A stretch of 64,000 nucleotides of DNA from Streptomyces sp. NBC_00433 (GTDB lineage: Bacteria > Actinomycetota > Actinomycetes > Streptomycetales > Streptomycetaceae), in the NCBI GenBank assembly GCA_036015235.1, contig CP107926.1:1860001-1924000 (forward strand), given 5' to 3'. Under the pieces are notes generated by a model that ran no database searches, was not told the origin of the DNA, and saw nothing but the letters and a program-made list of their open reading frames with translations. The position numbers were made by a program, and so were the translations under genes. Within the stretch, counting starts at the first letter, position 1, and every line of letters starts with the position of its first letter. Positions 1-64,000 of the stretch are shown here, one piece after another.

Positions 1-48
1 CGGGCCGCGCGTGACACGCGGTCGCGCGCCGGCTCCGCTAGAGTCGGT

Positions 49-190
49 GGCGGTCGCGACTGGCGAGGGTGGACCACCACCGGGGAGCGGCCGTCCGCAT
101 CCGTGAGCGTCGACCGCCTGGGCGCCTCCCGTGAACGCAGCCCGTCCGCTCCGCACTTGCGGGGCCGCGGGCTCGGACCGAGGAGGCCGG
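49..190 (+). promoter_or_regulatory. ZTP (pfl-type) riboswitch leader
   Basis: The leader carries the conserved blocks of the pfl/ZTP aptamer in order: GACTGGCG at 58-65, a GGTGG/CCACC hairpin (68-72 with 77-81), GGGGAGCG at 82-89 and CCGCCTGGGC at 114-123. GGTC (52-55) can pair with GGCC (89-92), and TGGCG (61-65) with CGCC (115-118) as the pseudoknot. ZTP riboswitches sense the AICAR derivatives ZMP/ZTP, and the gene behind this one consumes ZMP. GCCTCC at 124-129, just after the aptamer, can pair with GGAGGC at 182-187, which contains the ribosome-binding site, so I infer control of translation start. A TAGAGT hexamer at 39-44 could be the -10 box. The class assignment is strong; the switching mechanism is inference. 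Confidence 0.85.
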
Positions 191-193
191 GAC

Positions 194-1351
194 GTGGAAT
201 TGCGGTACGGAACCAACCCTCAGCAGCACGCGGCGAGCGCCGCGCCGGTGAGCGCGGGCGCATGGCCGGTCCGGGTGGTCAACGGCGAGCCGTCCTACAT
301 CAACCTGCTGGACGCGCTGAGCGGCTGGCAGCTGGTCAGGGAGGCAGCCGGGGCGCTGGGGAGGCCGGCGGCGGCGTCCTTCAAGCACGTCTCGCCCGCC
401 GGAGCCGCGCTCGCCGGCCCGCTCGACCCCGCCACCGCCGCGCTCTACCGCGCCGATCCCGCCGCCGGCCCACTGACCAGCGCCTACGTGCGCGCCAGGG
501 ACGCCGACCCGAAGTCGTCCTACGGTGACCTCGCCGCCGTGTCGCACCCGGTGGACGAGGAACTGGCCGCGTTGCTGGCCCAGGTGGTCTGCGACGGCAT
601 CGTCGCGCCTGGCTATGCGCCGGGCACGGTGGCCGCGCTCCGCCGGAAGAAGAAGGGCCGATTCCTGGTCCTGGAGGCGGACCCGCGGTTCGTGCCGCCG
701 CCGCAGGAGGATCGCGAGGTGCACGGGCTGCGGCTGACCCAGCAGCGCGACGACGTACCGCTGCACACGTCGCTGCTCGACGACGTGGTGTGCGGCGGAC
801 CGCTGCCGGACACCGCCGTGGAGGACCTGCTGCTGGGGCTCGCGGTGGTGCGCTACACCCAGTCCAACTCGGTGTGCTACGTCCGTGACGGCGTCACGCT
901 GGGCATCGGGGCCGGGCAGCAGTCGCGGGTGGACTGCACGCGGCTGGCGGGGGCGAAGGCCGACAGCTGGTGGCTGCGACGGCATCCGGCGGTGTCGGCG
1001 CTGGACTTCGTGCCGGGGATACGCCGCCAGGACCGCGTCAACTGGCACGTGCGCTTCATCGAGGGCGACATGACCGACGACGAACGCCGCCGCTTCGACC
1101 GGGCGCTGGCGGCCCCGGCCGACCCGCTCACGGACGCGCAGCGCCGGGAGTGGGGCGCCCGGCTGACCGGTGTGGCCTTCGCGTCCGACGGAGCCCTGCC
1201 CTTCCGCGACAACGTCGACCACGCGGCCCGCCACGGTGTGCGCTGGATCGCCGAGCCCGGCGGCTCCATCCGTTCGGGTGACGTGGCGGAGGCCTGCCGC
1301 GAGCACGGCATCACGCTGGCGCACACCAGGTTGCGGCTCTTCCGGCACTGA
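194..1351 (+). CDS. Stand-alone AICAR formyltransferase (PurH C-terminal domain type)
   Basis: The protein is 385 aa with only the AICAR transformylase domain; the IMP cyclohydrolase domain of bifunctional PurH is absent. Family motifs are visible: LRYGTNPQQ near the N-terminus, SFKH (the catalytic Lys-His pair) near residue 63, TQSNSV, GQQSR, SDGALPFRDN and EPGGSIRSGD. It should transfer a formyl group from 10-formyl-THF to AICAR (ZMP) in purine synthesis. The GTG start is chosen because AGGAGG lies 7 bases upstream and homology begins immediately; an upstream in-frame ATG at 131 lies inside the riboswitch leader. A normal purH probably exists elsewhere in the genome, so this may be a paralog used when ZMP accumulates. 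Confidence 0.87.
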   Translation: MELRYGTNPQQHAASAAPVSAGAWPVRVVNGEPSYINLLDALSGWQLVREAAGALGRPAAASFKHVSPAGAALAGPLDPATAALYRADPAAGPLTSAYVRARDADPKSSYGDLAAVSHPVDEELAALLAQVVCDGIVAPGYAPGTVAALRRKKKGRFLVLEADPRFVPPPQEDREVHGLRLTQQRDDVPLHTSLLDDVVCGGPLPDTAVEDLLLGLAVVRYTQSNSVCYVRDGVTLGIGAGQQSRVDCTRLAGAKADSWWLRRHPAVSALDFVPGIRRQDRVNWHVRFIEGDMTDDERRRFDRALAAPADPLTDAQRREWGARLTGVAFASDGALPFRDNVDHAARHGVRWIAEPGGSIRSGDVAEACREHGITLAHTRLRLFRH

Positions 1352-1371
1352 CCAGGTCGCGCCCGGCGCGA

Positions 1372-2235
1372 TCAGCCGCCGAAGGCGCCGTGCCGTCCCT
1401 CGCCGGCGGCGAAGCGGGCAGCGCCCCGGGCCGCCTCGGCCAGCGAGATGCGGCCGTGGGCCAATTCCACGGCCAGGGCGGCGTCTTCTGGCAGGCCCTG
1501 CTGTTCCAGCAGGGCCAGGCGGTCGTGCCGCAGGCAGGTCTGCGGGAAGGCGGCGATCTTCTCGGCGAGCTGCTCGGCGGCGGCACGGGCGGTGCCGGTG
1601 GGGACGACGCGGTCGGCGAGACCGATGGCCAGCGCCTCGGCCGCGTCGACCGGGCGGCCGGTCAGGACCAGGTCCATGGCACGGCCCGCGCCGATCAGCC
1701 GCGGCAGCCTTACGGTGCCGCCGTCGATCAGCGGGACGCCCCAGCGGCGGCAGAAGACCCCGAAGACGGCGGTCTCCTCCACGACCCGCAGGTCGCACCA
1801 CAGGGCCAGTTCAAGACCGCCCGCCACGGCATGGCCCGACACGGCCGCGATGACCGGCTTCCCGAGCCGCATCCTGGTCGGCCCCATCGGACCGTCGCCA
1901 TCTGCCACGCCGTCACCACGTACCGCGCCGTCACCACGTACCGCGCCGACAACGTCCGCGGCGGCGATGTCGGTGACGCGGTTGCCGCGGTCGGTGCCGA
2001 TCGCCTTGAGGTCGGCGCCCGCGCAGAAGGTGCCGCCCTCGCCCCAGAGCACCGCAACGGCCGTTTCGTCGTCGGCGTCGAAGGCGCGGAAGGCGTCGGC
2101 GAGCGCCCGCGCAGTGGGGCCGTCCACGGCGTTGCGGGCGGCCGGCCGGGACAGCACGACGGTGGTCACCGCGCCCTTGCGCTCGGTCCGCACGGACGGC
2201 CCCGGCCCGTCCTGCTGCTGGGGTGGTCGCGGCAT
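1372..2235 (-). CDS. Crotonase-fold (enoyl-CoA hydratase/isomerase) family protein
   Basis: 287 aa with a crotonase fold: the CoA-binding CAGADLK loop (residues 71-77) and the oxyanion-hole segment AGGLELAL with the first acidic residue at E142. The second catalytic Glu of enoyl-CoA hydratases (E164 in the rat enzyme) aligns with Cys162 in FGVFCRRWG, so plain hydration is doubtful. A Gly/Asp-rich insertion at about 98-116 contains a duplicated hexapeptide encoded by an exact 18-bp tandem repeat. It lies 26 bp behind the XRE regulator gene on the same strand and may be cotranscribed. The substrate is unknown. It ends 20 bp from the convergent AICAR formyltransferase gene. Confidence 0.8.
   Translation of the reverse strand: MPRPPQQQDGPGPSVRTERKGAVTTVVLSRPAARNAVDGPTARALADAFRAFDADDETAVAVLWGEGGTFCAGADLKAIGTDRGNRVTDIAAADVVGAVRGDGAVRGDGVADGDGPMGPTRMRLGKPVIAAVSGHAVAGGLELALWCDLRVVEETAVFGVFCRRWGVPLIDGGTVRLPRLIGAGRAMDLVLTGRPVDAAEALAIGLADRVVPTGTARAAAEQLAEKIAAFPQTCLRHDRLALLEQQGLPEDAALAVELAHGRISLAEAARGAARFAAGEGRHGAFGG
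1911..1946. repeat. Exact 18-bp tandem duplication inside the crotonase gene
   Basis: Two adjacent identical copies (1911-1928 and 1929-1946) of CGTCACCACGTACCGCGC lie in frame within the crotonase-like gene. They add six codons and duplicate the peptide VRGDGA on the minus strand. The duplicated segment falls in a surface-like Gly/Asp insertion, where a length change is likely tolerated. Confidence 0.9.
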
Positions 2236-2261
2236 GGCGGCGGCTCCGTCCGGTCGGCGGG

Positions 2262-2834
2262 TCAGCGGTGTTCTTGGACGAGCACCGCGAGGGTGTCCGG
2301 CTCAAGTGCCCGGAAGATGTGGGCGAGGTCGCCCGGGTAGGCGATGTAGTCGCCGGGGGCGAGTTCGACCGGGTCCTCCGCGATGCCGACCAGCGCGCGG
2401 CCGGCGCTGAGCACCACGTGCTCGACGACTCCCGACATGTGCGGGTCCGACTCGCGGGCGCTGCCGGGCTGGGCGGTCAGCAGGTAGATGTCACGCCGGG
2501 TGTGGGGCGGGGACGAGGCGAGGAGGGTGGCGACGTAGTCGGCGCGTTCCGCGGTGAAGGCGGGGCCTTCGCCCGCCCTGATGATCTGCACCTGGGGCCG
2601 CGGTGGCTCGACCAGTTGGGCGAACGGCACGTCGAGGGTGACGCTGAGCGCCCACAGCGTCTCCACGCTCGGATTGCCGGTGCCGGATTCGAGTTGGGAC
2701 AGCGTCGACTTGGCGATGCCCGCGCGGCGGGCGACTTCCGCGAGCGACAGGCCCGCGCGCCGCCTCTCGCGTTGGAGCGAGGCGGCTATGACGGCGAGCG
2801 GGGGCCCGCCGGGAGTTTTCTCGTCGTGTGCCAC
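2262..2834 (-). CDS. XRE-family regulator with C-terminal cupin
   Basis: 190 aa. Residues about 10-65 form an XRE helix-turn-helix (RRAGLSLAEVARRAGIAKSTLSQLE), and residues about 110-185 form a cupin-2 ligand-sensing barrel. The GTG start is supported by GAAGGAG six bases upstream. It is divergent from azlCD with inverted repeats in the shared gap, so it probably controls its own promoter and that of the exporter in response to a small molecule bound by the cupin. Which ligand is not visible; an amino acid is a reasonable guess from the neighbour. Confidence 0.85.
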   Translation of the reverse strand: MAHDEKTPGGPPLAVIAASLQRERRRAGLSLAEVARRAGIAKSTLSQLESGTGNPSVETLWALSVTLDVPFAQLVEPPRPQVQIIRAGEGPAFTAERADYVATLLASSPPHTRRDIYLLTAQPGSARESDPHMSGVVEHVVLSAGRALVGIAEDPVELAPGDYIAYPGDLAHIFRALEPDTLAVLVQEHR

Positions 2835-2867
2835 ACCCGCTCCTTCGTTCGGCGTAGAAGTCGATGT

Positions 2868-2932
2868 GTTCGTCTTGACGAACGACTTCCTCAGTGTTCA
2901 GTATAGGCGGCGATGCGTTCGATATGGCGAAC
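2868..2932. promoter_or_regulatory. Operator region between XRE-cupin gene and azlC
   Basis: The 78-bp divergent gap and the first azlC codons hold a perfect inverted repeat GTTCGTC-TT-GACGAAC (2868-2883) and a second one with the same outer arms, GTTCG-N6-CGAAC (2917-2932). Both span 16 bp and share GTTCG/CGAAC ends, with start points 49 bp apart. TTGACG (2875-2880) inside the first repeat resembles a -35 box, and TATAGG (2902-2907) lies just before the azlC start. The layout fits an autoregulated divergent operator for the adjacent XRE protein; this is inference. Confidence 0.5.
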
Positions 2933-3623
2933 AAAAAGAGCCCCAACGCACGGCCTGGGGCGGGACATTGCCCTGGTGTGCGCCGCCGACGCGGTGGTCG
3001 GCGCCTCCTTCGGCGCGATCGCGGTCGGGCTCGGCCTGCCGGCCTGGCTGCCGATGCTGCTGTCGGTGGTCGTCTTCGCCGGGGCCGCGCAGTTCCTCTT
3101 CGTCGGCCTGGTGGCCGCGGGGGGCAACCCGATCGCCGCTGTCGCCGCCGGCTTGCTGGTGAACGCCCGTCATGTGCCGTTCGGCTTCGCGGTGGGCGAC
3201 GTGTTCGGTACGGGATGGCTCCGGCGGATCGTCGGCAGCCACCTGATGGTGGACGAGACGGTGGCCTTCACCCTGGCGCAGCACGACCCGGCGCGACGGC
3301 GTACGGCGTACTGGTTCTGCGGGACCGGGCTGTTCTTCAGCTGGAACGTCGGCGTGGTGCTGGGCACTTACGGCGGGCAGGCGGTGGGCGACACCGACGC
3401 CCTCGGACTCGACGCGGCCTTCCCCGCGGTGCTGCTCGCGCTGCTGCTGCCGTCGCTGGGCACACCGCGGGCCCGGCGGGCGGCGCTCGTGGGGGTGCTG
3501 ATCGCGCTGGCCGTGACGCCCTTCCTGCCGGCGGGCCTGCCCGTACTGCTCGCGCTGGCCGGCGTCGCGGCGGCCGGTACGGGGCGCGACAAGCACGCGG
3601 TCGGCGCCGGGGGCCCACGATGA
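2913..3623 (+). CDS. azlC: AzlC-type branched-chain amino acid exporter, large subunit
   Basis: 236 aa, almost entirely hydrophobic, with the AzlC-type opening (ALVCAADAVVGASFGAIAVGLGLPAW) and the conserved block around VNARHVPFGFAVGD. AzlC and AzlD together form a two-component exporter for branched-chain amino acids in the cytoplasmic membrane. The start is taken at the first ATG, with a weak AGGCGG upstream. The stop overlaps the next ATG (ATGA), so translation is coupled to azlD. The divergent XRE-cupin gene is the likely regulator. Confidence 0.85.
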   Translation: MRSIWRTKRAPTHGLGRDIALVCAADAVVGASFGAIAVGLGLPAWLPMLLSVVVFAGAAQFLFVGLVAAGGNPIAAVAAGLLVNARHVPFGFAVGDVFGTGWLRRIVGSHLMVDETVAFTLAQHDPARRRTAYWFCGTGLFFSWNVGVVLGTYGGQAVGDTDALGLDAAFPAVLLALLLPSLGTPRARRAALVGVLIALAVTPFLPAGLPVLLALAGVAAAGTGRDKHAVGAGGPR

Positions 3624-3943
3624 GCACCGGAACGGGACTGGTCGTCGCCACCGCGGTCCTGGGCGCGGGCACCTTCGCCTTCCGCTTCGCCGGTCCGGTG
3701 CTGCGCTCGCGGGTGGCAATGCCGGCCCGCGCGGAGCAGTTGCTCGCGGTCGCGGTGGTGGTGCTGCTCGCCGCGCTGGTCGCCACCTCCGCACTGACCG
3801 ACGCGCACAGCTTCGCCGGACCCGCCCGGCCTGCCGGTGTGGCGGTCGGTGCGCTGTGCGCCTGGCGCAAGGCTCCCTTCCTCGTGGTGGTCCTCGCCGC
3901 GGCGGCGACCACCGCCGTCCTGCGGCTGCTCGGCATGTCCTGA
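3620..3943 (+). CDS. azlD: AzlD-type exporter small subunit
   Basis: 107 aa with about four hydrophobic helices and the AzlD pattern (TFAFRFAGPVLRSR, then VAVGALCAWRKAPFLVVVLAA). It starts in an ATGA overlap with azlC and is the expected partner of that gene. Together they should move branched-chain amino acids out of the cell. Size and order match azlCD pairs in other bacteria. No gene follows on this strand for about 145 bases. Confidence 0.82.
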   Translation: MSTGTGLVVATAVLGAGTFAFRFAGPVLRSRVAMPARAEQLLAVAVVVLLAALVATSALTDAHSFAGPARPAGVAVGALCAWRKAPFLVVVLAAAATTAVLRLLGMS

Positions 3944-4088
3944 ACCCGCGCGCCCCGGCACCCGGGGCAATGTGGCCGAACTCGGAGGTGACAGCAGGAA
4001 TGCAGGCCGTGTTACGTGTCATGTCTCCGTCGCTTCATACGCGGACGTCACTGTCCTGACGGAGAGCCACCCCCACAGGAGGACACAC

Positions 4089-5183
4089 GTGACCGGTCCG
4101 CTGACCCGCCGTCCCACGCTCCGACCGCGCGCCACCGCCCGCACTGCTCTGCTCGGCGCGCTCGCCGCATGCCTCGCCTTCACCCTCGCCGGCCCCGGCG
4201 ACGCGTCGGCCGCCGACACCGACGCGCTGCCGCTGTCCGGCACCACCGCGTCCGGGCTGCACAACACCTACGACCCCGCCGCGTTCAGCTACCTGGCCCA
4301 GGCGCTCGACTCAGGCACATCCATGATCGAACTGGACGTGTGGGACGACTTCTTCACCCAGGAATGGAAGGTCAGCCACTCCAACCCGACCGGGAACAGC
4401 AACAACTGCGTCAACGCCTCCTCCCCGGCCCAGCTCTACACCGGCGGGGCGAACAAGGACCTGGAGAGCTGCCTCGACGATGTGCGGGTGTGGCTCGGCG
4501 CGCACCCCGGGCACGGCCCGCTGATCATCAAGCTGGAGATGAAGGCGGGCTTCCAGGCAACCTTCGGGATGAGCCCGGCCAAGCTCGACCAGTCCATCAG
4601 CGCCCACCTGGGCAGCCTGGTGTTCAAGCCGAACGACCTGCTCAACAAGCCGGGCGGCGGGCAGTACGCCACCCTCGACGCGGCCGCCACCGCCGGCAAC
4701 TGGCCGACCCGCGCCCAGCTCGCGGGCAAGGTGCTGCTCGAGGTCATCCCCGGCACGGTCGAGGAGGCCAACCCCACCGACTCGCTGTGGACCGACAGCG
4801 AATACGCGGGCTACCTGCGGGACCTGCACAGCCAGGGCAAGACCGCGCAGGCGAACGTCTTCCCGTCGGTGCACAACGCCCAGGCGGGTGACCCCAGGAC
4901 GCGGTATTCGGACACCTCGCTGCGGCCGTGGTTCGTGGCCTTCGACGGTGACGCCGCCACGTATCTGAACGGCAGCATCGACACGAGCTGGTACGACACC
5001 CACCACTACCTGCTCTTCATGACCGACTCGCAGAACGTGGCACCCGCGCTGGACGACGTGAACCCCGCGCCCGCCGACGCCCAGGCCAGGGTCGCCCAGC
5101 TCGCCAAGGCGCACGCCACGGTGGCCTCCAACGACTGGAAGGGGCTGCCCCAGGTCCAGTCGCTGGTGCTGCCGCGCGGCTGA
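4089..5183 (+). CDS. Secreted Ca2+-dependent PI-PLC family phosphodiesterase
   Basis: 364 aa. Residues 1-41 form a signal peptide (Arg-rich start, hydrophobic core LLGALAACLAFTLAG, likely cut at DASA/AD). The mature part has PI-PLC X-domain features: GLHNTY with candidate catalytic His58, the metal-binding acidic pair IELDVW (E81, D83) and VSHSNP with His97. It matches the bacterial Ca-dependent PI-PLC C1 type rather than the Ca-independent Bacillus type. The GTG start has AGGAGG 7 bases upstream. The product should be exported and act on phosphoinositides or related phosphodiesters; the true substrate in soil is unknown. Confidence 0.83.
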   Translation: MTGPLTRRPTLRPRATARTALLGALAACLAFTLAGPGDASAADTDALPLSGTTASGLHNTYDPAAFSYLAQALDSGTSMIELDVWDDFFTQEWKVSHSNPTGNSNNCVNASSPAQLYTGGANKDLESCLDDVRVWLGAHPGHGPLIIKLEMKAGFQATFGMSPAKLDQSISAHLGSLVFKPNDLLNKPGGGQYATLDAAATAGNWPTRAQLAGKVLLEVIPGTVEEANPTDSLWTDSEYAGYLRDLHSQGKTAQANVFPSVHNAQAGDPRTRYSDTSLRPWFVAFDGDAATYLNGSIDTSWYDTHHYLLFMTDSQNVAPALDDVNPAPADAQARVAQLAKAHATVASNDWKGLPQVQSLVLPRG

Positions 5184-5218
5184 GCCCGCCCGCCGGCGAT
5201 CCCGCCACCCCTGACAGC

Positions 5219-5247
5219 GCCTCGCGGCGGTCGGTCCGCCGCGGGGC
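5219..5247. terminator. Hairpin between convergent PI-PLC and NTF2-like genes
   Basis: An inverted repeat with CGCGGCGG (5223-5230) and CCGCCGCG (5236-5243), extended by further pairs outside, closes on a 5-nt loop. It lies 36 nt past the PI-PLC stop and about 60 nt from the end of the convergent NTF2-like gene. There is no T-tract, as is common in streptomycetes, so it may act in both directions. Confidence 0.55.
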
Positions 5248-5305
5248 GCGCGGGCGGATCCTCGGGCTGACGGCGGGACTGCGGGCCCGGCCGGCTCAGG
5301 CGCCG

Positions 5306-5695
5306 CTACGCCTCGGGGCCTGACCGTCCGCCGGTCGGGCTGAGATGCACGGCCGCGAGCTTCCAGTCCGCGCCGTCCGCGACGATCATCTGCGTGACGC
5401 GGAAGTGGCCGTCCGCGTCACGCCCGTCGTAGATGCTCTGCTGGCCCTGCACGCCCACCGCGACCGCCGCCCTCCCGTGCCTGCGGACCGTCACCTCTTC
5501 CCAGGTGAAGGCGTCGTGTATGAGCGCGCCCGAGGCATAGCGGTCGATCCACTGCTTCTTGTCCAGGACGAAGCCCTGCGGACCCACCGCGGTGAAGTCG
5601 TCGGTGAGCAGCGCGTCCAGTGCGGCGACGTCGCCCAGCCGCTCGGCCTCGGTCCACCGCCGCGCGAAGTCGGCCAGCTCCCGGTCGTGGTCCAT
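5306..5695 (-). CDS. SnoaL/NTF2-like (DUF4440-type) protein
   Basis: 129 aa with the alpha+beta cone-fold pattern of NTF2-like proteins: LADFARRWTEAERLGDVAALDALLTDDFTAVGP at the N-terminus and a C-terminal strand pair (VTQMIVADGADWKLAAVHLSP). Such proteins act as small-molecule isomerases, cyclases or binding proteins, and the specific role cannot be told here. The start at the internal ATG is chosen because GGAGG lies 8 bases upstream; longer reading is open but has no ribosome-binding site. Confidence 0.75.
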   Translation of the reverse strand: MDHDRELADFARRWTEAERLGDVAALDALLTDDFTAVGPQGFVLDKKQWIDRYASGALIHDAFTWEEVTVRRHGRAAVAVGVQGQQSIYDGRDADGHFRVTQMIVADGADWKLAAVHLSPTGGRSGPEA

Positions 5696-5881
5696 GCCGT
5701 TGCCTCCATTGCACCCGGGGAGAGTTGGGCAATCCCTCTTGCCCTCTAGACTCCCGCAACGGCACGGATGTGACATCGATCTCCAGGAGGTCTTCCGCCT
5801 ACTCCTGCGGTCGCCGCCGCCACCCGGATGGCGTACTCCCCCGGGAGTAACCGCCGGCGCCCGCCCCGCGACCGGCGGGTC

Positions 5882-6808
5882 TCAGGTCGCCAGCGTGCCC
5901 TGGTCGCCCATGACGATCACCGGGTGGTCGGCGGGTAGCAGGGTGTGCAGCAGATCGACCATGTGGGCGGCCGAGATGCTGACGCAGCCGTGCGTCGGAC
6001 CGCCGTGGTCCACGTGCACCCAGATGCCGCCGCCGCGGTTCGCGCCCAGCGGCTGCGTACCGTCGAGCGGCGATGTGCCGGGAAGGCGGTTGTAGTCGAT
6101 CGCGATGACGTAGTCGAAGGCCTCGTCGAGGGGCTCGCCGTCGAAGCCGACGCCGCCCGCCCGGAATTCGGCGGAGTGGTGGTACGGCAGCTTCGAGCCG
6201 GGGTCGGCGTCGAAACCGCCCGCGTCGCTGAGGGTGTACACCCCGATCGGGCTGTGCAGGTCGCCCATCCGGTGGCCGGCGGTCCAGCCGCGCAGCGCGT
6301 TGTGCGCGGGCCAGGCCGCGCCCGGATGCCAGCGGCCGGCGCCGGTCCTGGTCCACAGGGTGACGACGGTGTCGGAGGAATTCTTCGCCTTGCCCGAGGC
6401 GACGAGCACCTGGCGGGTGGCGGCGGGGATCGCCGCGCGGGTCCTGGGGCCGAGACCGCTGATCGCCGCAAGCGAGCCGTCAGGGGCGGCGGTCGGGTTC
6501 GCGTTCGCCGCGGCAGCGCCGGGCCGCGGTCCGAGGGGGGCGGCCGGCGCGCCGGCGTGTCCGTGGCCCGCGGTGTCCGCGGCAGCGGTGCCGGTGTGCC
6601 GGGTCAGGACCGTGTAGCCGGAGCCCACCACGGCGAGTCCGGCCACGCCGACCGCCACCAGGGTCATCGCGCGCCGCCTGCGGCGGGGCCGGCGGTGCCG
6701 GTTGCGGTCGTGGCCTTCGGCGCCGTGGTCGCGGCGGCCGTCGCCGCCGGGACCGGTCGCCGTTGTCGGCCTGCGGTCGGCATATGCGTCGGAGGGTGTG
6801 GCAGTCAT
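5882..6808 (-). CDS. L,D-transpeptidase (YkuD) family protein, membrane-anchored
   Basis: 308 aa. After a basic cytoplasmic stretch (HRRPRRRRRAM) there is one membrane helix (TLVAVGVAGLAVVGSGYTVL), a low-complexity linker, then a YkuD catalytic domain ending in HVDHGGPTHGCVSI. The HxxGCVS-type motif supplies the catalytic Cys and His. It should act outside the membrane on peptidoglycan, forming 3-3 cross-links or attaching proteins. The start is placed at the ATG that opens MTATPSDAY; an upstream in-frame ATG is possible. Confidence 0.83.
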   Translation of the reverse strand: MTATPSDAYADRRPTTATGPGGDGRRDHGAEGHDRNRHRRPRRRRRAMTLVAVGVAGLAVVGSGYTVLTRHTGTAAADTAGHGHAGAPAAPLGPRPGAAAANANPTAAPDGSLAAISGLGPRTRAAIPAATRQVLVASGKAKNSSDTVVTLWTRTGAGRWHPGAAWPAHNALRGWTAGHRMGDLHSPIGVYTLSDAGGFDADPGSKLPYHHSAEFRAGGVGFDGEPLDEAFDYVIAIDYNRLPGTSPLDGTQPLGANRGGGIWVHVDHGGPTHGCVSISAAHMVDLLHTLLPADHPVIVMGDQGTLAT

Positions 6809-6934
6809 CGGCTCGATCCTCGCAAACACCCGGTTCTCATCCGTCACCCAGCCCCCACAGACGCCCGTTTCATCCCGCACATCCGCATTTCGTATGCCTC
6901 GGAAGAGCGACGGGCGACACCCGCCGCGCCGGCG

Positions 6935-7627
6935 TCACGCCTCCTTGAGCAATTCCGCGGCGACTTCGCGCGGGCGGCTGAGTGCCAGCAGATGGCCGCC
7001 GGGCAGCACCTCGACGTCGATGCCGAGCCTTTCGCGCACGACTTCCCGTTGGAATTCCAGCGGGAAGAAGCGGTCGTCGCGGCCCTGGAGGAAGCGGGTG
7101 GGCAGATCCGGCCAGGCCTTGAGCGGCCAAGGCTGGGCGAAGAGGGCGGCCGGCGGCCCGGACTGGGGGGCCGCCAGCGCCTCGTCGGTGACTTCGGCGG
7201 GCACGTCGTGGAAGAAGTCCGTCCGCAGGTCGAACTCGGCGTCCGCGCCGCGGCCCGTCGCCTCCGCATATGCGGATCTGGCGGCGGCCTGCCCGGTGTC
7301 GCCCCACCAGTCCCCCGCGGTCTCACCGGGGCGCGGCACCATCGCGTTGACCAGGACGATCCGGTCGACCGGGACGCGGTCGCAGATCAGGGGCGCGGAG
7401 AAGCCGCCGAGGGACTGGGCGACCAGGACGACGGGAGATTCCGGGTCGGGCGCCGTGGTGCGCACGGCCTCGACGATCGCGTCCGCCAAGGCGTCGAGCC
7501 CCGCGGAGTCGTCGCCCGGGAGGTCGACGGTGACCACCGTGTGGCCGCGGTCGCGGAGCTCGGGTACGACCAGGTGCCAATACCAGGCGGTGCCGTCAGC
7601 GCCGGGTACGAGGATGTACGTCGCCAT
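6935..7627 (-). CDS. Alpha/beta hydrolase
   Basis: 230 aa with a short alpha/beta-hydrolase fold: VPGADGTAWYWHLVVPEL for the oxyanion region, the nucleophile elbow AQSLGG (Ser72), an acid-loop QGRDDRFFP and a C-terminal GGHLLALSRP with the catalytic His. It resembles small esterases of unknown substrate. It is the last gene of the ArsR operon, 49 bp behind the SRPBCC gene. It may hydrolyse a xenobiotic or metabolite handled by that group. Confidence 0.82.
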   Translation of the reverse strand: MATYILVPGADGTAWYWHLVVPELRDRGHTVVTVDLPGDDSAGLDALADAIVEAVRTTAPDPESPVVLVAQSLGGFSAPLICDRVPVDRIVLVNAMVPRPGETAGDWWGDTGQAAARSAYAEATGRGADAEFDLRTDFFHDVPAEVTDEALAAPQSGPPAALFAQPWPLKAWPDLPTRFLQGRDDRFFPLEFQREVVRERLGIDVEVLPGGHLLALSRPREVAAELLKEA

Positions 7628-7676
7628 GGACCAGACCGTAGCGCGCTTGCACGCGAGCGGGGGCGAACCGGGCCCG

Positions 7677-8405
7677 TCAGGCGTACACCTGGCCGAGCCA
7701 GGTGCTCCAGTCGGCGCCGATACGGTCGCCGTCCGCGCCCGCTGCGAAGTCGTGGACGGCCACGCCGACGGTCGCGCCCCAGTGGTTGCGGCCGAAGAAG
7801 CGGTACATGGCGTCGCCGGTGCGCAGGCCGAAGAAATACCCGTCCCGGTAGTCGACCACGGCCGGGACCTGTCCGGTGCCGGGCAGGTCGACGTCGACGA
7901 CCGAGCCCCGGGCCGCGTCAGCGGGCAGGCCGAGCGCCTGCCAGGAGCGCTCCAGGGCGTCGGGGGTGCCGGACCCGGCCGGTCCGGCCACCGAGGCGTA
8001 GGCGGCGGCGCGGCCGTTGAAGTGCGCCAGGTACTGGCCGAGGGTGTGCAGGTAGAAGTCGGTGTGGCGGTTGGCGCCGTCGTACTGGTTGTCCCAGTCG
8101 TCGACGAAGATTCCGCTGTGCACATAGCGCACCCATGAACCGCCTCCCTCGCGGGGCTCGATGAGGTGGTCGAGCTGGTTGAGGGTCTGCCCGTGCACTC
8201 CGTCGGGCAGCTCGGCGCGCGCGGTCAGCCGGTGCGGCGGGTCCCACGCGGTGATGGTGGCGCCGAAGGGCGCGGCGCCGCCTTCCTTCGGTTCGTACTC
8301 CGACGGCCACAGCCAGCCGGCGGTGCCTGTGGTGAGGGCGGCGAAGACCTCCTCGGGGGTCGACTCGACCTCGAACTCGCGGACGATCTCGAACGGCTTC
8401 GACAT
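7677..8405 (-). CDS. SRPBCC (AHSA1/START-like) protein
   Basis: 242 aa. The first about 150 residues form an AHSA1-type helix-grip domain (FEIVREFEVESTPEEVFAALTTGTAGWLWPSEYEP). The C-terminal part is less conserved and may be a second small barrel. Such proteins bind hydrophobic ligands in a deep cavity. GAGGAGGAG upstream supports the ATG. It sits between a DHFR-like gene and a hydrolase in an operon led by an ArsR regulator, a common pairing in actinobacteria. Confidence 0.8.
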   Translation of the reverse strand: MSKPFEIVREFEVESTPEEVFAALTTGTAGWLWPSEYEPKEGGAAPFGATITAWDPPHRLTARAELPDGVHGQTLNQLDHLIEPREGGGSWVRYVHSGIFVDDWDNQYDGANRHTDFYLHTLGQYLAHFNGRAAAYASVAGPAGSGTPDALERSWQALGLPADAARGSVVDVDLPGTGQVPAVVDYRDGYFFGLRTGDAMYRFFGRNHWGATVGVAVHDFAAGADGDRIGADWSTWLGQVYA

Positions 8406-8427
8406 GATGGGCGACTCCTCCTCGGGG

Positions 8428-8973
8428 TCAGGCGTGCTGGGGGGCGTAGACGACGTGGTGGACGCCGGAGCCGAACGTCTCCGAGCTGACGACCTTCAGC
8501 GCGGTGGCGGGCAGGCCGTCCTGGAAGAGCCGCTTGCCGCGGCCGACCACGACCGGGTCGATCAGCAGCTCGATCTCGTCCACCAGGCCCTTGCCGAGCA
8601 GCCACTGGACGAGGGTGCCGCTGCCCGCGACGGTGATGTCCTTGCCGTCCTGCTCCTTGAGCCGGGTGATGGCCTCGACCGGGTCGGCGCCGATGACCGT
8701 GGAGTTGTTCCACTCGGCCTTGTCGAGCGTGCGGGAGACGACGTATTTCGCGACGCCGTTCATGTGCGCGCCGCCGGGCTGGTCGATCATCTCCGGCCAT
8801 GCGGAGGCGAAGCCCTCGTAGGTGACGCGGCCGAGCAGCAGCGCGTCGGTGGCCGCCATCTGCGCGCTGACCGTGCGGGCCATGTCGTCGTCGAAGTACG
8901 GCCCGTGCCACTCGTTCGGCGCCTCCATGACGCCGTCCGCGGTCAGGAACTCACTGACGATCAGCTTCCTCAT
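8428..8973 (-). CDS. Dihydrofolate reductase-like (RibD C-terminal) protein
   Basis: 181 aa with a RibD_C/DHFR-like Rossmann-type fold: MRKLIVSEFLTADGVMEAP at the N-terminus, then DALLLGRVTYEGFA, the nucleotide-binding stretch ITVAGSGTLVQWLLGKGLVDE and a C-terminal GKRLFQDG. It probably reduces a pterin-like or other small substrate with NADPH. The start codon overlaps the stop of the upstream ArsR gene by four bases, and GAGGAAGAG precedes it, so the two are translationally coupled. True folate reductase activity is doubtful. Confidence 0.8.
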   Translation of the reverse strand: MRKLIVSEFLTADGVMEAPNEWHGPYFDDDMARTVSAQMAATDALLLGRVTYEGFASAWPEMIDQPGGAHMNGVAKYVVSRTLDKAEWNNSTVIGADPVEAITRLKEQDGKDITVAGSGTLVQWLLGKGLVDEIELLIDPVVVGRGKRLFQDGLPATALKVVSSETFGSGVHHVVYAPQHA

Positions 8974-9644
8974 GATGACTCTTCCTCGTTCTCTTCCGTA
9001 CCGGTGATCCGTGCGGTCTGACTGTCGGACAGTTCGGGGCGGGCTTCCGCCGCCGCGGTCGTCCGCTTCACCGTGGGGTGCAGCGCGACGACGATCCGGT
9101 GCGGGCGTCCGCCCTCCGCGTCCTCGTCGTGGTATTTGGCGATGAGCGCGCCCACTCCGCGGGTCAGCTCCTCGACGAAGGCGGCCCGTTGCGCGGCGGA
9201 GGCGAAGCGGACCTCGCCGTCCAGCGCGTAGGTGGCTATCCGCTTGCCCGCCCGGTCGGCGCCGGTGATCAGCGCGCCGGTGTCCCTGACCAGCCGGGCG
9301 GCGACCGCCAGCAGCCAGCGCGCGGACAGCTGGTCGCGGAAGCGGGCCGGGTCCGGTTGTACGGCGGCCAGCGCCAGCGGCGAGATGACGTACGAGGCCG
9401 CGGTGGCCCGCATCAGCCGCTCGGTGACATTGCCCTTCCTGCGCTCGCCGGCCAGCTCGACCAGGCCGTGCTTCTCCAGGGCCTTGAGGTGGTAGTTCAC
9501 CTTCTGCCGGGGCAGCCCCACCCGCCCGGCCAGCATCGCCGCCGAGGCGGGCCCCGCGGCCAGCTCGGCGAGCAGCCGGGCCCTTGTCGGGTCCAGGGAG
9601 ACGGCGGCCGCCTCGGCGTCCTCGATCACGCTCACGTCCAACAT
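8970..9644 (-). CDS. ArsR-family winged-helix regulator
   Basis: 224 aa. The N-terminal about 90 residues are an ArsR-type winged helix (LDPTRARLLAELAAGPASAAMLAGRVGLPRQKVNYHLKALEKHGLVEL). The C-terminal half has no obvious metal-binding cysteines, so it probably does not sense metal. It leads an operon with DHFR-like, SRPBCC and hydrolase genes and likely represses it. Two GACAAA direct repeats on the minus strand, 18 bp apart within the upstream 60 bp, are candidate operator parts. Confidence 0.82.
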   Translation of the reverse strand: MLDVSVIEDAEAAAVSLDPTRARLLAELAAGPASAAMLAGRVGLPRQKVNYHLKALEKHGLVELAGERRKGNVTERLMRATAASYVISPLALAAVQPDPARFRDQLSARWLLAVAARLVRDTGALITGADRAGKRIATYALDGEVRFASAAQRAAFVEELTRGVGALIAKYHDEDAEGGRPHRIVVALHPTVKRTTAAAEARPELSDSQTARITGTEENEEESS

Positions 9645-9728
9645 GGCTCCAGCGTCCCACCGAAAACTTTTTTTGTCCAGGAGAGAATCTTTGTCGGTGA
9701 GAGTGGAGCGGGAAGGGCCGCGGGCAGG

Positions 9729-10475
9729 TCAGTCGACAGGGTGCGGGCGGCGCTCCCCGTAGTCGCGGAGGGCCTGCTCCACCATGGCGGCGAGGCGGGT
9801 GTGGTGGGCGCCCCGCCAGTAGACGCGGCCGCAGCCGGCGCATTCGGCGAAGACGTCGTAGGTCTTGCGCGTGCCGTCCGCGAGCCTGTCCCGCACCGAA
9901 TCCTTGTCGGCGCCGGTGAGCGGGCCGTTGCAGGCGACGCAGCGGGTCCACGGGGCGAGTGCGGGCTCGAACCTGCTCAGCACGTCCTGCAGCTGCTCCT
10001 CGGGCCGGTCACTGTAGACGTAGCCGCCCGCCCACAGCTCGCGGCGGCGCAGCAGGCCGCGGTCGCGGGACAGCAGCACCCGGCGCTCCTTCGCGGACCG
10101 CGCGGCAAGTGCCGGGTCGCCGATGTCCTCGCTCTCGTACGCGGCGTCGACGCCCAGCAGGCGCAGGCGCCTGGCCAGCGTGCCGAGGTGCACGTCGAGC
10201 AGGAAGCGCAGCGGGGCGCCGGGCACCGCCTGCGGCCGGGTCACCGCGCGGACCTCCACGACCTCGCCGGAGGCGGGTACGTGTCCGGGCGGCACGTCGC
10301 GGCCGTCGACGGCCAGACCGCCGACCTCGGTCAGCGGGATGCCCAGCGATTCCACGACGTGGCCGAGGGAGGAGGAGCCGTCCGTGGTCAGTGCCGTCGC
10401 GGCGGCACGGCGGTCGGCGGCGACGAACAGGTGCAATTCCGCCGGGATTTTGACGGTCACTTCTGGTCGGGTCAC
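9729..10475 (-). CDS. Mut7-C RNase-like protein with ubiquitin-like N-terminus
   Basis: 248 aa. Residues about 1-85 look like a ubiquitin/ThiS-like domain. Residues about 90-240 are a Mut7-C domain: FLLDVHLGTLARRLRLLGVDA, then LSRDRGLL for the PIN-like acidic site, and a C-terminal zinc ribbon with Cys-x2-Cys pairs (RCVACN and ECAGCG). Mut7-C domains are predicted PIN-type RNases. The start is a GTG and its ribosome-binding site is weak, so the exact start is uncertain. It stands alone. Confidence 0.82.
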   Translation of the reverse strand: MTRPEVTVKIPAELHLFVAADRRAAATALTTDGSSSLGHVVESLGIPLTEVGGLAVDGRDVPPGHVPASGEVVEVRAVTRPQAVPGAPLRFLLDVHLGTLARRLRLLGVDAAYESEDIGDPALAARSAKERRVLLSRDRGLLRRRELWAGGYVYSDRPEEQLQDVLSRFEPALAPWTRCVACNGPLTGADKDSVRDRLADGTRKTYDVFAECAGCGRVYWRGAHHTRLAAMVEQALRDYGERRPHPVD

Positions 10476-10562
10476 GGCGTCACAATGCCAGCAGCCGGCC
10501 GCCGGCCGCTCTTTGTCTGTCCGCCGTGTCGGCCGCGGCGGGTCACGCGGCCGCCCAGGGCC

Positions 10563-11381
10563 TCAGGTGGTGTAGGTCACCGTGACCGGGGCGTGGTCCG
10601 ACCAGCGGGCGGCGTAGCTGGGGGCGCGCTCGACGATGGCGGTGGCGGCCGCGGAGGCAAGCTTCGGCGTGGCCATGTGGTAGTCGATGCGCCAGCCCGT
10701 GTCGTTGTCGAAGGCCTTGCCGCGGTAGGACCACCACGAGTAGGGGCCGTCCACCCCCGGGTGCAGGCGGCGCACGACGTCGGTCCAGCCGGTCGCGGGG
10801 TCGAGGAGGTCGGTGAGCCAGGCGCGCTCCTCGGGCAGGAAGCCGGAGGACTTGAGATTGCCGCGCCAGTTGCGCAGGTCGGCTTCCTGGTGGGCGATAT
10901 TCCAGTCGCCGCACACGAGGGCGTGGCCGCCGGTGGCGGCGGCGCGCTCGCGCAGGGTGTCGAGGTGGGCGCGGAATTCCGCCATGAAGCGGTATTTCGC
11001 GGTCTGGCGCTCGGTCTCCGCCTCGCCGGTGGGCAGGTAGAGGCTGCCGACGGTGAGCCCGGCGGACGCGCCTTCGCCCGGCAGGTCGACCTCGATGTAG
11101 CGTCCTGAGGCGTCGTATTCGGCCGAGCCGAAGCCGACGCGCACGGCGGTGGGTGCCTGCCGGGAGTAGACGGAGACGCCGGCGCGGCCCTTGGTGGCGG
11201 CGGGGGCGTGGTAGGCGTGCCAGCCGTCGGGGTCGCGCAGCTCGTCGGGGAGCTGGTCCGGCTCCGCGCGGACTTCCTGCAGGCATACGACGTCCGCCGC
11301 GGTCGCCGCCAGCCAGGGCAGGAAGCCCTTCTTCGCGGCGGCCCGCAGCCCGTTCACGTTCACGGAAGTCACGGTCAGCAC
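10563..11381 (-). CDS. xth: Exodeoxyribonuclease III
   Basis: 272 aa AP endonuclease/exonuclease III. Motifs in order: SVNVNGLR, VVCLQE (Glu36), GDWNIAH, WWSYRGKAFDNDTGWRIDY and the terminal SDHAPV. It acts in base-excision repair, cutting DNA at abasic sites and trimming 3' blocked ends. The GTG start is chosen where homology begins; it has no clear Shine-Dalgarno, but a TATCGT hexamer lies 7 nt upstream, which suggests a leaderless mRNA. It is divergent from a GNAT gene across a 16-bp palindrome. Confidence 0.87.
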   Translation of the reverse strand: MLTVTSVNVNGLRAAAKKGFLPWLAATAADVVCLQEVRAEPDQLPDELRDPDGWHAYHAPAATKGRAGVSVYSRQAPTAVRVGFGSAEYDASGRYIEVDLPGEGASAGLTVGSLYLPTGEAETERQTAKYRFMAEFRAHLDTLRERAAATGGHALVCGDWNIAHQEADLRNWRGNLKSSGFLPEERAWLTDLLDPATGWTDVVRRLHPGVDGPYSWWSYRGKAFDNDTGWRIDYHMATPKLASAAATAIVERAPSYAARWSDHAPVTVTYTT

Positions 11382-11388
11382 CGCAGGG

Positions 11389-11474
11389 ACGATACCCGCA
11401 GAGGCGCGGCGGCAGAAAATCGTATCGCACATGTGTGCGAAATATGGGTGTGGTGACCACGTAGAATGGCGGCG
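11389..11474. promoter_or_regulatory. Divergent leaderless promoters around a 16-bp palindrome
   Basis: The perfect palindrome TCGCACATGTGTGCGA (11425-11440) lies between the exonuclease III and GNAT genes. It matches 10 of the 12 fixed positions of the actinobacterial LexA box TCGAAC-N4-GTTCGA, with a symmetric A-to-C change in each half. A -10-like TAGAAT (11462-11467) sits 6 nt before the GNAT GTG, and TATCGT on the minus strand sits 7 nt before the exonuclease GTG. A damage-linked operator is plausible, but the changed half-site makes LexA binding uncertain. Confidence 0.5.
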
Positions 11475-11962
11475 TGGAGATCAGGAAGACGCGTTACAAC
11501 GAACCGGCCGCGATGCGGCTGAACGACCTGGTGCAGCGGGAGTATGTCGAGCGGTACGGCGACGGGGACGCGACCCCGATGGCCGCCGACCACTTCGACC
11601 CGCCGCACGGGCTGTATCTGGTGGCCTACGACGCCGACGGCGAGCCCGTCGCCAGCGGCGGCTGGCGGGCGCAGGACGCCTCGCCCGAGGGTCACGAGGA
11701 CGGCGACGCGGAGGTCAAGCGGATGTTCGTGGTGCGGGAGGCCCGCGGGCGCGGGCTGGCCCGGGCGATCCTGGCGGCGCTGGAAGCGAGCGCCGCGGCG
11801 GCAGGGCGCACCAGGATGGTGCTGGAGACCGGGCTGCGTCAGCCCGAGGCCATATCCCTGTACGAGTCGTCCGGCTATGTGCCGGTGAAGAAGTTCGGCT
11901 ACTACCGCGACCAGGACCTCAGCCTGTGCATGGGCAAGTCCCTGGTGGAGCCGCAGGACTGA
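11474..11962 (+). CDS. GNAT-family N-acetyltransferase
   Basis: 162 aa with a GNAT fold. The acetyl-CoA pyrophosphate-binding loop is visible as VREARGRGLARAILAALEASA, preceded by the strand VKRMFVV. LETGLRQPEAISLYESSGY is the typical C-terminal signature of small-molecule or N-alpha acetyltransferases. The GTG start follows a TAGAAT hexamer closely, so translation may be leaderless. The substrate is unknown. Confidence 0.83.
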   Translation: MEIRKTRYNEPAAMRLNDLVQREYVERYGDGDATPMAADHFDPPHGLYLVAYDADGEPVASGGWRAQDASPEGHEDGDAEVKRMFVVREARGRGLARAILAALEASAAAAGRTRMVLETGLRQPEAISLYESSGYVPVKKFGYYRDQDLSLCMGKSLVEPQD

Positions 11963-12020
11963 GCGCCCGCCGGGGCCTGTCCGGCGCACCGCCGGCCGGA
12001 CGGGATTCGTCGGACCGGCC

Positions 12021-12254
12021 CTAACGCCGCCGGGAGCCGCGCAGGAAGCGTCCGCACAGCCAGCCGACGACGAAGGTGGCGAGCAGCGCGAGCCACAGCG
12101 GCATGGTCACCTCGGGGACCAGCAGCCGGATGCGGACGTCCTTGGTGTTCTCGAAGATGAAGACCAGTGCGAGCGCGCCGAGGACCAGGACGACGATCCT
12201 GCCCGGGGTCAGCCGGTCGCGCAGGCCGCGGCCGGCCGCTTTCTCGGAAGTCAT
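12021..12254 (-). CDS. LapA-domain membrane protein
   Basis: 77 aa with two membrane helices (RIVVLVLGALALVFIFENT and MPLWLALLATFVVGWLCG) separated by a short strand-rich segment (VRIRLLVPEV), the layout of LapA/YciS-domain proteins. Basic residues flank both ends. GGAGGG lies 4 bases upstream of the ATG. In proteobacteria LapA works with LPS assembly; the actinobacterial role is unknown. Confidence 0.75.
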   Translation of the reverse strand: MTSEKAAGRGLRDRLTPGRIVVLVLGALALVFIFENTKDVRIRLLVPEVTMPLWLALLATFVVGWLCGRFLRGSRRR

Positions 12255-12365
12255 GGCGCCCTCCAGTTGTCGGCTGCCGGTCCCGTGCGGTTCATGATCC
12301 CCGGGAAGGGCGCCGGGCGCCGGGGCGTAGTACTCCGTCCGGGTGAGGGCGGGTTTTCGGCGCGG

Positions 12366-13613
12366 TCAGGCGCGCAATTCCTCGTAGACGGCCATCACGC
12401 TGCGAGCCTGCTGCTCGACCTGGTCGGTGACCGGCACCCAGCGCGGGCGGTAGGCCCGCTCGTAGGCCTCGCACCACTTGTCCACCAGCCGGGCGACCAG
12501 CGGGACGTCGGCGACCTGGCGGAGCATCGCGGCGGCGCGCAGCGGGATGCGCTGGGCGTAGACCTCGATGCTGGTCACCAGGGCGGTCGTCATGTCGGGC
12601 AGTGGCGCGGCGCCCGGCACGCGGACGGCGGGGTCCCAGTCGGCGGTGAGCGCGGGCCCGAGCCCGACCAGCTCGCGCACGGTGCGCAGCAGCGGGCAGT
12701 CCGCGGTCCTGAGCTGCGGGCGTACCGCGTCCAGCAGCCGTGCCACGGTGGGCAGGTCGCGGCGCAGGGCGGCGCCCGCGGTGCGCAGGGCGCGGTCGGG
12801 GTCGGGGTGCGGTGTGGTGTCCGCGCTGCGGTCGCAGGCCCACATCGGGACCTCCACGACCGCCGTCACCCCGTCGTAGCGCTTGGCGTGCATCCAGGTG
12901 GAGTGGGCGCCGTCGCCGACCGTCGGGTCGCCGCGGGGCGGCATCACGTAGACGCCGGGGCCGGGGCTCGGCCACTGGAAGGCGTCCGAGGAGCCGCTCT
13001 CCAGCGGGATGTCCAGCTCCGCGGCCGACTTGCCGATCCGCTCGGGCACCCCCGGCACTTCGCTGGTGAGCTGGACGAAGCTGCCGCCGACGTCGATGCC
13101 GTGCAGCGAGCACTGGAGCATGGGCCGCAACCGGTCGAGAACGCCGACCAGGGCCCGGGTCTCCGGCATCGCGGGGCAGCGGTCGTCGCCGTCGTGCGGC
13201 AGCCACTCGGGCTGTTCGGCCGCGCAGGGCCGGAAGAAGTGCTCGTAGTGGTCGCGCAGGGTGTACGGACCCGACAGCCAGGGCTCGTTGAGCACGGCAC
13301 CGTCCGGGTCGATGCACAGCAGGAAGTGCCAGCTGCTGCCGTCGCCCTCACCGCGGGCCTGCTGCCTGGCGATGGCGCGGGCCAGCCGCAGCGCCGTCGC
13401 GCCGCCCACGGCGGCCTCGTTGGCGTGCGGGCCCGCGACCACCAGGACATTGCGGCTGCCTTCGCCCACCGTCAGCATCAGCAGCGGTCGGCCCGCCCGC
13501 GACCTGCCGACCCTCCCCAGCCGGCAGATCCCGGGATAACTCACGGTCAGAGCCCGTGCACCCGCAGTCACTTCGTCGGTCGTCGGATAGAGCATCCCCG
13601 CCATCCCCGCCAC
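12366..13613 (-). CDS. M14-family zinc carboxypeptidase
   Basis: 415 aa. Zinc ligands are visible as His63 and Glu66 (GPHANE) and His171 (CSLHG); the catalytic Glu is Glu254 in VVEVPMWA. It belongs to the M14 carboxypeptidase clan and lacks an obvious signal peptide. Three possible starts (GTG, ATG, ATG) lie 9 nt apart in a GCGGGGATG repeat; the GTG is best supported by GGGGGA just upstream. The neighbours do not point to a pathway. It may trim peptides in the cytoplasm. Confidence 0.82.
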   Translation of the reverse strand: MAGMAGMLYPTTDEVTAGARALTVSYPGICRLGRVGRSRAGRPLLMLTVGEGSRNVLVVAGPHANEAAVGGATALRLARAIARQQARGEGDGSSWHFLLCIDPDGAVLNEPWLSGPYTLRDHYEHFFRPCAAEQPEWLPHDGDDRCPAMPETRALVGVLDRLRPMLQCSLHGIDVGGSFVQLTSEVPGVPERIGKSAAELDIPLESGSSDAFQWPSPGPGVYVMPPRGDPTVGDGAHSTWMHAKRYDGVTAVVEVPMWACDRSADTTPHPDPDRALRTAGAALRRDLPTVARLLDAVRPQLRTADCPLLRTVRELVGLGPALTADWDPAVRVPGAAPLPDMTTALVTSIEVYAQRIPLRAAAMLRQVADVPLVARLVDKWCEAYERAYRPRWVPVTDQVEQQARSVMAVYEELRA

Positions 13614-13974
13614 CGCAATCCCCCAGGAGCCCGGGCACGGAAGGCCGGGGCCGTATTACGACATCGAGTTCGATCCCGTTAGTACGACACGCCGCCGCAG
13701 AGGTGTCAACGGTGCTACCACGGCTGTTACGCAGGCCCTTGCGGGCGCGGCGCCGGAGCGTGACGCCGCAGATCACCCGCCGCGGCCGCACCGAGAGCGG
13801 CCGTCCGGAAGGCGGTGCCGTCGACGCCCGTCTCCTTGCCGGTACGGAGGGCGGGCCCGGCCGGCGGCACCCCGTGCCATTCCCGGCGCCCGCACACTGC
13901 CACCTGGGCGACCAGCGGCGAAGCGCATCAGTCATACGGCCGCGAGATCCGCAGCAGGAGCGGCGCCGGGTCGG

Positions 13975-14340
13975 TCACCCGGGCGGCGCGGGCCGCCGCG
14001 CCGCACCAGGAACCGCCATGGCAACGCCGAGCGTGACGGCGGCCGGCCCGGCCGCATCGTCGGGCGGCACCCGCGGCAACAGGCCGAAGCGGCGTACGCC
14101 GCCCGGCTCGTGGCCCTCCTCCTGCGGACAGCCCGACAGGTAGCCCGGCACCCCACCGCCCGGGGCCAGGACATACGGCAGATGGACGAGGGTGACCGCC
14201 GCGAGGGCGGTCGGGAGTGCCACCGGCGCCGGGCAGCGCGCCGAGCGGCGCGGGGCTCGGCGGCCGGGTGGGACGCGCACCGGCGCCCCGGGCAGGACGG
14301 CATCGGCGACGGACGGCGACGGGCGGGTCACGGATCTCAC
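13975..14340 (-). CDS. Possible small hydrophobic hypothetical protein
   Basis: An uninterrupted 121-codon GTG frame with strongly G/C-biased third positions, which favours real coding or a recent remnant. The middle carries one hydrophobic stretch (VALPTALAAVTLVHLPYVLA) and a weaker one near the end (AAVTLGVAMAVPGAA). I do not recognise the family. It is divergent from the response regulator 116 bp away. It might be a small membrane partner of that two-component system or a truncated gene; there is no clear ribosome-binding site. Confidence 0.35.
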   Translation of the reverse strand: MRSVTRPSPSVADAVLPGAPVRVPPGRRAPRRSARCPAPVALPTALAAVTLVHLPYVLAPGGGVPGYLSGCPQEEGHEPGGVRRFGLLPRVPPDDAAGPAAVTLGVAMAVPGAARRPAPPG

Positions 14341-14426
14341 CCCGCGGAACCGGAAGGGGCGGAAAACGGTGCCGGATCCTTACGGAACAGGGACGCCGGC
14401 CGCTCCGGACCGCCGATCGATGGTCA

Positions 14427-14449
14427 CTGTCAGTGGTGGGTGCGAGACT
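14427..14449 (+). promoter_or_regulatory. RecA-NDp/PafBC-like promoter of the response regulator gene
   Basis: CTGTCAGTGGT (14427-14437) matches 9 of 11 positions of the mycobacterial RecA-NDp -35 element TTGTCAGTGGC. It is followed by the correct 6-nt spacer and GAGACT (14444-14449) in the place of TAGggT. The ATG begins 7 nt after that hexamer, so the mRNA would be leaderless. The -10 match is weak at its first base. Confidence 0.4.
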
Positions 14450-14456
14450 CTTTCCC

Positions 14457-15227
14457 ATGAGCACCGCACCCGTGTCCGTACCGCCGCCGCGCCGGCGGAT
14501 CCTCGTCGTGGACGACGATCCGACCGTCGCGGAGGTCGTCGCGGGCTATCTCGACAGAGCCGGCTTCGCCGTGGACCGGGCCGCAGACGGCCCGACCGCG
14601 GTCGCCCGCGCCGCCGCCGCACGACCCGATCTGGTCGTGCTCGACCTGATGCTGCCCGGCATGGACGGCCTCGAAGTCTGCCGCGTCATACGGGAGGACG
14701 GGCCGCTGCCGGTGGTCATGCTCACCGCGCGAGGCGACGAGGACGACCGCATCCTCGGCCTGGAGGTCGGGGCGGACGACTACGTGACCAAGCCGTTCTC
14801 ACCTCGCGAGCTGGTGCTGCGGGTCGAGTCGGTGCTGCGCCGCGCGGGCGCGGCGCCCCCGCCCGGGCCGTGGCTGCGGTCGGGCACGCTCGCCCTCGAC
14901 CCGGCAGCGCGCAGGGCGCTGCGGGAAGAGGAGGAGCTGCCGCTGACCATCCGCGAATTCGACCTCCTGGCCTTCTTCCTGCGGCACCCGGGCCGGGTGC
15001 TGGGCCGCGAGGAGCTGATGCGGCGGGTGTGGGGCTGGGAATTCGGCGACCTGTCGACGGTGACCGTCCATGTGCGGCGGCTGCGCGAGAAGATCGAGGA
15101 CGATCCGGCCAGGCCGCGGCTCATCACCACGGTGTGGGGCGTCGGTTACCGCTTCGACCCGGAGGCGTCCGCGGACGCCGACACCCATGCGGGCGGGTCG
15201 GTGGACGGCGGTGGCGGCAATGGGTGA
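14457..15227 (+). CDS. OmpR/PhoB-family response regulator
   Basis: 256 aa. The receiver domain (about residues 14-128) has the acidic pair at 20-21, the phospho-acceptor Asp63 (VVLDLMLPGMDG), Thr90 and Lys112. The C-terminal winged helix (about 150-240) includes LLAFFLRHPGRVLGREELMRRVWG and VTVHVRRLREKIE. It should activate or repress target promoters when phosphorylated by the kinase encoded next, whose start overlaps its stop. The ATG is preceded at 7 nt by a -10-like hexamer rather than a ribosome-binding site. Confidence 0.9.
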   Translation: MSTAPVSVPPPRRRILVVDDDPTVAEVVAGYLDRAGFAVDRAADGPTAVARAAAARPDLVVLDLMLPGMDGLEVCRVIREDGPLPVVMLTARGDEDDRILGLEVGADDYVTKPFSPRELVLRVESVLRRAGAAPPPGPWLRSGTLALDPAARRALREEEELPLTIREFDLLAFFLRHPGRVLGREELMRRVWGWEFGDLSTVTVHVRRLREKIEDDPARPRLITTVWGVGYRFDPEASADADTHAGGSVDGGGGNG

Positions 15228-16365
15228 CGTGGTGGTCATCGCGGCGTATGCCGCGGTCGGCGCGGCGGTCGTCGGGCTGCTCGGTGCCGGCGCCCTGCGC
15301 CTGCTGCGCGGCCGCTCTGTCGCGCTGTCGCTCGCCGTGGTCGTCGTGGTCGCGGTGTGCGCGATGCTCGCCGGGACACTCTCCGTGGCCTGGGCGATGC
15401 TGCTGTCGGAGCACGACCTCGCCGTCGTCACCACCGTGTGTGCGATAGCCGCGGCCGTCTCCCTCGCGGTGGCGCTGCTGCTCGGCCGCACGGTGGTCGC
15501 CGGCAGCCGGGCGCTCACCGCGGCCGCCCGTGCCTTCGGCGACGGCGACGCCTTTGCCGCGCCCGTCGGCACGCCCACGGCCGAGCTGGCCGAGCTGGGC
15601 CGCGAACTGGCCGCCACCAGCGCCAAGTTGGAGGCCTCCAGGGAGCGGGAGCGCGCGCTGGAGGCGTCCAGGCGCGAGCTGGTCGCCTGGATCTCCCACG
15701 ACCTGCGCACCCCGCTGGCCGGTCTGCGAGCCATGACCGAAGCGCTGGAGGACGGGATAGCGGCCGACCCCGGCCGCTACCACCGGCAGATCCGCACGGA
15801 GGTCGACCGGCTCAGCGGGATGGTCGGCGACCTGTTCGAGCTGTCCCGCATCCAGGCCGGGGTGCTGGCGCTCAGCCCCTCGCGGATGTCCGTCTACGAC
15901 CTGGTGGGCGACGCGATAGCCGGGGCGGATCCGCTCGCCGCGGAGCACGGAGTGCGGCTGGTCGGGGACCGGGTCGAGCGGATCCCCATCGAGGTCGACG
16001 GGCGGGAGATGACGCGGGTGCTGGCGAATCTGCTGACCAACGCGATTCACCGGACACCGGCGGACGGCACGGTCGCGGTGTCCGCCCTGCGGGACGCCGC
16101 GTCGGGGGCGGTCGTGGTGTCCGTGACGGACGGGTGCGGTGGGATTCCGGCCGCGGACCTTCCCCGCGTCTTCGACACGGGGTGGCGGGGCAGTGGGGCG
16201 CGCACTCCGACGGTGACGCCCTCGGCGGGGGCGGGCTTGGGGCTGGCGATCGTGCGCGGGATCGTGGAGGCGCATCACGGACGGGCGGCGGTGCGCAATG
16301 TGCCGGGCGGATGCCGGTTCGAGGTCGTGCTGCCCGCGGCCACTCCCTTGCCGGGGAGGCTGTAG
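15220..16365 (+). CDS. Sensor histidine kinase of the OmpR-type system
   Basis: 381 aa. Membrane helices lie at about 4-28, 34-60 and 68-90, leaving almost no extracellular loop, so it probably senses the membrane or an intramembrane partner. A HAMP-like linker (about 90-150) leads to WISHDLRTP with phospho-acceptor His160, then the N box (NLLTNAIHR), a G1 box written DGCGGI instead of the usual DNGxGI, and the G2 box GAGLGLAIV. The start overlaps the regulator gene by 8 bases. It phosphorylates the upstream regulator. Confidence 0.88.
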   Translation: MGDVVVIAAYAAVGAAVVGLLGAGALRLLRGRSVALSLAVVVVVAVCAMLAGTLSVAWAMLLSEHDLAVVTTVCAIAAAVSLAVALLLGRTVVAGSRALTAAARAFGDGDAFAAPVGTPTAELAELGRELAATSAKLEASRERERALEASRRELVAWISHDLRTPLAGLRAMTEALEDGIAADPGRYHRQIRTEVDRLSGMVGDLFELSRIQAGVLALSPSRMSVYDLVGDAIAGADPLAAEHGVRLVGDRVERIPIEVDGREMTRVLANLLTNAIHRTPADGTVAVSALRDAASGAVVVSVTDGCGGIPAADLPRVFDTGWRGSGARTPTVTPSAGAGLGLAIVRGIVEAHHGRAAVRNVPGGCRFEVVLPAATPLPGRL

Positions 16366-16465
16366 GGGGTACGGCCGCGTACCCGGGCGGGGCCGGTGGC
16401 CCCGTGGCCTGCCGTTCGCCGTTGGCGGTGCGGTTCGCCGTTGGGGTGCGGTGGTTGGGGGCTGG

Positions 16466-16635
16466 GCGCGCAGTTCCCCGCGCCCCTGAGGTCCTGCTGC
16501 TTGCCGTGGTGTCGCGGCCTTCCCGCCGTCGTGGTCGCGCGCGCAGTTCCCCGCGCCCCTGAGGTGGTGCCCCTTGCCGTGACCTCGCAGCCCACCCGCC
16601 GTTATGGGCTGGGCGCGCAGTTCCTCGCGCCCCTG
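16466..16635. repeat. Three copies of a GC-rich intergenic repeat, about 73-bp spacing
   Basis: The core GCGCAGTTCCCCGCGCCCCT occurs near 16468, 16541 and, with one base change (TTCCTCG), near 16615, so the spacing is 73-74 bp. Text between copies is also similar (cgccgt...gtggtcg). The cluster fills the gap between the convergent sensor kinase and S66 genes. The same core recurs near 27.5-27.9 kb and, reversed, near 27.8 and 43 kb. It probably folds into hairpins and may end transcription. Confidence 0.75.
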
Positions 16636-16654
16636 CGGTGGGGGTCGGGGGGAG

Positions 16655-17593
16655 TCAGCCGAGCGCGGGCAGTTCGATGGTGAGGGTGCCGGCGTCGGCG
16701 TCGAGGACGGCGGGCACCCCGAGCGGCACGGTCAGGGCGGGCAGGCAGTGCCCGAAGCCCAGGTTCTCCAGGACCGGGACGCCGAGCGGCCCGAGCCGGT
16801 CGAGCAGCAGGGCGCGCACCTCGTCGTCGGGGCCGCAGCCCTCCCAGGAGCCGAGCGCGATCCCGGCGACCCCGTCGAGCCAGCCGGTGCGCAGGAGTTG
16901 GGTGAGGAAGCGGTCGAGGCGGTACGCCTCCTCGCCGGTGTCCTCCAGCAGCAGGATGCCGCCCGCGGCCGAGGGGCGGCCCGAGGGCGTACCGATGTCG
17001 GAGGCGAGCAGGCTGAGGCAGCCGCCCAGGGTCACGCCCGCGGCCCGCCCGGGTACGAGCGCCCGGGTGCCCGGTGGGTGCAGCCGCTGGACGTCCTCGG
17101 GCGTGAAGAGGGTGCGGCGCAGGTGGTCGAGTCCGGCGGCGTCGGCGAGGAAGGCGGGGGTGCCGGGCATCGGGCCGTGCAAGGTGGCCAGGCCGAGGCG
17201 GGTGGCGAAGGCCTCGTGCAGCACGGTGACGTCGCTGAAGCCGAGGAAGGCCTTCGGGGCGGCCTGCCGCATGGCGTCCCAGTCCAGCAGGTCGACCATG
17301 CGCTGCGTGCCGTAGCCGCCACGGGCGCAGAAGACGGCGGCGAGCGCCGGGTCGCACCAGGTGTCCCGCAGGTCGTCGGCCCTGGCCCGGTCGACGCCCG
17401 CGAGGTAGCCGGAAGGGTGGCCGTCCAGCACATGCGGCGCGACGACCGGCTCCAGCCCCCAGCCCCGCAGGACGTCGAGCCCGGCCTCCAGCATCCCCGG
17501 CGGCACCGGTCCTGCGGGCGCGACAACACCCACCCGGTCGCCCGGAACCAGTCGCGGCGCCCTGACCAGCGCGCGCACGGCAGCCGCGGTCAC
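16655..17593 (-). CDS. S66 LD-carboxypeptidase (LdcA-like)
   Basis: 312 aa. The S66 Ser-Glu-His triad is visible: Ser120 in GFSDVT, Glu217 in LLLEDTGEEAYR and His282 in GFGHC. Family members cut the L,D-bond before the terminal D-Ala of muropeptides, in the cytoplasm during cell-wall recycling, or cleave microcin-type peptides (MccF). The GTG start overlaps the stop of the upstream repetitive ORF (GTGA). It is the last gene of a peptidase operon with M55, M20 and S9 enzymes, consistent with use of D-amino-acid-containing peptides. Confidence 0.86.
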   Translation of the reverse strand: MTAAAVRALVRAPRLVPGDRVGVVAPAGPVPPGMLEAGLDVLRGWGLEPVVAPHVLDGHPSGYLAGVDRARADDLRDTWCDPALAAVFCARGGYGTQRMVDLLDWDAMRQAAPKAFLGFSDVTVLHEAFATRLGLATLHGPMPGTPAFLADAAGLDHLRRTLFTPEDVQRLHPPGTRALVPGRAAGVTLGGCLSLLASDIGTPSGRPSAAGGILLLEDTGEEAYRLDRFLTQLLRTGWLDGVAGIALGSWEGCGPDDEVRALLLDRLGPLGVPVLENLGFGHCLPALTVPLGVPAVLDADAGTLTIELPALG

Positions 17594-17961
17594 CGAGTCC
17601 CGCCGGCCTCTACGCGAGGGCGGACGGGCGCGGCCACGGGTGCGGCGGCCGGCACCGCACCGCCACCCTCGGCGGACAGACCCGCCCGGCCGACCACGGG
17701 CACCACCGCCCGCACCGCACGCCCGCCCCCAACGCCGGAGCCGGCCGCCCCACGTACGGCGGCCCGCACCACCCCGGGGCCCTCAACGCGGGGGCGGACC
17801 TGCCCGGCCACGGACACGGTGGCCCGCACCGCACCCGCACCGCCACCCTCGGCGGACGAAGCCGCCCGCCCCACCACGGGCACCACCGCCCGCCCGCGCG
17901 CACGCGCCCTCCCCCGGGGCGCGCGCGGGGTCGGCCGTGGGCGCGGGGCGCAGGCGGTCAC
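17590..17961 (-). CDS. Repetitive Ala/Val/Gly/Arg-rich ORF inside the peptidase operon
   Basis: A 123-aa frame that begins in a GTGA overlap with the S9 gene and ends in a GTGA overlap with the S66 gene. Third positions are almost all G or C. It contains two copies of a roughly 37-residue unit that begins VVPVVGRA, continues SAEGGGA and ends VRPRVE, with a looser middle section. I do not recognise it. It has no signal peptide or clear membrane helix. It may be a low-complexity linker protein, or a non-coding repeat that stays open by chance; the double overlap argues for translation. Confidence 0.45.
   Translation of the reverse strand: MTACAPRPRPTPRAPRGRARARGRAVVPVVGRAASSAEGGGAGAVRATVSVAGQVRPRVEGPGVVRAAVRGAAGSGVGGGRAVRAVVPVVGRAGLSAEGGGAVPAAAPVAAPVRPRVEAGGTR
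17641..17895. repeat. Degenerate 60-bp tandem repeats with a 180-bp near-identical pair
   Basis: Four successive 60-bp blocks share the pattern ggc-cgcaccgc...ggcgga...cc-cgg. Blocks one and four (about 17654-17711 and 17834-17891) are nearly identical, sharing CCGCACCGCCACCCTCGGCG and then CCACGGGCACCACCGCCCG at a 180-bp offset. A period of 60 bp keeps frame, so the repeats also appear in the ORF on the minus strand. Confidence 0.75.
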
Positions 17962-19952
17962 GGGGTGAGGTCCAGGACAGGGATGCCTGGTGGGGTGAAG
18001 TCGAAGGTCTGGGCGTAGAGGGAGAGTTCGGCTTCCAGGCAGGTCACGAGGGTGTCCAGGCGGCGGAAGCCGTGGCCTTCGCCGGGGAAGGCCAGGTAGG
18101 CGCGGGGGAGGGAGCTGCCGGCGAGGGCGGCGAGGAAGCGGTCGCATTGGGCCGGGGGGCAGATGACGTCGTCGAGGCCCTGCATCAGGAGGAAGGGGGC
18201 GGTGACGCGGTCGGCGAGGTGGACCGGGGAGCGGTCGTGGTAGCGCTCGGGGACCTCGGTGTGGGGGCCGATGAGGGATTCGAGATACCAGGCCTCGAAG
18301 TCGTGGGTCTCGCCGCCGGCCGGCGACCAGCCGGCCAGGTCGAGGATGGGGTAGCTGATCGCGCCGCAGGCGAAGGTCGAGGTGGTGGTCAGCGCGGCGG
18401 CGGTGGTCCAGCCGCCCGCGCTGCCGCCGCGGATGGCGAGCCGCCGGGGGTCGGCGGCGCCCTCGGCGGCCAGGCCCTCGGCGACGGCGACGCAGTCCTC
18501 GACGTCGACGATGCCCCACTGCTCGCGCAGCCGGTTGCGGTAGGCGCGGCCGTAACCGGTGGAGCCGCCGTAGTTGACCTCGGCGACGCCGATGCCGCGG
18601 GAGGTGAAGTAGGCGACTTCCAGGTCGAGGACCATGGGGGTGCGGCTGGTGGGGCCGCCGTGCACCCAGATGACGTACGGGGCGGGCCCGGTGGCGGTGT
18701 GGTCGGGGTGGCGCGGGGCGTAGACGTGGGCGTGGACGTCGCGGCCGCCGGGTCCGGTGAAGACGCGGGCCTCGGCCTGGGGGATGTACGCCGGGTCGAC
18801 GGTGTCGCGGTGCGGGTTGCCGATGACCCTGGCGCGGCCGGTGGCGGCGTCGAGTTCGACGATCTCCGCAGCGCTGCGGGCGCTCGCGGCGACGCCGATG
18901 ACGCGGCTGCCGGTGGCGGCGAGGGTGCTGCTCCACTCCGTCCAGTGGCCGAGGGCGTCGGTGAGCTGCCCGGTGGCGGGGTCGAACAGCGCGAGCCTGG
19001 CGGCCCCGACGCCGTGCAGGACGGCGATCAGGCCGTGGTCGAGCGGGGCGAACCAGCGCTGCCCGAGCTTCCACAGCGGCCCGCCGAATTCCTCCTCGCG
19101 CGGGCACAGGTCGACCGCTTCGCCGGTCGCGGGGTCGACGCGGTGAAGATTCCACCAGCCGGTGCGGTCGGTGGACGCGAGCAGGGTGCCGTCGGCGGCC
19201 CATTCGGCCTGGCAGACGGATTCCTCGGGGCCGCCGATGAGGGTGCGGGCCGGGCCGAGGGTGCCGTCGGAGCGGACGTCGGCGCAGCGCAGCTCCGTGC
19301 CGTCCCAGGGCATCCGCGGGTGGTCCCAGGCCAGCCAGACGGCCTGCCCGGCGTCGGGCGACAGGCGCAGGCCGGTGACGAAGCGGTGGTCGGCGGGGGC
19401 GAGTTCGCGTACGGCCGCGCGGTCCGACGCGGCGCTGCCGTCGAGCGGGACGGCGACGTGGACCCGGCGCAGGTCGCTGGGCGCCTCACCGGTGAATTCC
19501 TCCAGGACGGCCCACACCTCGCCGCGCCCGGTGTGCACGGACGGCTCGGCCCAGCGCAGTCCGCCGCCGACGGCGGAGACCGGGGTGAGCGGGTAGGGCG
19601 GGTCCTGCGGGCGGTCCGGGCGGAAGGCGTAGAGGCGCTGGTCGGGGTGGTGGGCGAAGACGATCAGCGGGGAGCCGTCGACGATCGCGCCGCCCCAGGG
19701 TGTGCCGCCGTATTCCATGACGCGGTTGCGGACGTTCCAGGGGGCGGGCAGCGGGCATTCCTCGGTGCCGTCGGGGCGGCGCCTGATCAGCGCGCGGCGG
19801 CCGCCCTCGGCGGGGCGGGGCGCGGTCCACCAGAGGTCGTCGCCGACGACGCCGATGCTGTCGGGGCTGCCGTCGTGGGCAGCGGCGGTGGCCGCGTCGA
19901 TGGGCGAGGCCCAGCTGCCGTATCCGGTGTCCTGCTGCGTGGTGGCGGTCAT
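17958..19952 (-). CDS. S9-family prolyl oligopeptidase-like peptidase
   Basis: 664 aa: an N-terminal beta-propeller region (about 1-400) and a C-terminal alpha/beta hydrolase. The catalytic triad is visible as Ser511 in RGGSAGGW, an Asp near 594-595 in QGLDDV and His627 in GEGHGF. It should cleave short peptides, perhaps after proline or as an acyl-aminoacyl peptidase. There is no signal peptide. The ATG overlaps the M20 gene stop by four bases, and the stop overlaps the next GTG. Its place in the operon suggests it helps break down imported peptides. Confidence 0.87.
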   Translation of the reverse strand: MTATTQQDTGYGSWASPIDAATAAAHDGSPDSIGVVGDDLWWTAPRPAEGGRRALIRRRPDGTEECPLPAPWNVRNRVMEYGGTPWGGAIVDGSPLIVFAHHPDQRLYAFRPDRPQDPPYPLTPVSAVGGGLRWAEPSVHTGRGEVWAVLEEFTGEAPSDLRRVHVAVPLDGSAASDRAAVRELAPADHRFVTGLRLSPDAGQAVWLAWDHPRMPWDGTELRCADVRSDGTLGPARTLIGGPEESVCQAEWAADGTLLASTDRTGWWNLHRVDPATGEAVDLCPREEEFGGPLWKLGQRWFAPLDHGLIAVLHGVGAARLALFDPATGQLTDALGHWTEWSSTLAATGSRVIGVAASARSAAEIVELDAATGRARVIGNPHRDTVDPAYIPQAEARVFTGPGGRDVHAHVYAPRHPDHTATGPAPYVIWVHGGPTSRTPMVLDLEVAYFTSRGIGVAEVNYGGSTGYGRAYRNRLREQWGIVDVEDCVAVAEGLAAEGAADPRRLAIRGGSAGGWTTAAALTTTSTFACGAISYPILDLAGWSPAGGETHDFEAWYLESLIGPHTEVPERYHDRSPVHLADRVTAPFLLMQGLDDVICPPAQCDRFLAALAGSSLPRAYLAFPGEGHGFRRLDTLVTCLEAELSLYAQTFDFTPPGIPVLDLTP

Positions 19953-21316
19953 GCGGTCTCCTCCCCCGCGGCTCCGCGCAGGAAACGGTCCAGTACGTGG
20001 ACGCCGAAGTGCAGGGCGTCGACGGGTACGTGCTCGTCCACGCCGTGGAAGAGCGCCTGGTAGTCGAAGCCCGGCGGCAGGCGCAGCGGTGAGAAGCCGT
20101 AGCCGGTGATGCCGAGCCGGGCGAACTGCTTGGCGTCGGTGCCGCCCGACATGCAGAACGGCACCACGTGGGCTCCGGGGTCGAAGTGCTCGAGGGCCTC
20201 GCGCATCGCGGCGAAGGACGCCGAGTCGACGGGTGCTTCGAGCGGCACCTCGTGGTGCTGGTAGTCCCAGCGCACGTGGGGCCCGGTGAGCCGGTCCATG
20301 GTGGCGGTGAATTCGTCCTGGCCGCCGGGCAGGACGCGGCCGTCGACGTGTCCGGTGGCGGTGCCGGGGATGACGTTGACCTTGTAGCCGGCCTGCAGCA
20401 TCGTCGGGTTGGCGCTGTTGCGGACGGTGGGGCGGACGAATGCCGCCGCACTGCCGAGCCGGTCGAGCAGCGCGTCGACGTCGTCCAGGTCGGCGGGGAC
20501 GCCGTAGAGCGCGGCGAGTTCGGTGAGGGCCGCCTCCACGGTGCCGGTGAGGCGGACCGGCCAGCGGTGCTCGCCGATCCTGGTGACGGCGGCTGCCAGG
20601 TGGACGACGGCGTTCTCGTGGTTGATCTTGGAGCCGTGGCCCGCCCTTCCCTCGGCGGTCAGTTCGAGCCACGCGGTGCCGCGCTCGCCGGCCGCGACCG
20701 GGTAGAGGCGCAGCCCGTTGTCGGTGTGGACGGTGTAGGCGCCGGATTCGCTGACGCCCTCGGTGCAGCCGGCGAAGAGGTCGGCGTGCTCGGCGGCGAG
20801 GAAGCCGGCGCCGTAGGCGGCGCTGTCCTCCTCGTCGGCGGTGAAGGCCAGCACGATGTCCCGCGCCGGGCGCTTGCCGCCGCGGGCCCAGGCGCGGACG
20901 CAGGCCAGCACCATCGCGTCCGTGTTCTTCATGTCGATGGCGCCGCGGCCCCAGACGACGCCGTCGCGGACCTCGCCGGAGAAGGGGTGCACGGTCCAGT
21001 CCTCGGCCTGCGCGGGCACCACGTCGAGGTGTCCGTGCACCAGCAGCGCGTCGGCCGACGGGTCGGCGCCGGGGATTCTCGCCACCACGTTGCTGCGTCC
21101 CGGCGCCTTCTCCAGGACGGTGGGTTCGATGCCGGCCTCGGCGAGGCGCTCGGCGACGTATTCGGCGGCTGCCCGCTCGTTGCCGTCGCCGCCGCCGCGG
21201 TTGGTGGTGTCGATCCTGATCAGGTCGGAGGTGAAGCGCACCACCTCGTCCAGCGCCAGGTCGTCGACCACGGGTGCGCCGCCTCCGCGCGGGGCCGTCG
21301 TGGACCGCTCAGCCAT
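19949..21316 (-). CDS. M20-family metallopeptidase/deacylase
   Basis: 455 aa. The di-zinc site reads HGHLDVVP (His96, Asp98), Asp128 in GAIDMK and the Glu pair 162-163 in TADEE; the lid domain follows. Relatives include ArgE, DapE and actinobacterial dipeptidases. It could split dipeptides or deacylate amino acids. It overlaps the M55 gene by 8 bases and the S9 gene by 4, so it is made together with them. The specific substrate is not readable from sequence. Confidence 0.86.
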   Translation of the reverse strand: MAERSTTAPRGGGAPVVDDLALDEVVRFTSDLIRIDTTNRGGGDGNERAAAEYVAERLAEAGIEPTVLEKAPGRSNVVARIPGADPSADALLVHGHLDVVPAQAEDWTVHPFSGEVRDGVVWGRGAIDMKNTDAMVLACVRAWARGGKRPARDIVLAFTADEEDSAAYGAGFLAAEHADLFAGCTEGVSESGAYTVHTDNGLRLYPVAAGERGTAWLELTAEGRAGHGSKINHENAVVHLAAAVTRIGEHRWPVRLTGTVEAALTELAALYGVPADLDDVDALLDRLGSAAAFVRPTVRNSANPTMLQAGYKVNVIPGTATGHVDGRVLPGGQDEFTATMDRLTGPHVRWDYQHHEVPLEAPVDSASFAAMREALEHFDPGAHVVPFCMSGGTDAKQFARLGITGYGFSPLRLPPGFDYQALFHGVDEHVPVDALHFGVHVLDRFLRGAAGEETA

Positions 21317-22145
21317 ACTGCTCCTCCACCGCCTGGGAAACGAGTGTGGTCACGGCCTTGAAGGCGCGCAGGGCCGCGTACATCGTCGGCAGGGTATACG
21401 CCACCCGCCGCTCGCCGGTCTGCTCCACCCCTGGGACGACGGTGGCGGCGCCGACCAGGTGCCAGGCGTCGAATTCCAGCTCCACGGTGAACGGCCCGGC
21501 CTGTACGGGTTCGTGCCGTACGGCCAGCGCGGCGGCCTCCTGGGCCGCCGCCCGGATGTCGGCGGCGGTCCTGGCCGGCGGCCGGCAGACGGCGGCGTAG
21601 CGGGACACGTAGTCCTTCACGGCGACCGTACGGGCCCGTGGCGCGTAGCCCTGCGCGTCGACGCCGGTGCGGTCGTCACCGGTCACCAGGACGACGGGGA
21701 CGCCGTACTCGGCGACGACCAGCGCATTGAGCCGGCCCTCGCTCGCCGGCTCGCCGTTGACCCACACGCCGGTGACGGAGTTGGCGAGGTAGGTGTGCGC
21801 GAGGACGCCCTCGGTGCCGGCGCCGGTGTGGTAGCCGACGAAGGCGACACCGTCGACGTCGCCGTGCTGGACGCCCTCGACCATGGACAGTTCCTTGTGC
21901 CGCCCGGTGAGCAGCTGGGCGCGCTCGTCCAGCTGCTCCAGCAGCAGGTTGCGCATCGTCCAGTGCGCCTCGTTGATGAGCACCTGGTCGGCGCCGCCGT
22001 CCAGGAAGCCCGCCACGGCGGCGTTGACGTCGGAGGTGAACATATGGCGGCAGCGCTGCCACTGCTCTGTGCCGGGCAGGACGTCGGCCGGCCAGGTCAC
22101 GCCGGTGGCGCCCTCCATGTCGGCCGAGATGAGGATCTTCCGCAT
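21309..22145 (-). CDS. M55 D-aminopeptidase (DppA-like)
   Basis: 278 aa. The M55 metal site starts with ISADMEGATGV (Asp9, Glu11); further signature parts are INEAHWTMRNL, GYHTGAG and NSVTGVWVNG. The B. subtilis enzyme DppA is a self-compartmentalising D-aminopeptidase that releases N-terminal D-residues such as D-Ala. It is the first gene of the overlapping peptidase operon. Together with the S66 LD-carboxypeptidase this points to breakdown of peptidoglycan-derived or other D-amino-acid peptides. Confidence 0.88.
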   Translation of the reverse strand: MRKILISADMEGATGVTWPADVLPGTEQWQRCRHMFTSDVNAAVAGFLDGGADQVLINEAHWTMRNLLLEQLDERAQLLTGRHKELSMVEGVQHGDVDGVAFVGYHTGAGTEGVLAHTYLANSVTGVWVNGEPASEGRLNALVVAEYGVPVVLVTGDDRTGVDAQGYAPRARTVAVKDYVSRYAAVCRPPARTAADIRAAAQEAAALAVRHEPVQAGPFTVELEFDAWHLVGAATVVPGVEQTGERRVAYTLPTMYAALRAFKAVTTLVSQAVEEQYG

Positions 22146-22174
22146 GCGGGATCACATTACGCGGCCGGTCCGGA

Positions 22175-22897
22175 TCATGCGGCGAGCCCTGCCACCAGCC
22201 ATCGGGACGGGACCTCTATGCGGACGCCGTCCGGCCGGAATTCGGTGGTCCGCAGCGGCTCCTCGCCCGCGGCCAGCACGTCGAGTCCCGCCGAGGTGAA
22301 GTAGCCGTGCACCGCCGCGTCGTGGACCTCGCCGGGCGCGATGCCGTGCGCGAAGACCGCGCCGATCTTCGGCGGCGGCCCCGCGGGGCCCTGGGCCAGG
22401 CCCATGAGCACGCCCTTGGCGGCCTCGGCCAGTTCCACGGCGAAGGCCCTGCCGCGCTGCCCTATGAGGGTGGCGATGCCGTCGACCAGGCGGCTGCGGT
22501 CGGCGGTCTCGCACTGGTGGAGCACGCCGCGCATGTAGACGTTGGCGTCGCCCAATTCGGCGTGCAGCGCCCGGACCGCGTCGGTGTCGACGGCGTCGAG
22601 CTGCTGGTAGCCGGCGAGGCCGCGCGGGTCGTCCCTCCTGGCCCGCGCTATGGCCGCGCCCGCGAGGTCGACGCCGACGACGGACGGGTAGCGGCCGGCC
22701 AGGAAGCGGGTCTGGGTGCCGTTGCCGCAGCCCAGGTCCACCAGCGGCAGCCCGGGGTCGAAATACTCCTCGAAGTGGGCCAGGTGCCGCTCGGCCGTCA
22801 GTGCCGGCTCCGCGTCCCAGAGGACGCCTCCGGGCTCGTTCGGCGCGTCCGCCCAGAAGCTCTCCCACGCAAGTGCGTAACCGCCTGAGACGTTCAC
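22175..22897 (-). CDS. Class I SAM-dependent methyltransferase
   Basis: 240 aa. Motif I for SAM binding is LPLVDLGCGNGTQTRFLAG, followed by VVGVDLAGAAIARAR. The N-terminus (YALAWESFWADAPNEPGGVLWDAEPALTAERHL) and the C-terminal strands complete a Rossmann-like methyltransferase. It is 29 bp upstream of the M55 gene on the same strand but probably separate in function. The substrate is unknown; a small molecule is most likely. Confidence 0.83.
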   Translation of the reverse strand: MNVSGGYALAWESFWADAPNEPGGVLWDAEPALTAERHLAHFEEYFDPGLPLVDLGCGNGTQTRFLAGRYPSVVGVDLAGAAIARARRDDPRGLAGYQQLDAVDTDAVRALHAELGDANVYMRGVLHQCETADRSRLVDGIATLIGQRGRAFAVELAEAAKGVLMGLAQGPAGPPPKIGAVFAHGIAPGEVHDAAVHGYFTSAGLDVLAAGEEPLRTTEFRPDGVRIEVPSRWLVAGLAA

Positions 22898-22975
22898 ACG
22901 TACTCACCACTCCCCACGTCGTGATCGTACGGAAAGCTCGGCGGGCCACAGGGGGCCTGCCGAAGAGGGCCGGGG

Positions 22976-25453
22976 TCAGCGCCTGCGGCGCACCGGCAGT
23001 GCCTGCTCGAACCACACGGTCTTGCCCTGCGCCGACCGGCTGGTGCCCCATTCGCGGGCCAGCCGGCTGACGATCCGCATGCCGCGCCCGCCTTCGTCCT
23101 CGGGACCCGCGCTGAGCAGGACCGGCACCCCGTGGTCGTCGTCGGACACCTCTACCAGGAGCGCGTCGGCGCGCACCAGGCGCAGTCCCACCGGCCGGTC
23201 GTGGGCGTGCCGCACGGCGTTGGTGACGACCTCGCCGACCAGCAGCTCGGCCGTCTCGGCGACGTCCGCCAGCTGCCATTTCCGCAGGGTGTCGCGGACC
23301 AGGGACCTGGCCCTGCCCACTTCCGCGGGGTCGGCGGCCAATTCCCAGGCAGCCACGTCCTCGCGCGGGATGCCGCCCAGGCGGGCCATCAGCAGCGCCA
23401 CGTCGTCCTTGCGGCCGCCGCGCGGGTTGAGGGCGCGGATGATCGTGTCGCAGGCGTCGTCCATGGACGCGGCCGGGTGCGCCGCGCTCTCGCACAGCGC
23501 GGCGAGTCCGGCGCCGATGTCCTGGCCGCGGACCTCGACCAGGCCGTCGGTGCACAGCACCAGCCGGTCGCCGGGCGCCACCGGGATCCCGACCGTCTCG
23601 AAGGGCACCCCGCCGACGCCCAGCGGTGCCCCGGTCGGCACGTCGAGTAGTTCGCTGTGGCCGTCTGCGGCCCGCACCAGGACCGGCGGGATGTGCCCGG
23701 CGTTGGCGATCAGCACCTCGGACTCGACCGGGTCGTAGACGGCGTAGAGGCAGGTGGCCAGATACTGCTCGCCGAGCCGCTGCGCCAGGTCGTCCAGATT
23801 GCGCAGCAGTTGCGCGGGCGGCAGGCCGAGCTGCGCCATGGTCTGCACGGCGGTGCGGAACTGCCCCATCATCGCCGCCGAGTTCAGCCCGTGGCCCATG
23901 ACGTCGCCGACGACCAGGGCGAGCCGCGAGCCGGACAGTTTGATGCAGTCGAACCAGTCGCCGCCGACCCTGCCGAGCCGGGTGCCCGGCAGATAGCGGG
24001 TCGCCAGGTCGCAGCCGGGCATCCGCCGCGCGATGTGCGGCAGCATGCTGTCCTGGAGGGTGTCGGCGACATTCTCCTGGTACGTGTACATCCGCGCGTT
24101 GTCGAGCACGAGCCCGGCGCGGGCGGCCAGCTCGGAGCCGGTGACGCGGTCCATGTCGTTGAAGTCGGGGCGCTCGCGGTGGCGCAGCAGGATCATGAAG
24201 CCCAGCACCACATTGCGGGCCTTCAGCGGCACGACCAGCATCGAGCGGTGGGTGATCAGCGGGCTGATGTCGCGCTTGGGGAACTGCGCCGCGATCGCAC
24301 GGCCCATCTCCTCGCTGATCCGCGGCACCATGACCGGCTCGCCGGTGGTCATGCACTGGAAGAACGGGGTCTGGGCGGGGAAGGGCATCGACTCGCCGAC
24401 CGGCACGACGTCGTCCCAGCGCCCCGGCTCGTCAGTGTGCTCAAGGGCGACGCGGTACCACATGGTGGTGACGTCGGGCGGGCCGTCGGGGAAGCCCTCG
24501 CCCGCGAGCACCTGCTCGCGCAGGTAGGTGCCTGCGACGTCGGTGAAGCGCGGCACGACGGCCGCGCTGACCTCCTGGATGGTGCGGGCCAGGTCCAGCG
24601 AGGTGCCGATCCGGCCGCTGACCTCGTTGAGGAATTCCAGGTGCTCGCGCACCACGGCGTATTCCAGGTCCGGCGCCAGCTCCTCGGCGGGCACCGACGC
24701 CGGGTCGAGCGCCGCTTCCTGCTCGGCGGCCCGCCGCCTGGCCTGCCGCTCCGCCCTGCGCGGCACACCCCAGTCGGGGGTGACGGGGACCCGGTCGTGC
24801 CGGCTGATCTCCAGCACCGGATAGCCCAGGTCGAGGACCTGCGCCACGATCCGCGCGCTCTCCAGCGGATTCATGCTGGGCAGGATCTCCGGGAGCCGCT
24901 TGGCGAGGCCGTCCGCGCCGGCGAATTCGGTGTGCAGCGCGAAGCCCGGTGCGATCCGCTCGGGGCCCGCGGCCGGCGCGTCCGGGCCGCCGGGCGTCAG
25001 CCGCCCCGCGTCGGCGGCCAGCACGAGCAGCCGCTCGGGGCCCGGGCCGACCAGCGGGTAGGCCCACCACAGCACGTCAAGGGCGCCCTCGCCGCCGTTC
25101 CCTTCACCGCCCGCGGCCGGGTCCTGCCGCGGCTCGAAGAGCCGGGCACGGCCCGCGGTGGGATACGAGCCGGCGCCCGCGAGCGACGGCTCAAGGCCCC
25201 GCCCGTCGTCCTCCTCGGAGGGATACGCCGCTCCCGGCGCCTCGGGGGCGCCGGAATCCCGCACTGCCGCGCCCTCCAGGGCGCCGACCACCGGGAGCAG
25301 ATCGACGGCGGGCTGCCCGACGGCCTCCTCACGGGAACGGCCGAACAGCCTGCGGGCGCCCGTACTCCAGTGCGACACCAGGCCCGCGGCGTCCACGACG
25401 ATCACCGCGAGCGGGATCCGGCCGGAAAGCCCTGCGGGATTGCGGCGGTCCAT
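22976..25453 (-). CDS. PAS-GAF-SpoIIE phosphatase with C-terminal anti-sigma-type kinase domain
   Basis: 825 aa. A PAS-like domain (about 10-100), a linker, a GAF domain (about 320-470), a SpoIIE/PP2C phosphatase (about 480-690; metal Asp in GGDWFD near 497, GDVMGHG, CTDGLVE, RKDDVALL) and an RsbW-like HATPase (about 695-825; GEVVTNAVRHA, SDDDHGVP, GGRGMRIV). Such fusions are common in Streptomyces and control partner-switching of sigma factors: the phosphatase acts on anti-sigma antagonists and the kinase on the same targets. The ATG is picked because the PAS domain begins there. Confidence 0.88.
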   Translation of the reverse strand: MDRRNPAGLSGRIPLAVIVVDAAGLVSHWSTGARRLFGRSREEAVGQPAVDLLPVVGALEGAAVRDSGAPEAPGAAYPSEEDDGRGLEPSLAGAGSYPTAGRARLFEPRQDPAAGGEGNGGEGALDVLWWAYPLVGPGPERLLVLAADAGRLTPGGPDAPAAGPERIAPGFALHTEFAGADGLAKRLPEILPSMNPLESARIVAQVLDLGYPVLEISRHDRVPVTPDWGVPRRAERQARRRAAEQEAALDPASVPAEELAPDLEYAVVREHLEFLNEVSGRIGTSLDLARTIQEVSAAVVPRFTDVAGTYLREQVLAGEGFPDGPPDVTTMWYRVALEHTDEPGRWDDVVPVGESMPFPAQTPFFQCMTTGEPVMVPRISEEMGRAIAAQFPKRDISPLITHRSMLVVPLKARNVVLGFMILLRHRERPDFNDMDRVTGSELAARAGLVLDNARMYTYQENVADTLQDSMLPHIARRMPGCDLATRYLPGTRLGRVGGDWFDCIKLSGSRLALVVGDVMGHGLNSAAMMGQFRTAVQTMAQLGLPPAQLLRNLDDLAQRLGEQYLATCLYAVYDPVESEVLIANAGHIPPVLVRAADGHSELLDVPTGAPLGVGGVPFETVGIPVAPGDRLVLCTDGLVEVRGQDIGAGLAALCESAAHPAASMDDACDTIIRALNPRGGRKDDVALLMARLGGIPREDVAAWELAADPAEVGRARSLVRDTLRKWQLADVAETAELLVGEVVTNAVRHAHDRPVGLRLVRADALLVEVSDDDHGVPVLLSAGPEDEGGRGMRIVSRLAREWGTSRSAQGKTVWFEQALPVRRRR

Positions 25454-25673
25454 GGTTCGTCGGGCTCCTTCCCCCGGCAGCCGAGTACCCCGTTCCGGCG
25501 GGTGGGCACACCCGTCCGGCGCAGGCTCCGCGGCGCCGCTACCACGGTACGGCCGGGCGGGCTTCGCCGAAGGCAAAGGCGGGAAACCGGGCGCACGCCC
25601 GCGCGCGAGCAACCGCACGAGCCGTGCTAGCGTCCAAACTCTGTGTTCGAACTCTGATCCGAGCCGCTCAACG

Positions 25674-25694
25674 GGTGGGGGTTCGATCCCCGCC
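25674..25694 (+). other. Hairpin in the leader of the membrane-protein gene, T-arm-like
   Basis: GGTGGGG (25674-25680) pairs with CCCCGCC (25688-25694) around a 7-nt GTTCGAT loop. The loop sequence and size recall a tRNA T-arm, but no acceptor, anticodon or D-arm surrounds it, so it is not a tRNA. It lies 52 nt before the GTG of the membrane protein and could be a leader element or a tRNA-derived scar. Confidence 0.4.
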
Positions 25695-25745
25695 GGGTGT
25701 CAGCCGGCCGGGGCATCCACACCGCCCGCCACCGGAAGAGGCTCT

Positions 25746-27413
25746 GTGACGACCTGGCAGCCTGCGCGTGTTTCCGTGCCCAGGAAACCCAAGGCACTGC
25801 TTCGCCGGGCGAATGTACGCCATCCGGTCGTCGTGGCGACCGCGGCCGCCTTCGTGCTCCATGTCCTGTGGGCCTTCTTCCTGGCCAAGGACTCCGGCGA
25901 CATGGCCGCGCAGTACGCCTGGACCGACTTCATACGCGCCCATCCCTCGGCCTCGTACAACCTGTCCTGGTACGGCGGGATGCACCCCGCCTCCTACAGC
26001 ATCCTGTCGCCGTACATCATGGCCGCGCTCGGGGTGCGGACCACCGCGGTGATCGCCGGCACACTGTCGGCGACGGTCGGCGCGGCACTGCTCATGCGGG
26101 GCGGTGTCCGCCGTCCGATGGTGCCGGCGCTGTGGACGACGTTCGCTCTTTGGTGTGACGTCGTCTCCGGCCGGGTGACCTTCGCGCTCGGCATGCTCTT
26201 CGCGATGGTCGCCACCCTTGTGCTCTTCCCCGCCGCCGCGAACCTGCGCGGGCGCTCACCGCGGCTCGCCACGGCGGTGGTGATGACCGCGCTGGCCACC
26301 ATGTGCAGCCCCGTCGCGGGGCTCTTCATGCTGGTGGTCGCCGCCGCGCTGTTCCTGACCGGCCGCAGGACCGACAGCTACGTGCTGGCCGCGGTTCCGC
26401 CGCTCGTGGTCGGCGCGACCTCGCTGCTCTTCCCGTTCTACGGGGTGCAGCCCTTCAACTGGTATTTCGCGATCATCCCCTTCGCCATCACGGTGGTGAC
26501 CGCCCTGGTGGTGCCGAAGTCCTGGCGCGAGATGCGCGCCGGGTCCTGGGTCTACGCCGCCGGTGTCGCGCTGACCTGGGTGATCCCCTCCCCCATCGGA
26601 AGCAACGTGGAACGCCTCGCGCTGCTCTTCGGCGGCACGGTGCTGCTGCTGGTGGCCCGCGGCAGCCACTGGACCGGGCGGCGCCTGCTGGCCCTGTGGC
26701 TGGCCTTCGCCGGGGTGGCCGGGTGGCAGATCGCCAAGCCGATAGTGGACCAGGTCAACACCTCCGCGGTCAGCTCCACCGTCCAGCACGCACCGCCGCT
26801 GATCGCCGAACTGCAGAAGGTGCACGCGGACAAGGGCCGCGTCGAGGTCGTCCCCTTGCGCTCGCACTGGGAGGCGTCCGGCCTGTCGCCGTACGTGAAC
26901 CTGGCCCGCGGCTGGAACCGGCAGGCCGACGTCGAGCGCAACCCGCTCTTCTACGACGGCACGCTGAACGCCGAGAGCTACCGGGAGTGGCTGGAGCACT
27001 GGAGCGTCTACTACGTGGTGCTGCCGTCCGACCAGCCGGACGGCGCGGCCGTGGCCGAGGCGAAGCTCGTGCGCTCCGCGCCGGAGTGGCTGCTCCCGGT
27101 GTGGCACGACGAGAACTGGCAGGTCTTCAAGGTCTCCGGCGACGTCGACCCGCTGGCCGACCCGCCCGCGACCGTCGAGGAGGCCGGCCCGGCCGAGCTG
27201 ACGGTCTCCATGCCGACCGCCGGCTCCGTGCTGCTGCGTATCCCCTGGTCACCAGTGCTGGGCATCGAGGGCACGGACGACAATCGGCACGGATGCCTCA
27301 TGCCTGACGGCGAGTGGACGCGGCTCAATGTGCCGGCCGCCGGCACGTACCGGATCGGCGGCTCCTACGCCTCCATCCGGGGCACGCAGTGCCCCAAGCC
27401 CAAGACCCCGTAG
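25746..27413 (+). CDS. Large polytopic membrane protein, possible glycosyltransferase-like
   Basis: 555 aa with about 10-12 membrane helices from residue 28 to about 345, followed by a soluble C-terminal domain of about 200 residues with a beta-rich tail. The early extracytoplasmic loop (DSGDMAAQYAWTDFIRAHPSASYNLSWYGGMHPASYS) resembles lipid-linked-sugar glycosyltransferases of the GT-C kind, where an acidic residue near the first helix is catalytic. Annotation as an MFS protein would be misleading. A GTG start is used. Its role in cell-envelope glycan building is inference. Confidence 0.65.
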   Translation: MTTWQPARVSVPRKPKALLRRANVRHPVVVATAAAFVLHVLWAFFLAKDSGDMAAQYAWTDFIRAHPSASYNLSWYGGMHPASYSILSPYIMAALGVRTTAVIAGTLSATVGAALLMRGGVRRPMVPALWTTFALWCDVVSGRVTFALGMLFAMVATLVLFPAAANLRGRSPRLATAVVMTALATMCSPVAGLFMLVVAAALFLTGRRTDSYVLAAVPPLVVGATSLLFPFYGVQPFNWYFAIIPFAITVVTALVVPKSWREMRAGSWVYAAGVALTWVIPSPIGSNVERLALLFGGTVLLLVARGSHWTGRRLLALWLAFAGVAGWQIAKPIVDQVNTSAVSSTVQHAPPLIAELQKVHADKGRVEVVPLRSHWEASGLSPYVNLARGWNRQADVERNPLFYDGTLNAESYREWLEHWSVYYVVLPSDQPDGAAVAEAKLVRSAPEWLLPVWHDENWQVFKVSGDVDPLADPPATVEEAGPAELTVSMPTAGSVLLRIPWSPVLGIEGTDDNRHGCLMPDGEWTRLNVPAAGTYRIGGSYASIRGTQCPKPKTP

Positions 27414-28003
27414 GCCCTGGCCCCCCGCGGCACGGCTGCGTAAGGCGGCGCCTTCCAGGGGCGCCCACCACCGGCCGGTGGTCCGGCACGGACCGCCGCT
27501 TTCGGCCGGTGCCGACCCGCGCGCCCGGTGGGGGCTTGTCGCGCAGTTCCCCGCGCCCCTGGAAGGGCGCCGCCCAGCGCAGAGGGCAACCCCAGGGGCG
27601 CGGGGCCACGCGCGCAACCCACCACCCGCCGGTGGTCCGGCACGAACCGAACAGCCGCTTTCGGACGGTGACGACCCGCGCCACCGTGGGGGCTTGTCGC
27701 GCAGTTCCCCGCGCCCCTGAGGTGGTGACGGTCGTCGCCACACGACGGTGAGTGGTGGGCCGGTCGCGCAGTTCCCCGCGCCCCCGAAGGGCGCCGCCCA
27801 GCGCGGAGGGCAACCCCAGGGGCGCGGGGAACTGCGCGCGCAACCCACCACCGGCCGGTGGTCCGGGGCGGACCGAACAGCCCCTTGCGGACGGTGGCGA
27901 CCCGCGCGCCCGGAGGGAGCCGTCGCGCAGTTCCCCGCGCCCCTGGGGCGGTGAGGGTCGTCGCCACACAACGGCGAGTGGTGGGCCGGGACACCCGGAG
28001 GGG
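27414..28003. repeat. Mosaic intergenic repeat cluster (590 bp)
   Basis: No gene is supported here. Three block types recur in mixed order: the palindrome ACCACCGGCCGGTGGT (27467-27482, and again near 27848) with its flank; the core GCGCAGTTCCCCGCGCCCCT near 27541, 27699, 27766 and 27925, with the reverse form at 27818-27839; and two larger blocks, cgccgcccagcgc-gagggcaacccc (near 27567 and 27790) and gtcgtcgccacac-acgg-gagtggtggg (near 27731 and 27958). The cluster separates convergent genes and can fold into many hairpins, so it may end transcription both ways. Confidence 0.8.
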
Positions 28004-30535
28004 CTAGTCCGGGTGGCCGAGTTGGAGGTCGCGTTCGGTGCGGCCGCCGCCGGCCACTTGGAGGACGGTGGCCACCGGCGGGTAACCGGCCGCGATGACG
28101 GTGTATTCGCCGGCCGCGAGGTCCACGAAGCGGAAGTGGCCGTCCGCGGCGGTGGTGACGGAGTCGACGACATTGCCCGCGGCGTCGAGGAGGGTGACGC
28201 GGGCGTCCTCGACCAGGCGGCCGCCGGGGGCGCGGACGGTGCCGCGCAGGACCGCGCCGCCGGCCAGTTCGACGTCCTGGCGGGTCTCCCGGGAGGCCTG
28301 GACGGTGACGGGGAGCGCGGCGGGGCGGTAGGCGGGGGCGCTGGCGGCCAGCGTGTATTCGCCGGCGACCAGTTCCGCCAGGACGTACGCGCCCTCACGG
28401 CCGCTGCGCGAGGTGGCCACGACGTCGCCGCGCACGTCGGTGAGGGTCACGATCGCGTCCCGCACGGGTGTGCCGTCGGCGGTGCGCACGGCCCCCGCGA
28501 GGCGGCCGGCGCCGCCGAGGACCACGTCGAGGTCGACCGGGTGGTCGCCGACGGTGACGCTGACCGCCTGCGGCTGGTGGCCGCCGGCCGCGGCGATCAG
28601 GACGTAGCTGCCGGCGCCCGGGGTGCTCAGCGCGTAGCGGCCGTCCTCCCCGGTGGCGCCGCGGCCGATCTGCCGTCCGGTGCCGTCGATCAGGGTGAGC
28701 GCGGCCCGGCCGACGCTGCTGCCGTCGGAGTGCTGGACGGTGCCGCAGACGGCGACGCCGCTTCGCGGCGGCGGGGTGGACAGCCGACGGGCGCCGGGCA
28801 GCGGCGCGTCGGCGGCGGCGCCGTCGAGGTGGCCCGTCGCGGGGGCGTCGTACGCGGTCGTGGCGGCGCTCGCGGCGGCGGTGCCGTGCTGGGTGACCAA
28901 GGGTTTCTCCTTGAGCAGGAAGGCGAAGAGGAAGCCGAGGACGAGCACCGGCACCAGGTAGAGGAAGATCCGCGGCATGGCGTCGGCGTACGCCTGCACA
29001 TAGCCGTCGCGCACCGCGGCGGGCAGGGTGCGGACCAGTTGCGGGGTGACCGACTGCGGGTCGGGCAGATGTGCGCCGTGCGGCAGCTCGACGGCCAGCC
29101 GCTTGCCGAGCCGGTTCGCGAAGAGCGTGCCGAAGACGGCGGCGCCGACCGAGCCGCCGATCTGCCGGAAGTAGTTGTTGGCGCTGGTGGCGGACCCGAT
29201 GTCGGCGGGGCTCACCGAATTCTGCACGGCGAGCACCAGGACGGGCAGCACCAGGCCGATGCCGAGGCCCAGCACGGCCATGTAGACGCTGTAGGTGAGC
29301 TGCGGGGTGTCGGCGTCCATCAGCGAGAGCATCCACATGCCGGCCGCGGACAGGGCGCCGCCGACGATGGGGAAGATCTTGTACCGCCCGGTGCGGCTGA
29401 TGAGCTGGCCGCCGACGATGGACGCCACCACGACGCCGAGCATCATCGGCAGCATCAGCAGCCCGGAGCCGGTGGCGCTGGCCCCGTCGACCATCTGCAG
29501 GAAGGTCGGCAGGTAGCTGGCCGCGCCGAAGAGGGCGATGCCGACGACGCAGCCGATCAGCGCGGTGACGTTGAAGACCCCGTCGCGGAAGAGCCGCAGC
29601 GGGATGACCGGCTCCGGGGCGAAGCGCTCGACCAGCAGGAAGAGCAGCGCGCAGCCGACCGCGGCGGCGCCGAGGCCGAGGATCTGCCGGGACTGCCAGT
29701 CGTATTTCGAGCCGCCCCAGGTGGTGATCAGCACCAGGCAGGTGGAGCCGGCGGCCAGCAGCAGGGCGCCGAGCACGTCGAGCCGGGGGCGGGCGCTGGG
29801 TTTGGGGAGCTTCAGCACCAGCGTGATGACGATCAGGGTGACCACGCCGAAGGGGATGTTGACGGCGAAGCACCAGCGCCAGGAGGCGTGGTCGGTGAAG
29901 AAGCCGCCGAGCAGCGGTCCTGCGACCGAGGCGAGGCCGAAGGCCGCGCCGATCATGCCCATGTAGCGGCCGCGCTCACGGGGCGGGACGATGTCGGCCA
30001 TGATCGCCTGCACGCCGATCATCAGCCCGCCGCCGCCGATGCCCTGGACCGCGCGGAAGGCGATCAGCTCGTTCATGGAGCGCGACCAGGCGGCCAGGGC
30101 TGAGCCGGCGACGAAGGTCAGGATCGCGAACTGGAAGACGCCCTTGCGGCCGAAGAGGTCGCCGAGCTTGCCGTAGATGGGCAGGCCGATGGTGGAGGCC
30201 AGCAGATACGCGGTGACGACCCAGGACATCTGGTCGAGGCCGTGCAGCTCGCCGACGATCTTCGGCAGGGCGGTGGCCACGATCATCTGGTCGAGGGCGG
30301 CCAGCAGCAGCGCCAGCATCAGGCCGAGGAAGACCAGCCGGACCCGGCGGGGGGTCAGATCGGGCCCGCCGCCGGGTGTGCCCGCGGCGGGCGCGGGCCC
30401 GGTGCCCGCGGCCTTCGTCGTGCCTTCGGCCAGGGCGGTGGCAGCGCCGGGACCGCCGCCGCTGTCGCCCCCTCCGCCCCCGCCTCCGTCCTCGGTCAGT
30501 GCCGCCGTCCGGTCGGTCAGCGTGCTGCCAGCCAC
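28004..30535 (-). CDS. MFS (DHA2-type) exporter fused to three carboxypeptidase-regulatory-like domains
   Basis: 843 aa. After a Gly-rich N-terminal tail, about 14 helices span residues 68-540 with the DHA2 signatures [17 protein letters not shown] and GRRxG-like [12 protein letters not shown]. Residues about 593-843 hold three tandem beta-sandwich repeats, each opening with a pattern like [20 protein letters not shown] and closing with GEYTLAA, typical of carboxypeptidase-regulatory-like folds. The exporter part should pump drugs or metabolites by proton exchange. The C-terminal repeats would face one side of the membrane and may bind a partner or the wall. The fusion is the notable feature. 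Confidence 0.86.
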
Positions 30536-30681
30536 CCTTCACTCCCCTCGTCACACCTGTTGCGCCACCGTCTCCCGCATGAGGCGACAACGAAGCAGTG
30601 GCGCGGCGATTCTCAGGAAGTAGGCAAAACCACCCTTATCAGTGAAAGATCACGAAACCAACCGGGTGAGGGTGCGGGGTG

Positions 30682-31140
30682 CTATGCGGCGGGCGCACCG
30701 CTCTCGACGTCGGCGGCGAGCGCCGCCAGGATCGCGTCGTAGATGCGGTTGAGGCCCTTGGGGGCGAAGGTGCGCTCGAAGAAGCCGCCGACGCCGGTCG
30801 CGCCCTGCCAGTGGGTGGCGGCGACCACCTTGCTGCCGCCCTCGCCGGACGGGGTGACCGTCCAGGTGGTGACGAGCGTGGAATTGCGGTCGGTCTCGAC
30901 CAGCTGCCGCGCGGCGGGGGCGGTGACGTCGAGCACGCAGTCCCGCACCCGCTTGCTCGTGGCCTGGAGCCTCCAGTGCACGACGGTGCCCGCGCCGGTG
31001 CCGCCCTCGCGCACCTCGTACTCGCTGAACTGCTCAGGGAGCACCCGGCCGCGGGTGCCCGCGTAGTCGGCGAGGGCGTCGTACACCCGCTCAGGCTCCG
31101 CCGCGACGATCCGCTCCGTGGTGGCCTCGACCAGCGCCAT
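30682..31140 (-). CDS. SRPBCC (polyketide cyclase-like) protein
   Basis: 152 aa helix-grip protein: TTERIVAAEPERVYDALADYAGTRGRVLPEQFSEYEV followed by beta strands (GTGAGTVVHWRLQA, TLVTTWTVTP) and a long C-terminal helix (FERTFAPKGLNRIYDAILAAL). These bind or process hydrophobic ligands. It is divergent from the radical SAM gene. Function is unknown beyond the fold. Confidence 0.8.
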   Translation of the reverse strand: MALVEATTERIVAAEPERVYDALADYAGTRGRVLPEQFSEYEVREGGTGAGTVVHWRLQATSKRVRDCVLDVTAPAARQLVETDRNSTLVTTWTVTPSGEGGSKVVAATHWQGATGVGGFFERTFAPKGLNRIYDAILAALAADVESGAPAA

Positions 31141-31206
31141 GAATTCTCCTCGGTCCGTGTCCGTGCACGTTGTTCACGCGCCGCACAAGCCAACCACACC
31201 CGCTTT

Positions 31207-31226
31207 TCGAATCTGTGTTCTATTGT
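31207..31226 (+). promoter_or_regulatory. LexA-like box overlapping a -10 in front of the radical SAM gene
   Basis: TCGAATCTGTGTTCTA (31207-31222) matches 10 of 12 fixed positions of the actinobacterial SOS box TCGAAC-N4-GTTCGA. A TATTGT hexamer (31221-31226) overlaps its end and would serve as -10, so LexA binding would block it. From memory, the mycobacterial relative of this gene (Rv2578c) is in the LexA regulon, which fits, but this should be checked. Confidence 0.55.
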
Positions 31227-31265
31227 GGGGGCAGACGGCACACCCGACGACCGGAGGAGGGCGCG

Positions 31266-32396
31266 ATGCGCTGGGACCAGCAGGGCCGGGGTGACGCCAC
31301 GGCCGCGCTCTTCGGCACCGACGCGGTGACCCGCCGCTTCGACACCCCCGAATTCCGCGGTATCACCTTCCACGAGGTGCGGGCCAAGTCGATCCTGAAC
31401 CGGGTGCCAGGCGCGTCGCGGATGCCCTTCGAGTGGACGGTCAACCCCTACCGCGGGTGCAGCCACGCCTGCGTCTACTGCTTCGCGCGCAAGACGCACA
31501 GCTATCTGGACCTGGACACCGGGCACGACTTCGACACCCAGATCGTGGTGAAGACCAATGCCGCGGAGCTGCTGCGCCGCGAGCTGGCCGCGCCCCGCTG
31601 GCAGGGCGACCACATCGCGATGGGCACGAATGTCGACTGCTACCAGCGGGCCGAGGGCCGCTACCAGCTGATGCCCGGCATCCTGGCGGCGCTGCGGGAC
31701 CGGGCCAACCCCTTCTCGATCCTCACCAAGGGCTCGCTGATCCTGCGCGATCTCGAACTGGTGCGGCAGGCCGCGCGCGTCACCGAGGTGTCCATCGCGC
31801 TGTCCGTCGGCTTCCTCGACGGCGAGCTGTGGCGCAGCGTGGAATCGGGCACGCCTTCCCCCCAGACGCGCCTCGCGGTCTGCCGCACCCTCAGCGAGAA
31901 CGGCATACCGTCCTCGGTGCTGATGGCGCCGGTGCTGCCCTTCCTGAGCGACTCGCCCGAGCAGTTGCGGGCGACGGTCCGTGCCATCGCGGCGACCGGG
32001 GCGGGGTCGATCACCCCGCTGGTGCTGCATCTGCGCCCCGGCGCCCGGGAGTGGTACATGTCGTGGCTGGCCCGCAACCACCCGCATCTCGTGCGGCGTT
32101 ACGAGGCGCTGTACGCGGGCGGGTCGTATGCGCCGACCTGGTATCAGCGCCGGATCACCCGCCAGGTGCACGAATTCGCGGCCGAGTTCGGCTGCGGCCC
32201 GGCCCGCGGGACCGGCTTCCGGCAGGACCCGAGGGAGGACCGGGAGCCGGCGCGCGACCAGGATCAGGCGCGGCCGCAGGGCCGGGGAGGGCGGGCGCAG
32301 GGTCCGGCGGGGGCACAGGAGCCGCCCGCCGCCATACCCGCGTCCCGCCCGCCCGTGGAGCCCGGGGCCGGGGACACCCAGCTCACCCTGCTCTGA
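31266..32396 (+). CDS. Rv2578c-like radical SAM protein (SplB-related)
   Basis: 376 aa. The radical SAM cluster motif is Cys65-x3-Cys69-x2-Cys72 in NPYRGCSHACVYCFAR, early in the chain as in spore-photoproduct-lyase-like proteins. The core ends near residue 325; a proline/charged tail without clear fold follows. The ATG has GGAGGAGG about 7 bases upstream. Members are widespread in actinobacteria and linked to DNA-damage regulation; the reaction is not established. The LexA-like box upstream supports a DNA-repair role. Confidence 0.87.
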   Translation: MRWDQQGRGDATAALFGTDAVTRRFDTPEFRGITFHEVRAKSILNRVPGASRMPFEWTVNPYRGCSHACVYCFARKTHSYLDLDTGHDFDTQIVVKTNAAELLRRELAAPRWQGDHIAMGTNVDCYQRAEGRYQLMPGILAALRDRANPFSILTKGSLILRDLELVRQAARVTEVSIALSVGFLDGELWRSVESGTPSPQTRLAVCRTLSENGIPSSVLMAPVLPFLSDSPEQLRATVRAIAATGAGSITPLVLHLRPGAREWYMSWLARNHPHLVRRYEALYAGGSYAPTWYQRRITRQVHEFAAEFGCGPARGTGFRQDPREDREPARDQDQARPQGRGGRAQGPAGAQEPPAAIPASRPPVEPGAGDTQLTLL

Positions 32397-32426
32397 CGGG
32401 ACGGCGCCGCGCGCGCCGCCACATCT

Positions 32427-32465
32427 TCTGCCGGCCGTACTCCACGGGGGCGTACGGCCGGCAGA
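32427..32465 (+). terminator. Strong hairpin terminator after the radical SAM gene
   Basis: A perfect 14-bp stem: TCTGCCGGCCGTAC (32427-32440) pairs with GTACGGCCGGCAGA (32452-32465) around an 11-nt loop. It starts 31 nt past the stop codon. There is no T-run, typical of high-GC terminators. Confidence 0.75.
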
Positions 32466-32541
32466 TCACCGGCCGCCGCGGGACCGTTCGCGCTCATCTG
32501 TCGGCGGTGCAGATCACATGCGCGCAGGGGTGGCGCCGAAG

Positions 32542-32555
32542 TTACTCGCCAGTTA
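32542..32555. promoter_or_regulatory. TTAC-N6-GTTA box upstream of the hydroxyacyl-CoA dehydrogenase
   Basis: TTACTCGCCAGTTA is an inverted repeat with one mismatch (TTACT/AGTTA). It shares the TTAC-N6-GTAA layout of two perfect boxes before the SCP2-like gene at 45.7 kb. This could be the operator of a regulator of lipid genes acting at both sites. It lies 222 bp before the start codon. Confidence 0.4.
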
Positions 32556-32776
32556 CGCTCGAATGCATCGTGCACGGCGGCCTGGTGACGCAGCCGCCGC
32601 GCATGCGCAGCACCACGTAGGTCCGGCATCATCGCGGCGCGGCCCCGGGACAGGGCCGGCCGGCATCCCGCGCGGGCGCGCACATTTCGCGACCGGCCCG
32701 CGACTCCGCCTCACCACCGCCTCCCAGCCGTGCGCGCACCGCCGCGCCCGGTCTCCTCAGCGTCTGGAGTCACGCG

Positions 32777-34633
32777 ATGGACCGTCCCTCAGCAGCCTCG
32801 GAATCCGCAGCTCCCGCCCCGGCGCCGTCCCCGGCGCCGTCCAATGAAGCCGCCGCCATTCCCCCGTCCGTCATCGCCGTGGTCGGCCTGGGCACCATGG
32901 GCTCCGGCATCGCCGAGATCATGGCCAGGGCCGGGCACGAGGTGGTCGGCGTCGACATCGACGTCGCCGCCGCCCGCCGCGCGGTCACCGCGCTGGAGGC
33001 CTCCACCGCGCGCGCGGTGGAGCGCGGCCGCTGCACCGCCTCCGAGCGCGACGACGCGCTCGCCCGCTTCCGCACCTTCCCCGACCTCCAGGCCGCCGCG
33101 GCAGCCGACCTGGTCATCGAGGTGGTGGACGAGCGCTACGACACCAAGCGCGAGGTCATCACCGCGCTCGACCGGATCGTCAAGCCGGGCGCGATCCTGG
33201 CCACCGGGACCAACGCGCTGTCGGTGACCCGGCTCGCGGCCGAGACCGGCCGCCCCGACCGGGTGCTCGGCCTGCACTTCTTCGCGCCCGCGCAGGTCAT
33301 GAAGCTGGTCGAGGTGGTGTCCACGGTGCTGACCTCGCCGGAGACCACCGCGGCCGTCACCGCGCTGGTGCGCAGCCTCGGCAAGGAGCCGGTGCCGGTC
33401 GGCGACCGGCCGGGATTCATCGCCGACGGGCTGCTCTTCGGGTATCTGAACCAGGCCGCCGCGATGTACGAGGCCAGGTATGCCACCAGGGAGGACATCG
33501 ACGCGGCGATGCGGCTGGGCTGCGGCCTGCCGATGGGCCCGCTGGCGCTGCTCGACCTGATCGGCGTGGACACCGCGACCACCGTCCTCGACGCGATGTA
33601 CGAGGCGAGCAAGGACCGGCTGCACGCCCCCGCGCCCGTGCTGCGGCAGCTCACCGCGGCCGGGCTGCTGGGCCGCAAGTCGGGCCGCGGCTTCTACAGC
33701 TACGAGGCCCCCGGCGCTTCCACGGTGGTGCCGGACGCGGAGACCCCGGCGGAGGGCCGGGGGCCGGCGCGGATCCGTGCCGTCGGCAGTGTCGGGGTGG
33801 CCGGCTCGGGGACCATGGCGACGGGTATCGCCGAGGTCTTCGCGAAGGCCGGCTTCCCGGTGCAACTGGCCGCGCGCAGCCCGCAGAAGGCCGAGAAGGC
33901 GGTGGCGCGGCTGGCGAAGTCGCTGGACCGCTCGGTGGCGCGGGGACGGCTCAGCGCGGAGCAGCGCGACGCGGCCGTGGCCCTGGTCACCCCCGCGGCC
34001 TCCTACGACGCCCTGGGGCAGGCCGACCTGGTGGTCGAGGCGGTCACCGAGGACCTCTTCGTCAAGCAGGAGCTCTTCCGGGTCCTGGACAAGGTGTGCA
34101 GGCCGGGCGCGGTGCTCGCCACCACGACCTCCTCGCTGCCGGTGGTCGCGATCGCCCGATCCACCGGGCGCCCGCAGGACGTCGTCGGGATGCACTTCTT
34201 CAACCCGGCGCCCGCGATGAAGCTGGTCGAGGTGGTGCACACGGTGCTCACCGCCGACGATGTGCGGGCCACCGTCCACCAGGTGTGCGGTGCCCTGCGC
34301 AAGCACCCGGTGGACTGCGGCGACCGGGCGGGCTTCATCGTCAACGCCCTGCTCTTCCCGTACCTGAACAACGCGGTGAAGATGGTGCAGGACCACTACG
34401 CGAGCGTGGACGCGATCGACGCGGCGATGAAGCTCGGCGGCGGCTACCCGATGGGGCCCTTCGAACTGCTCGACGTGGTGGGCCTCGACGTGTCGCTGGC
34501 GATCGAGCAGGTGCTGCACGAGGAGTTCCGCGATCCGGGACTCGCGCCCGCGCCGCTGCTCGAACACCTGGTGTCCGCCGGCTGCCTGGGCCGCAAGACC
34601 GGTCGGGGCTTCCGCGAGTATGCCCGCCGCTGA
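32777..34633 (+). CDS. Tandem 3-hydroxyacyl-CoA dehydrogenase (two fused copies)
   Basis: 618 aa made of two complete 3-hydroxybutyryl-CoA dehydrogenase units (about 30-315 and 335-618), each with a Rossmann NAD domain and a helical C-terminal domain. Both keep the catalytic His (167 and 473) and Glu in HFF-type and KLVEVV motifs. They differ in complementary ways: copy one has Asp217 where the catalytic Asn is expected, while copy two has Asn523; copy two has GSGTMA (Ala348) in place of the third Gly of GxGxxG. The enzyme should make or oxidise 3-hydroxybutyryl-CoA, feeding the crotonyl-CoA used by the downstream Ccr. Confidence 0.87.
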   Translation: MDRPSAASESAAPAPAPSPAPSNEAAAIPPSVIAVVGLGTMGSGIAEIMARAGHEVVGVDIDVAAARRAVTALEASTARAVERGRCTASERDDALARFRTFPDLQAAAAADLVIEVVDERYDTKREVITALDRIVKPGAILATGTNALSVTRLAAETGRPDRVLGLHFFAPAQVMKLVEVVSTVLTSPETTAAVTALVRSLGKEPVPVGDRPGFIADGLLFGYLNQAAAMYEARYATREDIDAAMRLGCGLPMGPLALLDLIGVDTATTVLDAMYEASKDRLHAPAPVLRQLTAAGLLGRKSGRGFYSYEAPGASTVVPDAETPAEGRGPARIRAVGSVGVAGSGTMATGIAEVFAKAGFPVQLAARSPQKAEKAVARLAKSLDRSVARGRLSAEQRDAAVALVTPAASYDALGQADLVVEAVTEDLFVKQELFRVLDKVCRPGAVLATTTSSLPVVAIARSTGRPQDVVGMHFFNPAPAMKLVEVVHTVLTADDVRATVHQVCGALRKHPVDCGDRAGFIVNALLFPYLNNAVKMVQDHYASVDAIDAAMKLGGGYPMGPFELLDVVGLDVSLAIEQVLHEEFRDPGLAPAPLLEHLVSAGCLGRKTGRGFREYARR

Positions 34634-34713
34634 CCGGCCGGCGGGCCGCGGATCCCGTGCGGCGGGCTGGGGCGGTTTCCCCCCCGGCCGCCGGACGGGC
34701 GGGTCCTTCGTGT

Positions 34714-34719
34714 TACGTT
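34714..34719 (+). promoter_or_regulatory. -10 hexamer giving a leaderless TetR mRNA
   Basis: TACGTT ends 6 nt before the TetR ATG, with no ribosome-binding site between. This is the spacing of actinobacterial leaderless promoters. The gap to the preceding stop is under 100 bases, so the TetR gene likely has its own promoter as well as possible read-through. Confidence 0.45.
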
Positions 34720-34725
34720 CCCCAC

Positions 34726-35517
34726 ATGTCCCAGTCCGCGAAGTCCGGTGCCCCCGAGACCGCGACCGTCCGCCGCGCCGCCGCCCAGCGCCACCGGGTA
34801 CGGCAGGACCTCGCGTCGGCCGCGATGCACCTGTTCGCGACGCAGGGCTACGAGGCGACCACGGTCGACGAGATCGCGGCGACGGCCGGTGTGGCGCGGC
34901 GGACCTTCTTCCGGCACTTCCGGTCCAAGGAAGAGGCGATCTTCCCCGACCACGACGACACGCTGGTCCGCGTCCAGGCCGTGCTGGACTCCGCCGACCC
35001 GCACGAGCACCCGCTGGACACCGTGTGCCGCGGTATCACCGAGGTGCTGCGGATGTACGCGCAGGTGCCCGAGGTGTCGGTGGAGCGCTACCGGCTGACC
35101 CGCGAGGTGCCGACGCTGCGGGAGCGCGAGATCGCCTCGGTGGCCCGCTACGAGCGTCTCTTCACGCGCTATCTGCTGGGCCACTTCGACGAGGGCGCCC
35201 AGGGCTACGGCGACGACGACCCGCTGCTCGCCGAGGTCGCCGCCTCCGCGGTGGTCGCCGCGCACAACCATGTGCTGCGGCGCTGGCTGCGGGCGGACGG
35301 CAAGGGCGACGTCGAGGCGCAGCTCGACCACGCCTTCGACGTCATCAAGGCGACCTTCGGCACCGGCATCGGGGCCGGGCGCATACCCTCCAGGGCCGCC
35401 TCCACGACCCCGGCGACGGTGTCCAGGCACGGCGAGGTGGTGGTCGCGGTGGCACGTACCGACGCCTCACCCGCGCAGATCCTGCGCAGCATCGAAGAGG
35501 CGCTGCGCAAGGCCTGA
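34726..35517 (+). CDS. TetR-family regulator next to ccr
   Basis: 263 aa. Residues about 22-70 form the TetR helix-turn-helix (ATQGYEATTVDEIAATAGVARRTFFRHFRSKEEAIF). The C-terminal ligand domain is longer than usual, ending with a 50-residue tail (GRIPSRAAS... EEALRKA). It sits directly upstream of the ccr operon and is the obvious candidate to bind the two TGGCAC-N3-GTGCCA-type operators in the ccr promoter, probably released by an acyl-CoA ester. The ligand is inference from context. Confidence 0.85.
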   Translation: MSQSAKSGAPETATVRRAAAQRHRVRQDLASAAMHLFATQGYEATTVDEIAATAGVARRTFFRHFRSKEEAIFPDHDDTLVRVQAVLDSADPHEHPLDTVCRGITEVLRMYAQVPEVSVERYRLTREVPTLREREIASVARYERLFTRYLLGHFDEGAQGYGDDDPLLAEVAASAVVAAHNHVLRRWLRADGKGDVEAQLDHAFDVIKATFGTGIGAGRIPSRAASTTPATVSRHGEVVVAVARTDASPAQILRSIEEALRKA

Positions 35518-35896
35518 GCACCCTCCCGCACCCCCTGAACAGCGGTTGTCCGGTTTCCCGGGCGGCCGCTGTTGCCCGTTTCGGGCCGCGGGGTGACACT
35601 GAGAAGAAAAAATGGCACGCAGTGTCTTTACAACTGGCACGCAGTGCCATACGGTATCCCCAGTCCGGGCGGACGGCATGCGGTGATCCCCCGCAGGCCG
35701 GCTGTCCCCCAGGCCCCGGACGCCTGCGTCACAGGCATTCCGCGCCACCGCGCGGACCTTCCCACCGTCAAGCCCTTGGCCGGACCGACGGCGGCACCTC
35801 CATCCCACCCGACCCCCGCGTTCCCGCGCACACCACCGCACACACAGCCCCGTACCACCGGTGTGCACGCGGAACGCTTCGCCGGAGGCGAGTCAT
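35518..35896. other. ccr promoter and 5' leader
   Basis: 379 bases without a gene. The first 140 bases hold the operator/promoter listed separately. From the predicted transcription start near 35662, an untranslated leader of about 235 nt runs to the ccr ATG; GGAGG at 35884-35888 is the ribosome-binding site. The leader is rich in C and has no riboswitch I can recognise. Confidence 0.6.
35613..35655 (+). promoter_or_regulatory. ccr promoter with two TetR-type operators
   Basis: TTTACA (35627-35632), a 17-bp spacer and TACGGT (35650-35655) form a good sigma-70-type promoter. A perfect inverted repeat TGGCAC-GCA-GTGCCA (35635-35649) fills the spacer, and a near copy TGGCACGCAGTGTCT (35613-35627) ends at the first base of the -35. 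The two copies are 22 bp apart, about two helical turns. Binding by the adjacent TetR protein would block RNA polymerase. Assignment of the regulator is inference. Confidence 0.7.
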
Positions 35897-37306
35897 ATGA
35901 AGGAAATCCTGGACGCGATCCTCGAAACCGACACCACGGCCGCCGACTTCGCGGCACTGAAGATGCCCACCTCCTACCGCGCGGTCACCGTGCACAAGGA
36001 CGAGGCGGAGATGTTCGCCGGCCTGGCCACCCGGGACAAGGACCCGCGCAGCTCGCTGCACCTCGACGAGGTGCCGGTGCCGGAGATCGGCCCCGGCGAG
36101 GCCCTGGTCGCGGTGATGGCCAGCTCGGTGAACTACAACTCGGTCTGGACCTCGATCTTCGAGCCGGTCTCGACCTTCGCCTTCCTGGAGCGCTACGGCC
36201 GCCTGTCGCCGCTGGGCAAGCGGCACGACCTGCCCTACCACGTCATCGGCTCCGACCTGTCGGGCGTGGTGCTGCGCACCGGCCCCGGGGTGAACAAGTG
36301 GAAGCCCGGCGACCGGGTCGTCGCGCACTGCCTGAGCGTGGAGCTGGAGTCGGCCGACGGCCACAACGACACGATGCTCGACCCCGAGCAGCGGATCTGG
36401 GGCTTCGAGACCAACTTCGGCGGCCTGGCCGAGATCGCCCTGGTCAAGTCCAACCAGCTGATGCCCAAGCCGGAGCACCTGAGCTGGGAGGAGGCGGCCG
36501 CACCTGGCCTGGTCAATTCCACCGCCTACCGCCAGCTGGTCTCCCGCAACGGCGCCGGCATGAAGCAGGGCGACAACGTCCTGATCTGGGGCGCCAGCGG
36601 CGGACTCGGCTCCTACGCCACGCAGTTCGCGCTGGCCGGCGGCGCCAACCCGATCTGCGTCGTCTCCAGCCCGGAGAAGGCGGATATCTGCCACCGCATG
36701 GGCGCGAACGCGGTCATCGACCGCAGCGCGGACGGCTACCGCTTCTGGCGCGACGAGCACACCCAGGACCCCCGCGAGTGGAAGCGCTTCGGCGGCCGCA
36801 TCCGCGAACTGACCGACGGCGAGGACGTCGACATCGTCTTCGAGCACCCCGGCAGGGAGACCTTCGGCGCCTCGGTCTACGTGACCCGCAAGGGCGGCAC
36901 GATCGTCACCTGCGCCTCCACCAGCGGTTACACCCACGAATACGACAACCGCTACCTGTGGATGAGCCTCAAGAAGATCGTCGGCTCGCACTTCGCCAAC
37001 TACCGCGAGGCGTGGGAGGCCAACCGGCTGGTCGCCAAGGGCAAGATCCACCCGACCCTGTCGCGCACCTACAGCCTGGCGGAAACCGGCCAGGCCGCCT
37101 ACGACGTCCACCGCAACCTCCACCACGGCAAGGTCGGCGTCCTGGCGCTGGCCCCCGAGGAGGGCATGGGCGTGACGAACCCGGCCCTGCGAGACCAGCA
37201 CCTCCCGGCGATCAATTTGTTCCGTGACGCGTCAGCGGAGCGGACCGACGAGCACAGCCGTGACGCGTCAGCGGAACAGGCCGGCGAGCGCGGCAGGGTC
37301 GCCTGA
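35897..37306 (+). CDS. ccr: Crotonyl-CoA carboxylase/reductase
   Basis: 469 aa zinc-free MDR-superfamily reductase. It joins CO2 to crotonyl-CoA with NADPH to give (2S)-ethylmalonyl-CoA. The nucleotide site is WGASGGLGSYATQFA (about 231-245). The residues known to form the CO2 pocket in the Kitasatospora setae enzyme, Asn81, Phe170, Glu171 and His365, are all present at those same numbers here. GGAGG supports the ATG. The C-terminus has a 12-codon in-frame duplication (RDASAE twice). Its stop overlaps the meaA start by one base (TGATG). Ethylmalonyl-CoA serves acetate assimilation and polyketide extender supply. Confidence 0.95.
   Translation: MKEILDAILETDTTAADFAALKMPTSYRAVTVHKDEAEMFAGLATRDKDPRSSLHLDEVPVPEIGPGEALVAVMASSVNYNSVWTSIFEPVSTFAFLERYGRLSPLGKRHDLPYHVIGSDLSGVVLRTGPGVNKWKPGDRVVAHCLSVELESADGHNDTMLDPEQRIWGFETNFGGLAEIALVKSNQLMPKPEHLSWEEAAAPGLVNSTAYRQLVSRNGAGMKQGDNVLIWGASGGLGSYATQFALAGGANPICVVSSPEKADICHRMGANAVIDRSADGYRFWRDEHTQDPREWKRFGGRIRELTDGEDVDIVFEHPGRETFGASVYVTRKGGTIVTCASTSGYTHEYDNRYLWMSLKKIVGSHFANYREAWEANRLVAKGKIHPTLSRTYSLAETGQAAYDVHRNLHHGKVGVLALAPEEGMGVTNPALRDQHLPAINLFRDASAERTDEHSRDASAEQAGERGRVA
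37222..37275. repeat. 36-nt in-frame duplication at the ccr 3' end
   Basis: CCGTGACGCGTCAGCGGA occurs at 37222-37239 and again at 37258-37275, exactly 36 nt apart, so 12 codons are repeated in the C-terminal tail. Each copy carries the palindrome TGACGCGTCA. The repeat falls after the last conserved residues of the enzyme and may alter only the tail, or the palindromes may be protein-binding sites. Confidence 0.8.
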
Positions 37307-39309
37307 TGACCGCCGCACCGGGCAGCAAGGACCGCCCCTGGCTCATGCGGACCTACGCCGGGCACTCCACCGCCGAGGCCTCCAACGCGCTCTACCGCAG
37401 CAACCTCGACAAGGGCCAGACCGGCCTGTCCGTGGCCTTCGACCTGCCGACGCAGACCGGCTACGACGCCGACCACGTCCTGGCCCGCGGCGAGGTCGGC
37501 AGGGTCGGGGTGCCGGTCGCGCACCTCGGCGACATGCGGCGGCTGTTCGAGGACATCCCGCTGGAGCGGATGAACACCTCGATGACCATCAACGCCACCG
37601 CCATGTGGCTGCTGGCGCTCTACCAGGTGGTCGCGGAGGAGCAGGGAGCGGACATCACCGCCCTCCAGGGAACCACCCAGAACGACATCGTCAAGGAGTA
37701 CCTGTCCCGCGGTACGCATGTCTTCCCGCCGGTGCCGTCGCTGCGGCTGACCACGGACATGATCACGTACACCGTCCACCACATGCCGCGGTGGAACCCG
37801 ATCAACATCTGCAGCTACCACCTGCAGGAGGCCGGGGCCACGCCCGTGCAGGAGATCGCCTACGCGATGTCCACCGCGGTCGCGGTGCTCGACGCGGTCT
37901 TCGCGTCGGGGCAGGTGCCGCAGGAGCGCAGGGGCGAGGTGGTCGGCCGGATCTCCTTCTTCGTCAACGCCGGCGTCCGCTTCGTCGAGGAGATGTGCAA
38001 GATGCGGGCCTTCGGGCGTATCTGGGACACCGTCACACGGGAGCGCTACGGCATCGAGGACCCCAGGCACCGGCGCTTCCGGTACGGCGTGCAGGTCAAC
38101 TCGCTGGGCCTGACCGAGGCGCAGCCGGAGAACAACGTGCAGCGCATCGTGCTGGAGATGCTGGCCGTCACACTGTCCAAGGACGCCCGCGCCCGCGCGG
38201 TCCAGCTGCCCGCCTGGAACGAGGCGCTGGGCCTGCCCAGGCCGTGGGACCAGCAGTGGAGCCTGCGCATACAGCAGGTGCTGGCGCACGAGAGCGACCT
38301 GCTCGAATACGCCGACATCTTCGACGGCAGCCATGTGGTCGAGGCGAAGGTCGCCGAGCTGGTGGAGCGGGCGACCGCCGAGATGGCGCACATCGAGGAG
38401 CTGGGCGGCGCGATGGCGGCCGTCGAGTCCGGCTATCTGAAGTCCGAGCTGGTCGCCTCGCACGCCGCGCGCCGGGCGAGGATCGAGTCGGGCGAGGAGA
38501 AGATCGTCGGTGTCAACATCCATGAGGGCACCGAGCCCAGCCCGCTGACCGCCGACCTGGACACCGCGATCATGACGGTCGACCCGGCGAACGAGGCCCG
38601 GGTGGTGGCCGCGCTGCACGGCTGGCGGCTGGCCCGCGACGAGCCGCGCGCGCAGGCCGCGCTGGACGCGCTGCGGTCGGCGGCGGCCGGCACGGAGAAC
38701 CTGATGGCGGCGACGCTGGACTGCGCGCGGGCGGGCGTGACGACCGGCGAGTGGTCCTGGGCGCTGCGGGACGTCTTCGGCGAATACCGCGCCCCGACCG
38801 GGGTGGGCGCCGCGCCGGTCGCGGTGTCGGCGGAGGACGGCAGCCCGCTGGCCGACGTACGCCGCAAGGTGGCGGCGACCGCGAAGGAGCTGGGCGGCGG
38901 GCGGCTGCGGCTGCTGGTCGGCAAGCCGGGCCTCGACGGGCACTCCAACGGCGCCGAGCAGATAGCGGTACGCGCCAGGGACGCCGGTTTCGAGGTGGTC
39001 TACCAGGGGATCAGGCTGACCCCCGAGCAGATCGTGTCGGCCGCGGTCGCCGAGGATGTGCACTGCGTGGGCCTGTCGATCCTGTCCGGGTCGCACGCCG
39101 CGCTGGTGCCCGACGTGCTGGAGCGGCTGCGCAGGGCGGGGGTGGACGACATCCCGGTGGTCGTCGGCGGCATCATTCCGGCCGCGGACGCGACCGTGTT
39201 GAAGGCCGCCGGTGTGGCGGCGGTGTTCACACCCAAGGACTTCGGTATCACCGGGATCATCGGCCGGATCGTGGACGAGATCCGGCTCGCGAACAAGCTG
39301 GAGGTATGA
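37306..39309 (+). CDS. meaA: Ethylmalonyl-CoA mutase (MeaA-type, B12-dependent)
   Basis: 667 aa: an N-terminal TIM-barrel substrate domain (LMRTYAGHSTAEASN, FDLPTQTGYDADH) and a C-terminal cobalamin domain with DGHSNG (Asp544, His546, the lower B12 ligand) and GLSILSGSH. It rearranges ethylmalonyl-CoA to methylsuccinyl-CoA. It is a single-chain mutase, as in Methylobacterium MeaA. The ATG overlaps the ccr stop and its own stop overlaps the maoC start, so expression is tightly coupled. I do not see the usual CoA-lyase gene between meaA and maoC. Confidence 0.93.
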   Translation: MTAAPGSKDRPWLMRTYAGHSTAEASNALYRSNLDKGQTGLSVAFDLPTQTGYDADHVLARGEVGRVGVPVAHLGDMRRLFEDIPLERMNTSMTINATAMWLLALYQVVAEEQGADITALQGTTQNDIVKEYLSRGTHVFPPVPSLRLTTDMITYTVHHMPRWNPINICSYHLQEAGATPVQEIAYAMSTAVAVLDAVFASGQVPQERRGEVVGRISFFVNAGVRFVEEMCKMRAFGRIWDTVTRERYGIEDPRHRRFRYGVQVNSLGLTEAQPENNVQRIVLEMLAVTLSKDARARAVQLPAWNEALGLPRPWDQQWSLRIQQVLAHESDLLEYADIFDGSHVVEAKVAELVERATAEMAHIEELGGAMAAVESGYLKSELVASHAARRARIESGEEKIVGVNIHEGTEPSPLTADLDTAIMTVDPANEARVVAALHGWRLARDEPRAQAALDALRSAAAGTENLMAATLDCARAGVTTGEWSWALRDVFGEYRAPTGVGAAPVAVSAEDGSPLADVRRKVAATAKELGGGRLRLLVGKPGLDGHSNGAEQIAVRARDAGFEVVYQGIRLTPEQIVSAAVAEDVHCVGLSILSGSHAALVPDVLERLRRAGVDDIPVVVGGIIPAADATVLKAAGVAAVFTPKDFGITGIIGRIVDEIRLANKLEV

Positions 39310-39818
39310 CTGTGCAGTTCGGCCGCACATATGAGGAGTTCGAGGTCGGTGCCGTATACAAACACTGGCCGGGAAAGACGGTCACGGAATACGACGACCA
39401 CCTCTTCTGCCTCCTCACGATGAATCACCACCCGCTGCACATGGATGCCAACTACGTGGAGAAGGCGACCGACTTCGGCCGCAATGTGGTGGTCGGGAAC
39501 TACGTCTACTCGCTGCTGCTCGGCATGTCGGTGCCTGACGTGTCGGGAAAGGCCATCGCCAACCTTGAGGTCGAGTCGCTGCGGCATGTGGCACCGACCT
39601 TCCACGGCGACACCGTCTACGGCGAGACGACGGTGCTGGACAAGTGGCCGTCGAAGTCCAAGAGCGACCGCGGCATCGTCCAGGTCGAGACCCGCGGGCA
39701 CAACCAGGACGGCACCCTGGTCTGCGTCTTCCGCCGCAAGGTGATGGTGCCCACCGCCACGTACATCGAGCAGCGGGGCGGGGAACAACCCGGCCGCCCG
39801 CAGCCGGAGGGGAACTGA
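39306..39818 (+). CDS. MaoC-like hot-dog hydratase of the ethylmalonyl-CoA operon
   Basis: 170 aa single hot-dog domain. The hydratase motif region reads TMNHHPLHMDANY with His45; the position of the catalytic Asp in R-specific enoyl-CoA hydratases is Asn40 here. FGRNVVVGNYVYSLLLG is the typical second helix. By context it should hydrate mesaconyl-CoA to beta-methylmalyl-CoA; note that known mesaconyl-CoA hydratases are double hot-dog proteins about twice as long. It starts within meaA's stop (ATGA). Confidence 0.85.
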   Translation: MTVQFGRTYEEFEVGAVYKHWPGKTVTEYDDHLFCLLTMNHHPLHMDANYVEKATDFGRNVVVGNYVYSLLLGMSVPDVSGKAIANLEVESLRHVAPTFHGDTVYGETTVLDKWPSKSKSDRGIVQVETRGHNQDGTLVCVFRRKVMVPTATYIEQRGGEQPGRPQPEGN

Positions 39819-39821
39819 CAG

Positions 39822-41036
39822 ATGGCCGACCGACTCGCGCGGACCGACGGGCTGACCGACGTCCAGCAGGAGATCCTCTCCACCGTCCGTAGTTTCGTGG
39901 ACAAGGAGATCCTGCCGGTCGCCACCGAACTCGAACACCGTGACGAATACCCCACCGACATCGTCGAGGGACTCAAGGAACTGGGCATCTTCGGCCTGAT
40001 GATCCCCGAGGAGTACGGCGGCCTCGGGGAATCACTGCTGACCTACGCGCTGACCGTGGAGGAGATCGCCCGCGGCTGGATGAGCGTGTCGGGCATCATC
40101 AACACGCATTTCATCGTCGCGTACATGATCAAGCAGCACGGGACGCAGGAGCAGAAGGAGCATTTCCTGCCGCGAATGGCGGCCGGCGAGGTGCGCGGCG
40201 CCTTCTCGATGTCGGAGCCGGAGCTCGGCTCCGACGTATCGGCGATCCGCACCAGGGGCGTGCGCGACGGGGACTGCTACGTCGTCAACGGGCAGAAGAT
40301 GTGGCTGACCAACGGCGGCTCGTCGAACCTGGTGGCAGTGCTGTGCCGCACCGACGAGGGGCAGCCGGACGACGCGCCCGCGCACCGGTCGATGACGACC
40401 TTCCTGATCGAGAAGGAGCCCGGCTTCGGGCCAAATCCCTCGGTCCCCGGTCTGACCGTGCCCGGCAAGATCGACAAGATGGGCTACAAGGGCGTCGACA
40501 CCACCGAGCTGATCCTCCAGGACGTGCGGGTGCCCGCCGACCGCGTGCTGGGCGGGGCCGGCGGGCGCGGCTTTTACCAGATGATGGACGGGGTCGAGGT
40601 GGGCCGGGTCAACGTGGCCGCCCGCGGCTGCGGTGTCGCAAAAAGGGCCTTCGAGCTGGGCATCTCCTACGCACAGCAACGGCACACCTTCGGCAAGGCC
40701 ATCGCCGAGCACCAGGCGATCCAGTTCAAGCTCGCCGAAATGGCCACCAAGGTGGAGGCGGCGCACCAGATGATGGTCAATGCCGCACGCAAGAAGGATT
40801 CCGGCGAGCGCAACGACCTGGAAGCCGGGATGGCGAAATATCTGGCGTCAGAGTTCTGCAAAGAGGTCGTGGAGGACGCCTTCCGCATCCACGGCGGCTA
40901 CGGCTTCTCCAAGGAGTACGAGATCGAGCGGCTCTACCGGGAGGCTCCGATGCTGCTGATCGGCGAGGGAACCGCAGAGATCCAGAAAATGATCATCGGC
41001 AGGAGGCTCTTGGAGGAGTACCGAATCCAGGGATGA
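39822..41036 (+). CDS. Acyl-CoA dehydrogenase of the ethylmalonyl-CoA operon
   Basis: 404 aa acyl-CoA dehydrogenase: MSEPELGSDVSAI and WLTNGG contact FAD, and the catalytic Glu lies in LIGEGTAEIQK. Context suggests methylsuccinyl-CoA dehydrogenase, making mesaconyl-CoA, but straight or branched short-chain acyl-CoAs cannot be excluded. It lies 3 bases after maoC and is the last gene of that overlapping set. Known methylsuccinyl-CoA dehydrogenases are longer (about 550 aa), which leaves some doubt. Confidence 0.87.
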   Translation: MADRLARTDGLTDVQQEILSTVRSFVDKEILPVATELEHRDEYPTDIVEGLKELGIFGLMIPEEYGGLGESLLTYALTVEEIARGWMSVSGIINTHFIVAYMIKQHGTQEQKEHFLPRMAAGEVRGAFSMSEPELGSDVSAIRTRGVRDGDCYVVNGQKMWLTNGGSSNLVAVLCRTDEGQPDDAPAHRSMTTFLIEKEPGFGPNPSVPGLTVPGKIDKMGYKGVDTTELILQDVRVPADRVLGGAGGRGFYQMMDGVEVGRVNVAARGCGVAKRAFELGISYAQQRHTFGKAIAEHQAIQFKLAEMATKVEAAHQMMVNAARKKDSGERNDLEAGMAKYLASEFCKEVVEDAFRIHGGYGFSKEYEIERLYREAPMLLIGEGTAEIQKMIIGRRLLEEYRIQG

Positions 41037-41217
41037 ATGTCCGGATTTGATCGGATTTATACGAGGCGAAGGTCACACTGTGTCATGCCCGACGCCACCG
41101 GAACCAGCCATCGACTCGCCCTTGCGCTTGCCCAGTTGCCGGTGTCAGCCGATACCATCGAGCAAAGCCGCCGTCCCCAGAAGTAATTCGCGGCATCCTC
41201 CGCTACGAAGGTCTTCC

Positions 41218-41865
41218 ATGCCCCACAGCCATTCCCCTGCTCCACGCGGCCGGGTCCGCCTCGCACGTGGCGCATCACCGTGGCTCCTGCCGACCGTGGC
41301 CACCGCCGCGGTCTCCCTCGCCAAGGCGCGGCGCTCCGGCCGCTGGGCAACCGTGGCCGTCCCCGCCACGGTGCTCGCGGCCGGGATGCTGTGGTTCTTC
41401 CGCGACCCCGAGCGGGAGGTCGCCGAAGGCCGGGTGATCAGCCCGGCCGACGGCGTGGTCCAGAGCATCATGCCGTGGAAGGACGGGCGCACCCGCGTCG
41501 CGATCTTCATGAGCCCGTTGAATGTCCACGTCAACCGGGCCCCGCTCACCGGCACGGTCACCTCCGTCGAGCACATCCCCGGCGGGTACGTACCGGCGTT
41601 CAACAAGGAGAGCGAGAACAACGAGCGGGTGGTCTGGCACTTCGACACCGAGGCCGGCGACATCGAGATGGTGCAGATCGCCGGGGCGGTCGCGCGGCGG
41701 ATCGTGCCGTACGTGCCGCGCGGCTGCAAGGTCGAGCAGGGCGAGCGGATCGGGCTGATCCGCTTCGGCTCCCGGGTCGACGTCTACCTGCCGGCCGGGA
41801 TCGAAGCGGGTGTCGAGGTCGGGCAGACCACCACGGCTGGGGTGACACGCCTTGACCGTGACTGA
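41218..41865 (+). CDS. psd: Phosphatidylserine decarboxylase proenzyme
   Basis: 215 aa, the short actinobacterial form. One or two membrane segments lie near residues 20-65. FFRDPER and the conserved VHVNRAPLTG are present; the self-cleavage site that makes the pyruvoyl group is RFGS (Gly184-Ser185) near the C-terminus. It turns phosphatidylserine into phosphatidylethanolamine. The ATG follows AAGG. It overlaps pssA, forming a PE-synthesis pair after the ccr operon, probably with its own promoter in the 180-bp gap. Confidence 0.9.
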   Translation: MPHSHSPAPRGRVRLARGASPWLLPTVATAAVSLAKARRSGRWATVAVPATVLAAGMLWFFRDPEREVAEGRVISPADGVVQSIMPWKDGRTRVAIFMSPLNVHVNRAPLTGTVTSVEHIPGGYVPAFNKESENNERVVWHFDTEAGDIEMVQIAGAVARRIVPYVPRGCKVEQGERIGLIRFGSRVDVYLPAGIEAGVEVGQTTTAGVTRLDRD

Positions 41866-42703
41866 TTCGGACACGGCGCAGTCCACCTGGGTCTCCGAGC
41901 TGCAGGACGAGGTCGACGACCTCCCCCTGTCGACCCGGCTGTCCATCGCCGACGCGCTCACCCTCGGCAACGCGATCTGCGGCTTCATGGCGGTGTACTT
42001 CACCACCACGGGCGTGCTCGTCCCGCACCTGATGGGCACGAGTGACGGCGGCATGTCGAAGCACAGCGCCGCCACGGCGGTCACGCTGATGCTGCTCGCC
42101 TCGGTCTTCGACCTCTTCGACGGGCTCGTCGCGCGCAAGCTGCGCAGCTCGGCGATGGGCGCGGAGCTGGACAACCTCTCCGACCTGATCAGCTTCGGGC
42201 TCGCCCCGGCGTATTTCGTGGTCGTCTGGGGCCTGGTCGCCGACGACGCCTACGGCAAGGTGTCCGCGGTCGCCGCGGTGCTCGTCGTGCTCGCGGTGGT
42301 GCTGCGGCTGGCCCGCTTCTCCTGCACGACGCTGCGGGACGGCGTCTTCCAGGGCATGCCCAGCCCCTTCGGGGCGATGACCGTGGTGTCCGTGGTGCTC
42401 CTCGAACTGCCCTTCGCGCCGACCATCGCGGCGATCGTGGGCGTGGCCTGGCTGATGGTGAGCCGGGTCGAGTACCCCAAGCCGCGCGGGCGGCTGGCCG
42501 TCGTCACGCTGGCCTGGATCCTGGTCAGCATGGGATGCCTCACCGCCTGGACCCTGGACGCCCCCGGCGGCCACCAGCTCCTCCAGACCGGTGCGGCGCT
42601 CCAGTGCCTGGCCGCCGCGGTCATCCCCTGCTTCGCCACGACGCGCCGGGTGAACACGATCCGGGCCAATCGCCGCGAGGCGCGAGCCGAGGCCATCCGC
42701 TAG
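41852..42703 (+). CDS. pssA: CDP-diacylglycerol-serine O-phosphatidyltransferase
   Basis: 281-283 aa integral membrane enzyme with about 6-8 helices. The CDP-alcohol phosphotransferase motif DG-x2-AR-x8-G-x3-D-x3-D is complete in FDGLVARKLRSSAMG and ELDNLSD. It makes phosphatidylserine from CDP-diacylglycerol and serine. The start may be TTG at the first base or GTG six bases later; both lie inside psd, so translation is coupled. With psd it completes the route to phosphatidylethanolamine. Confidence 0.9.
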   Translation: MTVTDSDTAQSTWVSELQDEVDDLPLSTRLSIADALTLGNAICGFMAVYFTTTGVLVPHLMGTSDGGMSKHSAATAVTLMLLASVFDLFDGLVARKLRSSAMGAELDNLSDLISFGLAPAYFVVVWGLVADDAYGKVSAVAAVLVVLAVVLRLARFSCTTLRDGVFQGMPSPFGAMTVVSVVLLELPFAPTIAAIVGVAWLMVSRVEYPKPRGRLAVVTLAWILVSMGCLTAWTLDAPGGHQLLQTGAALQCLAAAVIPCFATTRRVNTIRANRREARAEAIR

Positions 42704-42710
42704 CCCCGCG

Positions 42711-42729
42711 CCCGGGGGTTTCCCCCGGG
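42711..42729 (+). terminator. Short hairpin after pssA
   Basis: CCCGGGGG (42711-42718) and CCCCCGGG (42722-42729) form a perfect 8-bp stem with a TTT loop, 8 nt past the stop codon. It stands directly before a second hairpin with a T-tract, and the pair together looks like an efficient transcription stop. Confidence 0.7.
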
Positions 42730-42739
42730 ACCCCCTCTG

Positions 42740-42777
42740 GCACCCTCCGCCGCTTCCCGCGGCCGGGGGGTGCTTTT
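42740..42777 (+). terminator. Rho-independent terminator after pssA
   Basis: GCACCC (42740-42745) pairs with GGGTGC (42768-42773), with an inner CCGC/GCGG stem, followed by TTTT (42774-42777). T-tract terminators are uncommon in this window, which makes this one stand out. Confidence 0.75.
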
Positions 42778-42900
42778 GCCTGCGGCGCGGCCCTTCTGCG
42801 GCCGGTGGTCCGGCCCCACCGAGCAGCCCCTCCTGCGGTCGGTGGCCGGATCCGACAGAAACGGCCCCTTGCGGCCGGCGGCGACGTGCAGCTTGCCGAC

Positions 42901-43365
42901 GGCCGGTCGCGCCCACGCGGCGCCAGCCGCACATCAGATGCAGCCCCGCGCCCCTGAGGGCTCGGCCCCGCCCCAGAGGGCACCCACCAGGGGCGCGGGG
43001 AACGGCGCGCTCAGCCCACTACCGGCCGGTGGTCCGGATACGACAGGAACAGCCCCTTGCGGCCGCTGGCGACCCGCGGCCCGTCGACGGCCGGTCGCGC
43101 CCACGCGGCGCCAGCCGCACATCAGATGCAGCCCCGCGCCCCTGAGGGCTCGGCCCCGCCCCAGAGGGCACCCACCAGGGGCGCGGGGAACGGCGCGCTC
43201 AGCCCACTACCGGCCGGTGGTCCGGATACGACAGGAACAGCCCCTTGCGGCCGCTGGCGACCCGCGGCCCGTCGACGGCCGGTCGCGCCCACGCGGCGCC
43301 AGCCGCACATCAGATGCAGCCCCGCGCCCCTGAGGGCTCGGCCCCGCCGCAGAGGGCACCCACCT
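42901..43365. repeat. 188-bp tandem repeat, about 2.5 copies
   Basis: Copies begin at 42901, 43089 and 43277 at GGCCGGTCGCGCCCACGCGG. The first two run 188 bp with near-perfect identity; the third stops after about 90 bp. Each full unit contains the reversed core of the other intergenic repeats (CAGGGGCGCGGGGAAC) and the palindromic piece ACCGGCCGGTGGT. No frame looks like a gene. Near-identity suggests recent or ongoing amplification. Confidence 0.92.
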
Positions 43366-43457
43366 GAGGGCGCGGCCCAGCCGCAGAGGGCACCCGTCTG
43401 AGGCGCGGCCCCGGCGCGGAGGGTGGCCACCAGGGGCGCGGCCCCGCAGGGGATGGG
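43366..43457. repeat. Short GC-rich repeats after the 188-bp array
   Basis: Three to four degraded units of about 30-35 bp (ctgag-gcgcggccc-agccgcagagggcaccc) continue the theme of the array up to the end of the glycerate kinase gene. No coding potential. They look like eroded ends of the same repeat. Confidence 0.6.
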
Positions 43458-44609
43458 TCAGGTCAGGAAGTCGTGGGCCAGGTTGGCGGACAGGTGTTCG
43501 AGGAGGGGGCCGGCGTCGGACATGGAGCGGGAGGTGTCGGGCTCCAGGTCGGAGAGGGCGTAGGCGCGGCGGATGCCGGCGGCGCCGAGGGCGGCCGGGG
43601 GGAGGCTGAGGCGGCCGCAGACGGCCACCACGTCGATGGAGCGGGCGCGGGCCGCGCGGGCGACGCCGGCGGGGGCCTTGCCGTGGAGGGTCTGCTCGTC
43701 GAGGGAACCCTCACCGGTGATGACGAGCGTGACGCCGTCGAGGGCCGCCTCGAAGCCGAGGACGTCGAGCAGCACGTCGATGCCGGGCCGGAAGGCCGCG
43801 CGCAGGCCGACCAGGGCACCGAAGCCGATACCGCCGGCGGCGCCGGCGCCGGGCGCCTCGGCCTCCGCGGTGGCGTCGAGCACCTCGGCGTAGCGGGCGA
43901 GGGCCGCGTCCAGGACGGCGACGTCGGCGGGCGACGCGCCCTTCTGCGGGCCGTAGACGGCCGCCGCGCCCTTCGGCCCGAGCAGCGGGTTGTCGACGTC
44001 GCTGGCGAGCACCACGTCGGTGGCGGCCAGCCGCGGGTCGAGCCCGCCGAGGTCGGCGGTGGCGAGGCCGGCCAGCGCGGCGCCGCCGGGCGCCACCGGG
44101 GCACCCGAGGCGTCGAGGAGCCGCGCGCCCAGCGCGCTGAGCATGCCCGCGCCGCCGTCGTTGGTGGCGCTGCCGCCGACGCCGAGCACGATCGTGCGGG
44201 CCCCGGCGTCGAGGGCGGCCCGCAGCAGCTCCCCGGTGCCGTAGGTGGTGGCCGTGAGCGGTGCGAAGTCCCCGGGCGGCAGGTGCCGCAGCCCGGAGGC
44301 CTCGGCCATCTCGATCACGGCGGTGCCGTCGCGCAGCGCGTAAGCGGCTTCGACGGGCTCGCCGAGCGGCCCGGTGACGCGTACCGTCCGCCGCTCGAAA
44401 CCGGCGGCGACCGCCGCGTCGACCGTCCCGTCGCCGCCGTCGGCCACGGGCAGCGCGGCCACGTCGAGGCCGGGGACGACGGAGCGCAGGCCGGCCATGA
44501 CATGCCCCGCCACCTGCACCGCGGTCAGCGAGCCCTTGAACTTGTCGGCGGCGATCAGAACGCGCCCGGTCGAACTTCCTGCGGTGTCGGACACCTTGGT
44601 CTTCTCCAT
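43458..44609 (-). CDS. Glycerate kinase (GarK/GlxK type)
   Basis: 383 aa type-I glycerate kinase: LIAADKFKGSLTA at the N-terminus, VADGGDGTVDA, GVGGSATNDGGAGML and ITGEGSLDEQTLHGKAPAGVA near the C-terminus. It phosphorylates glycerate with ATP, feeding lower glycolysis from glyoxylate or serine breakdown. It is divergent from the NUDIX gene and has no pathway partners beside it. Confidence 0.9.
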   Translation of the reverse strand: MEKTKVSDTAGSSTGRVLIAADKFKGSLTAVQVAGHVMAGLRSVVPGLDVAALPVADGGDGTVDAAVAAGFERRTVRVTGPLGEPVEAAYALRDGTAVIEMAEASGLRHLPPGDFAPLTATTYGTGELLRAALDAGARTIVLGVGGSATNDGGAGMLSALGARLLDASGAPVAPGGAALAGLATADLGGLDPRLAATDVVLASDVDNPLLGPKGAAAVYGPQKGASPADVAVLDAALARYAEVLDATAEAEAPGAGAAGGIGFGALVGLRAAFRPGIDVLLDVLGFEAALDGVTLVITGEGSLDEQTLHGKAPAGVARAARARSIDVVAVCGRLSLPPAALGAAGIRRAYALSDLEPDTSRSMSDAGPLLEHLSANLAHDFLT

Positions 44610-44719
44610 CCGGTACGGAACGTCGCGCCTTTCGGACCCTATCCCGGCGGGGCCGCCGTGCCCGTCGGCGACGCTGCCCGTGGTCGTACGAACACGGCCC
44701 GTCGGCGGGCCCGGCGCCG

Positions 44720-44725
44720 TAAATT
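44720..44725 (+). promoter_or_regulatory. -10 hexamer of the NUDIX gene, leaderless
   Basis: TAAATT ends 6 nt before the NUDIX ATG with no ribosome-binding site between. It is one of several such TAnnnT hexamers in this window placed for leaderless transcription. Confidence 0.45.
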
Positions 44726-44731
44726 GGCGGC

Positions 44732-45235
44732 ATGACCATGGATTTCGCGACCTACATCGCCGGCCTTCCGAAGATCCTCGCCGGCGCCAGCATGCTGTGC
44801 CGTTCGGCGGACGGGCGGATCCTGATCGTGGAGCCGAACTACCGGGACGACGGGACGTGGACGCTGCCCGGGGGCACGATCGAGTCGGACCTGGACGAGA
44901 CGCCGCGGGAGGGTGCGCGGCGGGAGACCCTGGAGGAGATCGGGCTCGACGTGGAGCCGGGCGCGCTGCTGGTGGTCGACTGGTCCTCGGGCCCCGGGCG
45001 GCCGCCGTCGGTGAGCTTCCTCTTCGACGGCGGGGTGCTGTCGCCGGAGCAGCTGGCCGCGGTCCGTGTGCAGGAGGAGGAGCTGGACTCGTGGCGGCTG
45101 GCCGCGCCCGCGGAGCTGGACCGCTTCTTCGCGCCCGGCCAGCTCGGCAGGCTGCGGGCCGCCCTGGCGGCGCTGGACGCGGGCGCCGGCGCCGCCGAGC
45201 TGGTGAACGGCCGCCCGGTGGCCGTGAAGGAGTGA
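44732..45235 (+). CDS. NUDIX hydrolase
   Basis: 167 aa. The NUDIX box is GTIESDLDE...REGARRETLEEIGL, with two extra residues between the Gly and the first Glu compared with the classic GX5EX7REUXEEXGU. It should hydrolyse a nucleoside diphosphate linked to another moiety, using Mg2+. The substrate is not readable. It ends two bases from the convergent SCP2-like gene. Confidence 0.85.
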   Translation: MTMDFATYIAGLPKILAGASMLCRSADGRILIVEPNYRDDGTWTLPGGTIESDLDETPREGARRETLEEIGLDVEPGALLVVDWSSGPGRPPSVSFLFDGGVLSPEQLAAVRVQEEELDSWRLAAPAELDRFFAPGQLGRLRAALAALDAGAGAAELVNGRPVAVKE

Positions 45236-45236
45236 C

Positions 45237-45701
45237 TCAGGGCTTGGGGATGTCGAAGTAGTAGGTCAGGCCGCCGGCCAGCCGGATGTCGCCCTTGACC
45301 TTGAGCTTGCGGGTGAAGAAGAGCGTGGGGCCTGACGCGTTGCCCGACACGAGGCGGAGGAATTCCGGCGCGGCCATGGTGAGGCTGAGCTGCGGCTCGC
45401 GGTCGGTGCGCTCGGGGGTCACCGTGCAGGTGCCGCCGCCGATGTGGGTCTCGTAGACGTCGTCCTCGTCGCCGTCGGTGATGCGCCAGCGGATCAGCGC
45501 GTCCCTGCCGGCGGCCGCGTCGGGCTTGAAGAGGGTGTGCATCCGGCCGAAGACCTCGTCGAGCACCCGGCGACGCTGCTCGCCGCTCATCAGCTCGGCG
45601 ATCCGCCGGGTGGGCGTGCCCTTGACGATCCGGGCGAATTCAACGGGCTCGACCGAGCCGAAGTCCAGGGTCTCCAGGTCGAGATCGTCCAGTGCGGCCA
45701 T
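45237..45701 (-). CDS. SCP2 sterol-carrier-domain protein
   Basis: 154 aa with an N-terminal helical segment and a C-terminal SCP2-type fold (ALIRWRITDGDEDDVYETHIGGGTCTV, LSLTMAAPEFLRLVSGNASGPTLFFTRKLKVKGD). SCP2 domains bind lipids and fatty acyl-CoA. In bacteria they may carry substrates to dehydrogenases or serve as regulators. Two TTAC-N6-GTAA boxes just upstream suggest control by a lipid-responsive TetR-like protein. Confidence 0.85.
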   Translation of the reverse strand: MAALDDLDLETLDFGSVEPVEFARIVKGTPTRRIAELMSGEQRRRVLDEVFGRMHTLFKPDAAAGRDALIRWRITDGDEDDVYETHIGGGTCTVTPERTDREPQLSLTMAAPEFLRLVSGNASGPTLFFTRKLKVKGDIRLAGGLTYYFDIPKP

Positions 45702-46027
45702 CGGCCACCGTCCTTACTCCAGCGTAAACTTACCGGCGGGTAAGCCTAGTTTCCGTACGCCCCGGTGACAACCCGCACCCCCCGGTCGTGACCGCTCCCG
45801 CGGAAGATCCACGAATGGTGCGGAAAGCGGCGACACAGAGCAACCTTTACCCCTATGCTTCCGGTTCGGCACCCGTAACCGCCTGCGGAAACGGGTGTCT
45901 TGCGGCTTGAGCCGCCTTCTTCGGCATGCCCCCCACCCCACTGCGGCCCGCTGCGGCCGCATGTCGTGTCTGCCGGGCTGCCCCCGTCCCCACCGCTTGC
46001 GTTCCACCATCGAAAGGCGCGTGTCCC
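45702..46027. other. Divergent gap between SCP2-like and duplicated small-protein genes
   Basis: 326 bases with no supported gene. It holds the double TTAC-N6-GTAA operator near the SCP2-like start and, for the plus-strand gene, a possible -10 TATGCT at 45854-45859. The remaining sequence has weak coding frames without ribosome-binding sites. Confidence 0.55.
45714..45748 (-). promoter_or_regulatory. Double TTAC-N6-GTAA operator of the SCP2-like gene
   Basis: Two boxes of identical layout lie 16 bp apart: TTAC-TCCAGC-GTAA (45714-45727) and TTAC-CGGCGG-GTAA (45730-45743). The second box extends to a 16-bp inverted repeat (CTTACC-GGCG-GGTAAG, 45729-45744). On the minus strand a -10-like TAGGCT (45748 down to 45743) abuts it, so occupancy would block transcription. 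Confidence 0.6.
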
Positions 46028-46333
46028 ATGTCCCAGTCCCAGACCCTCGGCAACGGCGAGAACACCTCGTGGGAGAAGTTCTGGTACGTCCTCGGCTGCA
46101 TCTACTTCGGTGCCGCCTACCTGTCGAAGGTCCCGGGGAAGAAGGCGCTGTCGGAGTACGGCCTGGTCGAGATGACCGGCGCCGAGAAGTTCTGGTACGT
46201 CGTGCAGTGCATCTTCTTCGGTGCCGGCTACTTCAACAAGATCATCGTGAAGAAGGCGCTGTCCGAGGTGCGCTTCGCCGCCCCGCAGGGCTACGCGGCG
46301 CCGGCCGGCGCCCAGTCGCCGTACGCTCCCTGA
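46028..46333 (+). CDS. Small membrane protein of two 37-residue repeats
   Basis: 101 aa. Two tandem copies of a 37-residue unit, each opening EKFWYV, continuing with a hydrophobic segment (CIYFGAAYL / CIFFGAGYF) and ending KKALSE. Each unit likely spans the membrane once, with the KKALSE helix on the inside. The tail is Pro/Ala/Tyr-rich. I do not know a function for this family. The repeats also match at DNA level with a 111-nt offset. It is followed by a hairpin and the convergent FAD oxidoreductase gene. Confidence 0.75.
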   Translation: MSQSQTLGNGENTSWEKFWYVLGCIYFGAAYLSKVPGKKALSEYGLVEMTGAEKFWYVVQCIFFGAGYFNKIIVKKALSEVRFAAPQGYAAPAGAQSPYAP

Positions 46334-46351
46334 CCGCAACTGCCGCCCGGT

Positions 46352-46395
46352 CCGGCGCCGCCTCCCGCCAGGGGCGGCGTCCAGGGCGGCGCCGG
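46352..46395. terminator. Bidirectional terminator between duplicated small-protein and FAD oxidoreductase genes
   Basis: CCGGCGCCGCC (46352-46362) and GGCGGCGCCGG (46385-46395) make a perfect 11-bp stem around a 22-nt loop that is itself GC-rich. It sits between two convergent genes only 70 bp apart. Confidence 0.7.
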
Positions 46396-46403
46396 CAGCG
46401 GTG

Positions 46404-47837
46404 TCAGCGCCCGGCCGCCGAGCGCCGCAGGTGCCGCAGGACCGCGCCGGCCGCGTTGTGCCCGCTCATACCGTGCACTCCGGGGCCCGGCGGGGTCGCC
46501 GACGAGCACAGGAAGACCCCGGGCCGCCGGGTCGCGTAGGGCACCGCGGCGAGCCGCGGGCGCAGCACCGCCTGGATGCCGGCGAAGGCGCCGCAGGCCA
46601 CGTCCCCACCCACGTAGTTGGCATTGCGCGCGGCGAGCCCCGCGGGGCCGGTGGTCGCGCGGGCCAGCACCAGATCGCGGAATCCCGGCGCGAAGCGCTC
46701 GATCTGCCGCTCGACGGCGTCGGTGGCGTCGCCGTGCCAGTCGTGCGGCACGTGGCCGTACGCCCAGAAGACGTGCTTGCCCTCCGGCGCCCTGGTCGGG
46801 TCCACCACGGTGGGCTGCGAGGTGATCAGGAACGGGGTGTGCGGCGGGCGCCCGGTGACCGCCCGGTTCAGGGCGTCGCCGATCTCGGTGTAGGTCGGGC
46901 CGATGTGCACGGTGCCGGCCCGCCGCGCCGCCTCCGCCGTCCACGGGACGGGGCCGTCCAGGGCGTAGTCGATCTTGAAGACCGAGGGGCCGTAGCGGTA
47001 GCCGCGGTAGGCGTCGCCGAGCGCGGCGATCCTGGCCAGCGCGGTCGGCGAGGTGTCGAAGACGTAGGCGCGGGCCGGTGGCAGCTCGTCGAGCTTGCGC
47101 ACGGTCACGCCGGTGCGGATCTCGCCGCCCAGCTCGGTCAGATACCCGGCCAGCGCGTCGGAGATCGACTGCGAGCCGCCGCGGGCCACCGGCCAGCCGC
47201 GCTCGTGGGCGGCGAGCGCGAACATCATGGCCAGCGCGCCGGTGAAGGGCTGGCCCAGCCGCGAGATCGCGTGCCCGGCGAGCCCGGCGAGCAGCCCCCT
47301 GGCCTTGGCGTCGCGGAAGCGCAGCGCCAGCAGCGCGGCCGGCGGGGTGCCGGTCAGCCCGAAGCGCAGGAAGCGGTAGGGGTCGCGGGGTATGCCGGCC
47401 CACGGCGGCCGGAAGAAGTCCGCCGCGATGGCGTCCCAGTGGCCGATATAGGGCGCCATCAGCTTGCGGTAGGTGCCCGCGTCGCGCGGCCCGAGGGACG
47501 CGGCGGTCTCGCCGACCGTACGGCCGAGCACCGCGGCGGTGCCGTCGGGGAAGGGGTGCGCCATCGGCACCTCGGGCTGCACCCACTCCAGGCCGTGCCG
47601 GGCCAGCGGCAGTGCCTGGAAGGCGGGCGAGCCGATGCCGAAGGGGTGCACGGCGGAGCACGGGTCGTGCCGGAAGCCCGGCAGCGTCAGCTCCTCGGTG
47701 CGCGCGCCGCCGCCGACGGTGTCCGCGGCCTCGTAGAGCTGCACGCTCAGGCCCGCGCGGGCCAGCTCGACCGCGGCGGTCAGCCCGTTGGGTCCCGCTC
47801 CGACGACGACCGCGTCGGCGACCACGGCCCGCCTCAC
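46404..47837 (-). CDS. FAD/NAD(P)-dependent oxidoreductase (phytoene-desaturase-like)
   Basis: 477 aa amine-oxidase/CrtI-type flavoprotein. The FAD-binding GxGxxG is [22 protein letters not shown] at the N-terminus, followed by [20 protein letters not shown]; the C-terminal FAD segment is [17 protein letters not shown]. Carotenoid genes are absent nearby, so it may act on another lipid or small molecule. A GTG start is used; a second GTG four codons on is possible. It is 115 bp behind the LLM gene on the same strand and could belong to that operon. Confidence 0.82.
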
Positions 47838-47952
47838 GACCGGGCCGCCGTCCGGCCCGCCGGGTTCTCCTGCACACCGACTCCGTTGCCCATGGCGCCA
47901 TCCAACCAGACGCCGGGGCACTGTGGTTCCGCACCCCGTACGGCCGCCGCCC

Positions 47953-48966
47953 TCATGACATCGCCGGGATCACCTGCTCGCCGTAGGCGTCGATCGTCGA
48001 CTCCTTGGCGTCGTGCATGTCGTAGACGGCGAAGTGGTCGACGCCCAGGTCGCGCAGGGCCTTGAGCTTGGCGACATGGGCCTGCGGCGGGCCGATCAGG
48101 CAGAAGCGGTCCACGATGTCGTCGGGCACGAAGGCGGTGTCGGGATTGCCGCTGCGGCCGTGGTGGGAGTAGTCGTAGCCGTGCCGCTGCTTGATGTACG
48201 CGGTCAACTCGTCCGGGACCAGGGCGGAGTGCTCGCCGTAGCGGGCGACCAGGTCGGCGACGTGGTTGCCGACCATGCCGCCGAACCAGCGGCACTGCTC
48301 GCGGGCGTGCGCCAGCGCCTCCGGCGAGTCGTCGGCGGTGACGTAGGCGGGGGCGGCGACGCAGACGGTGACGGACGCCGGGTCGCGGCCCGCGGCGGCC
48401 GCGGCGGCGCGCACCGCCTTGACCATCCACTCGGTGAGGTAGACGTCGGCCAGTTGCAGGATGAAGCCGTCGGCCAGCTCCCCCGCCATGGCCAGCGCCT
48501 TGGGGCCGTACGCGGCCATCCACACCGGCAGCCTGCCGTCCTCGACCCACGGCAGCCGCACCGCGGTGCCGTCGACCAGGGCCTCCCGGCCCTCGGCGAG
48601 GTCGCGGATGGCGGTGATGGCCTCGCCGAGCCTGGCCAGCGTGTTGGGCGGCCGGCCGGCGACCCGCATCGCCGAGTCGCCGCGGCCGATGCCGCAGATC
48701 GTGCGGTTGCCGTACATCGAGTTGAGGGTGGCGAAGGTGGACGCGGTCACCTCCCAGGTGCGGGTGCCCGGGTTGGTGACCATGGTGCCGACGGTGAGCC
48801 GCTCGGTGTGGTCCAGGATGCGGCTGTGGATGACGAAGGGCTCCTGCCACAGCACGGCGGAGTCGAAGGTCCAGCCGTGGGTGAAGCCGTTGCGCTCGGC
48901 ACGCCGCATCAGTTCGACGACGTCGGACGCGGGCGGGTCGGTCTGCAGCACGAGGCCGAAGTCCAT
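47953..48966 (-). CDS. LLM-class (F420-type) oxidoreductase
   Basis: 337 aa luciferase-like monooxygenase fold: [49 protein letters not shown] and [10 protein letters not shown] are typical of F420-dependent members resembling the TIGR03842 group. F420 is abundant in actinobacteria. It lies 26 bp after the dihydropyrimidinase gene. AAGGAG precedes the ATG. Its likely role in this operon is a reduction or oxidation of a pyrimidine-like ring, but this is inference. A flavin-dependent role is the alternative. Confidence 0.85.
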
Positions 48967-48992
48967 GGCCGCACTCCTTAGGTGACGGGTGG

Positions 48993-50399
48993 CTACAGGT
49001 ACTGGCAGATGCCGCGCGGGGTGTACTGCCCGTGCCCGGCCCTGCCGACGAAGGCGCGTTCCTCGATGACCGGGACGCCGCGGGACAGCACGGTCTCGAC
49101 CCGGCCCGTGAGGGTCCGGCCCTCGTAGGCGGAGTAGTCGACGTTCATGTGGTGGGTGCTCGCGGAGACCGTCTGCTCGGCGTGCGGGTCGTAGACGACC
49201 ACGTCGGCGTCGGCGCCCGGGGCGATGGTGCCCTTGCGCGGGTAGAGGCCGAACATCCGGGCGGGGGCGGCGCAGGCGATGTCGATCCAGCGGCGGCGGG
49301 TGATGTGCCCGTCTACCACGGCCTGGTGGAGCAGGTCCATCCGGTGCTCCACCCCCGGCATGCCGTTGGGGATCTTCGAGAAGTCGCCGCGGCCCATCTC
49401 CTTCTGCCCGGTGAAGCAGAAGGGGCAGTGGTCGGTGGACACCACCTGGAGGTCGTCGGTGCGCAGCCCCCGCCACAGCGCGGCCTGGTGCTCGCGCGGG
49501 CGCAGCGGCGTGCTGCACACGTATTTGGCGCCCTCGAAGTCCGGCTCGGCCAGGTTGTCGGTGGACAGGAAGAGATACTGCGGGCAGGTCTCGCCGAAGA
49601 CCGGCAGGCCCAGGTCGCGGGCGGCGGCCAGTTCGGCGACGGCCTGCTCGGCGGAGACGTGCACGACGTAGAGCGGCGAGCCGGCCACCCGGGCGAGCTG
49701 GATGGCGCGGTGGGTGGCCTCGGCCTCCAGCAGCGCGTGGCGCACCTCGCCGTGGTAGCGGGGGTCGGTCTTCCCGGCGGCGAGCGCCTGCTGGACCAGG
49801 ACGTCGATGGCGATGCCGTTCTCGGCGTGCATCATCACCAGGCCGCCGTTGCCCGAGGCGCGCTGCATGGCGCGCAGGATCTGCCCGTCGTCGCTGTAGA
49901 AGACCCCCGGGTAGGCCATGAACATCTTGAAGCTGGTGACGCCCTCCTCGACCAGGGTGTCCATCTCGGCGAGCGTCTTGTCGTTGACGTCGGCGACGAT
50001 CATGTGGAAGCCGTAGTCGACGGCGCACTGGGCGTCGGCCTTGGCGTGCCAGGCGTCGAGTCCGGCGCGCAGCGACTCGCCGACGCCCTGGATGGCGAAG
50101 TCCACGATGGTGGTGGTGCCGCCCCAGGCGGCGGCCCTGGTGCCGGTCTCGAAGGTGTCGGACGCGGTGGTGCCGCCGAAGGGCATCTGCATGTGGGTGT
50201 GCCCGTCGACACCGCCGGGGATGACGTACTTCCCGGTGGCGTCGATGACGGTGTCCGCGGTCCAGCCGGCCGCGGTGTCGCTGTCGTGGGCGGCGAGCGC
50301 GGCGATCCTGCCGCCCTCGATCAGGACGTCGGCGTGCATCTCGTCGGCGGCGGTGACGACCAGGCCGCCGCGGACGACGGTACGGGTGCCGGTGCTCAT
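48993..50399 (-). CDS. hydA: Dihydropyrimidinase (hydantoinase)
   Basis: 468 aa amidohydrolase. Metal ligands: His67 and His69 in DGHTH, the carboxylated Lys158 in TSFKMF, and later His residues in MMHAENG and VVHVSAE, with Asp in STDHCPF. It opens dihydrouracil or dihydrothymine to N-carbamoyl-beta-alanine or its methyl analogue. The ATG overlaps the aminotransferase stop by four bases. Partners in the operon match the rest of reductive pyrimidine breakdown. Confidence 0.92.
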   Translation of the reverse strand: MSTGTRTVVRGGLVVTAADEMHADVLIEGGRIAALAAHDSDTAAGWTADTVIDATGKYVIPGGVDGHTHMQMPFGGTTASDTFETGTRAAAWGGTTTIVDFAIQGVGESLRAGLDAWHAKADAQCAVDYGFHMIVADVNDKTLAEMDTLVEEGVTSFKMFMAYPGVFYSDDGQILRAMQRASGNGGLVMMHAENGIAIDVLVQQALAAGKTDPRYHGEVRHALLEAEATHRAIQLARVAGSPLYVVHVSAEQAVAELAAARDLGLPVFGETCPQYLFLSTDNLAEPDFEGAKYVCSTPLRPREHQAALWRGLRTDDLQVVSTDHCPFCFTGQKEMGRGDFSKIPNGMPGVEHRMDLLHQAVVDGHITRRRWIDIACAAPARMFGLYPRKGTIAPGADADVVVYDPHAEQTVSASTHHMNVDYSAYEGRTLTGRVETVLSRGVPVIEERAFVGRAGHGQYTPRGICQYL

Positions 50400-51751
50400 A
50401 CGGTGACGCCTCCCGTGGCGGTGCTCTGCGGGCTCTCCAGTGCGTTCTGCGCCGCCTTCAGCGCCGCTTCGAGCGCCGCGGCGCCCTCCTCCGCCTCGGC
50501 GACGGTCAGCGACAGCGGCGGGGCGATCCGCAGCACATTGCCGGCCCTGCCGCCCTTGCCGATGAGCAGGCCCTGCTCGCGGGCGGCCTCCAGGACCAGT
50601 CCCGCGGCCTGCGCGGACGGCTGGTCGGTGCCGGGCACGACCAGTTCGACGCCCAGCATCAGGCCGCGCCCGCGCACCTCGCGGACCACGCCGAGGCCGG
50701 CGGACACCGACTCGATCCTGGCCTTCAGCAGGCCGCCGACCCGGCGGGCGTTGCCCGGCAGGTCGTGGTCGATGAGGTAGCCCAGGTTGGCGAGCGCCGC
50801 CGCGGCGGTGACCGGGCTGCCGCCGAAGGTGGAGATCGAGTTGGCGGTCAGGCAGTTCATCACGTCGGCGCGGGCCACCACCCCGCCCATCGACATGCCG
50901 TTGCCGACGCCCTTGGCGAAGGTGAGGATGTCGGGCGGCCCGGCCTTGCCGTGCGCCTGCCAGCCCCAGAAGTGCTCGCCGGTACGGCCCCAGCCGGTCT
51001 GCACCTCGTCGGTGATCCACAGGATGCCGTGCCGGTCGAGCACCTGCTTGAAGGCCGCGAACAGCCCGTCGGGCGGCAGGGTGAAACCGCCGACGCCCTG
51101 GACGGGTTCGGCGATCAATGCGGCGACCTGGCCGCCCGCCTGCCCGAGCACGTCCTCCAGGTCGGCCACGCAGGCGGAGATGAACTCGGCGTCCGACAGG
51201 TGCGCGTAGGGCCCGCGGCTGCGCACCCCGCCGTGCACGTAGAGCGTCTGCAGCGGGGACAGGCTGGTCGGCGACCAGGCTGAATTGCCGGTGATGCCGA
51301 TCGCGCTGAAGGACCGGCCGTGGTAGCTGTTGCGCAGCGCGAGGATCTGGTTGGAGCTGCGGTAGGCCGTCGCCAGCAGCAGGGCCGTGTCGTTGGCCTC
51401 GGTGCCTGAGGTGGTGAAGAAGACGCGGGCGTCGGGGATGCCGGACAGCCGGGCGATCCGCTCGGCCAGTTCCACGGCCTGGCTGCTCAGATACAGCGTC
51501 GAGGAGTGCAGCAGCTTCCCGGCCTGCTCGGCGACGGCAGCGGCGACCTCGGGCAGGGCGTGCGCGGTCATCGTGGTGAGGATGCCGCCGAAGAAGTCCA
51601 GGTAGCGGTTGCCCTCGGCGTCCCAGACGTGCCGGCCCTCGCCGTGCGTCAGCTCGATCGGCTGCGCGTAATACGTCGCCAGCCAGTCGGGCAGTACGGC
51701 CCGGTGCCTGGCGTGCAGTGCGGCGTGCGCGCCCGCGGTCTCGGTGGCCAT
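50396..51751 (-). CDS. Class III PLP aminotransferase, likely beta-alanine transaminase
   Basis: 451 aa. The PLP Lys is Lys280 in LTFAKGVGNGMSMGG; Asp248 in ITDEVQTGWGRTGE holds the pyridine nitrogen; TTSGTEAND binds phosphate. It resembles AGXT2 and beta-alanine/GABA aminotransferases. Between beta-ureidopropionase and dihydropyrimidinase it most likely converts beta-alanine to malonate semialdehyde. It starts 4 bases after the upstream stop. Confidence 0.9.
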   Translation of the reverse strand: MATETAGAHAALHARHRAVLPDWLATYYAQPIELTHGEGRHVWDAEGNRYLDFFGGILTTMTAHALPEVAAAVAEQAGKLLHSSTLYLSSQAVELAERIARLSGIPDARVFFTTSGTEANDTALLLATAYRSSNQILALRNSYHGRSFSAIGITGNSAWSPTSLSPLQTLYVHGGVRSRGPYAHLSDAEFISACVADLEDVLGQAGGQVAALIAEPVQGVGGFTLPPDGLFAAFKQVLDRHGILWITDEVQTGWGRTGEHFWGWQAHGKAGPPDILTFAKGVGNGMSMGGVVARADVMNCLTANSISTFGGSPVTAAAALANLGYLIDHDLPGNARRVGGLLKARIESVSAGLGVVREVRGRGLMLGVELVVPGTDQPSAQAAGLVLEAAREQGLLIGKGGRAGNVLRIAPPLSLTVAEAEEGAAALEAALKAAQNALESPQSTATGGVTV

Positions 51752-51755
51752 CGGC

Positions 51756-52598
51756 TCAGCCCTCCGTCAGGTCGCCGTAGGCGTCGGGCCTGCGGTCGCG
51801 GTAGAAGGCCCACTGCTGGCGGACTTCGTCGATCAGGCCGAAGTCCAGGTCGCGGACCAGCAGTTCCTCCTTGGTGTCGGAGGCGGTGCCGTCGACGAAC
51901 TGCCCGCGCGGGTCCACGAAGTAGCTGGTGCCGTAGAAGTCGTTGTCGCCGTACTCCTCGCGGCCGACCCGGTTGATCGCGGCGACGAAGTATTCGTTGG
52001 CGACGGCGGCGGCCGGCTGCTCCAGCTGCCACAGGTAAGCCGACAGGCCGCGGCTGGTGGCGCTCGGGTTGTAGACGAGTTGGGCGCCCGCGAGGCCCAG
52101 TGCGCGCCAGCCCTCCGGGAAGTGCCGGTCGTAGCAGATGTAGACGCCGATCCTGCCGACCGCGGTATCGAAGACCGGCCAGCCGAGATTGCCCGGTTTG
52201 AAGTAGTACTTCTCCCAGAAGCCGGTCACCTGCGGAATGTGGTGCTTGCGGTATTTGCCGAGGAAGCTGCCGTCCGCGTCGATGACCGCGGCGGTGTTGA
52301 AGTAGACGCCCGGCTGCTCGATCTCGAAGACCGGCACGACGATCACCATGCCCGTCTCCCGGGCGAGTTCGCGCATCCTGAGCACGGTCGGCCCGTCCGG
52401 CACCGGTTCCGCCCAGCGGTAGTGCTCGGCCTGCTGCACCTGGCAGAAGTAGGGGGCGTTGAAGACCTCCTGGAAGCCGATCACCTTCGCGCCCTGCGCG
52501 GCGGCGGCCCTGGCATGTTCCTCATGCTTGGCGATCATCGTCTCGGTGTGGCCGGTCCAGGTCGCCTGGACGAGCGCGGCACGCACGACATTGCTCAT
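51756..52598 (-). CDS. Beta-ureidopropionase-type nitrilase-superfamily hydrolase
   Basis: 280 aa with the nitrilase triad Glu44 (GFQEVFNAPYFC), Lys118 (YRKHHIP) and Cys155 (YICYDRHFPEGWR). It cleaves N-carbamoyl-beta-alanine to beta-alanine, CO2 and ammonia. It is the first gene of the operon. AGAGGAG lies about 9 bases before the ATG, just after a 12-bp palindrome that may be an operator. Confidence 0.9.
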   Translation of the reverse strand: MSNVVRAALVQATWTGHTETMIAKHEEHARAAAAQGAKVIGFQEVFNAPYFCQVQQAEHYRWAEPVPDGPTVLRMRELARETGMVIVVPVFEIEQPGVYFNTAAVIDADGSFLGKYRKHHIPQVTGFWEKYYFKPGNLGWPVFDTAVGRIGVYICYDRHFPEGWRALGLAGAQLVYNPSATSRGLSAYLWQLEQPAAAVANEYFVAAINRVGREEYGDNDFYGTSYFVDPRGQFVDGTASDTKEELLVRDLDFGLIDEVRQQWAFYRDRRPDAYGDLTEG

Positions 52599-52615
52599 GA
52601 CAGCAGCTCCTCTGA

Positions 52616-52674
52616 CGTGACGTCACGCCGGTTCTACGCACGTAGATCCCCGCCGTCCGACGAACGTAGATCCC
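52616..52674 (-). promoter_or_regulatory. Palindrome and direct repeats upstream of the pyrimidine operon
   Basis: CGTGACGTCACG (52616-52627) is a perfect 12-bp palindrome just before the ribosome-binding site. Further upstream ACGTAGATCCC occurs twice (52640-52650 and 52664-52674), 24 bp apart, and the first copy is part of an inverted repeat TCTACG-CA-CGTAGA (52633-52646). The double repeat looks like a regulator's dimer sites. No regulator gene is adjacent. Confidence 0.55.
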
Positions 52675-52954
52675 TCGCCCCACTCTGACAAGGCCCCCGC
52701 CGTTACCGCCTGACGTCACCCATGTTTCGCCCCCGCCCGACCCATACGGCGCACTGGCGGGCGTGGTGGCCTGATCCCGCCCATGACGCGGGAGGCGGGC
52801 GTTCGAGGGGTGCGGTCCTGCGACGGCCGGGGCGCGTGGGGGGACGCGGCGGGCCGGACCGGGCCGGGCGCGGCGAATCGAACGGCGGGGACGGGCCGGT
52901 GCGCACTTCCCGCCATAGTCCGCCATTCGGCTGAGCGAGTGGGATATGCGCATT

Positions 52955-52960
52955 TACCGT
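52955..52960 (+). promoter_or_regulatory. -10 hexamer of the secreted Pro/Thr-rich protein gene
   Basis: TACCGT ends 7 nt before the GTG start; there is no ribosome-binding site between. This fits a leaderless promoter. Confidence 0.4.
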
Positions 52961-52967
52961 ACTGATC

Positions 52968-53669
52968 GTGAAAGCCGTACGTCATACGCGGGTCCTGCCG
53001 GCTGCCGCCGGGCTGGCGGCGGCGCTGCTGGTGCTGTCGGCCGGGCCCGCGCCGGCCGCGGGCGGGGTGACGGTGACCGTCGGCTGCGCTCCGGGCGCCG
53101 GATGCGGAATCCTGCTGGTCAGCTGCGGGCCCGGCGGGCACGTGACGGGGGTGGTGCGGCTGGGGGGCGCCCTGCCCGTGCTGCCGATCGGGCACATCAC
53201 GGTGCGGATCGGGGGGCCGTGCGGGGTGGCGCAGCCGCCGCCGACGGCGCCGCCATTTACCACGCCGCCCACGACGCCGCCGACGACGCCTCCCCCGCCC
53301 TCGACGCCTTCGACGGTGCCTTCCACGGTGCCGCCGAGCACGGCTCCGGGCACGGCCTCCGCGTCGGCGGCGGCGCCCTCGCGGCCCCTGCCGCCGGTCG
53401 CCTCCCGGCCCGCCGTGCCCGCCGCGAGGGAGTCGCCGCACCCCGCCACCGCCTCGGCTGCCACCGGGCCCACCACCGCGTCCACCAGCGGCCCGCCGCC
53501 GCCCGTGCCGCCCGGCCCCGCCGGACATACACCGCCGCCGGTCGCCGCCGAGCCGTACGACCGGGCTTCGGGCGAGGCCGCGCGCTGGTGGCTGCTGACG
53601 ATGGCGGTCGTCGTCCTGCCTGCCGTGCTCGCGGCACTCCCCTACCGCCACATCCGGCGCCGGCACTGA
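52968..53669 (+). CDS. Exported Pro/Thr-rich protein with C-terminal membrane anchor
   Basis: 233 aa. A signal peptide (residues about 1-31, cleavage near PAPAAG) is followed by a small four-Cys domain (VGCAPGAGC...VSC...GGPCG), a long Pro/Thr/Ser linker (about 85-190) and a C-terminal membrane helix (WWLLTMAVVVLPAVLAALPY) with a basic tail. It is probably held at the cell surface like a wall-spanning stalk. Family unknown to me. It precedes a DUF4239 membrane gene by 20 bp and may be cotranscribed. Confidence 0.7.
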   Translation: MKAVRHTRVLPAAAGLAAALLVLSAGPAPAAGGVTVTVGCAPGAGCGILLVSCGPGGHVTGVVRLGGALPVLPIGHITVRIGGPCGVAQPPPTAPPFTTPPTTPPTTPPPPSTPSTVPSTVPPSTAPGTASASAAAPSRPLPPVASRPAVPAARESPHPATASAATGPTTASTSGPPPPVPPGPAGHTPPPVAAEPYDRASGEAARWWLLTMAVVVLPAVLAALPYRHIRRRH

Positions 53670-53689
53670 AACCGACCCCTGGGAGTCCC

Positions 53690-54466
53690 ATGTCCTCCTA
53701 CGCCCTCCCCCTGCTGTTCACCCTCGGCGGTGCCGCCTTCGCCTTCTGCCTCGGCCGCTTCCTCGGCGCGGGAGGCGTCACCGCCGAAGGGGAGATCGGC
53801 GGGCAGGCGCTGTCCCTGATCGGCGCGGTCCTGCTCAGCTCCTTCATCCTGCTGACCGGCTTCCAGGTCGCGGGGAGCTGGTCGGCGCTCAGCAGCGCGC
53901 GCAGCGGTACGTACGACGAGGAGCGGGCGCTCACCGACACCTACTGGGCCGCGGGCGGCCTCACCGCCGCCGACCGCACGGCGGTGCGCGGGCTGCTGCG
54001 GCAGTACACCGCGGACGTCCGCACCACGGAATTCCCCGAGCTGGCGCGCGGGCGGACCAGCCTCGCGGCCTGGCAGGCGCTCGACCGGGTCCGCGCCGCC
54101 GTACGCACCGCCGCCGCCCCCCGGCCCGACCAGCAGGCGGCCAAGGCCGCGGCCCAGTCCGCGCTGGCGACCGTGTACGAAACCCGCACCGATCGGGCCG
54201 CCGCGGTCAAGGCCGGCATACCCCGGGTGATCTGGCTCGCGATGGTCGGCGCGGGCGGCTTCCTGATCGCCTTCCCCGCGGTCCTCGGCCTCACCACCAC
54301 CGCCCGCCACATCGCCGCCCACTCCTTCGCCGGCGCCGCCGTCGCCTTCGCGATCGTCCTCGCGGCCCAGCTCAACCACCCTTTCCGCGAGCCCTTCGGC
54401 GTCAGCCGCACGGCTTTCGTCTTCGCCGAGACCCGCTTCGACCAGATGGACGGCCGGCAGCGGTGA
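53690..54466 (+). CDS. DUF4239-type membrane protein
   Basis: 258 aa with hydrophobic segments near residues 4-24, 38-60, 180-205 and 210-235 and a soluble middle. The pattern LSSARSGTYDEERALTDTYWAAGGLTAADRTAVRGLLRQYT and the late LNHPFREPFGVS are typical of DUF4239 proteins found in actinobacteria. Function unknown. GGGAG lies upstream of the ATG. Confidence 0.75.
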   Translation: MSSYALPLLFTLGGAAFAFCLGRFLGAGGVTAEGEIGGQALSLIGAVLLSSFILLTGFQVAGSWSALSSARSGTYDEERALTDTYWAAGGLTAADRTAVRGLLRQYTADVRTTEFPELARGRTSLAAWQALDRVRAAVRTAAAPRPDQQAAKAAAQSALATVYETRTDRAAAVKAGIPRVIWLAMVGAGGFLIAFPAVLGLTTTARHIAAHSFAGAAVAFAIVLAAQLNHPFREPFGVSRTAFVFAETRFDQMDGRQR

Positions 54467-54520
54467 ACCGTGTCCCGGGCAGCCATGTGTCGGGGCCCGC
54501 CGCCGGGGAAGACGCCCGAC

Positions 54521-55030
54521 ATGGCCGTACTCAGGAAGTTCGCCCGCCCCCTTCTCGCGTCGACTTTCGTCGTCGGCGGCTATGCGGCGCTGCGCAGCCC
54601 CGAGGCGCAGGCGCCCGACGTGACGCCGACCGCGCTGCCCCTCACCGAACGTGTCCTGCGGCTGCCGCAGGACGCCGAGCAACTGGTCAGGATCACCGGC
54701 GCCCTGCAACTGGGCGCCGGCGGGCTGCTGGCGCTCGGCCGGCTGCCCCGCGCGGCGGCGCTCGCGCTGTCGGTCAGCCTGCTGCCCGCCGTGCTGGCGG
54801 TCGATCCGTGGTGGACGGTCGCCGACCCCGACGAGCGGGCGCGGCAGCGCGCCAGGTTCTTCGCCGGGCTTTCGGTGCTCGGCGGGGTGCTGCTCGCCGC
54901 CGCCGACACGCACGGCAAGCCGTCGCTCGCCTACCGGACCCGGCGCGGCACCCGGCACGCGGCGGACGGTCTCGCGGACGGTGCGCGGGATCTGGCGGGC
55001 GGCGTACGCGACCGGCTCCCGACGCGCTGA
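54521..55030 (+). CDS. DoxX-family membrane protein
   Basis: 169 aa with about four hydrophobic segments: ARPLLASTFVVGGYAALR, GALQLGAGGLLALGRL, AALALSVSLLPAVLAV and FFAGLSVLGGVLLAAAD. This is the DoxX/MauE-like layout; such proteins are linked to redox processes at the membrane. The tail is Arg/Asp-rich and ends in a helical stretch. The ATG is the one where the hydrophobic part begins. Confidence 0.75.
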   Translation: MAVLRKFARPLLASTFVVGGYAALRSPEAQAPDVTPTALPLTERVLRLPQDAEQLVRITGALQLGAGGLLALGRLPRAAALALSVSLLPAVLAVDPWWTVADPDERARQRARFFAGLSVLGGVLLAAADTHGKPSLAYRTRRGTRHAADGLADGARDLAGGVRDRLPTR

Positions 55031-55098
55031 GACCGGCGGTCCGGGGAAGGCTTGAAGCAGGAAGCCGGGGCCGTCCGGCCGTGTGAAGGGACCGCACC

Positions 55099-55455
55099 AT
55101 GATCCGCATCGGGGACATCCGCGAGTGGCGCAACGAAGACGTCCTCGATCCCGGGGGCCACAGGATCGGCATCCTGGAGTCCGTCTACGTGGACACCAGC
55201 ACCGACGAGCCCGCGATGGGCACCGTCCGGGTGGGGATGCCCACCCGGCACCGGCTGGTCTTCGTGCCGCTGGACGACGCACAGGTCGGGCCGGGCTACG
55301 TGAAGGTCGGCTACGACAAGGAGCTGGTCAAGTCCGCGCCCTGGATCGGCACGGACGCTGTGCTGCCGGCCGAGGACGAGCCGGCGATCTTCGAGCACTA
55401 CGGCCTCACCTACAAGCCGGGGGCCAACGGCGAGCGGCAGCTCGCCCGCCGCTGA
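55099..55455 (+). CDS. PRC-barrel domain protein
   Basis: 118 aa. The N-terminal about 80 residues form a PRC-barrel (IRIGDIREWRNEDVLDPGGHRIGILESVYVDT, HRLVFVPLDDAQVG), and the rest is a short helical tail. PRC-barrels occur in RimM, in photosynthetic reaction centres and in stress proteins that bind other proteins. The partner is unknown. It ends with a tandem duplication around its stop codon. Confidence 0.8.
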   Translation: MIRIGDIREWRNEDVLDPGGHRIGILESVYVDTSTDEPAMGTVRVGMPTRHRLVFVPLDDAQVGPGYVKVGYDKELVKSAPWIGTDAVLPAEDEPAIFEHYGLTYKPGANGERQLARR

Positions 55456-55481
55456 ATCCGCACCGCTGAATCCGCACCGCC

Positions 55482-55512
55482 GACCCCGCCGCGCCAGGAA
55501 GCGCGCGGGGTC
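55482..55512. terminator. Hairpin between PRC-barrel and PRGARFA-repeat genes
   Basis: GACCCCGCCGCGC (55482-55494) can pair with GCGCGCGGGGTC (55501-55512) around a 6-nt loop with one bulge. It fills the 57-bp gap between the convergent genes and likely stops transcription in both directions. Confidence 0.6.
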
Positions 55513-56829
55513 TCAGCGCGCGCCGCGGTGCAGGGCCGCGGCCAGGTCGCGGTGGCAGGGCGGGGAGACCCGGGCCGCGGCGGCGAGCAGGGGGTCGGTG
55601 AGGGACGGGCGGGCGCGGGCCACCGCGGCCGCGGCTTCCGCGGTCCTGCCGCGGGCGACGGTTTCGAGGAGTTCGCCGGCCTCGGCCGTGCGGCCGCCGC
55701 TGTGCAGGAGGTCGGCGACCACGGCGACGTCCCCTGCCGAGCGGGCGGCGACCTGGTGCAGCAGGGTGCGGGAGTGCGGACCGCGCCCGGCGGCGGCCAG
55801 CGCGGAGACGGCTTCCGCGACCGGCCGCGGCGGCAGCGCGGCGATCTCCCAGAGCAGGGTCGCCACGTCGGCGGCGAGGCCGGTGCGCTCCAGTTCCCGT
55901 ACGACGTAGGGCAGACGGTCGGCGGGTCCTTCCGCGGCCGCAGCCAGGACGAGGTAGGCGGCGCCGCTCTCACCCGTGCGCCGCAACTGGCCGAGCCTGG
56001 CGGCCTCGGCGCGCGCCTCGGCGGCCCACCGGGGGTCGGCGGCCGGCTGCGCGGGCTCCGGTGCCGCCTGCGGCGCCCCGGCGAAGCGCGCCCCGCGCGG
56101 CATCCTGGGCGCGGGCACCTGGCGTGCCGCGGGCTCGGCGGCCGGGGGCGCGGACTGCACGCCGGTCCGCGGGGCGCCTGCGAAGCGCGCCCCCCGCGGG
56201 GCGGACGCGGACGCCTCGTGGTCCGCCGCGGACGGCGTCACGGGAACCGCGCCCGCCGACGCCGGCCCCCCGTCCGACCGCGGCGCCCTCGCGAAGCGCG
56301 CCCCCCGCGGCGCCGCGGGCACGGGCGCGCCCGGCGACTCGACCGGCTCGGGGTCGGCGGGAGCCACGGCGGCGAGCCGCTGGTGGAGGGTCGTGCAGCG
56401 GGCGGTGGTGCGGGTCAGGTCGTCCCGGGTCCAGGCGAGGGACTGGGCGCGGGCCGAGGTGGGGTGCCGGGCGTAGGCGCGGGCGGACTCGCGGGCCCGG
56501 GAGGCCGCGGACTCGCGGGCGCGGGTGGCCTCGGCGAGGCGGCCGCGCAGGCGGGCGGCGGCGTCGGGGGCGGCGTCCTCCGCGGCGAGGGCGGCGCGGT
56601 GCAGGGCGTAGGCCCTGGACGCCTCCGCCGGGTCGATGTCCTCGGCGCCGGAGTTGACCGCGAGGTCGCGCAGGACGGTTCTGACCACGTCCCAGGGCGG
56701 GATCTCCCGCCCGGTCTCGTGGTCGCGGGCGGGACCGGGCTCGCGTTGGGCGTACAGGCCGTACCAGCCGGGCCGTTCGCCGAGCGCCGCCACCAGGGAC
56801 CGGAAGTAGTACGTGAAATCCGCCGTCAC
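55513..56829 (-). CDS. Hypothetical protein with PRGARFAGAP repeats and C-terminal helical repeats
   Basis: 438 aa. The N-terminal about 75 residues (VTADFTYYFRSLVAALGERPGWYGLYAQR... EIPPWDVVRTVLRDLA) match a domain I recall from Streptomyces hypotheticals. A charged coiled-coil follows (about 85-150). Three copies of PRGARFA(G/R)AP punctuate a Pro/Ala-rich linker (about 165-265). The C-terminal part is helical and repeat-like. The GTG has GGGAGG 5 bases upstream. Function unknown. Confidence 0.7.
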   Translation of the reverse strand: MTADFTYYFRSLVAALGERPGWYGLYAQREPGPARDHETGREIPPWDVVRTVLRDLAVNSGAEDIDPAEASRAYALHRAALAAEDAAPDAAARLRGRLAEATRARESAASRARESARAYARHPTSARAQSLAWTRDDLTRTTARCTTLHQRLAAVAPADPEPVESPGAPVPAAPRGARFARAPRSDGGPASAGAVPVTPSAADHEASASAPRGARFAGAPRTGVQSAPPAAEPAARQVPAPRMPRGARFAGAPQAAPEPAQPAADPRWAAEARAEAARLGQLRRTGESGAAYLVLAAAAEGPADRLPYVVRELERTGLAADVATLLWEIAALPPRPVAEAVSALAAAGRGPHSRTLLHQVAARSAGDVAVVADLLHSGGRTAEAGELLETVARGRTAEAAAAVARARPSLTDPLLAAAARVSPPCHRDLAAALHRGAR

Positions 56830-56929
56830 CGAAGCCTCCCGACCGGCATTGGACACCCGGTGCGTTACGGCGCTGCTACGGACGGTTTTCTGGCGGTGAC
56901 AGGATCCGCCGCGGAAGCCGCCGCGGATC

Positions 56930-56970
56930 GGCAGGCAAACTTGTAAGTTTCCCTGCCGGACTCCTACGGT
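56930..56970. promoter_or_regulatory. 28-bp palindromic operator and promoter of the MarR gene
   Basis: A 28-bp inverted repeat (56930-56957) has arms GGCAGGCAAACTT and AAGTTTCCCTGCC with a single mismatched pair around a GT centre. TTGTAA (56941-56946) inside it, an 18-bp spacer and TACGGT (56965-56970) form a promoter; the hexamer ends 6 nt before the MarR ATG, so the mRNA may be leaderless. The site is placed for autorepression and could also affect the divergent gene at 56829. Confidence 0.7.
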
Positions 56971-56976
56971 GGAGCC

Positions 56977-57477
56977 ATGCCGAGAGCCGACCGCGCCCGT
57001 ACCGCAGACGAGCTGACCACGCTGGTCGCCCAGCTCAGCAGACGGCTGCGGGCGGCGTCCGCGGCCGCCGAGCTGACCCCGTCGCAGCAGTCGGTGATGG
57101 GGCGGCTGGGGAGGGAGGGTCCGGCGACGACGGCCGGGCTCGCCCGCGGCGAGCTGGTCAGGCCGCAGTCGATGCGGCTGACGCTGGCCGCCCTGGAGGA
57201 GCGCGGGCTCGTCGTCCGCGCCCCGCACCCGACCGACGGCCGGCAGGTGGTCTTCTCGCTGACCGCCGAGGGCGCCGGCCTGCTGGGCTCCGGCCGGGCC
57301 GCCCGCCGCGGCTGGCTGGCGCAGGCGATCGAGGCCCGGCTCACCCCGGAGGAGCACCGCGCGCTGGCCTGCGCCCTCCCGCTGCTCCGCCGGCTGGTGG
57401 AGTCACCGCACGACCCGTACGACGGCCCACCGCACGACCCGCACCGCACCGCACCCACAGGAGATGTCCCGCAATGA
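56977..57477 (+). CDS. MarR-family regulator
   Basis: 166 aa. The MarR winged helix spans about 20-110: LTPSQQSVMGRLGREGPATTAGLARGELVRPQSMRLTLAALEERGLVVR, then the wing HPTDGRQVVFSLT. A proline/His-rich tail follows. It shares a 4-base overlap with the isochorismatase-like gene and so probably regulates it and itself through the long palindrome. The ligand is unknown, often a phenolic compound in this family. Confidence 0.88.
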   Translation: MPRADRARTADELTTLVAQLSRRLRAASAAAELTPSQQSVMGRLGREGPATTAGLARGELVRPQSMRLTLAALEERGLVVRAPHPTDGRQVVFSLTAEGAGLLGSGRAARRGWLAQAIEARLTPEEHRALACALPLLRRLVESPHDPYDGPPHDPHRTAPTGDVPQ

Positions 57478-58031
57478 GCGCCACCACCCTCGACCCCCGT
57501 ACCGCCCTGGTCGCCATAGACCTGCAGACCGGCATCGTCGCCCTGCCCACCGCCCACCCGGCGGACGAGGTCGTCGCCCGCAGCGCCCGGCTGGCCGCCG
57601 CCTTCCGCAAGGCGGGCCTGCCGGTGGTGCTGGTGAACGTCACCGGTGTGGCGCCCGGCCGCACCGACGGCGGCCCCGGCGGCTCCGTCACCTTCCCCGA
57701 GGGCTGGACCGACCTGGTCGGCGAGCTGGACCCGCAGCCGTCCGACATCACCGTCTCGAAGCAGCAGTGGGGCGCCTTCTACGGCACCGGGCTCGACCTG
57801 GAGCTGCGCCGCCGCGGGGTCACCCAGATCGTGCTGTGCGGCATCTCCACCAGCATCGGGGTGGAGTCCACCGCCCGTGACGCGTACGAGCACGGCTACA
57901 ACGTCACGGTGGCCACCGACGCGGTGACCGACACCGACGCCGCCGCGCACGAGCGCTCGGTCAGCGCGATCTTCCCGCGGCTCGGCGAGACGGGCAGCAC
58001 CGCGGACATCCTGGGCCTGCTCCCGGCCTGA
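57474..58031 (+). CDS. Isochorismatase-family hydrolase lacking the catalytic Cys
   Basis: 185 aa. Asp16 (VAIDLQTG) and Lys96 (VSKQQWGAF) are present, but the position that carries Cys in cysteine hydrolases of this fold is Gly129 (ISTSIGVESTA), with a Cys seven residues earlier instead (LCG). So amidase chemistry by a Cys nucleophile is doubtful; isochorismatases proper also lack this Cys. It may hydrolyse an enol ether or serve as a binding protein. It is in an operon with MarR. Confidence 0.83.
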   Translation: MSATTLDPRTALVAIDLQTGIVALPTAHPADEVVARSARLAAAFRKAGLPVVLVNVTGVAPGRTDGGPGGSVTFPEGWTDLVGELDPQPSDITVSKQQWGAFYGTGLDLELRRRGVTQIVLCGISTSIGVESTARDAYEHGYNVTVATDAVTDTDAAAHERSVSAIFPRLGETGSTADILGLLPA

Positions 58032-58083
58032 CCGGTCCGCTCGTGGCGCGGCCCACCCGTAGTCGGCACCGCTCGAACACCGC

Positions 58084-58089
58084 TACGAT
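58084..58089 (+). promoter_or_regulatory. -10 hexamer of the membrane-anchored hypothetical gene
   Basis: TACGAT ends 8 nt before the ATG with no clear ribosome-binding site in between, compatible with a leaderless or very short leader. It is in a 66-base gap after the isochorismatase-like gene. Confidence 0.4.
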
Positions 58090-58097
58090 GCCGCGCC

Positions 58098-58859
58098 ATG
58101 AGCGACGACCTCCGCAATCTCGTCCTTGGCCTTGCCGCGGCCGCCGTCTGCGTGGCGCTCGGCTGGTTCGCCCGCGGCTATCTGTGGCAGCGCAGGCTGC
58201 ACCGCAAGCAGCGCTTCTTCGGACTGCCGAAGGACTCCGAGTGCCTGCTGGTGGTGCCGCGCGATCCGGGCTCGCGGACCTGGAGCGTGGCGCGGCACGA
58301 CGCCTTCGCGCTGCTCGAACTGGCCGCCGTGATCGGCGAGTGCGGGGCGCACTCGGAGGTGCTCGCGCACGACACGGCCTGGCAGGGCTTCGGCGCCCGC
58401 ACCGAATTCTGCATCGGCGGGCCCGCGGAGAACCTGCGGCTCGCTGCGCACCTGCGGTCCATGCTGCCGGGCATCGAGATCAACGTCGATCCGGCGCCCG
58501 GTCCCGAGCAGGGCGCGATAACGGTCGGCGGCGACACCTACCGGCTGGAGAAGGGCGCCGTCGAGCACGTCCTGCTGGCCCGACTGGCGTCGGCCGGCGA
58601 CACCGGCAACGACCGCCCGGTCTTCCTGTCGTCGGGCCAGCGCGGTATCGCCAACCAGGCGGCGGTGCGCTATCTGGCCAGGCACCACACGCGGCTGGCC
58701 CGCAAGCACGGGGTGGACTCGACCTTCTGCCTGCTGCTGCGGGTGGTGAATTCCCAGGCCTACGGGTCGGACGTGGTGGAGCTGGTGGCCGATGTGACCA
58801 AGCCGGCCGTGGCGGCGTCCAAGAAGCTCAGTCAGCGAGACCGATCACCAGCCACATGA
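58098..58859 (+). CDS. Membrane-anchored hypothetical protein
   Basis: 253 aa. One N-terminal membrane helix (LVLGLAAAAVCVALGWFARG) is followed by a soluble domain beginning FFGLPKDSECLLVVPRDPGS and containing alternating strands and helices (FALLELAAVIGECGAHSEVLAHD, FCIGGPAENLRLAAHL, RPVFLSSGQRGIANQAAVRYLAR). It looks like a Rossmann-type ligand-binding domain, but I cannot name it. The 3' end overlaps the convergent ZIP gene by 32 bases. Confidence 0.7.
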   Translation: MSDDLRNLVLGLAAAAVCVALGWFARGYLWQRRLHRKQRFFGLPKDSECLLVVPRDPGSRTWSVARHDAFALLELAAVIGECGAHSEVLAHDTAWQGFGARTEFCIGGPAENLRLAAHLRSMLPGIEINVDPAPGPEQGAITVGGDTYRLEKGAVEHVLLARLASAGDTGNDRPVFLSSGQRGIANQAAVRYLARHHTRLARKHGVDSTFCLLLRVVNSQAYGSDVVELVADVTKPAVAASKKLSQRDRSPAT

Positions 58860-59595
58860 TGCCGGTGCCCGCCACCGTGCAGAGCAGCGTGGAGCTGGAC
58901 GGGTGCGGGCTGTGCGCCTCCGGGAGGATGTCGGAGGTCGCCAGGTAGAGCAGGAAGCCGGCGAAGAAGCCCAGGTAGAGCCCGAGCGCCCCGGACGGGA
59001 TGGTGAAGGCCAGCGTCACGGCCGCGCCGGCCACCGGGGCGATCGCGTCGGCGCCGAGCAGCAGCTGCGCCCGGCGCCGGCCGTTCCCGTACATCCGGGT
59101 GATCGTGTACGTGTTGAAGCCGTCGGCGAAGTCGTGCGCCACGACCGCGATGGCGACCACGATGCCGACGGTGTTGCCGGCCTGGAAGGCGGCGCCGATC
59201 GCGAAGCCGTCCATGACGCTGTGGCCGACCAGCGCGGCGGCCGCGGTGATCCCGATGCCCTTGACCGGGTCGTGCGCGTGCCCGTGGCCGTGAGCGTGCG
59301 GGGCGTACTCGCCCTCGTGGGCGCGGTGGATGGCGACCGAGCGCTCGATGATGTGCAGCGCGAGGAAGCCCGCGACGAACATCAGCAGCGCCGCGGGCAC
59401 TCCGAAGACCACCCTCGGCTGGGTCTCCAGCGCCTCGGGCAGCAGATCGAATCCGACGACGCCGAGCATCAGCCCGGCGGCGAGTCCGAGGACGAGGTGG
59501 CGGCGGTCCCCGATGTGCTGGGCGACGACTCCGCCGACCATGGTCATCGCGAAGGCGCACGCGGCTATCAGGACCGGCATGGATCGATGATCCAT
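58828..59595 (-). CDS. ZIP-family metal transporter
   Basis: 255 aa, about eight hydrophobic segments. The metal path shows HSVMDGFAIG in helix 4 and HDFADGFN in helix 5; the loop between helices 3 and 4 is His-rich (HAHGHGHAHD). It should import zinc or another divalent metal. The first ATG is used here; a second ATG five codons on (MPVLIAACAF) is also possible. It is transcribed toward the hypothetical gene and overlaps its end. Confidence 0.87.
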   Translation of the reverse strand: MDHRSMPVLIAACAFAMTMVGGVVAQHIGDRRHLVLGLAAGLMLGVVGFDLLPEALETQPRVVFGVPAALLMFVAGFLALHIIERSVAIHRAHEGEYAPHAHGHGHAHDPVKGIGITAAAALVGHSVMDGFAIGAAFQAGNTVGIVVAIAVVAHDFADGFNTYTITRMYGNGRRRAQLLLGADAIAPVAGAAVTLAFTIPSGALGLYLGFFAGFLLYLATSDILPEAHSPHPSSSTLLCTVAGTGIMWLVIGLAD

Positions 59596-59627
59596 GACGC
59601 CGCGCGCGGCCGCGACTCAGGGTCGCC

Positions 59628-60590
59628 TTACCCGCGAGAACGCCCCTGGCCGCCGACCCGGGCCGTCACGGCCCGCGCCATCACCCGCTCGCCGGTGGCG
59701 TTGGGGTGGGCGGGCGCCGCGGGCGAGGCGGGCACCAGCGGCTCTATCCAGCGGTCCGCGGGCGCCTTGCACATGTCGTGGCCCACGGTCGGCCGGTAGG
59801 TGTCGACGTATTCGGCGCCGCCGAGGAGCGCCTCGATCCGCAGCATGGTGTTGAGCTGCTTCTCGGTGTCCCGCAGATACGGGAAGTCGCCGGCCGCGAA
59901 GGGCACGGCGGGGAAGCAGCCGACGCCGTCGTCGGGCAGCAGGTCGGGGTAGCCGACGACGACGACCCGGGCGTGCGGGGCCTGGCGGTGCACGGCCCGC
60001 AGCACCGCGGCGACCTTCGGGGCGGTCCTGACGACGTTGACGGTGAGCTGGTCGAAGCCGCCCGCCCGGTAGTGGTCCTTGCAGGGGCTGCCCGCGGGGG
60101 CGGTGACGCTCAGGCCCGCGCAGGTGGCGATGATCGAGCTGAAACCGATGTCATTGCCGCCGATCTGCAGGGTGACCAGGGTGGTCTCCCGGGTGACGGC
60201 GTCGAGCTGCGGGCCGTTGGTGCCCTGGGCCTGCCACATCTGGACGGTGGTGGCGCCGCCGCAGCTGACGTCGGTGAAGCCGGCGTAGTGCCCGGCCGCG
60301 GCGACCAGCGACGGGTAGTTCTGGTTCGACCTGGCGCAGTTCGCGTCGACCTGGGTCGGTATGGCGGGGCCCGAGGCGTAGGAGTCGCCGAGCGCCACGT
60401 AGTGGACGGCGGGCTTGCCGTGCCCGCCGCCCTGGTGCCCGCCGGGGTGGGCGGCGGCCGGGGTGACGGCCGCCGCGGTCAGCGCGAGCGCCCCGCCGAG
60501 TGCCGCGGCCCCCAGTCCCACCGCCCTGCGGCGCGTCCCCGTGCCCGCTGCCGCGCTCCTGCTGCTGCCCGTGCCAGACCTGCCGGCCAT
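59628..60590 (-). CDS. Secreted SGNH/GDSL hydrolase
   Basis: 320 aa. A Tat-like signal (TRRRAVGLGAAALGG, cut near AAA/HP at about residue 47) leads to an SGNH fold: block I GDSYASG (Ser70), block III GGND (Asn146) and a C-terminal His295 in AHPNATG. Conserved cysteines suggest disulfides, as in secreted Streptomyces esterases and lipases. It probably cuts esters of lipids or sugars outside the cell. Confidence 0.88.
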   Translation of the reverse strand: MAGRSGTGSSRSAAAGTGTRRRAVGLGAAALGGALALTAAAVTPAAAHPGGHQGGGHGKPAVHYVALGDSYASGPAIPTQVDANCARSNQNYPSLVAAAGHYAGFTDVSCGGATTVQMWQAQGTNGPQLDAVTRETTLVTLQIGGNDIGFSSIIATCAGLSVTAPAGSPCKDHYRAGGFDQLTVNVVRTAPKVAAVLRAVHRQAPHARVVVVGYPDLLPDDGVGCFPAVPFAAGDFPYLRDTEKQLNTMLRIEALLGGAEYVDTYRPTVGHDMCKAPADRWIEPLVPASPAAPAHPNATGERVMARAVTARVGGQGRSRG

Positions 60591-60720
60591 GTGGCCCCTC
60601 CCCTGCGTCGACGCTGACGTCGATCAAGGCTCAGGGCCGCGGGGGGCGCTGTCAATGGCCCGGACGCCGCCAGGCTACCCGGGCGTCACTTCCCGTCCGG
60701 CCGGCGGCTCGCGGGGCCGC

Positions 60721-62589
60721 TCAGGTCGCGACGAGCTTGCGGGCGGCGGCCGCGATGGCGGGGGCGCTGATGCCCGCCGCCTCCAGTTGCTCGGCGGGGG
60801 TCCCGGAGCCCGGCATGGTGTGGACGGCGAGCCGGGTGTGCCGGGGGGTGGGGAGGCCGTTGCCGAAGGACTCCATCACCGCGTCGGCGAGCCCGCCCTC
60901 GGGGTGGTGGTCCTCGACGACCACGAAGCGCCCGGTGTCCGCGGCGGCGGTGCGCAGCGTCTGCGTGTCGACCGGCTTGACCGAGTAGAGGTCGATCACC
61001 CGGGCCCTGATGCCGTCGGCGACCAGCTGGTCGGCGGCGGTGAGCGCCTCGTGGACGGTGATGCCGGCGGCGATCAGCGTGACCTGGTCGTCGGAGTGCG
61101 AGCGCAGCACCTTGCTGCCGCCGATCGGGAAGGCGTCACCGGGTCCGTAGATGACCGGGCCGTTGCCGCGGGTGGCCCGCAGGTAGCTGATGCCGGGCCG
61201 GTCGGCCATCGCGGTGACCAGCTGGACGGTCTGGTTGGCGTCGCAGGGGTAGAGCACGGTGGTGCCGTGGATGGCCCGCATCATCGCCAGGTCCTCCAGG
61301 GCCATCTGGGACGGGCCGTCCTCGCCGATCGACACGCCCGCGTGGGTGCCGACCACGTTGATCGACGAGCGGCTGATCGCGGCCATCCGCAGGAAGTCGT
61401 GGGCGCGGGTCAGGAAGGCCGCGAAGGTGGACGCGTAGGCGGTCCAGCCGCGCACCCCGATGCCGACGGCGGCGGCGATCATCTGCTGCTCGGCGATGTA
61501 GCACTCGATGTAGCGCTCGGGGTGGTCGGCGAAGAAGAGCTGGGCCTTGGTGGAGTCGCCGACCTCGCCGTCGAGGACCACGATGTCGTCGTGCAGCGAG
61601 CCGAGCGCGGCCAGCGTCTCGCCGAAGGCGGTACGGGTGGCCACCGGGTCGCCGCCGGTGGCGTAGCGCGGCAGCACGGTGTGCGGGTCGCCGCCGCCGC
61701 GGGCGGGCGGCGCGACGTCGGGCGGCGGCTGGACGTCGACCCGCAGGTCGCGGATGCCGCCGAGTTCGCGGATGGCCGCGTCCGGGTCGGCCAGCGGCTT
61801 GCCGTGCTTGCCCTCCCGGTCCTCGACCTCGCTGGCGCCGCGGCCCTTGCGCGTACGGGCGATGATCGCGGTGGGGGCGCCGCGGGTGGTGGTGGCCGAG
61901 GTCATGGCCTCGTCGATGGCGGCGATGTCGTGGCCGTCGATCTCCACGGTGTGCCAGCCGAAGGCGCGGATCCTGCGCGCGTAGGCGTCCAGGTCCCAGC
62001 CGTGCCGGGTGGGGCCGCGCTGGCCGAGCCGGTTGACGTCGATGATCACCGTGAGGTGGTCGAGGCCCTCGATGCCCGCGTGCTCGAAGGCCTCCCACAG
62101 CGAGCCCTCGGCCATCTCGCTGTCCCCGCACAGCACCCAGGTGCGGTAGGGCAGGTGGTCGAGCCGGCTGCCCGCGAGGGCGACGCCGACGCCGACGGGC
62201 AGGCCCTGGCCGAGCGACCCGGTGGCCACGTCGACCCAGGGCAGCCGGGGGGTGGGGTGGCCCTCCATCCGGCTGCCGAGCTTGCGGAAGGTCAGCAGCT
62301 CGTCGTCGCTGATGGCGCCGGCCGCCTTGTAGGCGGAGTAGAGCAGCGGGGAGGCGTGGCCCTTGGAGAAGATCAGGTGGTCGTTGCCGGGGTGCTCGGG
62401 CCGGTCGAAGTCGTAGTGCAGGTGCCGGGCGAGCAGTACGGCCATCAGGTCGGCGGCGGACATCGACGAGGTGGGGTGCCCGGAGCCGGCCGCGTCGGCC
62501 GCCCTCACCGAATCCACCCGCAGTTGCTGGCCCAGCTCGGCGATGTCGCTGTCGCTCATGACCGGGGTGTGGGCGATCGTGTCTTTCAT
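60721..62589 (-). CDS. tkt: Transketolase
   Basis: 622 aa. The thiamine-binding motif is CGDSEMAEGSLWEAFEHAG...IIDVN, and the substrate-binding His residues occur in SKGHASP and GSLGQGLP. The pyrimidine domain contains AEQQMIAAAVGIGVRGW and the last domain follows. It moves two-carbon units in the pentose phosphate pathway. GAGGAAAGAGA before the ATG supports the start. It stands apart from other pentose phosphate genes and could be a second copy in the genome. Confidence 0.9.
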   Translation of the reverse strand: MKDTIAHTPVMSDSDIAELGQQLRVDSVRAADAAGSGHPTSSMSAADLMAVLLARHLHYDFDRPEHPGNDHLIFSKGHASPLLYSAYKAAGAISDDELLTFRKLGSRMEGHPTPRLPWVDVATGSLGQGLPVGVGVALAGSRLDHLPYRTWVLCGDSEMAEGSLWEAFEHAGIEGLDHLTVIIDVNRLGQRGPTRHGWDLDAYARRIRAFGWHTVEIDGHDIAAIDEAMTSATTTRGAPTAIIARTRKGRGASEVEDREGKHGKPLADPDAAIRELGGIRDLRVDVQPPPDVAPPARGGGDPHTVLPRYATGGDPVATRTAFGETLAALGSLHDDIVVLDGEVGDSTKAQLFFADHPERYIECYIAEQQMIAAAVGIGVRGWTAYASTFAAFLTRAHDFLRMAAISRSSINVVGTHAGVSIGEDGPSQMALEDLAMMRAIHGTTVLYPCDANQTVQLVTAMADRPGISYLRATRGNGPVIYGPGDAFPIGGSKVLRSHSDDQVTLIAAGITVHEALTAADQLVADGIRARVIDLYSVKPVDTQTLRTAAADTGRFVVVEDHHPEGGLADAVMESFGNGLPTPRHTRLAVHTMPGSGTPAEQLEAAGISAPAIAAAARKLVAT

Positions 62590-62718
62590 GGCGCGGTCTC
62601 TTTCCTCGCGGAGTCGGTCCGTCCCACCGTTGCGGCTGCCCGACCGGGGGCAGGACAAACCGGGATCGCGCCCCACCCGTCGCCTTACCCCAGGTAATGA
62701 AGGCGCGGGAGGCGGCGC

Positions 62719-63561
62719 TCAGATCTCCTCGGGCAGCGCCGTCGGCACCGTGACGGCCTTGGTCCTGGGGCTGCGCCGCTCGTGCCGGGCGATGCGGTGG
62801 GCGGACCAGGACAGCAGCACGCACATGCCGATGTAGACGGGGGTGATCACCATCACCACCGGGATGAAGGGCAGGTCGTAGTCCAGGTCGGTGGCGATGA
62901 GCTTCCCCGAGTAGAGGAATTCCTGGTAGGTGATGAGGTAGCCCAGCGAGGTGTCCTTCAGCGCCACCACCAGCTGGCTGATGATCGCCGGCAGCATCGC
63001 CCTGGCCGCCTGCGGCACCAGCACGTAGGTCATCACCTGGGTCTTGCGCAGCCCCAGCGCGTAGGCCGCCTCCCGCTGGCCGCGCGGCACCGCGTCGACC
63101 CCGGCGCGGAAGACCTCGGCGAGCACCGAGCCGTTGTAGAGGGTCAGCCCGACGACCAGCGCGATCATCGGGTCGAACCGGAGCGCGACGAAGATGAAGA
63201 AGATCATCACCAGCAGCGGCATCGCCCGGAAGAACTCCACCACCAGCGTGCTCGCCCAGCGCACCACCCGGTGGTCCGAGAGCCGCCCGGCGGCGAAGAC
63301 CACCCCGAAGGCCAGCGAGGCGAGCGCGGCCCAGCCGAAGGCCCTGAGGGTGTTGGCGAGGCCGGTCAGCAGCAGCCGCTGGATGCCCTCGTAGGCGAAG
63401 GGCCGCCATTTCACGGCCGAGAACTGCCCGGTCTCCACCAGCTTGTAGCCGACGAGGCCGACCAGCGCGGCGAGCACCGCGACGGTGATCCAGGCGTACA
63501 GCCGGTGTCTGGCCAGCGCCTTGGGTCCCGGGATGTCGTAGAGGGCGCTGCTCGTGGTCAC
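62719..63561 (-). CDS. Polar amino acid ABC transporter permease (GluD-like)
   Basis: 280 aa permease with about five helices. The EAA loop is REAAYALGLRKTQVMTYVLVPQA, typical of the His/Glu/Gln/Arg family. It pairs with the next permease upstream and should carry polar amino acids, likely glutamate, from a binding protein with an ATPase encoded beyond the window. The GTG overlaps the upstream stop (GTGA). Confidence 0.87.
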   Translation of the reverse strand: MTTSSALYDIPGPKALARHRLYAWITVAVLAALVGLVGYKLVETGQFSAVKWRPFAYEGIQRLLLTGLANTLRAFGWAALASLAFGVVFAAGRLSDHRVVRWASTLVVEFFRAMPLLVMIFFIFVALRFDPMIALVVGLTLYNGSVLAEVFRAGVDAVPRGQREAAYALGLRKTQVMTYVLVPQAARAMLPAIISQLVVALKDTSLGYLITYQEFLYSGKLIATDLDYDLPFIPVVMVITPVYIGMCVLLSWSAHRIARHERRSPRTKAVTVPTALPEEI

Positions 63562-64000
63562 CTGGCCACTCCCAGCTTCCGCTCCAGCACGGCGAAGAGG
63601 CCGGCCAGGGTGAGCGTGACGATCAGGTAGCCGACCGCGATCCACACGAAGGTCCACACGATGCTGAAGCCCTGCTCGTTGAGCGGCTTGTAGGTGCCGA
63701 GCAGTTCGGAGACGGAGAAGGCCCCGGCGATCGCGGAGTTCTTGGCCAGTGCGATCAGGGTGGAGCCGATCGGCGGGATCACCGAGCGGGCCGCCTGCGG
63801 CAGCACCACCAGCGACAGCGTCTGGGTGAAGGTCATCCCGAGGCTGCGGGCCGCCTCGCCCTGGCCGAGCGGCACGGTGTTGATGCCGGCCCGCACCGCC
63901 TCGCAGATGAAGGCCGAGGTGTAGGCGCCGAGCGCCAGCACCGCGAAGACCGTGAAGGGCAGCACCACCCCGAACCGCGGCAGGCCGAGCAGTACCGCGA
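63558..64000 (-). CDS. Polar amino acid ABC transporter permease, cut by window edge
   Basis: The 3' part of a permease; the reading frame stays open to the last base, so the start lies outside. Visible are helices (LPFTVFAVLALGAYTSAFI) and the EAA loop GEAARSLGMTFTQTLSLVVLPQA. It is the partner of the downstream permease and resembles GluC-type subunits. The frame continues upstream with LLGLPRFGVV before the part listed as the start by simple ORF rules. Confidence 0.87.
   Translation of the reverse strand, partial: AVLLGLPRFGVVLPFTVFAVLALGAYTSAFICEAVRAGINTVPLGQGEAARSLGMTFTQTLSLVVLPQAARSVIPPIGSTLIALAKNSAIAGAFSVSELLGTYKPLNEQGFSIVWTFVWIAVGYLIVTLTLAGLFAVLERKLGVAR

Follow-up and report, generated by a model that had tools for sequence, protein, structure and literature searches.

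The leader of a gene encoding a stand-alone phosphoribosylaminoimidazolecarboxamide (AICAR) formyltransferase lies at the start of the window, by which we mean the whole 64,000-nucleotide stretch of Streptomyces sp. NBC_00433 DNA that was analyzed. A reading made from the sequence alone (below, the sequence-only reading) had proposed that this leader is a ZTP riboswitch acting at the level of translation, which raises two questions: (i) is the element a genuine member of this class, and (ii) in what way may it control the downstream gene? The answer that we consider likely is that a genuine ZMP/ZTP riboswitch is present here, most probably an ON-switch that acts on the translation of an auxiliary AICAR formyltransferase. 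The features of the locus are collected in Table 1.

Table 1. Features of the riboswitch locus, in window coordinates.
Feature	Position	Strand	Basis
-10-like hexamer TAGAGT	39-44	+	TANNNT at the same distance in 40/40 related leaders with intact core
ZMP/ZTP riboswitch aptamer (RF01750)	46-130	+	cmscan, 55.3 bits (cut-off 39)
P1 5' strand (partner 87-95)	49-57	+	Rfam alignment, pair list
Pseudoknot strand GGCG (complementary to CGCC 115-118)	62-65	+	read directly from the sequence
P2 hairpin (69-72 with 77-80)	69-80	+	Rfam alignment
Conserved core (block 2) GGGGAGCG, in which the P1 3' strand begins	82-89	+	sequence, RF01750 match
P3 hairpin (107-111 with 121-125), CGCC in the loop	107-125	+	Rfam alignment, pair list
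Anti-SD GCCUCC (124-125 common to P3)	124-129	+	pair probabilities; position kept in 37/37 relatives
Internal stem of the predicted sequestering hairpin (GCAGCCCG...CGGGCUC around CCGC-ACUU-GCGG)	130-181	+	MFE fold
Shine-Dalgarno GGAGGC, sequestered by 124-129 in the predicted fold	182-187	+	sequence, MFE fold, pair probabilities
Stand-alone AICAR formyltransferase, 385 aa, GTG start	194-1351	+	NF005492, PF01808, PDB 7mgq

The conserved pfl blocks, described earlier as complete, were all found at 58-65 (GACTGGCG), 82-89 and 114-123 (CCGCCTGGGC). The proposed covariance-model check gave a clear result: when the 64-kb window was compared with all Rfam families (cmscan), the ZMP-ZTP model RF01750 was the sole match, aligning over its full length (model positions 1-86) with positions 46-130 of the + strand at 55.3 bits, above the gathering cut-off of 39 bits. 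The E value was 2.9e-6 in this search and 9.5e-8 when RF01750 alone was scored against the whole genome. A pseudoknot is a known feature of this riboswitch class, and both of its P3-loop strands are present (GGCG at 62-65 and CGCC at 115-118); a purine/one-carbon gene, that of the AICAR formyltransferase (194-1351), follows on the same (+) strand. At the level of sequence, the curated model thus confirms the element as a genuine ZMP/ZTP riboswitch, which would be expected to bind the ligand of its class.

The identity of the regulated gene, as named in the sequence-only reading, was also borne out. Its product matches NF005492 over the whole length with 473.4 bits (cut-off 415) and PF01808 with 186 bits, and it aligns solely with residues 217-605 of PDB 7mgq (E 4e-108), i.e. 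it corresponds to the formyltransferase half of the bifunctional enzymes and contains no IMP cyclohydrolase domain. The sequence retains intact AICARFT motifs (SFKHVSPAG and TQSNSVCY), and residues K64, H65 and N225, presumably the equivalents of the AICARFT catalytic residues (Lys-His and Asn; ATIC/PurH), are invariant among the aligned homologues. The protein resembles the NF005492/PRK07106 family of stand-alone enzymes along its entire length, with no difference seen. Six bases separate GGAGGC from the GTG start codon at 194; an upstream in-frame GTG (131) falls within the leader.

The enzyme and its relatives are nearer to the bifunctional chains 7mgq and 1g8m (350-365 bits; the group also has 1p4r), all three of which we take to be eukaryotic, than to 3zzm, 4ehi and other PurH chains (72-114 bits).

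A gene on the same strand ends at the start of the window (stop codon at 12-14). The next long coding-like frame downstream (1372-2235, enoyl-CoA-hydratase-like by eye) is located on the opposite strand, so the riboswitch probably serves the AICAR formyltransferase gene alone. A TANNNT element is present 19-22 nt before CTGGCG in all 40 leaders with an intact core, against 3.5 expected from shuffles. This conserved -10-like element places the expected transcript start near position 51, in the first bases of P1. A full sigma-70 hexamer pair (with a -35) was not found in the promoter scan, and read-through from the upstream gene may serve as a source of the transcript.

The sequence-only reading had also suggested that the GCCTCC segment following the aptamer can mask the GGAGGC ribosome-binding site. 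Both segments were found (124-129 and 182-187, respectively), and five of their six predicted pairs have probabilities of 0.97-0.98, the remaining one (124-187) having 0.66. The helix that they would form lies at the foot of a larger hairpin (124-187) that has an internal stem of its own. Taken by itself, the SD/anti-SD match of the window was within chance when compared with shuffles: the probability of the SD being unpaired is 0.17, as against a value of 0.33 in shuffled sequences, 12.5% of which were equal or better.

Among related leaders, the match far exceeds chance. The 37 distinct leaders were compared from the P3 loop up to the start codon, and the SD was regarded as folded back when four or more positions of the -17 to -6 zone paired within the 12 nt that directly follow the P3 loop. 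Fold-back onto the 3' end of the aptamer was observed in all 37, compared with 11.4 +/- 2.5 (maximum 18) for shuffled linkers. The sequence of the hairpin differs across the relatives with compensating changes, and this includes the internal stem (130-181 in the window), whose pairing is retained; examples are GCCUCC-G-UCAGC-AGAGAA-GCUGA-GGAGGC in Kutzneria (L088) and GCGCUCCU-GAUCUCG-UAG-CGAGAUG-AGGAGCGC in Nocardia (L091). Folding energies of the leaders average 2.2 standard deviations under those of shuffles, and 35 of 39 leaders have an SD that is less accessible than the mean of the shuffles.

The variable hairpin was not aligned by MAFFT on whole leaders; pairs were tallied from anchored positions instead, and arms were swapped among 20 representatives as a test. 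Hairpins built from their own arms reached -23.3 kcal/mol, as against -16.8 kcal/mol with swapped arms (permutation p 5e-5), and the anti-SD and SD zone alone also fitted their own partner better than a swapped one (p 0.003), both p-values being approximate because related sequences are not independent.

These data bear on the view that the SD pairing is a mere by-product of a GC-rich linker lying near a G-rich SD, with regulation absent or decayed in this strain. The window hairpin, not significant against shuffles when considered alone, would fit such a view, as would the decayed aptamers of two relatives (L049 and L050); the fold-back in 37/37 leaders, where 11.4 were expected, speaks against it, and the aptamer core of the window, unlike that of L049 and L050, is intact. 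We regard this explanation as highly improbable, and translational control by the SD hairpin as well supported by the comparative sequence data.

Another explanation retains the aptamer and assigns its action to transcription termination or Rho, the SD hairpin being secondary. Streptomycetes use Rho, and the hairpin at 130-181 is strong. Moreover, the ZTP riboswitches that have been studied in most detail switch transcription on (PMC10085676, PMC7337938). However, no U-tract or terminator-like site was found in positions 1-400 of the window, and termination would not need an SD zone that is paired to the end of the aptamer in every one of the 37 leaders, with compensating changes. This mode of action is therefore unlikely.

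The SD hairpin and the aptamer share, and would compete for, bases of helix P3. In all 20 representatives the hairpin recruits between two and five bases from the 3' strand of P3; the overlap in the window amounts to two to three bases (124-125 and perhaps also 122). Blocking this strand costs the hairpin 0.9-12.6 kcal/mol across the representatives (7.0 in the window) and makes the SD more accessible in 17 of the 20 (mean accessibility 0.27 to 0.47). On the minimal platform of the window, the probability of an unpaired SD increases from 0.17 to 0.35 upon blocking, and in the full leader, with the whole aptamer forced to fold in a nearest-neighbour model, from 0.01 to 0.04, these effect sizes being estimates from folding models that cannot represent the pseudoknot or a bound ligand.

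The models show no full unmasking of the ribosome-binding site by aptamer folding, the SD in the full leader being still paired with the aptamer forced. Judged by these models, the simple picture in which the ligand unmasks the site is incomplete for the window leader. With no more than two to three bases in common with P3, the hairpin is one that aptamer folding alone would be expected to weaken without opening. The persistence of SD pairing favours a graded weakening of the hairpin, probably aided by ligand and pseudoknot effects that lie outside the models. The earlier proposal of translational switching is thus supported by the SD pairing (37/37 leaders), the compensating changes and the P3 overlap, and is refined to a probable partial weakening.

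The same calculations could be read in the opposite sense, namely that P3, once folded, stabilizes the shortened SD hairpin by stacking on it, the ligand then repressing translation. The SD does stay paired with the aptamer forced to fold, and P3 directly adjoins what remains of the hairpin. Such an OFF-switch is nevertheless very unlikely, because in 20/20 representatives the hairpin draws on bases that P3 also needs, and blocking the P3 strand weakens all of these hairpins; in addition, the ZTP riboswitches known so far switch expression on, and it would make little metabolic sense to repress an enzyme that consumes ZMP when ZMP is high. Our inference of the ON direction draws on what is known of the class (PMC2864571, PMC7337938) and on this metabolic logic.

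An ON-switch of this kind might operate as follows. In the absence of ligand, the segment that directly follows the aptamer, together with the P3 3' strand, would pair with the SD, generating a covering hairpin. A shortage of 10-formyl-THF would cause ZMP/ZTP to build up, and binding of the ligand would stabilize P3 and the P3-loop pseudoknot. The stabilized P3 would remove bases from the foot of the SD hairpin, which the ribosome could then open more easily. The extra formyltransferase would turn ZMP into FAICAR, whose conversion would be completed by the cyclohydrolase of the housekeeping PurH.

The composition of the host genome (8.99 Mb, single contig; closest named relative found, Actinacidiphila epipremni, 85% identity) is relevant to the role of this enzyme. 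The relative points to Actinacidiphila as the probable genus of the host. A full-length PF01808 match, which was taken to be the housekeeping purH, is encoded elsewhere in the genome, as are two SHMT (glyA) genes. Scoring of RF01750 against the whole genome revealed only two ZTP riboswitches: the one described above and another at C1:8231008-8231097 on the - strand (L002:1501-1590), directly before one of the two glyA genes. Because a second enzyme of each kind is present, the AICAR formyltransferase and this glyA are probably spare copies. It is possible, though we put this forward tentatively, that the ZTP riboswitches of this lineage control reserve copies only (the additional AICAR formyltransferase and one glyA), sparing purH and the other glyA, and that by graded SD-hairpin weakening and not full unmasking they constitute an overflow valve for ZMP under folate stress.

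The stand-alone enzyme has a patchy distribution, being found in 14 of 35 genomes of the genus, 31 of 200 of the family and 7 of 395 of the class (the window genome included). When the leaders were read for the conserved blocks, with Rfam matches as further support, the aptamer preceding the enzyme was intact in 28 of the 31 family genomes (two decayed, L049 and L050; one without, L037) and present in 6/6 genomes from other families of the class, so that the pairing of aptamer and gene is intact in 34 of 37 sampled actinomycete genomes. In an Rfam scan of 60 named loci, the aptamer was directly upstream in all six from Actinacidiphila, Streptomyces, Kutzneria and Nocardia; among the other 54, a same-strand aptamer within about 900 bases was detected in five (L095, L130, L131, L133 and L137). 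The pairing is near-universal in the sampled actinomycetes and rare elsewhere.

In the case of L049 and L050, the decayed aptamers have lost the CTGGCG core, and the enzymes are altered at otherwise conserved sites (Q224R and C249G in both, N226T also in L050; these numbers come from a separate alignment from that used for K64, H65 and N225). The changes in aptamer and enzyme may reflect either joint decay or a change of function. The enzyme of L037 looks intact, with no ZTP aptamer upstream.

The element is well supported, yet it is an ordinary representative of a riboswitch class that, like its ligand and gene context, has been known in outline before. A literature search on the pair formed by a ZTP riboswitch and a stand-alone AICAR formyltransferase in Streptomyces returned no title on it among the matches. 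What the locus adds is (i) comparative support for a translational ZTP platform in actinomycetes, the mechanistic publications found being concerned with transcription, and (ii) the placing of ZTP control on apparent spare copies, which suggests that soil actinomycetes may hold a ZMP-inducible spare formyltransferase, a testable idea on how they cope with folate stress.

The window aptamer is like the ZMP-ZTP riboswitch (pfl motif) RF01750 in its consensus core, P1-P2-P3 architecture, pseudoknot strands and size, and its gene likewise belongs to purine/one-carbon metabolism. The usual targets of the class include purH (PMC2864571), whereas the target here is a stand-alone formyltransferase additional to purH, and the expression platform is an SD hairpin, not a terminator. 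The ZTP riboswitches of Clostridium beijerinckii and Thermosinus control transcription (PMC10085676, PMC7337938); the window leader differs from them in having no visible terminator and a small P3 overlap, but has in common with both the competition between platform and aptamer.
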